22,378 bases of DNA from a virus: the IMG/VR virus record IMGVR_UViG_3300027987_000195, positions 1 through 22,378 of that record; one strand, written 5' to 3'. Position numbers and translations under genes: made by a program. The notes beneath the pieces are model-generated. The model was not told the DNA's origin. It did not search any database and was given only the letters and a program-made list of their open reading frames with translations. Position 1 is the first letter of the stretch; each line of letters opens with the position of its first letter. Below, piece by piece: positions 1 to 22,378 of the stretch.

Positions 1-833
1 TCAACCGAGTCGGTGAGCATCTTTCCGTTCTTCAGCCCCGGCCCCTCCGGCCCCTTCGGTTTCCGCTCGGTGACTGGCTTGGGCTTGGCACCCTTGCGCT
101 TCTCCTCCTTCTGGAGCGCCATGGCAGCTAGCTCTGGGTCCAACTTAGTGGTGTCCAGCATCAGCGGCTGCAGCACATCCTTGGGTCCACCGGGACGACC
201 ACCGAAGCCTCCTGAGGGAACGACAGACGGCTTGGTCTGACTCAGCCGTCGCTGGCTCGCTCGGTGTGCTCGTATCTTCGAGCGGCATTGGTGGTGCAGG
301 GGAGGGGTGTGGGAGTCGAGCCACGGATCGTCAGCGTCGACCACGGTCCCGTTGCACTCCTCGCAAATGGCTGACGTGCGACGGTCTGAGACGGCGTCAA
401 ACTCACGGAGGGGACGCAGCTTTTTGACCATGGGCTGGTCGAGCTGCGCCTGTCTTCCTCGAGAGAATGCCGACTGGATGTTGGTGCGGTAGATGGTTTC
501 TATTCGGTGGCCTGGGTTCGCCACCGAGCCACCCCAGGCTGCCTCGAGCTTATCCCGTACGCGTTCTGTGAAGCCTTGGACGGACTCGCCAGTGGCCAGT
601 GCCTTGTCGATGTCACGGAGGACGGACGCCACCAGGTCGACGTCCGCCGAGTTGGAGATGGTGAACGCACGGTCGGCAGCCCTCTTGCTCAGAGCATAGT
701 ACTCGTCGGCAAGCATGGGCGTGCGTTCCCAGAGCCAGTCGAGGGCCTCTTGAAACCTCGCTGGCTCAAGGCTGAGTTGCAGCCGTTCGGTTTTCTTGGC
801 GAGTACTACTTGCGCCAAACCCTCAACGCACAC
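1..833 (-). CDS. Minor head protein, SPP1 gp7 / Mu gpF type (3' end beyond window)
   Basis: Phage head morphogenesis protein, expected to sit inside or at the portal vertex of the procapsid and to help DNA packaging or ejection. The frame reads through the left edge with no stop. Visible hallmarks are the segment WERTPMLADEYYAL followed by an Arg/Ala helix, then YRTNIQSAFSRGR, then CEEC, and finally HTPPLHHQCRSKI, which matches the family motif HPPLHxxCR. A Lys/Pro/Gly-rich tail follows. The frame is open back to a stop at 909-911. I chose GTG at 833 because the protein then begins with normal-looking sequence; GTG at 905 or 887 would add a Trp/Cys-rich stretch that looks non-coding. No strong ribosome site is visible. 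Family assignment is firm; the start is uncertain. Confidence 0.85.
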   Translation of the reverse strand, partial: MCVEGLAQVVLAKKTERLQLSLEPARFQEALDWLWERTPMLADEYYALSKRAADRAFTISNSADVDLVASVLRDIDKALATGESVQGFTERVRDKLEAAWGGSVANPGHRIETIYRTNIQSAFSRGRQAQLDQPMVKKLRPLREFDAVSDRRTSAICEECNGTVVDADDPWLDSHTPPLHHQCRSKIRAHRASQRRLSQTKPSVVPSGGFGGRPGGPKDVLQPLMLDTTKLDPELAAMALQKEEKRKGAKPKPVTERKPKGPEGPGLKNGKMLTDSV

Positions 834-1069
834 CTGGCCCCAGCATGGAGCCGTTGCCCAGGAGTGCCCCGCTTCACGCCATGGCACCAACTCCCAACAC
901 CCCACGGGTCAGTGGGGCGCTGGACGAATTCTGCGTCGGCAATGAGGACCGCTTGCTCGGTCTCGTTTCGGGCGACGTCTTGGATAGCGAATGCAGATTG
1001 CTCGAGTAGTTCCTGGTCTGCAGTGGGAGCGAGTCGGAGAAGGATGGAGAGAATCGTTGCAGCAGTCAT
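806..1069 (-). CDS. Small hypothetical protein between portal and minor head genes (87 aa)
   Basis: ATG lies two bases after the portal stop, so translation is probably coupled to portal. The first about 55 residues look like real protein (hydrophobic start TILSILLRL, then acidic helix sequence with DQELLEQ and NETEQAVLIADAEF). The last about 30 residues are rich in Gly, Arg, Cys and Trp and look like out-of-frame sequence. It overlaps the minor head frame by 28 bases if that gene starts at 833. One alternative is that this is the true N-terminus of the minor head protein, joined by a -1 frameshift, natural or from a sequencing error, somewhere near 905. No domain recognised. Confidence 0.45.
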   Translation of the reverse strand: MTAATILSILLRLAPTADQELLEQSAFAIQDVARNETEQAVLIADAEFVQRPTDPWGVGSWCHGVKRGTPGQRLHAGARCALRVWRK

Positions 1070-1071
1070 GG

Positions 1072-2763
1072 TCACCCCGCTTCGGACGTGGCAGACCACG
1101 CCCCGGTCATGGCCGCTAGAACCTCCACCCTTTCCATGGTGTCGGCGTAGGTAGCAGGCTCCAGCGTGCCGTAGTAGTCGAGGACTTTGCGCCTCAACTG
1201 TTCCAGACATTTCGTACGACTCGCCTGGTCTGTTGCTTCCTCGACCCCACTGCTTTTCACCAAGGCAACCAGCGCCTCCACTTTCGGCCTGGTGTCGTCC
1301 ACCATTGACTCGATTGCCTGGGCCTCGAGCTCGCTGATGTGCCTGTCCCCCTCGTCCAGCACATCCCTGGCCGTACGATTGGCCTTGGACTGTATGACGT
1401 TGCGAGTGTAGTTGAGCCGACCAATAGTGGACGCTTGCCCACGAGCAGAGAACTCACCTTGTGGAGCAGCTATTGGTACCGGTGCGACGTCACCTCCAGG
1501 AAGTGCGGGCAGCCCCAATCGTTCCCTGATTTCGTTGAGCGTCAGTACCCCGAACGTGAGGTGGTACTGGAAGATCTGGCCCTGCCTCACCTCCTCGAGT
1601 CGGTCAAGGTCAACTGGCAACCCATAGTCCTCGACCAACCTCTGAGCGTCCAAGGGGAGGCCTGAGGACTGGAGCGACGACACTGCCTGTGCAGTGGTGC
1701 TCAGCTGTTGTGCCTTCGCCTGGCGGTCCTCAGGTGGGGTGGTGTCGTATGTCGCCCATGGGGCGTTCCGGTGACCGAGATTGAACTCGCACCACATGAT
1801 GAGCAGCTGGTAGTGACTCTCAGTGGAGACGAGCTGCGCCAGTGATGTGATCCGGTCTGCAGTCATCTGTGAGTGCACAGAGGCGGCTGCGAACGAGCCA
1901 CCACTCACCTCTGCCGATAGGTTACCCCCGAGCTGGGAGACCGCGTACGCCGTGTCCGCCTGCCTGATGATGGCGGCGAAAACTTCCGCCGTCTTCCCGC
2001 TCGACTCGAGCAGCTTCAGAGTTACCCCCGGAGGTGGGGCGTAGACACCCTTGCGCCCTAGTGCACGGAGGTCAGACACGAGCTTGAGCCGTTGCGGCTC
2101 GTCCAGCCCGTACTCCACGCCAAGTTGTTCGGCGACGATCTTGGCGTCCCCCTGTTTCTCTCCGTAATCCATCTCATCCAGGATGGCCAGAGCCTTGGCG
2201 AGCCACCACCGCGCCAGTCCTCTCCACGGTGCGATGGCCCAGGGACGATTCTTGCGGAACGCAGTCCAGATCATCCACTCCCCGTCTCCTGGGGTGATGC
2301 TGACCTTTCCCTCTGACGTCTCTACGACCCAGCCGTCCTTCGTGAGCTCTAGCCATCGAGGTGACCAGACCTCGATGTCGGCCACAATCCTGCCGGTATC
2401 CTCATTGCGGACCCACTCACGGATATGGAATAGGCAGAGCCCAAGCGTGCGGAGCCATCGAATAGCCTCCCCCAACGTCTGCTCGGGGAGCATCGTCCAC
2501 CAATCCCCCCGAGCACTGCCCAGCGCCTGGACAGCTGGGTCGGTTTCTGGATCGGCCCCCGGAATGCCAGGCTCGAACGTGAGAGGCAGACCGACGATTG
2601 ATGCCAGGGTCTCCATGACACCGCCATAGCGATCGTCCGAGAACATCCGCTCACAGAGGTCTGCGGCAAGCTGTAGCTTACCAGAGTCCGCCATGGTCTC
2701 GGCTAGCCTAATCTTGGCCGGGTTCCAGCCTACTGTTCGAGTGCCTTGTGGTTCTGTTGCCAT
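1072..2763 (-). CDS. Phage portal protein (Mu gp29 / DUF935-like)
   Basis: Forms the dodecameric ring at one capsid vertex through which the terminase pumps DNA. The 563-residue length suits a portal. The N-terminal region contains ADLCERMFSDDRYGGVM followed by GLPLTFEPG, typical of the Mu gp29/DUF935 portal group. A central part follows with many Trp residues (WLRTLGLCLFHIREW, WSPRWLELT). The C-terminal region is a long charged helical domain, as in other portals that contact a minor head protein. ATG at 2763 lies three bases after the terminase stop and before the minor head gene, the standard terminase-portal-head order. No good ribosome site, so coupling to the terminase is likely. The exact portal subfamily is from memory and less certain than the function. 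Confidence 0.87.
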   Translation of the reverse strand: MATEPQGTRTVGWNPAKIRLAETMADSGKLQLAADLCERMFSDDRYGGVMETLASIVGLPLTFEPGIPGADPETDPAVQALGSARGDWWTMLPEQTLGEAIRWLRTLGLCLFHIREWVRNEDTGRIVADIEVWSPRWLELTKDGWVVETSEGKVSITPGDGEWMIWTAFRKNRPWAIAPWRGLARWWLAKALAILDEMDYGEKQGDAKIVAEQLGVEYGLDEPQRLKLVSDLRALGRKGVYAPPPGVTLKLLESSGKTAEVFAAIIRQADTAYAVSQLGGNLSAEVSGGSFAAASVHSQMTADRITSLAQLVSTESHYQLLIMWCEFNLGHRNAPWATYDTTPPEDRQAKAQQLSTTAQAVSSLQSSGLPLDAQRLVEDYGLPVDLDRLEEVRQGQIFQYHLTFGVLTLNEIRERLGLPALPGGDVAPVPIAAPQGEFSARGQASTIGRLNYTRNVIQSKANRTARDVLDEGDRHISELEAQAIESMVDDTRPKVEALVALVKSSGVEEATDQASRTKCLEQLRRKVLDYYGTLEPATYADTMERVEVLAAMTGAWSATSEAG

Positions 2764-2766
2764 TCG

Positions 2767-4200
2767 TCAAACCGTTCTGTCGCCACCACGGGGACCACCT
2801 GGAGCCCCAGCGCCAAATGCGGAGCCGAGCTTGAATGAAGCGTGTGCGTTGCCCAGTGCGTCTACGTCGTCATCCTGCTCCTTCCCGTTGCCCGTGAAGT
2901 TGCCCACACAGTCGAGGAAGGGATTGAGCCACGGATAGGGGAACACCTCAGGGTCGGGGACCAGAACACGACCATCGTTCCACGCTGCTGCGACATCCGT
3001 GGCGCTGACCAGCTTGTCCCCTGGTGGTTGCTTGACCACGATTGGGATCCCGCTGTTCTTGATGAATTGCGCTGCCCCCTTCTCGGTGCCAGAGGCTCTC
3101 CAGAGAATCGGGCGTTTATGTGTGACCGACCGAGCCTTGAGGGTGAGGGCGAAGGCTGGAGCGTCTACCTGTGCGCGGTCGACCTGTGCCACGTAGAACA
3201 GGGGCTTTCCTGGCCTTTCCTCCTTTAGGAGCTTGACCAGGACGGACCAGTCGGCGCTTGTTTTCGCGGTGTAGGCGAGATCTGTCCCAAGTCCGATCTG
3301 GTAGTTCGTGGGTAGAACGCTGTAGTAGGTTGGCTCGTGGAATACCTTGCCACCCTTGGGGCGTGGCCTGCCCTGGTAGAGCGCTGCCCAGGTGAAGTCA
3401 CCAACCTCTCGCTTCTTCTGCTCCAGAGCCTCAATCGGCCACATCTCCTGGAACAGTGGCTCGCCGACCTCTCTCCCGTTGGGGTCACCTGCCTCAGCGA
3501 TTGCTGGCAGGTTGAGGTATTCCCATCCCTCTTCCCTGAGGGTTGCCGACAGGTCCTTGGGGTGCCAGCGAGTGGCTAGAACGAAGATGGACGCCCCAGG
3601 GTGAACGCGGGTGATGACGGCGTCCCTGGTGGTGTCAAGAATGACCTCCCTGCGCCTGCTAGAGTCGGCCTCCTTCCGGTTCTTCAGGTAGTCGTCAATG
3701 ACTACAAGGCCATCGGCAGGGTTTCCTGTGATACCACCATCAATGCCGGCGAACAGGATTTGGCCACCTTGGGGTAGCTCGATCATGTCGAGCGTTCCCG
3801 TCGTGACCACCCCTGAGTCTGCCAGGAGTCTCCTGACCTTTCGGCTTACGGTTCGCGCCCTCTTAGCCGAATAGGTGATGTAGGCGTGGCGCAGCTCTGG
3901 GTGACGAATTGCAGCGAGCGCCAGCCCATGGACCGTGACCTCGGTCTTCCCATGCTGGGGGGGAGCCGAGAAGACTATCCGGACGTTGCCGCCAATTGCG
4001 CGGTCGAGCCGTTCGGCGTAGAGGCGGAAGTGTTCAGGTCGCCTGAGGTGGGGGGACCGTAGCTCGAGGAAGTCGAGCGTGCCCTCAATGCTGGTAGAAC
4101 TGGCCTGCCGTCGCTGGGTCCTGGCCTGCCGTAGGTCCCTGTAGACTCTGGCTGTTTTCTGGAGCCTCCGTACCCTCTCGAGGGTCGCTAGCGCCTTCAC
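2767..4200 (-). CDS. terL: Terminase large subunit (packaging ATPase and nuclease)
   Basis: DNA-packaging motor that docks on the portal, hydrolyses ATP and cuts concatemers. Walker A-like SAPPQHGKTE at residues 78-87, Walker B LVVIDD at 165-170, and the coupling segment FVLATRWHPKDL at 206-217 are all clear. The C-terminal nuclease domain begins around GLGTDLAYTAKTSADWSVL, carrying the first catalytic Asp of the RNase H-like fold. The 477-residue length is normal. The start is GTG at 4200, which overlaps the small terminase gene by 116 bases. No closer start codon exists before the conserved part, so either the overlap is real or one gene end is read differently. A basic N-terminal segment (residues 9-32) fills the overlap. 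Confidence 0.93.
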   Translation of the reverse strand: MKALATLERVRRLQKTARVYRDLRQARTQRRQASSTSIEGTLDFLELRSPHLRRPEHFRLYAERLDRAIGGNVRIVFSAPPQHGKTEVTVHGLALAAIRHPELRHAYITYSAKRARTVSRKVRRLLADSGVVTTGTLDMIELPQGGQILFAGIDGGITGNPADGLVVIDDYLKNRKEADSSRRREVILDTTRDAVITRVHPGASIFVLATRWHPKDLSATLREEGWEYLNLPAIAEAGDPNGREVGEPLFQEMWPIEALEQKKREVGDFTWAALYQGRPRPKGGKVFHEPTYYSVLPTNYQIGLGTDLAYTAKTSADWSVLVKLLKEERPGKPLFYVAQVDRAQVDAPAFALTLKARSVTHKRPILWRASGTEKGAAQFIKNSGIPIVVKQPPGDKLVSATDVAAAWNDGRVLVPDPEVFPYPWLNPFLDCVGNFTGNGKEQDDDVDALGNAHASFKLGSAFGAGAPGGPRGGDRTV

Positions 4201-4522
4201 CTGTCACCTCGCCTAGGAGTGCGTCATGTGCGAGCTTGAGTTCCCCCAACGTCTTGACCGCCTCCAACGTCTCCACCATGCCGGCCTCCGGTATCAATTC
4301 GGCAAGACGCTGGAGGACAAGGCCGAATGTCGCGGATAGTTGGTCCGTGTGCTCCTGGAGTGCAATCGCCTCGCATGCGTTGTGCTGTTGCTCCACGATT
4401 GCTCGCCGTCTGACCACGGTCCGTTCGCTAACGCCGAATTGCTCGGCTGCAGCTCGGACGCCTTTGGCCTCAGCGACTCTGAGCATTGCGTCGACTGTCC
4501 TGCCTGAGAGTCTCTTGCCCAC
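4085..4522 (-). CDS. terS: Terminase small subunit
   Basis: DNA-recognition partner of the large terminase. A helix-turn-helix is visible in the first 45 residues (AEAKGVRAAAEQFGVSERTVVRR), followed by a helical oligomerisation stretch (LATFGLVLQRLAELIPEAGM type pattern) and a Pro/Gln/Gly-rich tail. The 145-residue length and position directly upstream of the large subunit fit the role. Start is GTG at 4522 with a weak AGGT just upstream. The last 38 codons overlap the large-subunit gene. Assignment rests on position plus the helix-turn-helix; a different phage DNA-binding protein is possible but less likely. Confidence 0.8.
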   Translation of the reverse strand: MGKRLSGRTVDAMLRVAEAKGVRAAAEQFGVSERTVVRRRAIVEQQHNACEAIALQEHTDQLSATFGLVLQRLAELIPEAGMVETLEAVKTLGELKLAHDALLGEVTGEGASDPREGTEAPENSQSLQGPTAGQDPATAGQFYQH

Positions 4523-4621
4523 TACCTAGATCGCGTCCCTGTTGTCCCTGGTTGGGTCGTTTTGGCCCTCGCTGGATAGTAGTAGTTCGTCTTGGCAATA
4601 CATCGTCCAACATGTTACTGA
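4523..4621. promoter_or_regulatory. Divergent intergenic region, probable late promoter area
   Basis: The 99 bases separate the leftward head/packaging genes from the rightward lysis genes, so promoters or antitermination sites for both should lie here. The sequence is AT-richer than its surroundings between 4575 and 4621 (runs such as TAGTAGTAG and AATACATC). A TTGGCA at 4593-4598 could be a -35 for the rightward genes, but no convincing -10 follows at the right distance. Only the position supports this call. Confidence 0.35.
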
Positions 4622-5272
4622 ATGAACATGCGTAGACCATCTAGGGTCGAGGCAGACCTGACCTGGTTTTTCGGCGTAGCCCAGACGGTGTTCGACCGGT
4701 CCAAGGAAGGAGCCCGGCTTGAGGCGGCCCAGACCTTCGGCCACGACTCGGAGGGACGTCGGATAGAGTCGACCTACTCCGCCTGGCACCGAGAGTGGTC
4801 AGAGCGTGACAAGCGTGTCCTGCGGCACCAGGACGCCGTTGACCATGACGGGGCGCTGGAGGCTTGCCCTCGTCCCAGGACGCCAGTGGAGAGTGGCTAC
4901 GAGCCATCTGACTGGGTTCTGAGGAGGTTTGCCGTCATCTCTCGAGCTCTGACCCAATGCAGTCCGCTCCAGTACCGTGCACTCGAAGGGTACTTCGGGG
5001 AGACTGGGGCGCGGTGGGAGTTGTCGGGGGTGCGACCTGGCAGGCTGGTTCCGGTGATGACCCTGGTGGGCGCTGGCAAGGCCTCCTTAGAGGCTCGAGG
5101 CAAGAGGCTCAAGACCAGGGATGATGGGAGCCCAGCCGAGCGTGTGGCGTCCGAACTGCAGCTCCAGGTTACCAACCCCAACGTGGAGCGGAAACGACTT
5201 CTGGCCGCTGCTGAGGCCCAGGCTAGGCGCCTGCTGGCAGCGGCTCTCACCCAGTTTGGAGCAGACCAGTGA
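4622..5272 (+). CDS. Hypothetical protein upstream of lysis gene, possible late regulator (216 aa)
   Basis: No family recognised with confidence. The protein is hydrophilic and basic, with no signal peptide or membrane segment. A central part reads CSPLQYRALEGYFGE, which resembles the helices found in sigma-like or antiterminator proteins (many have an L-S-P-x-x-R/Y-x-A-L pattern), and the C-terminal 35 residues are Ala/Arg/Leu-rich and helical. It starts at ATG 4622 or ATG 4628; neither has a clear ribosome site. Its stop overlaps the next gene as GTGA. First gene after the divergent region and just before endolysin, the usual place for a Q-like late regulator; that role is inference only. 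Confidence 0.7.
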   Translation: MNMRRPSRVEADLTWFFGVAQTVFDRSKEGARLEAAQTFGHDSEGRRIESTYSAWHREWSERDKRVLRHQDAVDHDGALEACPRPRTPVESGYEPSDWVLRRFAVISRALTQCSPLQYRALEGYFGETGARWELSGVRPGRLVPVMTLVGAGKASLEARGKRLKTRDDGSPAERVASELQLQVTNPNVERKRLLAAAEAQARRLLAAALTQFGADQ

Positions 5273-5481
5273 TCCCAATCTACCTCACCATCTCGGAAGT
5301 CTCGAAGCTACTCGACTGGCAGCCAAAACGGACGCGCCGTTGGCTTAAGCGGGCGAACTGCCTGGTGGAGCGAGCGGGGCGCCAGGTCACCTCAGTGGAG
5401 CGACTGAAGGCCGAGTTTCCCGAGGTCTACGACGAGATTGCCACCAGGGAGATCGACTCCCTTACCGATGGAGCAGAGTGA
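5269..5481 (+). CDS. Small helix-turn-helix protein (70 aa)
   Basis: GTG at 5269 overlaps the preceding stop as GTGA, so the two genes are translationally coupled. The sequence YLTISEVSKLLDWQPKRTRR followed by WLKRANCLVERAGRQ is the pattern of an excisionase/MerR-type winged helix: a helix-turn-helix at residues 5-27 and a short wing that ends in RQVTSVERLKAEFP. Acidic C-terminus. Probably binds DNA, perhaps together with its neighbour. Its position between a putative late regulator and the endolysin argues against a classical excisionase, and a separate excisionase candidate lies next to int. Target unknown. Confidence 0.75.
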   Translation: MIPIYLTISEVSKLLDWQPKRTRRWLKRANCLVERAGRQVTSVERLKAEFPEVYDEIATREIDSLTDGAE

Positions 5482-6251
5482 TGTATCTAGTAGACAAGCT
5501 GACGCCACTGACGCCCAAGGAAGCGTGCCGAGCATTCGCGGTCCACCTACCGCTGGACCCGCACGTACTGGCCTGCCACGTTGCCCAGAGTGCCCTCGAG
5601 ACGGGGCACTGGAAGTCGCTCCACTGGTTCAACTTCGGGAACGTGAAAGCAACGCCAAAGTGGGACGGTGATGTGACCTGCTTTGGGTGCAACGAGATCA
5701 TCAATGGCAAGGTGGTCTGGTTCCACCCTGGTCCTGAGGTGGGCTGGCCTGGGCATGACGTATGGTTGCGAAAGCATCCAACCAGCGTGTCAAATACAAC
5801 AGCGTGCAAGTGGAGGGCTTTCCCCACTGCCGAGGATGGGGTGGCCCAACAGCTTGCATTCCTCAAGAGCCGGCCTCGTTCGTGGTCTGCTGCTGCAATC
5901 GGTGACCCGGAAGGATTCGCGAGGGCACTCAAGACGGAACGATATTACACAGCAGACGTCGAGCACTACACCAAGCTGTTGAAGTCACTGTGGAACACGT
6001 ACTACTACCAGTGGTGTCTAGCTGCTGTTGACTTTGAGCAGCAGAGACGGCGCATGGAACAGCTGTCCAGTCCCGCTGGCATAGCCATTCCCGTCCTTGC
6101 GCCACCTGTCCACAAGGAAGACAACGCAGAACGCCAGGTGGTCACAGATGGACACTTGGCTCTACTGCCACTGAAGGTTGACTGGGACGCGATGGACGCA
6201 GCCAAACGCCGTGAGGTTGCTGGCTACGATGACGGGCTGACTAGCGACTAG
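5481..6251 (+). CDS. Endolysin, glucosaminidase (FlgJ/LytG-like) domain
   Basis: Peptidoglycan hydrolase that releases progeny by cutting the glycan backbone. The segment HVAQSALETGHWKS carries the conserved Glu (residue 40) of the glucosaminidase family, followed by NFGNVKATPKWDG as in the family's N-F-G-I-K stretch. Later blocks WRAFPTAEDGVAQQLAFL and ERYYTADVEHYTKLL match the substrate-groove repeats. The C-terminal about 80 residues are unrelated linker or binding sequence. No signal peptide, so release would need a holin. The previous stop overlaps both a GTG (5478) and ATG (5481); I chose ATG. Length 256 residues. Ends tail-to-tail with the next gene. Confidence 0.85.
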   Translation: MYLVDKLTPLTPKEACRAFAVHLPLDPHVLACHVAQSALETGHWKSLHWFNFGNVKATPKWDGDVTCFGCNEIINGKVVWFHPGPEVGWPGHDVWLRKHPTSVSNTTACKWRAFPTAEDGVAQQLAFLKSRPRSWSAAAIGDPEGFARALKTERYYTADVEHYTKLLKSLWNTYYYQWCLAAVDFEQQRRRMEQLSSPAGIAIPVLAPPVHKEDNAERQVVTDGHLALLPLKVDWDAMDAAKRREVAGYDDGLTSD

Positions 6252-6457
6252 AACAGGTGTGCCGCCTGAATTGCGATATCCCGAACGTCAGGATCAGGAT
6301 CGTTCACATTGACTTCTACATGGTCCATGTGCCGATAGGACGATTCAGGCTCGTCATGACGCTTCACCCACACCTCCCCAGTGACTGAGTCGAAGGAGAC
6401 GTCTACATCTACGGTGGAGTTGCCACGCGGAACTGGGACAGTTGTTACTCGATTCAT
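6248..6457 (-). CDS. Small hypothetical protein (69 aa)
   Basis: Reads opposite to the endolysin and overlaps its stop by four bases. The sequence alternates polar and hydrophobic residues in a beta-like pattern (VDVDVSFDSVTGEVWVKR, VEVNVND) and is acidic. No motif, signal or membrane segment. ATG at 6457 has only a weak ribosome site. It resembles many small phage proteins, and the amino-acid make-up looks real instead of out-of-frame. Its isolation on the minus strand between two plus genes lowers confidence. Function unknown. Confidence 0.5.
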   Translation of the reverse strand: MNRVTTVPVPRGNSTVDVDVSFDSVTGEVWVKRHDEPESSYRHMDHVEVNVNDPDPDVRDIAIQAAHLF

Positions 6458-6527
6458 TCCATAGACGGTACTCGCCAGCGCAGTTCAACACCAGCAACTC
6501 ACGCCACCACTGTCCGACCTCTACTGC

Positions 6528-6692
6528 ATGACCATCATCGAGGTAGCCACAGTGGACGGAATCTGGGGCGCAATTCTGGAGTTTGACGCGGGTGTAGAGC
6601 TCTGTTGGTACCCACGAAAGGAGGGGACGCTGGCATGGTGGGTCATGGAGGATGGTGCGATTCTAACTGTTTGCGTGGTTGGCGTCGGGTGA
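6528..6692 (+). CDS. Possible very small protein (54 aa)
   Basis: An uninterrupted frame starts at ATG 6528 and ends at TGA 6690-6692. It encodes an acidic, hydrophobic peptide that begins MTIIEVATVDGIWGAILEF and continues with WYPRKEGTLAWWVMEDGA and a Val-rich end. The composition looks like a real beta-rich protein and not random sequence. There is no clear ribosome site and no overlap with a neighbour, so this is tentative. It fills most of the gap before the lipoprotein gene. Confidence 0.35.
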   Translation: MTIIEVATVDGIWGAILEFDAGVELCWYPRKEGTLAWWVMEDGAILTVCVVGVG

Positions 6693-6743
6693 CTACATCA
6701 GCCCACCATCCATTGGCAGCCACCCCGCTGATATCCTGCGAGA

Positions 6744-7811
6744 ATGCAACCACACCGACTACTGACTGGACTGGCACTCGTCATCTGCACCAGTTGTGGC
6801 AACGATGACTGGGAGAACGCCTGCAGCGTTGAGAAGGTAGACGAAGGCGCTGAGATCACCTGCCCCAATGGCAGCACCGCCATCATCAAGGACGGGGATG
6901 ACGGCAAGGACGGAGTCAATGGCACAGACGGCCAGAATGGTGGGGGCGAGGGAGGAGCAGAGTCAGGCACCGACGACAACTGCATTGTTGTGAACGACGA
7001 TGGTGAGGTCCGCATCGAGTGCCCAGACGGAACCAATGGAGACGATGGCAAGGACGGGACCAGCTGCACCGTGGTGGATACTGATGAGGGGGCCACGATA
7101 TCGTGCACTGATGGCACCTCCGTGGACATCGCCGACGGCCAAGATGGCGATGATGGAGCCAATGGCAAGAACGGCGCCAATGGTGTTGATGGGACCGATG
7201 GCGTCAACGGAATAGATGGGGTCAACTGCACGGTCACAGACACTGCGGCAGGGGCAACGGTGACATGTGGAGGCGTGTCCGTTGCGATTGCGGATGGTGC
7301 AGATGGTGCTGACGGAACGGATGGTACAGATGGTCAAGACGGCCTGGACGGCTTGCAGGAGCCGCCGGTGTTCTCAAGTGGGAGTAGGTTGGAGCTAGTC
7401 CAGGTCGCTGGAGCCGACGGGTCAAGCTACTCAACGAGTTACTTTTGGGACACGCTATTAGGAGTGAAGTGCACACCATCGTATCACGCCGATGGGTCAA
7501 TCAGGTGCTTGCCACAATACCAACCGTACACAAGCACTTTCTTCGCAGATGACGCTTGCTCGATACCGGTGGCAATCGACGCCTATAGCGGGAGCACACC
7601 TCCCAAGTACGTAGTGCAGTCAGCTGGAACTTCCGACCTTCGTAATGAGTTGTGGGGCCAAAGTAGGGTGTTCTCCATTGGAGCAAAGAGCAGCACAGCC
7701 TACATCAACTCAAGCGGGTCATGCTTGCTAGCAACGAGCATCACGTATGACGTCTACCTAATCGGCAGCGAGGTCCCATCGAGCACGTTCGTGGAGTTCA
7801 CGCAGCAGTAG
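6744..7811 (+). CDS. Collagen-like lipoprotein with repeated C-x12-C modules (355 aa)
   Basis: Exported surface protein, probably a lipoprotein: hydrophobic N-terminus LLTGLALVICTSCGNDD with Cys15 or Cys18 as the lipid site. Four modules follow, each with two Cys exactly 13 residues apart (27/40, 80/93, 108/121, 162/175), and each followed by Gly-Asn/Gly-Asp triplets of collagen type (KDGVNGTDGQNG, DGTDGTDGQDGLDG). The C-terminal 150 residues form another domain with GSRLELV, FWDTLLGVKC, RCLPQY and FADDACSIP. As I recall, this pattern recurs in secreted proteins of Myxococcota-type bacteria. It could modify the lysogen surface or act as a virion fibre; a signal peptide favours the former. Start ATG 6744 lacks a good ribosome site. 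Confidence 0.8.
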   Translation: MQPHRLLTGLALVICTSCGNDDWENACSVEKVDEGAEITCPNGSTAIIKDGDDGKDGVNGTDGQNGGGEGGAESGTDDNCIVVNDDGEVRIECPDGTNGDDGKDGTSCTVVDTDEGATISCTDGTSVDIADGQDGDDGANGKNGANGVDGTDGVNGIDGVNCTVTDTAAGATVTCGGVSVAIADGADGADGTDGTDGQDGLDGLQEPPVFSSGSRLELVQVAGADGSSYSTSYFWDTLLGVKCTPSYHADGSIRCLPQYQPYTSTFFADDACSIPVAIDAYSGSTPPKYVVQSAGTSDLRNELWGQSRVFSIGAKSSTAYINSSGSCLLATSITYDVYLIGSEVPSSTFVEFTQQ

Positions 7812-7812
7812 T

Positions 7813-7869
7813 CCCCCGCAGCGGAGTCGAACCGCTGCTACGACCATCGGGGGTGGGGTGACTCACCCC
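7813..7869. terminator. Paired hairpins between convergent genes (possible two-way terminator)
   Basis: Directly after the lipoprotein stop lies GCAGCGG-AGTCGAA-CCGCTGC (7818-7838), a perfect 7-bp stem with a 7-base loop, enclosed by CCCCC (7813-7817) and GGGGG (7849-7853). A second perfect hairpin, GGGGTGA-C-TCACCCC (7855-7869), covers the stop codon of the leftward gene. Neither has a T-run, so if they terminate they are not classical intrinsic terminators. On the minus strand the first hairpin has the exact form of a tRNA T-arm (GGTTCGACTCC). Confidence 0.45.
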
Positions 7870-8285
7870 TCCTCACCAGGATCACGCCTTGTCCCAACAG
7901 CATGCATCATCATCGGAATCGGTTTCCGCCGCGGGAGCTTCACCTCAACCTCGAAGTCCTCGTTGATGTCCGGGCTTCCCCATACGCGGATGCATGGCTC
8001 GTTGTTCCATTTCGATGGGAACAGTGTCACCCGCTTCCCAACCCATGCGCGCACATCATCGCCAAACATGGCGCGAATGCACAGCCCGTTCGTCTTGCAG
8101 GTCACGAGCTGGAGGGGGCGCTCTCTGAACGAGATGAGCACCTTGTGTTTCTTGCCGTCTTCGCCCTCCAGTTCCTCGCGCACCACATCCGAAATTGTCA
8201 TGGTCACCTTGGCGCCCTTGAACATTCCAGCCTTTAGGAAGCGTCCAGGGTATAGGTCGTCGAACGTTGTTGGCCTGTCCACCAT
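7863..8285 (-). CDS. Conserved phage protein, probable OB-fold ssDNA-binding/recombination partner
   Basis: 140 residues. Begins with FDDLYPGRFLKAGMFKGAKV, then MTISDVVREEL, SFRERPLQLVTCKTNG and MFGDDVRAWVGKRVTLFP. From memory this pattern belongs to a widespread phage family found beside RecT/Erf or exonuclease genes and thought to bind single-stranded DNA; the beta-rich pattern fits an OB-like fold. ATG at 8285 follows the exonuclease stop after a single base, so the two are co-translated and probably act together on DNA ends. Last gene of the leftward early operon. Function is inference from context and family memory. Confidence 0.75.
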   Translation of the reverse strand: MVDRPTTFDDLYPGRFLKAGMFKGAKVTMTISDVVREELEGEDGKKHKVLISFRERPLQLVTCKTNGLCIRAMFGDDVRAWVGKRVTLFPSKWNNEPCIRVWGSPDINEDFEVEVKLPRRKPIPMMMHAVGTRRDPGEEG

Positions 8286-8286
8286 G

Positions 8287-9171
8287 TCAGAATCCTTTCA
8301 ACCCTAGATCGTCGCCATCTGCGTCATCGTCTGGCATTGCCCACCGTGGGAGCACGAGAGTCTTTGGTAGCCCGTTGCCTATCCCAGGCCACTTTCCTGC
8401 CAGCTCACACTCCTGCTTGCGTTGGAGCCATTCCCGATAGGCATCACGCCCAATATCGAGGACGTCGTCTGGAGCGATGTAGACTACGGTGTCGTGCGGT
8501 GCCTCGAACTCAGCGGCTACGATGGCGTAGCCAGGCTCAACCCCAGTGGCAGCCTTGTAGCCGTCAACGTACATTGCGGCTTGGATGTGGTAGCAATACT
8601 TCGCGACGTCGCGCTGAAAGCTCCACGTCTCCGCGCACCTTGTCCCCTTCAGGTCGACGAGATACGGGCGATCCCGGATGCTTTCGTTGAGCCAATCGAC
8701 GCGGCCGACCAACAGCGCTCCAGTCTCGATGTCGTGCCACTGTAGTGCGACCTCAGCCCGGCCGCATCCGAGGTACATCATGGCCACTTCGTCAGCGCGC
8801 ACCGATTCCGATAGCGCGATCGCAGTGCGGTAGTCGTCACGGCTGATGATGGTCTTGCCTGCATTCTCGTCGCGGAATGCCTCCCATACCTTCCCCGACC
8901 TCACAGCTTTCGTGTCCCTACCCGGCCACTTGTCTGGCATCAACACAAAGTCAGTGAGGAAGCGGCCAGGCTCGAGGACGGCGGTGTGGGAGATGTGGCC
9001 GAGGCCGGTACTGTGCGTTTGGGGGCGGGGGTGTTGCAGCCGCCAGCGGTAGTGTTTTGGCGACCTGGCCATCTCCTTCAGCGTGCTGTAGTGGTCACCT
9101 TCTAGGTCGTCGTAATCGACTGTGCCACGCTCGAGGATGCGTCCGGCTGTGGCTTCGATTGGCTTGTTCAT
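8287..9171 (-). CDS. RecE-like exonuclease (PD-(D/E)XK, DUF3799 type)
   Basis: Processive 5'-3' double-strand exonuclease expected to make 3' single strands for phage recombination. Visible core: YSTLKEMARSPKHYRW near residues 28-43 (binding helix), GHISHTAVLEP at 58-68, AEVALQW at 139-145, GRVDWL with Asp159, VDLKGT with the Asp173-x-Lys175 pair, and YHIQAAMY at 194-201. This is the full motif order of the nuclease superfamily. Length 294 is typical of the phage form. ATG 9171 overlaps the previous gene as ATGA and has GAGGT four bases upstream. No RecT or Beta annealing protein is seen, so the next gene may take that part. Confidence 0.87.
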   Translation of the reverse strand: MNKPIEATAGRILERGTVDYDDLEGDHYSTLKEMARSPKHYRWRLQHPRPQTHSTGLGHISHTAVLEPGRFLTDFVLMPDKWPGRDTKAVRSGKVWEAFRDENAGKTIISRDDYRTAIALSESVRADEVAMMYLGCGRAEVALQWHDIETGALLVGRVDWLNESIRDRPYLVDLKGTRCAETWSFQRDVAKYCYHIQAAMYVDGYKAATGVEPGYAIVAAEFEAPHDTVVYIAPDDVLDIGRDAYREWLQRKQECELAGKWPGIGNGLPKTLVLPRWAMPDDDADGDDLGLKGF

Positions 9172-9383
9172 TCGTACCTCGCCAGTTGAATACCGACATC
9201 CTGTGTTGGGTCACTGTCGCTCACGGTTGCCATACCGGTGGCGACTAGGAGAGCAATTGCGCCGTGCTCTTGCTGGTCCGAAGCAAGCTCCCAGGTCCCG
9301 TTCCTGGACGTGCGGAACGAGAGGAAGTCGTGCTCGATGCGAAGGCGCCAGTGTTGCCCGTTGAAGGTGATGTATTTGGTCAT
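9168..9383 (-). CDS. Small hypothetical early protein (71 aa)
   Basis: Begins MTKYITFNGQHWRLRIEHDF and ends with a Val/Asp-rich stretch; beta-rich appearance, no motif recognised. I chose ATG 9383 because it overlaps the preceding stop as ATGA; a longer reading from further upstream would add an Arg-rich, unlikely N-terminus. Its own stop overlaps the exonuclease start as ATGA. Sits inside the leftward early operon, so it is probably made with the recombination proteins. Function unknown. Confidence 0.7.
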   Translation of the reverse strand: MTKYITFNGQHWRLRIEHDFLSFRTSRNGTWELASDQQEHGAIALLVATGMATVSDSDPTQDVGIQLARYE

Positions 9384-9574
9384 TTGTCGTCGCTCTCTTC
9401 CTCTTCGTTGCTGCGGAAGACACGGTCGAGAATCGTGACCAGCGTTTCCGTAAGCCACGCCTCGCGTCCCTCTCCTTCAAACTCGACGTGACTTGAGTCG
9501 TTCTCGTCGTCTCCAATCACGACCTTGACCTTGGCGAAACCTGTCACGAATCCGCCTTTCGTTTGCTCGTCCAC
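9380..9574 (-). CDS. Small acidic hypothetical protein (64 aa)
   Basis: Starts at GTG 9574 with a strong ribosome site (TTAGGAGG four bases upstream), the best in the operon. That fits the fact that it follows a 186-base gap and cannot rely on coupling. The protein has an N-terminal beta-like half (GFVTGFAKVKVVIGDDEN) and a helical C-terminus (WLTETLVTILDRVFRSNEEEE) ending in Glu/Asp. No family recognised. Stop overlaps the next gene as ATGA. Part of the leftward early operon. Confidence 0.72.
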   Translation of the reverse strand: MDEQTKGGFVTGFAKVKVVIGDDENDSSHVEFEGEGREAWLTETLVTILDRVFRSNEEEESDDK

Positions 9575-9760
9575 GATGCCTCCTAACGCACGTCTGCCCG
9601 TGCGGCCTCACCACTGGAGCAGGTGACGCTTCAACCCACCCTGGGGTATCTGTGAGCTGATGGGCTCCGGGCGACGCAGCAGGCAACGTTCTAGTCGTGA
9701 GGGGGCGGGCTGAGTCGCGTTGACTCTCTGCGTCATCCGGAGGCCAATAGCCTCGACGGT
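9575..9760 (-). other. Gap inside the leftward operon; no firm gene
   Basis: 186 bases break an otherwise coupled operon. It holds a small hairpin, GAGGC-CAATA-GCCTC, at 9740-9754 just after the upstream stop codon, and a possible 42-residue frame (ATG 9736 to TGA 9608-9610) rich in Pro, Arg and Gln with no ribosome site, which I do not call as a gene. The strong ribosome site at the downstream end serves the next gene. The gap may hold an attenuator or a processing site. Confidence 0.4.
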
Positions 9761-9964
9761 CTATCCTACGGTGTAGCTCTGGTCTTCCTCGAACCCTTCC
9801 AGGTAGGCTGTCCCAGCTTCAGTCTCGTCTTCATCTGAGGCGAATGGTGGCTGATGGTCGCCATCTGCAATGACCCCAAACCGGCGGGTACTACGGAACA
9901 GTGGGAACCGGTCTCGTCGCTGGTCTTCTCGCCCGCGGTTCTTCCAATATTCAACGTCGATCAT
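9761..9964 (-). CDS. Small hypothetical early protein (67 aa)
   Basis: ATG 9964 overlaps the preceding stop as ATGA and has GGAGAT six bases upstream. The N-terminal half is basic (EYWKNRGREDQRRDRFPLFR), the C-terminal half acidic (SDEDETEAG, EGFEEDQ). No motif. A longer reading from 10075 is possible on paper but would cover the preceding small gene in another frame with an unlikely Cys/Arg sequence. Function unknown; leftward early operon member. Confidence 0.65.
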   Translation of the reverse strand: MIDVEYWKNRGREDQRRDRFPLFRSTRRFGVIADGDHQPPFASDEDETEAGTAYLEGFEEDQSYTVG

Positions 9965-10110
9965 CGTACATCTCCTTCCGCAAGAATCTTGGCAAAGTGC
10001 TTTGCTGCGCTTCGCGCCCAGCACTCCTTCATCTCCAGACCTTGGTAGACCTTCCCATTGATGGTCAGGAACCACCGCCAGTTGAGCCCATCAGGCTTCA
10101 CCTCGATCAT
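9961..10110 (-). CDS. Very small early protein (49 aa)
   Basis: Reads MIEVKPDGLNWRWFLTINGK then VYQGLEMKECWARSAAKHFA and a short acidic end. ATG 10110 overlaps the stop of the zinc-ribbon gene as ATGA and has GGGAGGG upstream; its stop overlaps the next gene in the same way. Double coupling, a strong ribosome site and a sensible amphipathic pattern make it convincing despite its size. The N-terminal half looks like a small beta-hairpin domain with Trp residues. Function unknown. Confidence 0.7.
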   Translation of the reverse strand: MIEVKPDGLNWRWFLTINGKVYQGLEMKECWARSAAKHFAKILAEGDVR

Positions 10111-10634
10111 GACGCCCTCCCCCAAGCCTCGAGCGGAGCCTCACAGCTCCTAGGTGCGAACTCCTCTTCGTTCAGCTCAAGCTCGGCCAGGCACTCGTCG
10201 CACCATTGCGTCTCGGTGGTTCCTGGTAGCTTCTTGGTGTGCGGCCTGGAGCCGCAGTGGTGGCAGAGGTCGAGGCAGGTTTGGCAGATTGGAAGCGCCG
10301 GGTGTGAGTCATCGTGAGTTACCGCTGGCTCTCCGCAGCCGTCGCAGGCAGCAACACCGGAGCCGTCGCACTTCACGCACTCGACGCGCTCGTGGTCTGG
10401 GTTGTGGTCCCAGAAACCGCCAGTACCATCGCACTCTGGGCACGGTGGGATTGGAGCAGGTGAAGGCATCGTGTCGCGCGAAGAGTCGGCGCGCGCCAGG
10501 TCCGCAAGGTGAGCGCGAGCCTCCTGATCTGCATCACGACGGCTGCCACGGGCCCAGCCCGTTGCGACGAAGCGGCCTTCGCGCAACGTGTAGCGGAAGC
10601 CATGGCCCTCCTTGATGAGCGACATCGACATCAT
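10107..10634 (-). CDS. Multi-zinc-ribbon early protein (175 aa)
   Basis: The N-terminal 50 residues form a small basic domain (GFRYTLREGRFVATGWARGS). The rest carries Cys pairs at 65/68, 86/89, 97/100, 117/120, 124/127 and 145/148. The first two pairs are in DnaJ-type context (CPECDGTGGF, CVKCDGSG), suggesting rubredoxin-like knuckles that bind two or more zinc ions. Acidic tail. Such proteins act in protein-protein or nucleic acid contacts; no chaperone J domain is present, so this is not DnaJ. ATG 10634 overlaps the preceding stop as ATGA and has GGAGGG upstream. Early leftward operon. Confidence 0.75.
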   Translation of the reverse strand: MMSMSLIKEGHGFRYTLREGRFVATGWARGSRRDADQEARAHLADLARADSSRDTMPSPAPIPPCPECDGTGGFWDHNPDHERVECVKCDGSGVAACDGCGEPAVTHDDSHPALPICQTCLDLCHHCGSRPHTKKLPGTTETQWCDECLAELELNEEEFAPRSCEAPLEAWGRAS

Positions 10635-10819
10635 GACGCCCTCCGAAACTCGGTACGGCGAACGTACACCACTGCCTCATCAACCGAGATTGCGTCGCCA
10701 GAGTCGGCAACCAGCACCGCCCGCTGGTAGCGAATGGTGAGCTTCACCGACAGCAGCTTGGCTCGACGCGCTGGGCGTGGTGGGATCGGACGGGGGGGAA
10801 TGGTGGGGTGGACCTTCAT
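10631..10819 (-). CDS. First gene of leftward early operon (62 aa, unknown)
   Basis: Starts at ATG 10819 with GGAG eight bases upstream. The N-terminus is Pro/Arg-rich (PTIPPRPIPPRPARRAK), followed by a beta-like part (LLSVKLTIRYQRAVLVADSG) that ends in a basic tail. It is the first gene after the PL promoter, about 13 bases from the expected transcript start. GTG 10837 is an alternative start but lacks a ribosome site. In temperate phages this position often holds antiterminator or anti-host proteins; here nothing specific is recognised. Confidence 0.65.
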   Translation of the reverse strand: MKVHPTIPPRPIPPRPARRAKLLSVKLTIRYQRAVLVADSGDAISVDEAVVYVRRTEFRRAS

Positions 10820-10823
10820 CTCA

Positions 10824-10869
10824 TTGTCTCCTGTCACAGTTATACGACTAATTCGCAGAAGTGAGACAA
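10824..10869 (-). promoter_or_regulatory. Leftward early promoter PL with operator
   Basis: On the minus strand TTGTCTCA (10869-10862) is followed after 17 bases by TATAAC (10844-10839), a good -10 box; the expected start is near 10832. The element aligns with the rightward promoter at 11526 with the same spacing and about 21 of 30 identical bases, including CGAAT and GTC. TTGTCTC at one end and GAGACAA (10830-10824) at the other form a 7-bp inverted repeat around the promoter. Probably bound by the repressor encoded at 11102-11488. Confidence 0.65.
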
Positions 10870-10880
10870 CAAAACGACAA

Positions 10881-10905
10881 AGATAAAAAGAACGGGCAGT
10901 CGCCC
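10881..10905 (-). terminator. Intrinsic terminator downstream of repressor gene
   Basis: On the minus strand GGGC-GACT-GCCC (10905-10894) is followed by GTTCTTTTTATCT. The stem is only four base pairs, but the T-run is the clearest in the window. It would stop transcripts that leave the repressor gene before they enter the PL operon, keeping immunity and early expression separate. Confidence 0.45.
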
Positions 10906-11101
10906 AAGTGAGACAGCACGTGACATAGCGTCATTCGTCTCCATCGTGAATGGATGGGACTATTGTTGGATGCTGTTGTGTGCGATCGGAGGGTGCGACG
11001 CTGGGGGGCGTAAGCTGACTATCTACTTCCGCAGCATGAGTAAACTCGCCCTATGGCGTGTCATTGTGCTGGAGACAGATGCAGAGTTGGAAGCCGCGGT
11101 A
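10906..11101. other. Intergenic region with extra operator copy
   Basis: 196 bases between the repressor stop and the terminator. On the minus strand it holds a third operator-like copy, CTGTCTCACTT, at 10918-10908, which matches the PL copy over ten bases but has no -10 box. The rest shows no ribosome site followed by a good frame on the minus strand. A plus-strand frame that starts at ATG 11036 runs antisense into the repressor gene and is not called here. Confidence 0.4.
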
Positions 11102-11488
11102 TCAGCGGCTCGAGCCATTAACCTCAGCCGCCAGGGACTCGATCCGCTCGATCCACCACGCCAGTGGACGGTCTGTCCCAGGGTCAATAGCGCGAAGCCG
11201 AGCAATAGCTACCTCAGGGAATTGCAGAGCCCGCGCCGCCTGCTCAGCTCTGACCCTGTTGGGGTAGACGTCGATGGGTGACTCATGAGCTCGCATTGGC
11301 CCCTCACCAGTCATCAGCCAGTGGATGGAACATCCAGTGGCCTCTGCTATCTTCTGAGCGGAGTGCTGGGACAGGGTCGCGTCAGGACGCTTGAACCGGT
11401 AGACGTGGGTTCGATTGAGTCCAACCTCAGCGACGGTGAGACCAGCCTCACTAGCAGCCAGGGCTATTCTCTCGAAGATCGTCTGCAT
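11102..11488 (-). CDS. Phage repressor, CI-like, helix-turn-helix
   Basis: Likely maintains lysogeny by blocking PL and PR. The N-terminal 60 residues have an XRE/CI-type pattern: SEAGLTVAEVGLNRTHVYRF (helix-turn-helix), LSQHSAQKIAEATGCSIHWL and the common TGEGP that follows in phage repressors. The C-terminal half is helical and lacks a LexA/CI peptidase signature (no Ser-Lys pair context), so RecA-driven self-cleavage is not expected. Divergent from a Cro-like gene across 74 bases. ATG 11488 directly abuts a perfect 18-bp palindrome and has no ribosome site, suggesting leaderless or repressed translation. Confidence 0.82.
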   Translation of the reverse strand: MQTIFERIALAASEAGLTVAEVGLNRTHVYRFKRPDATLSQHSAQKIAEATGCSIHWLMTGEGPMRAHESPIDVYPNRVRAEQAARALQFPEVAIARLRAIDPGTDRPLAWWIERIESLAAEVNGSSR

Positions 11489-11505
11489 GTCGCAAGCTTG
11501 CGACA
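11488..11505. promoter_or_regulatory. Perfect 18-bp palindrome at repressor start
   Basis: TGTCGCAAGCTTGCGACA is its own reverse complement and overlaps the first base of the repressor start codon. A protein dimer (repressor or Cro) binding here would control repressor transcription. It differs from the TTGTCTCA sites, so it may belong to the second regulator. In RNA it would form a hairpin that hides the start. Confidence 0.6.
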
Positions 11506-11525
11506 GAGTTGTCCTGAATTTCGGG

Positions 11526-11563
11526 TTGTCTCATGTTTACGAATCTGTCATAGATTAGAGACA
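11526..11563 (+). promoter_or_regulatory. Rightward early promoter PR with operator
   Basis: TTGTCTCA (11526-11533) is followed after 17 bases by TAGATT (11551-11556), at the same spacing as in PL, with CGAAT (11540-11544) and GTC conserved between. The expected start falls near 11563, the A of the Cro-like start codon, so the transcript could be leaderless. TGTCTC (11527-11532) and GAGACA (11558-11563) form an inverted repeat around the promoter. Confidence 0.6.
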
Positions 11564-11781
11564 TGGCAGCCAACGACATGGGAGCACGTCTGAAGGCCGA
11601 GCGGGAACGGTTAGGAATGACCGTGGCGCAGCTCGCAGAGCGAAGTGGTATCCATCGCGGTCTCATCTACCGAATTGAAGCCGGCAACGAGGCCTCGTCA
11701 GCCACACTGAGACGACTTGCTGCTGTGGGGGTCAGAGTGACCACTCTGCTCGCCCCCGCAAGGGAGCAGGTAGCAGAATGA
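11563..11781 (+). CDS. Cro-like helix-turn-helix protein (72 aa)
   Basis: Small XRE-family DNA-binding protein: RLKAERERLGMTVAQLAERS followed by GIHRGLIYRIEAGNEASSAT covers the five helices of the fold, and a Val/Leu-rich end completes it. First gene of the rightward early operon and divergent from the repressor, the standard Cro position. No ribosome site precedes ATG 11563; the predicted transcript starts there. A methionine at residue 6 could serve as an alternative start. The stop overlaps the next small gene as ATGA. Likely lowers repressor synthesis during lytic growth. Confidence 0.82.
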   Translation: MAANDMGARLKAERERLGMTVAQLAERSGIHRGLIYRIEAGNEASSATLRRLAAVGVRVTTLLAPAREQVAE

Positions 11782-11894
11782 AAACGTTACTATGGCGCGT
11801 AGTGTGGACCGTTTGCGTTCACACGCTCACTCCATCCTCTCGAGTACTCGAGTGGGTAGAGACCAACTACCTGCAGGTGTTGGGGTGTCCATGA
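11778..11894 (+). CDS. Mini-gene coupled on both sides (38 aa)
   Basis: ATG 11778 overlaps the Cro-like stop, and its own TGA overlaps the excisionase-like ATG 11891, both as ATGA. It encodes MKTLLWRVVWTVCVHTLTP and then SRVLEWVETNYLQVLG. The N-terminus is hydrophobic with two Trp. It may be a real small protein, or just a translated leader that carries ribosomes from the Cro-like gene to the next one. A ribosome site (GGAGCAGG) lies ahead of its ATG. Confidence 0.5.
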   Translation: MKTLLWRVVWTVCVHTLTPSSRVLEWVETNYLQVLGCP

Positions 11895-12247
11895 CAATCC
11901 TCACGGTCGTCCACGTGGCTGAGTGGCTCAAGGTGAGCAGGCGTCGGGCGACTGCGATCATGCGTGAGGCAGGAGCGTGGGGGGAGCGGCACAAGCTTAT
12001 GGTGAGCGAGGAGGCGATCGAAAAATGGGTACGAGAAAACGAGCGCAAGACCGTGGGCTCTTCCAGCGTGAAAAGGGTGGGGCGTGGTACATCCGCACGG
12101 ACCCGCTCACCGGGAAGCAAATGTCTACCAAGTGCCGCACGCTCGAAGCGGCGCGACGCTGGAGAGACCAGCGAGAACTGCTTGCCGCTAATCCGGCCCA
12201 CGCAGCCGCGGAAGCCGCGGGCCTTGAGGACTGGATCGGAAGGCTAG
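11891..12247 (+). CDS. Excisionase-like winged-helix protein overlapping int (118 aa)
   Basis: The first 55 residues match an excisionase/HTH_17 domain: TVVHVAEWLKVSRRRATAIM, then GERHKLMVSEEAIEKWVREN. Start ATG 11891 is coupled to the mini-gene. It would bind near attP and steer the integrase to excision. The frame continues for another 63 codons across the integrase start, but this part is Arg/Ser/Pro-rich and looks like an out-of-frame reading. The overlap with int is 223 bases, far more than usual. The functional protein may need only the N-terminal domain, with no pressure to stop earlier. Confidence 0.72.
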   Translation: MTILTVVHVAEWLKVSRRRATAIMREAGAWGERHKLMVSEEAIEKWVRENERKTVGSSSVKRVGRGTSARTRSPGSKCLPSAARSKRRDAGETSENCLPLIRPTQPRKPRALRTGSEG

Positions 12248-13356
12248 TTGCCAGCAAGCAGGCAACGGCAAGTGAGGGGACGCTCCACTATGTCACGAAG
12301 AAGCTTGGCCACTGGTTGCGTCTCATGCCTGGCGCTCGTCTCTCTGACGTCACTCCAGACGCGGTGGATCGCTACATTGCGACCCGACGCGAGGAGGGAG
12401 TCACAGAGCACACCATCTCCAAGGAGGTGACTGTTCTCTGCCAAGTGCTCAAGCTCGCCAAGCGAGCCGGTTGCTACCCGGCAGACATTGGGGAGCTACG
12501 CCCTCTCGACCTCCATGCTGGCTACAAGCCAGTAGAGCGTTGGTTGACGGGTGTTGAGGTAACCAAGCTGCTCACGGAACTAACTGGGCACCGAGGGGCG
12601 TTTGTGGCGCTCTGTGTGGGGTTGGGGATTCGTCGCTCCGAAGCGCTGACAATGGTTCCCTCACAACTGAACCTCGACAAGTGGGAAGCATTCATTGCTG
12701 GAACGAAGACGGATGGGAGTAGGCGCTGGGTTCCAATACTATCGCCGTTCCGTGCTCTCGTAGAGGCAGCCAAGCCATACTTGCCGCTCCAGCCGTGGAA
12801 GAACCTCAGCCGTGACTTGAATGCGGCATGCCGTCGAGCTGGTGTTCCGCGCGTCACCCCCAACGACCTCCGACGCTCCCAGGCCACCATGCTTGCTGAA
12901 GCAGGAGTCCCTCCCGACGTGATCCGTCGGCTGCTGGGCCACACGACAGCCAAGCTGGTGGAGCAGGTCTACGCTCGACCTCGAGCAGCTATCCTGGGGG
13001 AGCAGGCTGAGGTCCACCTGCAGAGCGTGAGGCAGGTAGAGCCCGCTGCTAGGTGCGACAAAAACGCGACAGTCACTCTCCCCAACTTCCCGCCGACAAC
13101 GAATCTAGCGGTATTTCCGGAGCCACCTTCCGGACTCGAACCGGAGACCTATGGTTTACGAACCCACAATCCGCGCTCGTTGGGTGAGCGAAACGAGCAG
13201 AAAACCCCGCGAATCCGGCTAAACCTCCTGACCGGAACGCGCATCAACGTAGCCAAGCGCGCCCCTAGCGTGCTGGTAGCTGCTACAGAAACGCGACAGT
13301 CGCTCAACCGCCTAGCCCTCGCCTACGCGGCCGCTTCGGTGGGGGTGCTGGCGTGA
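12025..13356 (+). CDS. int: Tyrosine integrase with attP core in its 3' part
   Basis: Site-specific recombinase for phage integration. N-terminal arm-type and core-binding domains (to about residue 165), then the catalytic domain with Arg203 (GIRRSEAL), Lys228 (GTKTDG), Arg283 (NDLRRS, with Asn280 where His is usual), His306 (LLGHTT) and Tyr316 (VYARP). Residues 365-379 are encoded by a tRNA-like core, followed by about 64 further basic residues. Integration at that core would replace this tail, as described for Mx8 IntP. Start ATG 12025 has GAGGAGG ten bases upstream; earlier in-frame ATGs lack this. The stop overlaps the next gene as GTGA. Confidence 0.92.
   Translation: MGTRKRAQDRGLFQREKGGAWYIRTDPLTGKQMSTKCRTLEAARRWRDQRELLAANPAHAAAEAAGLEDWIGRLVASKQATASEGTLHYVTKKLGHWLRLMPGARLSDVTPDAVDRYIATRREEGVTEHTISKEVTVLCQVLKLAKRAGCYPADIGELRPLDLHAGYKPVERWLTGVEVTKLLTELTGHRGAFVALCVGLGIRRSEALTMVPSQLNLDKWEAFIAGTKTDGSRRWVPILSPFRALVEAAKPYLPLQPWKNLSRDLNAACRRAGVPRVTPNDLRRSQATMLAEAGVPPDVIRRLLGHTTAKLVEQVYARPRAAILGEQAEVHLQSVRQVEPAARCDKNATVTLPNFPPTTNLAVFPEPPSGLEPETYGLRTHNPRSLGERNEQKTPRIRLNLLTGTRINVAKRAPSVLVAATETRQSLNRLALAYAAASVGVLA
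13062..13074 (+). repeat. Left copy of direct repeat beside attP
   Basis: AAACGCGACAGTC, repeated exactly at 13289-13301. Both copies are preceded at a short distance by GCTGCTA and followed by a base plus CTC. The pair flanks the attP core (about 45 bases to its left and 127 to its right), as arm-type integrase sites do. A partial copy (ACGCGACAGT) is at 13884-13893. Confidence 0.55.
13119..13162 (-). other. attP: Probable attP core: 3' half of a tRNA-Thr(CGT) gene
   Basis: On the minus strand the sequence runs from an anticodon loop (TTCGTAA) through ACCAT, a variable loop, a perfect T-arm (TCCGG-TTCGAGT-CCGGA) and an acceptor strand AGGTGGC plus TCC. There is no D-arm or 5' acceptor strand, and the base before the loop does not pair, so it is a half tRNA, the typical identity block shared with the host target gene. 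Anticodon CGT implies tRNA-Thr. The CCA end reads CCG here. It lies entirely in the integrase coding sequence. Confidence 0.78.
13289..13301 (+). repeat. Right copy of direct repeat beside attP
   Basis: Exact second copy of AAACGCGACAGTC, 227 bases from the first, still inside the integrase reading frame. Candidate arm-type integrase or excisionase binding site. Confidence 0.55.
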
Positions 13357-13562
13357 GAACGATAGCAGAGATCGTCGGCGCCGTGCAGGAGCAGCGGCCT
13401 GCGAGCGACTACGAGGTTCGTGTAGCGCTGTTGGCGATGCACAAGACTGTGTTGCTGCTGAGTGCTCACCACGAGGCAGAAGAATTCAGCCAACACATGA
13501 TGCGCTCTGCTCCTGATAAGTACCTGTTGCAGTTAGCAACTGCGCTTGTGAGGCTGTCGTGA
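13353..13562 (+). CDS. Small hypothetical protein after int (69 aa)
   Basis: GTG 13353 overlaps the integrase stop and its TGA overlaps the next GTG. The sequence is helical: a first amphipathic part (TIAEIVGAVQEQRPASDYE), then VRVALLAMHKTVLLLSAHHE and a Leu-rich C-terminus. No signal or known motif. In the prophage this gene would be separated from most of int, because the attP core lies upstream of it. Function unknown. Confidence 0.65.
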   Translation: MRTIAEIVGAVQEQRPASDYEVRVALLAMHKTVLLLSAHHEAEEFSQHMMRSAPDKYLLQLATALVRLS

Positions 13563-13765
13563 AGCAGCTCCTAGCATGCTGGGGGTCGTACTCTGGTGGC
13601 CACCGAGCTCGCATGGAAGCAGTTGGTGACGTCTGCTTTTCTGGTGCGTCAACAATTGTGTGCGACTGCGCCGCATCCGACAAGTTCGTCGAACTAGCTG
13701 GTGACGCAGCCGTTGACGTGTGGCTCTGCAACCGCTGGATAGCAGTGCTGGGGAGGCGGTTGTGA
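13559..13765 (+). CDS. Small Cys-rich hypothetical protein (68 aa)
   Basis: GTG 13559 and the stop both overlap neighbours. Contains five Cys, among them VCDCAAS, and ends WLCNRWIAVLGRRL. That end is closely similar at DNA and protein level to LCDRWIAAGARV in the next gene (CTCTGC..CGCTGGAT.GC..GCTGGGG), so the two may be diverged copies of a shared segment. No domain recognised. Coupled to neighbours in the rightward operon. Confidence 0.6.
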   Translation: MKQLLACWGSYSGGHRARMEAVGDVCFSGASTIVCDCAASDKFVELAGDAAVDVWLCNRWIAVLGRRL

Positions 13766-14142
13766 GCCGCCTGCCATCCACAGCGTCCGTGTGGCGCGTC
13801 ATCGCATACCCGTGGCATGTGGTGATGTTCCACATCCGCTCACGTTACCCAGACATCGAGTGCGACGCTCTATGGAGAGACAGAACGCGACAGTGTGATG
13901 CGCTCGCAGGAAACTACCTCTGCGATCGCTGGATCGCTGCTGGGGCTAGGGTGCGGTTTCTTGAGGCCAGGATGCTGATTGCTAGCAGCCAGTACAGCGG
14001 AGAGGTTGTCGACACACAATACGACGAGGAGACGCAGGCAGACTTCGAAGAGATGGGTGCTTCGTCGTGTCATGACGAGCTAGGGACCTACTACTGGGGC
14101 GATGGGTGGATGGTCTTCATGGAGGCATCGTGGTTGCCATGA
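13762..14142 (+). CDS. Hypothetical protein with segment shared with previous gene (126 aa)
   Basis: Start GTG 13762 overlaps the previous stop and has GGGAGG five bases upstream. The N-terminal half is Trp/His/Arg-rich (SVWRVIAYPWHVVMFHIRSR), the middle carries YLCDRWIAAGARV, which also occurs in the preceding gene, and the C-terminal half is acidic with aromatic residues (TYYWGDGWMVFMEASWLP). No membrane segment or motif. Stop overlaps the HNH gene start as ATGA. Function unknown. Confidence 0.65.
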   Translation: MSRLPSTASVWRVIAYPWHVVMFHIRSRYPDIECDALWRDRTRQCDALAGNYLCDRWIAAGARVRFLEARMLIASSQYSGEVVDTQYDEETQADFEEMGASSCHDELGTYYWGDGWMVFMEASWLP

Positions 14143-14483
14143 CCATCCGCCCCGAGAACCGCGACCGGTACCCACGGGACTGGCCAGCTATCAGTTTGCG
14201 TCTCCGCACTGAGCGTGCCCGCGGGCGCTGCGAGTGCGACGGCCGCTGTGGCCACGACCACGGCGGAAGGTGCAACGCACGGAACCACCAGCCGCACCCA
14301 GTCACCGGCTCAATCGTGGTGCTGACCGTTGCCCATCTCGATCACACGCCGGAGCACTGCGACGAGGAGAACCTGCTGGCTATGTGCCAGCGCTGCCACT
14401 TTGCCTACGACAAGACGGAGCACGCCGAGACTCGGAGGCGCACGAAGGACCGTGAGGTTGGACAGGGGAGGCTGTGGCTGTGA
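14139..14483 (+). CDS. HNH endonuclease (phage family, 114 aa)
   Basis: Metal-dependent nuclease. After IRPENRDRYPRDWPAISLRL comes a Cys knuckle (CECDGRCGHDHGGRC), then the beta-beta-alpha core VAHLDHTPEHCDEENLLAMC followed by CHFAYD, with catalytic His in the AHLDH segment and the Asn-Leu of the motif; a CxxC (MCQRC) holds structural zinc. ATG 14139 overlaps the preceding stop as ATGA. Phage HNH proteins can be homing, packaging or defence nucleases; here it sits far from the terminase and next to methyltransferases, so a DNA-modification link is more likely than packaging. Confidence 0.82.
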   Translation: MTIRPENRDRYPRDWPAISLRLRTERARGRCECDGRCGHDHGGRCNARNHQPHPVTGSIVVLTVAHLDHTPEHCDEENLLAMCQRCHFAYDKTEHAETRRRTKDREVGQGRLWL

Positions 14484-15244
14484 CGTCGCTAGAGTACTCC
14501 GGCGACACGTCGCCACACCCTCGAGGAGACACGTCGCCGTCGGCTCGAGCTCATACCGACAAGTCGCTTCGGTACCGAGGAGACGTGTCGCCTGCTCCAG
14601 GTGGCCGCGACTGCCTGTGGTGTCGGCAATCCCTCGAGGTAGCGGACAGTCGTGCCCGGTACTGCTCGCGCAAATGTCGGCAGGCTGCGTTCCGGTCCAG
14701 ACGACTATCCGTCGCCAAGGCCCTGAGCGACAGAACAATGAGGCTGGGTTATGGCGATCCCCCATACCCTGGTCTGGCCTACCGCTACTATCGCAACGAG
14801 CCTACCTACGCCGGAGAGGTGGACCACGTCCGTCTGCTAGAGCAGCTCGTCACGTATGACGGGTGGGCTCTCTCAACGTCGCGAAAGGCCTTGCGCTACG
14901 TTCTATCACTCGTTCCGTGTTGGATAGACGTGAGAATCTGCCCATGGGTGAAGACCCACAACAGGGCCATCGCCAACGGACCCAGCAACATCCACGAGTA
15001 CGTGATCGTCAAACCAGCACGATTGCTCAAGCCTGGGCCCCCCGACGCTCTAGTGGCGGCAGTGGCTCGTGGGGGTGACTCACAGCTTGTCGGCCGCAAG
15101 CCGATTCGATTCGTGGCCTGGCTCTTCGAACTACTTGGCGCGGCGCCGAGCGACGAGTTCCACGACCTATTCCCCGGGTCGGGAATCGTTGGGAGGTGCT
15201 GGGAGGAGTTCTGTCGTTCAGGACGCGTTGAGGTGGCACGATGA
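14480..15244 (+). CDS. DNA methyltransferase-like protein with N-terminal zinc ribbon (254 aa)
   Basis: Likely SAM-dependent adenine methyltransferase. The N-terminal 40 residues hold repeats of GDTSP type. Next is a Cys cluster (Cys45, Cys48, Cys62, Cys66: CLWC...YCSRKC) typical of a zinc ribbon. DPPY at 93-96 is the catalytic motif IV, and FHDLFPGSGIVGRCW near the C-terminus is motif I, giving the beta-class order (IV before I). GTG 14480 overlaps the HNH stop; GGGGAGG lies nine bases upstream. Motif I is somewhat degenerate. A second methyltransferase follows two genes on; the pair may protect phage DNA from host restriction. Confidence 0.75.
   Translation: MTSLEYSGDTSPHPRGDTSPSARAHTDKSLRYRGDVSPAPGGRDCLWCRQSLEVADSRARYCSRKCRQAAFRSRRLSVAKALSDRTMRLGYGDPPYPGLAYRYYRNEPTYAGEVDHVRLLEQLVTYDGWALSTSRKALRYVLSLVPCWIDVRICPWVKTHNRAIANGPSNIHEYVIVKPARLLKPGPPDALVAAVARGGDSQLVGRKPIRFVAWLFELLGAAPSDEFHDLFPGSGIVGRCWEEFCRSGRVEVAR
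14501..14592 (+). repeat. Four imperfect 14-bp repeats at methyltransferase 5' end
   Basis: Copies start at 14501, 14525, 14555 and 14579 (spacing 24, 30, 24): GGCGACACGTCGCC, GGAGACACGTCGCC, ACCGACAAGTCGCT and GGAGACGTGTCGCC. Each is nearly palindromic and encodes GDTSP, GDTSP, TDKSL or GDVSP. They could be a peptide repeat, a protein-binding array, or both. Confidence 0.6.
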
Positions 15245-15429
15245 CCACCTGCTTCAAGTGGACGCCATTGAGCCCCAGTGAGTTACAGCAAGCGCTTGTC
15301 CGCGTGTTCAGCATCTGCGCCAAGCATCAGACGGAAAGCGGATGGCGTGCCCAACGCCTCCTCCTCCACTGGTGGATGCGGGGAATCCAACGGCAACTCC
15401 ACGCTCAGTACCATCAGGGGGTGGTGTGA
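15241..15429 (+). CDS. Small hypothetical protein between methyltransferases (62 aa)
   Basis: ATG 15241 overlaps the previous stop as ATGA and its TGA overlaps the next GTG. It begins MTTCFKWTPLSPSELQQALV and continues as a basic amphipathic helix with aromatic residues (LLLHWWMRGIQRQLHAQYH). No motif recognised. Being locked between two methyltransferases by overlapping codons, it is probably made together with them. Function unknown. Confidence 0.65.
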   Translation: MTTCFKWTPLSPSELQQALVRVFSICAKHQTESGWRAQRLLLHWWMRGIQRQLHAQYHQGVV

Positions 15430-16145
15430 CCTGCTACCAGCTCTCCCAGCTCGACTGCATCGAGTGGCTTCGCTCGCTCCCTAGCGAGTCGGTGGATCTC
15501 GTCATCACCGACCCAGCCTATGAGTCTTTGGAGAAGCACCGCTCGAAGGGAACAACCACGAGGCTGAAGGGGTCGTGGTTCGATATCTTCCCGAACAGCA
15601 GATTCCATGCCCTGTTCCGTGAGCTGTTCCGTGTGCTCAAGCGGGACGCACACTGCTATGTATTCTGTGACTCGGAAACGATGTTCGTCGCCAAACCAAT
15701 CACGGAGGCGGCCGGGTTCCGGTTCTGGAAGCCATTGGTGTGGGACAAGGTCTCGATCGGAATGGGGTACCACTACCGAGCCAGCTGCGAGTTCATTCTG
15801 TTTCTAGAGAAGGGCAAGCGGAAGCTGAACGACCTCGGGGTCCGTGACGTCATCACCTCGAAAGCGATTCGTGGAGGATATCCAACGGAGAAACCTGTGG
15901 CCGTTTCCGAAGTGCTAGTCCTTCAGAGCTCGGTAGTAGGGGAGCTGGTGGTTGACCCATTCATGGGTTCTGGCTCGGTAGGCGAGGCGGCACTACGGGG
16001 GGCCAGGAGCTTTGCTGGTTGCGACGTGGGGGACGCAGCACACGCAGCAACAAGAGCGCGGTTGGCGGGATACGTAGAAGGCAACCCGTTCGTGATGCGA
16101 TCGGGACAACGCGGATTGTTCGAGGTGAACCATGGAATACGTTGA
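15426..16145 (+). CDS. DNA methyltransferase, beta-class (N6-adenine or N4-cytosine), 239 aa
   Basis: Site-specific DNA methylase. VDLVITDPAYESL at 23-35 is the catalytic DPxY motif IV; ELVVDPFMGSGSVGEAAL near the C-terminus is the SAM-binding motif I with FxGxG; EKPVAVSEVLV before it is motif X. KPLVWDKVSIGMGYHYR lies between. This order defines the beta class of DNA methylases. GTG 15426 overlaps the preceding stop; starts further upstream would add a Pro/Thr-rich stretch. No restriction gene partner is visible, so it is an orphan. Recognition site unknown; CTCGAG enrichment in the window is one possible lead. Confidence 0.87.
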   Translation: MTCYQLSQLDCIEWLRSLPSESVDLVITDPAYESLEKHRSKGTTTRLKGSWFDIFPNSRFHALFRELFRVLKRDAHCYVFCDSETMFVAKPITEAAGFRFWKPLVWDKVSIGMGYHYRASCEFILFLEKGKRKLNDLGVRDVITSKAIRGGYPTEKPVAVSEVLVLQSSVVGELVVDPFMGSGSVGEAALRGARSFAGCDVGDAAHAATRARLAGYVEGNPFVMRSGQRGLFEVNHGIR

Positions 16146-16764
16146 AACAGAGGGTCTAAAGGCAATCAAGGCTGAGCTCGTGGCGCTGCTGGCATTCGTA
16201 GGTGTTGGCAAGCTGCACTGTGTTGAGGTGGCGGTGCACGGGTCGTCGCTGGACGTGCGAGCCAGTGACGGTCACTCGCGACTGAGTCACAAGGGAGACG
16301 CGACAGACGGTTCTGGTGGACAGTCCACCGCCCAGCTCGAGTGGACAATAGGGGGGAAGTCAATCCAGGCAATCACCAAGGTTATGGGTCCTGGGGACGA
16401 GGTGCTGTTCAGGGTGTCAGAGGCGGGGCGTATGGGCCGCGCAATCGTGCGCGACATCGAAAGCGGAGAGTCATCAGCGACACTCGAGATAGCCAATGAC
16501 GTGTCCCCCAAGCTCTCGATGCGTCTCGAGTCGACGAATGGTATTAGTGTTGATGCCGGTTCGTGCGCGTCAATGATCGTGGCCCCAATGTTGCTGGCCA
16601 GGCTCGCAAAGGTAGCCAAGGCAGCTGGATCCAGCTGGTGCAAGCAACGCCACCCACTGATCCCAACCGATCCCATCCGTTACGAATTCGCTGGGCTGGA
16701 CGAGCTTCACGCTGGCGGGTTATCCCGCTGGACCGCCCTAATCATGCCGGCCGGGGAAGACTGA
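16132..16764 (+). CDS. Sliding-clamp-like protein (DnaN-related fold), 210 aa
   Basis: Resembles a shortened bacterial beta clamp. The segment VEVAVHGSSLDVRASDGHSR parallels the clamp block L-x-L-x-A-T-D-G-H-R; IGGKSIQAITKVMGPGDEVLF resembles the following helix and strand; a later APMLLARLAKVAKAAG matches the clamp helix; and the end SRWTALIMPA is like the clamp C-terminus (V-V-M-P-M). At 210 residues it would hold about two of three clamp domains. It overlaps the methyltransferase by 14 bases, has GAGGT five bases upstream of ATG 16132, and lies in the replication operon. The call is from pattern, not strong identity. Confidence 0.55.
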   Translation: MEYVETEGLKAIKAELVALLAFVGVGKLHCVEVAVHGSSLDVRASDGHSRLSHKGDATDGSGGQSTAQLEWTIGGKSIQAITKVMGPGDEVLFRVSEAGRMGRAIVRDIESGESSATLEIANDVSPKLSMRLESTNGISVDAGSCASMIVAPMLLARLAKVAKAAGSSWCKQRHPLIPTDPIRYEFAGLDELHAGGLSRWTALIMPAGED

Positions 16765-17459
16765 TGTCCTTCCCTTGCAGGTGTGACTCACTCTCGGAGG
16801 TGCGTGGAGTCATCCTCCAGAGGCTGGCACACCATGAGCAGGCCCAGAGGGAGCCTCATCCACTGCAGGCCGGTAGGAGACTGCCCATCAGGACCGAGCC
16901 AACTGGGATCCTGGTTGCCACGTTCGTCCTGGCGCTCGATGTAGTTAAGCCGAGGAACAGGGTGCGCAAGGAGGCTGCTTGGATGGCCAAGGCGGACCGA
17001 GACAGGCTCTACCAGGCCATGCGGGGCCAGATGCTGCTCCCAATCAACTGGAGGGCCAACGCTCTCCACACCCCTCTACCAGGACGCCCGTTCGTTGCCT
17101 GCATCCGCTACTCGAGCACTGAACCAGACTCGACTGCGAGTTGGGGCAAGGTGGCCGTGGACTGCTTGCAACCGGGTGGGATACGGCACCTCAAGCAGAC
17201 GAAGCGCCACCCCCAATACAACCGGATGCACACCATCGATAGGGTGATCCGCTACTCCGGGCTGGGGATCATCGAGACGGACTCACCCAAGCATTGCGAC
17301 GTTGTGGAGTGGTGGGAACCGGCGCGTAGGGGGGATGGGTTCAACGTCATCGAGGTTTGGACTGGAGACTCACATGGTCAACGAACGCTCAATCTTGGAG
17401 ACAATCAAGCGGCTGCGCCCACGTGTGGCTCACCTGAGCAGGGCCAAGATTCTGGCTGA
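16764..17459 (+). CDS. RusA-like Holliday junction resolvase candidate (231 aa)
   Basis: ATG 16764 overlaps the clamp-like stop as TGATG. After a 45-residue N-terminus the sequence follows RusA order: LALDVVKPRNRVRK (the P-x-N-R strand), Trp/Lys-rich helix, RYSSTEPDSTASWGKVAVDC (where RusA has the D-x-D-N-x-x-K-x-x-D block), then SGLGIIETDSPKHC (RusA G-x-I-x-D-D-x) and VVEWWEPA. The acidic residues are not all at the usual places, so activity is uncertain. The last 27 codons overlap the next gene and look less conserved. Resolves branched DNA before packaging, if active. Confidence 0.6.
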   Translation: MSFPCRCDSLSEVRGVILQRLAHHEQAQREPHPLQAGRRLPIRTEPTGILVATFVLALDVVKPRNRVRKEAAWMAKADRDRLYQAMRGQMLLPINWRANALHTPLPGRPFVACIRYSSTEPDSTASWGKVAVDCLQPGGIRHLKQTKRHPQYNRMHTIDRVIRYSGLGIIETDSPKHCDVVEWWEPARRGDGFNVIEVWTGDSHGQRTLNLGDNQAAAPTCGSPEQGQDSG

Positions 17460-17637
17460 ACACAGGGGACTCACGCACCGGTCCCTGTCTCGACTGCTCG
17501 GTGACCTTCGACTGCAGGGACTAGTGCACTTCACGGTCTACGGAGTGAGTGGGTGGGCGCCTACTTCGTGGTGCTACAGGCGCAATCCAGATACTGGACG
17601 TTACTGCTGGTTCAACGAACACGGGAGGCCGGCATGA
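17374..17637 (+). CDS. Small winged-helix-like protein (87 aa)
   Basis: ATG 17374 with GGAG six bases upstream. The sequence ILETIKRLRPRVAHLSRAKI followed by GLTHRSLSRLLGDLRLQGLV is a winged-helix pattern, where the second helix pair reads like a recognition helix, then a wing (HFTVYGVSG) and a Trp/Tyr/Arg-rich end. Overlaps the RusA-like gene by 86 bases and the initiator gene by four (ATGA). Located directly before the replication initiator, so it may assist origin binding or regulate the operon. No exact family assigned. Confidence 0.65.
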   Translation: MVNERSILETIKRLRPRVAHLSRAKILAEHRGLTHRSLSRLLGDLRLQGLVHFTVYGVSGWAPTSWCYRRNPDTGRYCWFNEHGRPA

Positions 17638-18518
17638 GTCGAATTCGCAGCATCAAGCCAGAGTGGCTCGAGGACGAGCTGCTTGCCCTTGCCTCGTCCG
17701 ATGCCAGGGTCCTATCGATCGCTCTCATCCTGTTGGCAGACGACTATGGGAACGGTCGAGCCAACAGGGTGATGCTGGCGGGCCAGGTGTTTCCCGGGAA
17801 AGTTCTCGAGACTCTCGCGAATGCTCTCGACGAGCTCGTGGACATCAAATTCGTGGTGCTCTACGAGGTTGATGGGCAACATTACTTCCACCTTCGGAAC
17901 TGGAACAAGCACCAGAAGGTCGACAAGCCGGGTAAGCCTAAAGTACCAGAGTATTCCACTAGTTGCAGTGCATCCGAGAATGTTAGCGACACTCTCGAGA
18001 ATATTCTCGAGACTTCCGAGAATCCTCGCGCCTCGCGCGGGTCCCGGTCCCGGTCCATTCCAGATCCCATCCAGGGGGGTGCAGGGGGGGGAGACGGGAA
18101 GGTCCCATGTCCTCCCGACCTGACCCTCACGGCTGACCAGTGTGGAGCCCTCGAGTCGTCGATGGTCCCAGGATGGGCGATCGATGTCATCACCACCGAC
18201 TTCGTGGCTACCGCCATCGCTGACCCGTCTGACCGTCGCCAGGTGGTCCATTGGCGCAAGTGCCTCGCGAAGGCCATCAGCGGCCGCTGGCATGACCCAG
18301 GACGACGTCCAAAGCGTCCTGCCGACGAAGTGTCAGAGGCCCAGACGGAACGCGCTAGAGCCGAGCATGAGGCTGCCATGGAGGCGGACCGGGTGAAGCG
18401 CCGCAACGCCGTGATAGCGCGTGGTAAGGCCAACGGTGTCACGGTTCCACCACGACCGCCGAGAGGCCCAGCGCAACGGTCGGCAATCCTCGCAATGGCT
18501 GGTGGGGACAAGCCATGA
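17634..18518 (+). CDS. Replication initiator / replisome organiser, DnaD-like N-terminus (294 aa)
   Basis: Likely binds the phage origin and recruits DnaB. The N-terminal 100 residues match the phage replisome organiser domain: RIRSIKPEWLEDELLALASS, then ARVLSIALILLADDYGNGRA, VFPGKVLETLANALDELVDI and HFHLRNWNKHQKVDKPGKPK-like sequence. A low-complexity linker (Ser/Arg/Gly/Pro) with repeats follows, then a second helical domain (WAIDVITTDFVATAIADPSD) and a charged coiled C-terminus (EAQTERARAEHEAAMEADR). ATG 17634 overlaps the previous stop as ATGA. The linker DNA at 17976-18091 holds a palindrome and repeats, as the lambda origin lies inside gene O. Confidence 0.82.
   Translation: MSRIRSIKPEWLEDELLALASSDARVLSIALILLADDYGNGRANRVMLAGQVFPGKVLETLANALDELVDIKFVVLYEVDGQHYFHLRNWNKHQKVDKPGKPKVPEYSTSCSASENVSDTLENILETSENPRASRGSRSRSIPDPIQGGAGGGDGKVPCPPDLTLTADQCGALESSMVPGWAIDVITTDFVATAIADPSDRRQVVHWRKCLAKAISGRWHDPGRRPKRPADEVSEAQTERARAEHEAAMEADRVKRRNAVIARGKANGVTVPPRPPRGPAQRSAILAMAGGDKP
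17976..18091 (+). other. Candidate replication origin inside initiator gene
   Basis: GAGAAT occurs at 17976, 17997 and 18018. Around the second copy is a perfect 20-bp palindrome with an AT centre, TCTCGAGAATATTCTCGAGA (17993-18012). TTCTCGAGACT at 18004-18014 repeats 17803-17813. Short CCTCGCG and TCCCGG repeats and two G-runs (six G at 18074-18079, eight at 18084-18091) follow. The cluster codes only for the flexible linker of the initiator. Confidence 0.5.
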
Positions 18519-18703
18519 CTTCGTTCCGCTATTCGCTCGATGGCGGAGAAACCTGGAGTGATCCAGTCGCGACATCAAAGCCGTTCACAATTCCTGGCAC
18601 TGCGGTCCAGATCGAATTCACCAAGGCAACTCCAAACATCGACAAGCCGATCGATTCAATCACCGTGAATTTGGGCTCGGTGGCACTGCGTAGGGCCAAG
18701 TGA
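18515..18703 (+). CDS. Small protein with Asp-box motif (62 aa)
   Basis: ATG 18515 overlaps the initiator stop and the TGA overlaps the helicase GTG, so it is translated between the two replication proteins. YSLDGGETWSDPV matches the Asp-box pattern S-x-D-x-G-x-T-W found in beta-propellers, but at 62 residues it can only be a single beta-rich unit. The rest is strand-like (TIPGTAVQIEFTKA, IDSITVNLGSVALRR). It may be a small initiator-helicase adaptor or simply a passenger. GC is lower than in its neighbours, judging by eye. Confidence 0.62.
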   Translation: MTSFRYSLDGGETWSDPVATSKPFTIPGTAVQIEFTKATPNIDKPIDSITVNLGSVALRRAK

Positions 18704-20070
18704 ACCAACCACCACCGCATAGCCTCGACATCGAGGCGGCAGTCCTATCGGCGTGCCTGCTGGACTCAGGACTACTAGACGAGCTCCGAGATGTGGTACA
18801 GCCTGCTGACTTCTACGCGTACGAGAACCGGACCGTGTGGGAGGCTGCCTGCTCTCTGGTGGACGGTTCCAGGCCAGTGGACGCCGTCACCGTAGCGGCT
18901 GAGCTGCGGGACCGCGGCAAGCTAGAGCAGGTGGGCGGCGTGCCGTACATCGCTCAGATCATCGATGCAACGCCAGCAATCCACAACGTCCATGAGCACG
19001 CCAGGACCGTGGCTGAGCTCGCGCAACGCAGGCGGGTGATTGACGTTGCGAAGCGTGTGGCGGTCGAGGGCTATGGGGACGTAGGGGACGCTGGAAAGTG
19101 GTTCGAGGAAGTGGAGTCGGCCATCTTCGCAGCCACCACGAACGGCCGTGAAGCGTCCGAGTCGTCCCTCCTGCGGGAGCTGGCGACGGACCAGATCCAA
19201 GCACTCAGTGCCAAGTTTGACTCTGGTGACGCGGTCGAGTTTGCTACCATCTCATGGCTCACATTGCGTCAGAAGCTGTGTGGGGGATGGCGCCGTGGGA
19301 AGTTCCACGTCATGGCAGGACGCCCTGGGATGGGCAAGACGGCGGCCGCGCTGAGGTGTGCTGCCGCAGCTGCCAAGGCTGGTGAGGGCGTGGTCGTGAT
19401 CTCGCTGGAGATGACTCGAGACGAGCTCACGCAACGCCTGCTGGCGAGCGAGGCCAACGTGAGCCTGAGTGCCATCATGAGCGGCAGTCTCCGTGATGAC
19501 GACTGGAGTAGCGTTACGTCTGCTGCCACTGACCTATCGGCGTGGCCTATGTCCCTCACGTACTGTCCGGGCGCCAAGGTGTCCAAGCTGCGCTCGGTGA
19601 TCCGTCGTGAGATGGCCAGGCTACGTCGCGTCTATGGGGTGGAGACGACGCTCGTGGTGGTCGACTACCTCCAACTCGTGAACGGGGAGCGACGCAAGGG
19701 AGACTCGAGGGAGTCCGAGGTGAGTGACATCTGCCGGCACCTCACGGCACTGGCAGGGGAGTTGGATGTGGCCATGGTGTGCCTCAGTCAACTCAACCGC
19801 GACCTGGAGAAACGCCAAGACAAGCGCCCACAACTGAGCGACCTGAGGGAGTCTGGTGCCATCGAGCAGGATGCCTACTCGGTCTCGTTCCTGTACCGAG
19901 ACGAGTACTACCACAAGGGGACCAGCGAGCCCGGGATTGTGGAGTGGATACTGGCTAAGCACCGCAACGGGTCACTGGGGACCGTGCGGATGCGATGGGA
20001 TGGCTCGTGCGTGCGTCTCGATGACGTGAGCACACAGGCGACGGAATACGACGACTGGTTTGGAGGTTGA
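18700..20070 (+). CDS. dnaB: Replicative DNA helicase, DnaB family
   Basis: Hexameric 5'-3' helicase for phage replication. N-terminal domain with SLDIEAAVLSACLLDSGLL and DFYAYENRTVWEA (residues 8-50), linker helix near 140-170, then the RecA-like motor: Walker A AGRPGMGKTA at 206-215, ISLEMTRDELTQRLLA at 234-249, Walker B LVVVDYLQL at 318-326, SQLNRDLEKR and DLRESGAIEQDA at 381-392, and KHRNG at 420-424 with the arginine finger region. All five DnaB motifs are present and length 456 is normal. Start GTG 18700 overlaps the previous stop. No intein seen. Phage carries its own helicase and does not depend only on the host one. Confidence 0.95.
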   Translation: MNQPPPHSLDIEAAVLSACLLDSGLLDELRDVVQPADFYAYENRTVWEAACSLVDGSRPVDAVTVAAELRDRGKLEQVGGVPYIAQIIDATPAIHNVHEHARTVAELAQRRRVIDVAKRVAVEGYGDVGDAGKWFEEVESAIFAATTNGREASESSLLRELATDQIQALSAKFDSGDAVEFATISWLTLRQKLCGGWRRGKFHVMAGRPGMGKTAAALRCAAAAAKAGEGVVVISLEMTRDELTQRLLASEANVSLSAIMSGSLRDDDWSSVTSAATDLSAWPMSLTYCPGAKVSKLRSVIRREMARLRRVYGVETTLVVVDYLQLVNGERRKGDSRESEVSDICRHLTALAGELDVAMVCLSQLNRDLEKRQDKRPQLSDLRESGAIEQDAYSVSFLYRDEYYHKGTSEPGIVEWILAKHRNGSLGTVRMRWDGSCVRLDDVSTQATEYDDWFGG

Positions 20071-20072
20071 GA

Positions 20073-20351
20073 ATGGCTCACGATACAGCAGATCTGGATG
20101 TACTGGACGAAGCCAAGCACATACTGTCAAAGCGGGCCGTGTCCCATGGAGGATCGAGTGCCGTGCACCAACGCGCAGCTGAGTTCTGGTCAGCAATCCT
20201 CGGAACTAGTGTGTCAGCCCATCAGGTCCAGCTTTGCATGATCGCGCTCAAGCTGGCTCGTGCTGTGGAGCGTCCAGGGAACCGTGACCACTACGTGGAC
20301 ATCGCTGGCTATGCCCAGTTGGCGTGGAGAGAGGTGGACAGTATGACTTAG
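20073..20351 (+). CDS. DUF6378-like phage protein (92 aa)
   Basis: Small helical protein frequent in phage replication regions. LDEAKHILSKRAVSHGGSSA, then AAEFWSAILG, HQVQLCMIALKLAR and HYVDIAGYAQLAWRE give the family pattern I associate with DUF6378, which some relate to MazG-like folds; the Asp-Ile-Ala-Gly-Tyr-Ala end is the most typical part. ATG 20073 is preceded by GGAGG at the right distance; TTG 20067 overlaps the helicase stop but is less likely. It ends tail-to-tail with a four-base overlap against the next gene. Last gene of the rightward operon; function unknown. Confidence 0.72.
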   Translation: MAHDTADLDVLDEAKHILSKRAVSHGGSSAVHQRAAEFWSAILGTSVSAHQVQLCMIALKLARAVERPGNRDHYVDIAGYAQLAWREVDSMT

Positions 20352-21031
20352 AAATCGACAATCAGCGATGGTTGAACCCCAAGTAGAAATGCCGGACCGA
20401 GTCCATCCACTTGACCTAGGTATGCTCCGACAACGCCTATGGCCAAGACTGTTCGCTGGGCAGCGTTTCCATCGAACCAGGCAAGACCAAATTCCGGCCC
20501 AACGAATGCTCCTGCAGTGAAGCCCATCTGACTGTCATCAACTGTCTCATCATCCACATCAATCGTAAGACCGACAAGATTCCCGCTGAGCGCGAAGTTC
20601 ATATTAGCTACAAACTGGGCGTCGGTCGGGAGTTGCCACGCCAATCCATTGTTGCCACTGACCTTCTGTAGAGACGAAGTTACTAAGGGATAGCCTACGG
20701 TCACTCCAAGGCCCACAGCCGGTCCGAATACTACCGCATTACCATCCTTGCCCCAGGCCTTGCCGATGATGAAAGACCCCGGGGTTTGAACGGAGATTAC
20801 CGGGCGGCGTGGGAGAAGAAGCCTACGACACTCTTCCTCAGCGTCACTGTTCAGATCCTCTGACACCTTACACCGCGTGCCGCTATCGTAAATCTCCACT
20901 CCAGATGGTGGTGTAGGAGCTGCTTCGTCAGGGAAAGGGGCTGACTCAGCCATCGAAGTGCACGGAACAACCAACGTGAACAGTAGTAAAGTCATTACTA
21001 TGGATTTACAGTAGGTATGTGTAGAGTTCAT
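20348..21031 (-). CDS. Exported barrel-like protein, probable lysogenic conversion gene (227 aa)
   Basis: N-terminal signal peptide: hydrophobic IVMTLLLFTLVV and likely cleavage after CTSMA (residue 28). The mature part has Gly-rich strands (FGPAVGLGVTVGYPLV, MGFTAGAFVGPEFGLAWF, VLAIGVVGAYLG) and ends in Phe (SLIVDF), as outer membrane barrels do; two Cys near residues 53 and 67. Isolated on the minus strand, GC nearer 47-50% by eye than its neighbours, with its own upstream region: the profile of a moron. It may alter the host surface or block superinfection. ATG 21031 was chosen because the signal peptide begins there; no good ribosome site. Confidence 0.7.
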   Translation of the reverse strand: MNSTHTYCKSIVMTLLLFTLVVPCTSMAESAPFPDEAAPTPPSGVEIYDSGTRCKVSEDLNSDAEEECRRLLLPRRPVISVQTPGSFIIGKAWGKDGNAVVFGPAVGLGVTVGYPLVTSSLQKVSGNNGLAWQLPTDAQFVANMNFALSGNLVGLTIDVDDETVDDSQMGFTAGAFVGPEFGLAWFDGNAAQRTVLAIGVVGAYLGQVDGLGPAFLLGVQPSLIVDF

Positions 21032-21180
21032 CGTTACTCTAGTAACATAGGCCAATAATGACTGCATCATGCGCGAGCTAATATCCAGTATTTGTGGGTG
21101 ACATTCGGCTACAGTCAAGACACTGACGCCTGGTTGTGAGGTGGACCACCTACAGCTGATGACACAGGCGAGCTCGTTGT
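21032..21180 (-). promoter_or_regulatory. AT-rich upstream region of exported protein gene
   Basis: 149 bases before the exported protein gene. AT-rich up to about 21110. An inverted repeat GTTACT-CT-AGTAAC (21033-21046) lies directly before the start codon and could be an operator or hide the ribosome site in RNA. Possible -10 boxes on the minus strand include TATGTT just upstream of it. Downstream of the coiled-coil gene stop at 21181. No RNA gene recognised. Confidence 0.4.
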
Positions 21181-21741
21181 CTATCGGGTCATAAGGCGGT
21201 TCGCCCTTGCCTCTCCCTCGTCTGGGTCACGCTGCTGTGCTGCTCGCTCCGCTGCCACAATGCGCCGCTGCTCGGCTATCCTGGCCGCCTCGAGCTCACG
21301 GTCCCGCTCGGACCTGCCCTCTGCCACGGCTTCACGCATGAGTCTGCGCAAACGGTCGTCTGTGTCCTCACGAGCCACGGTGGTGGCGACTGCCGCCGCC
21401 TGCTCCCTCGATTGCTCGGTGACCCTTTGGGTGGCCAGGTACCCACCACCAAGGACCGTTGTGGCGATGGCTGCTGCAGCGCCTAGGAGCTTGGTGGCTG
21501 TCGAGCTCATGACCTTGTGAAGCTGTCCGACGTCACCCTGTAGCTGTCCGACGTTGGTCTTCAATTCAGCCAGCTGCAAGCCATGCTCATGGGTCCTGGT
21601 GTCCAGCGTCTCCAGCATCCCTCCTAGCCGATCCACCTTGTCCAGTGCCTGCTCTGAGTTGGCTAGCGCCGTTGCTGATTGCCGACGGGCTATAGCGTTG
21701 TCAGCGCCGATTGCCCCAACGAACCCGTCATCCTGTGCCAT
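21181..21741 (-). CDS. Coiled-coil protein with one membrane helix (186 aa)
   Basis: Residues 25-80 form heptads (LAELKTNVGQLQGDVGQLHK), residues 84-103 a membrane helix (KLLGAAAAIATTVLGGGYLA), and the rest a long charged helix (RRLMREAVAEGRSERDRELE, EQRRIVAAERAAQQ). The coiled coil followed by a membrane helix recalls XhlA-type lysis proteins, but the long cytoplasmic or periplasmic tail is unlike them. ATG 21741 has GGAGG five bases upstream and overlaps the preceding gene by 14 bases. It may be a holin accessory, a spanin-like or a structural protein. Function uncertain. Confidence 0.7.
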   Translation of the reverse strand: MAQDDGFVGAIGADNAIARRQSATALANSEQALDKVDRLGGMLETLDTRTHEHGLQLAELKTNVGQLQGDVGQLHKVMSSTATKLLGAAAAIATTVLGGGYLATQRVTEQSREQAAAVATTVAREDTDDRLRRLMREAVAEGRSERDRELEAARIAEQRRIVAAERAAQQRDPDEGEARANRLMTR

Positions 21742-22081
21742 CGATGCCTCCGAGTCCCAACCTGTCGCGACGACCCTTGAGCAACGTCAGCTCCGCCTGG
21801 ATCTTGGCCACATCGCTTTCGATCTTCTCCAGCCTGCTCACCAGGCTGATGACTGTGTCAGCCATGTCCCTCACTGGCTCGAGGATGCGCCGTTCGAGCT
21901 CGAAAACAGTGGCGGCCGCGGTCTGCTGGGCGAGTGCCCCTAGGGCCGCGTTGAGCTCGTTCTCGTCTCGTATCTGGGCCAAGCTGATCCTAAGAGTTGG
22001 CTCCGATGGTGGGCCAGGAATCTCAGACTCGGGGATGTAGTGCGTTGGTGCCAGCTCTGACGGATCGGTGTCGTGAGTCAT
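21728..22081 (-). CDS. Coiled-coil hypothetical protein (117 aa)
   Basis: N-terminal 30 residues Pro/Glu-rich and loose (THYIPESEIPGPPSEP), then a helical part (DENELNAALGALAQQTAAAT) and clear heptads from about residue 65 to 105 (MADTVISLVSRLEKIESDVA, KIQAELTLLKGRRDRL). No signal or membrane segment. ATG 22081 overlaps the preceding stop as ATGA with GGAGC upstream. Probably pairs with the next coiled-coil protein through its heptads. Function unknown. Confidence 0.68.
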   Translation of the reverse strand: MTHDTDPSELAPTHYIPESEIPGPPSEPTLRISLAQIRDENELNAALGALAQQTAAATVFELERRILEPVRDMADTVISLVSRLEKIESDVAKIQAELTLLKGRRDRLGLGGIDGTG

Positions 22082-22302
22082 AGTTGCCGCTCCTGCATTG
22101 CCTGGGTGGTTGCCTTCTGGCTTGCATCTGCTGCACGTGCAGACGCCTCACCGATCGCTTGCGAACGTGCAACCTCGCGGTCATCTGCATCCGCAGCGCG
22201 GTCGAGTGCGTCCTCCGTCCCTGCAGCTACTGGAGCAACAGGGCATGGCAAGAAGTACTTGCTGATGCCTGTGATTCGCGCGAGCCATCGAAACAGGTTC
22301 AT
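22078..22302 (-). CDS. Small protein with hydrophobic N-terminus (74 aa)
   Basis: Begins MNLFRWLARITGISKYFLPC and continues PVAPVAAG, then an Ala/Asp/Arg-rich helix (EDALDRAADADDREVARSQA) with Gln-rich end. I chose ATG 22302, which has GGAG six bases upstream; ATG 22314 would add four residues but lacks a ribosome site. The N-terminus could be a weak membrane anchor. First visible gene of a three-gene leftward set, all rich in helix. Function unknown. The rest of the window (to 22378) has no gene I can support. Confidence 0.6.
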   Translation of the reverse strand: MNLFRWLARITGISKYFLPCPVAPVAAGTEDALDRAADADDREVARSQAIGEASARAADASQKATTQAMQERQL

Positions 22303-22378
22303 GGTGTTCTCCATTCAGGATGGATCGGGGGCGGCCGGGCAAGGGGCAGCCGTCCCCGTCCAATGTGTTAGGACGCTA

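Follow-up and report, generated by a model that had tools for sequence, protein, structure and literature searches.

The question raised by this locus is what a phage-borne protein with a lipoprotein-type N terminus, regularly spaced cysteine pairs, collagen-like tracts and a separate C-terminal domain is, and what it would do for the phage that encodes it. The window analyzed here, 22,378 bases of IMG/VR record IMGVR_UViG_3300027987_000195, lacks end repeats and is probably a fragment of a phage genome. Genes recognized in it encode a Mu-type portal, a large terminase, a glucosaminidase-type endolysin and an exonuclease VIII-type recombination protein, along with repressor-like proteins, a tyrosine integrase, a DNA methyltransferase and a DnaB helicase; besides the portal, no head or tail structural genes were recognized in the window. 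Because integrase, repressor-like, terminase and portal genes are present together, the phage is taken to be temperate, the setting that an earlier, sequence-only reading of this DNA had assumed.

The ORF at 6744-7811, stop codon included, encodes 355 amino acids and is a real gene, as its codon usage fits that of the other phage genes (+0.178 per codon in frame) and the other tested frames all scored negative. The protein contains 14 cysteines, at residues 15, 18, 27, 40, 80, 93, 108, 121, 162, 175, 243, 255, 272, and 327. Four pairs, 27/40, 80/93, 108/121, and 162/175, share a spacing of 13 (C-x12-C); at least four pairs at spacing 13 arose in 22 of 100,000 random placements of 14 cysteines, and at least four equal neighbor spacings, whatever their length, in 783 of 100,000. 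Each pair is followed by a Gly-x-y run, at residues 51-65, 96-107, 132-161, and 185-205, and Pfam Collagen (PF01391) matches residues 132-159 at 31.4 bits against a cut-off of 27.2. The collagen-like tracts are short, with 4 to 10 triplets, and proline is absent from their x and y positions. The order along the plus strand, with scores from an HMM of bacterial modules described below, is module 1 (Cys27-Cys40; 6819-6902; 21.7 bits), which is CFSR-like and scores 13.9 bits, below the cut-off, with the Pfam CFSR model; tract 1 (6894-6938; 5 triplets); module 2 (Cys80-Cys93; 6978-7040; 8.3 bits), the most divergent, with its spacing exact; tract 2 (7029-7064; 4 triplets); module 3 (Cys108-Cys121; 7053-7145; 34.4 bits), with a predicted three-stranded meander; tract 3 (7137-7226; 10 triplets), which carries the Pfam Collagen match; module 4 (Cys162-Cys175; 7215-7304; 19.1 bits); and tract 4 (7296-7358; 7 triplets). 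A C-terminal head with the remaining cysteines, 243, 255, 272, and 327, occupies 7377-7808 and consists of one DUF7481 unit (Pfam PF24297). Thus, the four C-x12-C modules joined by collagen-like tracts that were proposed from the letters alone are borne out by exact spacings, the Gly-x-y runs behind each module and the Pfam Collagen match, and the separate C-terminal domain proposed with them is a DUF7481 unit that scores above its Pfam cut-off.

The N terminus carries a lipoprotein-type signal peptide, MQPHRLLTGLALVICTS, followed by Cys18 (residues 1-18; 6744-6797, plus strand), with HR in the n-region, a hydrophobic core and the residues GNDD after Cys18. The lipobox, C15-T16-S17-C18, is noncanonical when compared with [LVI][ASTVI][GAS]C: positions -1, -2, and +1 fit and position -3 is a cysteine. 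Lipidation at Cys18 is therefore likely rather than certain, and the lipoprotein N terminus of the earlier reading stands as a signal peptide with a lipobox-like site. A cysteine at -3 is also found in the related lipoproteins L042, L037, L073, and L089. In M. xanthus, inner-membrane lipoproteins are marked by Lys at +2 and those of the matrix by Ala at +7 (PMC3222651). The 355-residue protein has Gly at +2 and Glu at +7 and, because it has neither sorting residue, it is predicted to be placed in the outer membrane.

The cysteine modules have relatives in bacteria. Against the HMM, which was built from 144 bacterial modules alone, the window protein scored 66.5 bits; 2000 shuffles, half of which held Gly and Cys fixed, gave no score above 15.1. 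A two-module scan of the genome collection returned the same module arrangement in a Bacteriovoracaceae lipoprotein (L023), in deltaproteobacterial proteins (L024/L026) and in Fibrobacter lipoproteins (L025/L027). With the full protein as query, 100 of 379 genomes from the phylum of L024 and L026 gave matches, and many proteins there display several "CTVxDNGDGTxTISCxDGTSVTVxDG" units behind lipoboxes. The Pfam family CFSR ("collagen-flanked surface repeat"; PF19079; cut-off 27 bits) is matched above its cut-off by L073, L062, L051, L045, and L024, and several proteins that supplied modules for the HMM reach this family. Its cut-off is not reached by the window modules, at 10.6 and 13.9 bits, or in a search of the whole record, where the best score was 6.5 bits. 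Because they fall below the cut-off, the window modules are, as judged from sequence, homologues of the bacterial CFSR-type modules in the sense of divergent relatives, not formal members. The collagen-like flanks on an exported protein that characterize CFSR are present here as Gly-x-y runs, a Pfam Collagen match and a signal-type N terminus. As in the CFSR lipoproteins (L062, L046, L051, L045, and L073), each module combines a Cys-bounded hairpin, a DGT(S) turn, a third strand and a Gly-x-y tract, and the modules are repeated behind a lipobox-like site. The window modules differ in having 12 residues between their cysteines, whereas most bacterial CFSR-type modules have 13 or 14 (among 172 modules, the gap is 13 in 96, 14 in 53 and 12 in 17). 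An AlphaFold2 model from an alignment of 29 modules, headed by module 3, predicts a three-stranded meander (mean pLDDT 73.5, about 85 in the core) with strands at fragment residues 9-14, 17-22, and 27-31. In this model Cys9 opens strand 1 and Cys22 closes the adjacent strand 2, so that a cross-strand disulfide closing the module is the natural reading of the prediction. An alignment of four modules was too diverse for a pattern search of the genome collection.

Two further groups of CFSR-bearing proteins were observed. Deltaproteobacterial multiheme cytochromes (MtrC/OmcA-like, CxxCH) often begin with a lipobox and a CFSR/collagen stalk (L024, L026/L044, L048, L049, L050, L053, L064, L065, L067, and L070), which suggests that in those cytochromes the stalk raises electron-transfer heads off the outer membrane. 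The Fibrobacter lipoproteins L025 and L027 contain up to ten CFSR-like modules and then a C-terminal histidine-phosphatase-like domain, the Pfam match of which is weak in L027.

The C-terminal head is likewise shared with bacterial lipoproteins. Pfam DUF7481 matches residues 203-291 at 27.8 bits (cut-off 26.1), and residues 212-351 align with the full DUF7481 unit profile, on which host units score up to 135 bits; identity between the head and host lipoproteins is about 30-38% across about 145 residues. An iterated search from the window C terminus defined a 140-residue unit present in one or three copies per bacterial protein, with three units in 14 ORFs and one in 20, counts that include the window protein and some duplicate loci. 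The search of host genomes for the C-terminal domain, called for in the earlier reading, found DUF7481 in 25 of the 184 genomes of one order (E below 1e-6). The host proteins mostly have a lipoprotein-type N terminus followed by a low-complexity linker that varies from an Asp-Thr run (L038) through Ser or Gly runs to a proline-rich collagen stalk (L103/L110). L103/L110 provide a host precedent for a lipid anchor, a collagen stalk and a DUF7481 head, and the phage protein resembles the DUF7481 lipoproteins of Myxococcota-like genomes in placing the head behind a lipoprotein N terminus and a stalk. However, it combines a single DUF7481 unit with CFSR-like modules, which were found in no host DUF7481 protein; among all loci fetched, only the window protein contains both. 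No relatives of this phage's genes lie near the 12 host DUF7481 loci fetched, and these loci thus look chromosomal. Neither the C-terminal domain alone nor a three-sequence DUF7481 alignment found the head in other viral contigs, and a six-head alignment was too diverse for a pattern search of the viral collection. A single-sequence model of the head reached a pLDDT of 31.8, and a structure search with that model was null. Collectively, the two halves of the protein fall into families of bacterial lipoproteins, the modules with the CFSR type and the head with DUF7481, and the earlier description of the protein as a designed surface fiber of the phage does not hold.

The phage probably infects a myxobacterium of the order Polyangiales (Myxococcota). 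Its terminase has its nearest relative, at 60% identity, in the genome G341, which belongs to the order with the 25 DUF7481-containing genomes and itself encodes three-unit DUF7481 lipoproteins. The small G341 contig with this terminase also encodes a portal that is 33% identical. Among viral contigs, the best full-length terminase match was 53%, and the 60% match of L019 covers a fragment only.

The gene is set apart from the packaging genes and oriented against the recombination genes downstream (convergent, 7863-9171). The endolysin gene (5478-6251) is upstream on the same strand. Between the two is an ORF on the minus strand (6248-6457) with coding-like codon usage, and next to it on the plus strand is a small ORF of 54 amino acids that begins MTIIEVATVDGIWGA (6528-6692; +0.30 per codon in its own frame). 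The latter ends 51 bases upstream of the lipoprotein gene and is possibly cotranscribed with it; no relatives of it were found among the fetched loci or in Pfam. No sigma-70-type promoter was found upstream of the lipoprotein gene, and such hosts may use other promoters. Two hairpins at 7818-7869 (fold z = -1.95), between the lipoprotein gene and the convergent gene at 7863-8285, form a possible bidirectional terminator; they lack a T-run and were not called in a terminator scan. The same intergenic region contains, at 7812-7845 on the minus strand, a hairpin, GCAGCGG-TTCGACT-CCGCTGC, that resembles a tRNA T-arm. Over 23 bases it matches a segment of a tRNA-Ser(CGA) gene in L121, of the same order, at 96%; the remaining weak matches lie outside any predicted tRNA. 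The hairpin may be the remnant of a tRNA, an attachment site or a chance likeness. Elsewhere in the window, the minus-strand gene at 20348-21118 looks exported, with a signal peptide and a barrel-like C terminus rich in Gly and aromatic residues. Its G+C content of 0.515, with 0.498 at third positions, is the lowest among 11 genes compared, it has no family match, and it is possibly a second cargo gene whose product would act at the outer membrane. Three small minus-strand genes at the right edge (21181-22314), the one at 21181-21741 having a coiled coil and a central membrane-like segment, are possibly lysis- or holin-related.

These data lead us to favor, with somewhat better than even confidence, the reading that gene 6744-7811 is a host-derived lipoprotein cargo gene (a "moron") by which the lysogen acquires a stalked head on its outer membrane. 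The gene arrangement supports a cargo gene, because it lies on the plus strand with the 54-residue ORF upstream, a minus-strand ORF to its left and convergent recombination genes to its right. In the proposed mechanism, the host would export the product, the modules would become oxidized, and the protein, lipidated at Cys18, would take its place in the outer membrane. The stalk would consist of four small beta units, each closed by a disulfide, in alternation with collagen-like Gly-x-y tracts, and would carry the single DUF7481 head outward. The lysogen would thereby gain a stalked surface protein of a class that its host already uses, and altered surface binding could lead to superinfection exclusion, in which other phages are kept from adsorbing or from delivering their DNA, or to adhesion. 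What the sequences show directly are the domain homologies and their order, the setting in a phage, and host lipoproteins of a corresponding build; from there, our confidence declines from export and oxidation of the modules through lipidation of Cys18, outer-membrane placement, outward display and expression in the lysogen to an effect on binding. Superinfection exclusion and adhesion are the likeliest putative roles, and display on the lysogen surface with putative effects on adhesion, predation and adsorption, as first suggested for this protein, is plausible. No anti-phage defense model matched (PADLOC). Phage lipoproteins that alter the host surface have precedents in Ltp of TP-J34 (PMC3952083) and Llp of T5 (PMC9586334). 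As with Ltp, Llp, and Cor, the window gene is phage-encoded and its product would be a lipoprotein of the host envelope; Ltp lies in a lysogeny module and blocks DNA injection, and Llp jams FhuA from the periplasm. Unlike the 355-residue protein, all three are small and have neither a collagen stalk nor DUF7481, so that the likeness is one of role, not of membership.

A closely allied possibility, which we consider appreciably less probable, is that the lysogen surface protein serves mainly host ecology, in adhesion, matrix or prey contact, rather than phage exclusion. Heads borne on CFSR-type stalks in bacteria are very different, including SRCR, receptor L, multiheme cytochrome and phosphatase-like domains, and for this reason the stalk appears to be a general display device. 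The DUF7481 head probably decides the role.

That the protein is instead part of the virion, a collagen-like tail fiber or tail tip protein with a hydrophobic N terminus that is not a signal peptide, seems quite unlikely to us. Phages do build trimeric collagen fibers, such as the EPcl proteins of E. coli prophages (PMC3368898), and the PHROGs "collagen like minor tail" and tail fiber families match the window protein. However, these matches span the module/collagen region, the C-terminal domain is unmatched in 50,697 phage records, and the same PHROG families are matched by proteins of L022 and L077 with signal-like N termini. In addition, the window protein starts with a signal peptide and a lipobox-like site, its disulfide modules would require an oxidizing compartment, both domains are those of bacterial lipoproteins, and no tail genes adjoin it, none having been recognized in the window. 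In a plain search of viral contigs with the module/collagen stretch, 12 loci (L002-L013) matched through Gly-x-y only, without the cysteine modules; these are ordinary phage fibers or other collagen-like proteins.

The remaining two alternatives are both highly improbable. Mx-alpha elements of Myxococcus, which are prophage-derived, encode SitA contact-dependent toxins, outer-membrane lipoproteins with exchangeable C termini (PMC5562445), and M. xanthus cells transfer outer-membrane lipoproteins between each other (PMC3325183); a toxin of this kind, passed among myxobacterial cells by outer-membrane exchange, would share with the window protein the lipoprotein form, an exchangeable C terminus and a prophage-like element. 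The sitB-sitA-sitI operon layout is absent, as there are no sitB or sitI neighbors, no downstream immunity gene lies on the same strand and the next gene is convergent, and the C terminus is not a nuclease or other toxin domain; it is a domain found in one or three copies on host lipoproteins. A lysis protein, either an outer-membrane spanin (o-spanin) or an accessory, is suggested by the endolysin gene upstream on the same strand and by the fact that o-spanins are outer-membrane lipoproteins, but o-spanins are far smaller than 355 residues with a host-type head, no inner-membrane spanin partner is seen beside the gene and the minus-strand ORF at 6248-6457 separates it from the endolysin gene.

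The favored reading, a host-derived surface lipoprotein carried as cargo, gains a wider frame from other viral contigs that encode CFSR-like exported proteins in unrelated gene contexts. L073 and L074 (358 and 186 kb) share a near-identical locus (7416-9230 in L073) for a 604-residue lipoprotein that contains, besides its six modules, a receptor-L-like region and a DUF7151 unit; L077 (84.7 kb), in which a terminase was confirmed, encodes a 184-residue lipoprotein with at least two modules (7902-8456); and in L022 (55.9 kb) the exported protein has 586 residues, three modules and a membrane anchor at its C terminus (6588-8348). Family tests for terminase, sheath, and T4 portal were all null in L073, L074, and L022, which are viral by IMG/VR class and by neighboring genes, the neighbors in L073 being phage-like nucleotide and RNA genes; L022 is probably a phage contig. 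Like the window gene, these genes combine a signal-like N terminus with CFSR-like modules and collagen-like tracts. Their heads differ from DUF7481, being receptor-L-like plus DUF7151 in L073, a membrane anchor in L022 and none in L077, and their contigs are larger than the window and show no apparent relation to this phage. Two other loci considered as relatives, L075 and L076, were set aside as weak matches without the cysteine modules. Among 50,697 records of cultured phages, neither the full protein nor either half found a match, a search in which low-complexity filtering may hide weak module matches. We suggest, as a speculation that is rather unlikely to be right, that the CFSR-like stalk with its collagen tracts has entered phages of predatory and social deltaproteobacteria more than once and has been combined there with different heads.

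Every part of the protein is already known as a family, and so are phage-borne surface lipoproteins. What is new is that CFSR-like modules and DUF7481 are joined in one protein, that DUF7481 occurs in a phage, and that CFSR-type exported proteins recur across unrelated phage contigs. To our knowledge, few lysogenic-conversion genes have been described for predatory or social bacteria. The present gene connects phage lysogeny with two uncharacterized families of bacterial lipoproteins, those of the CFSR-type stalks and those of the DUF7481 heads, through a joining of domains unlike any in the sampled host genomes and with the same kind of stalk in the unrelated L077 and two or three further viral contigs. 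If lysogens display the protein, it would offer a tractable handle on what DUF7481 binds and on phage-altered surfaces of predatory and social bacteria. If repeated uptake of the stalk is real, surface conversion by such proteins would be a class that keeps recurring, with a common stalk as the device and an effect set by the head, and, in myxobacteria, these outer-membrane lipoproteins could even pass to nonlysogenic kin by outer-membrane exchange.
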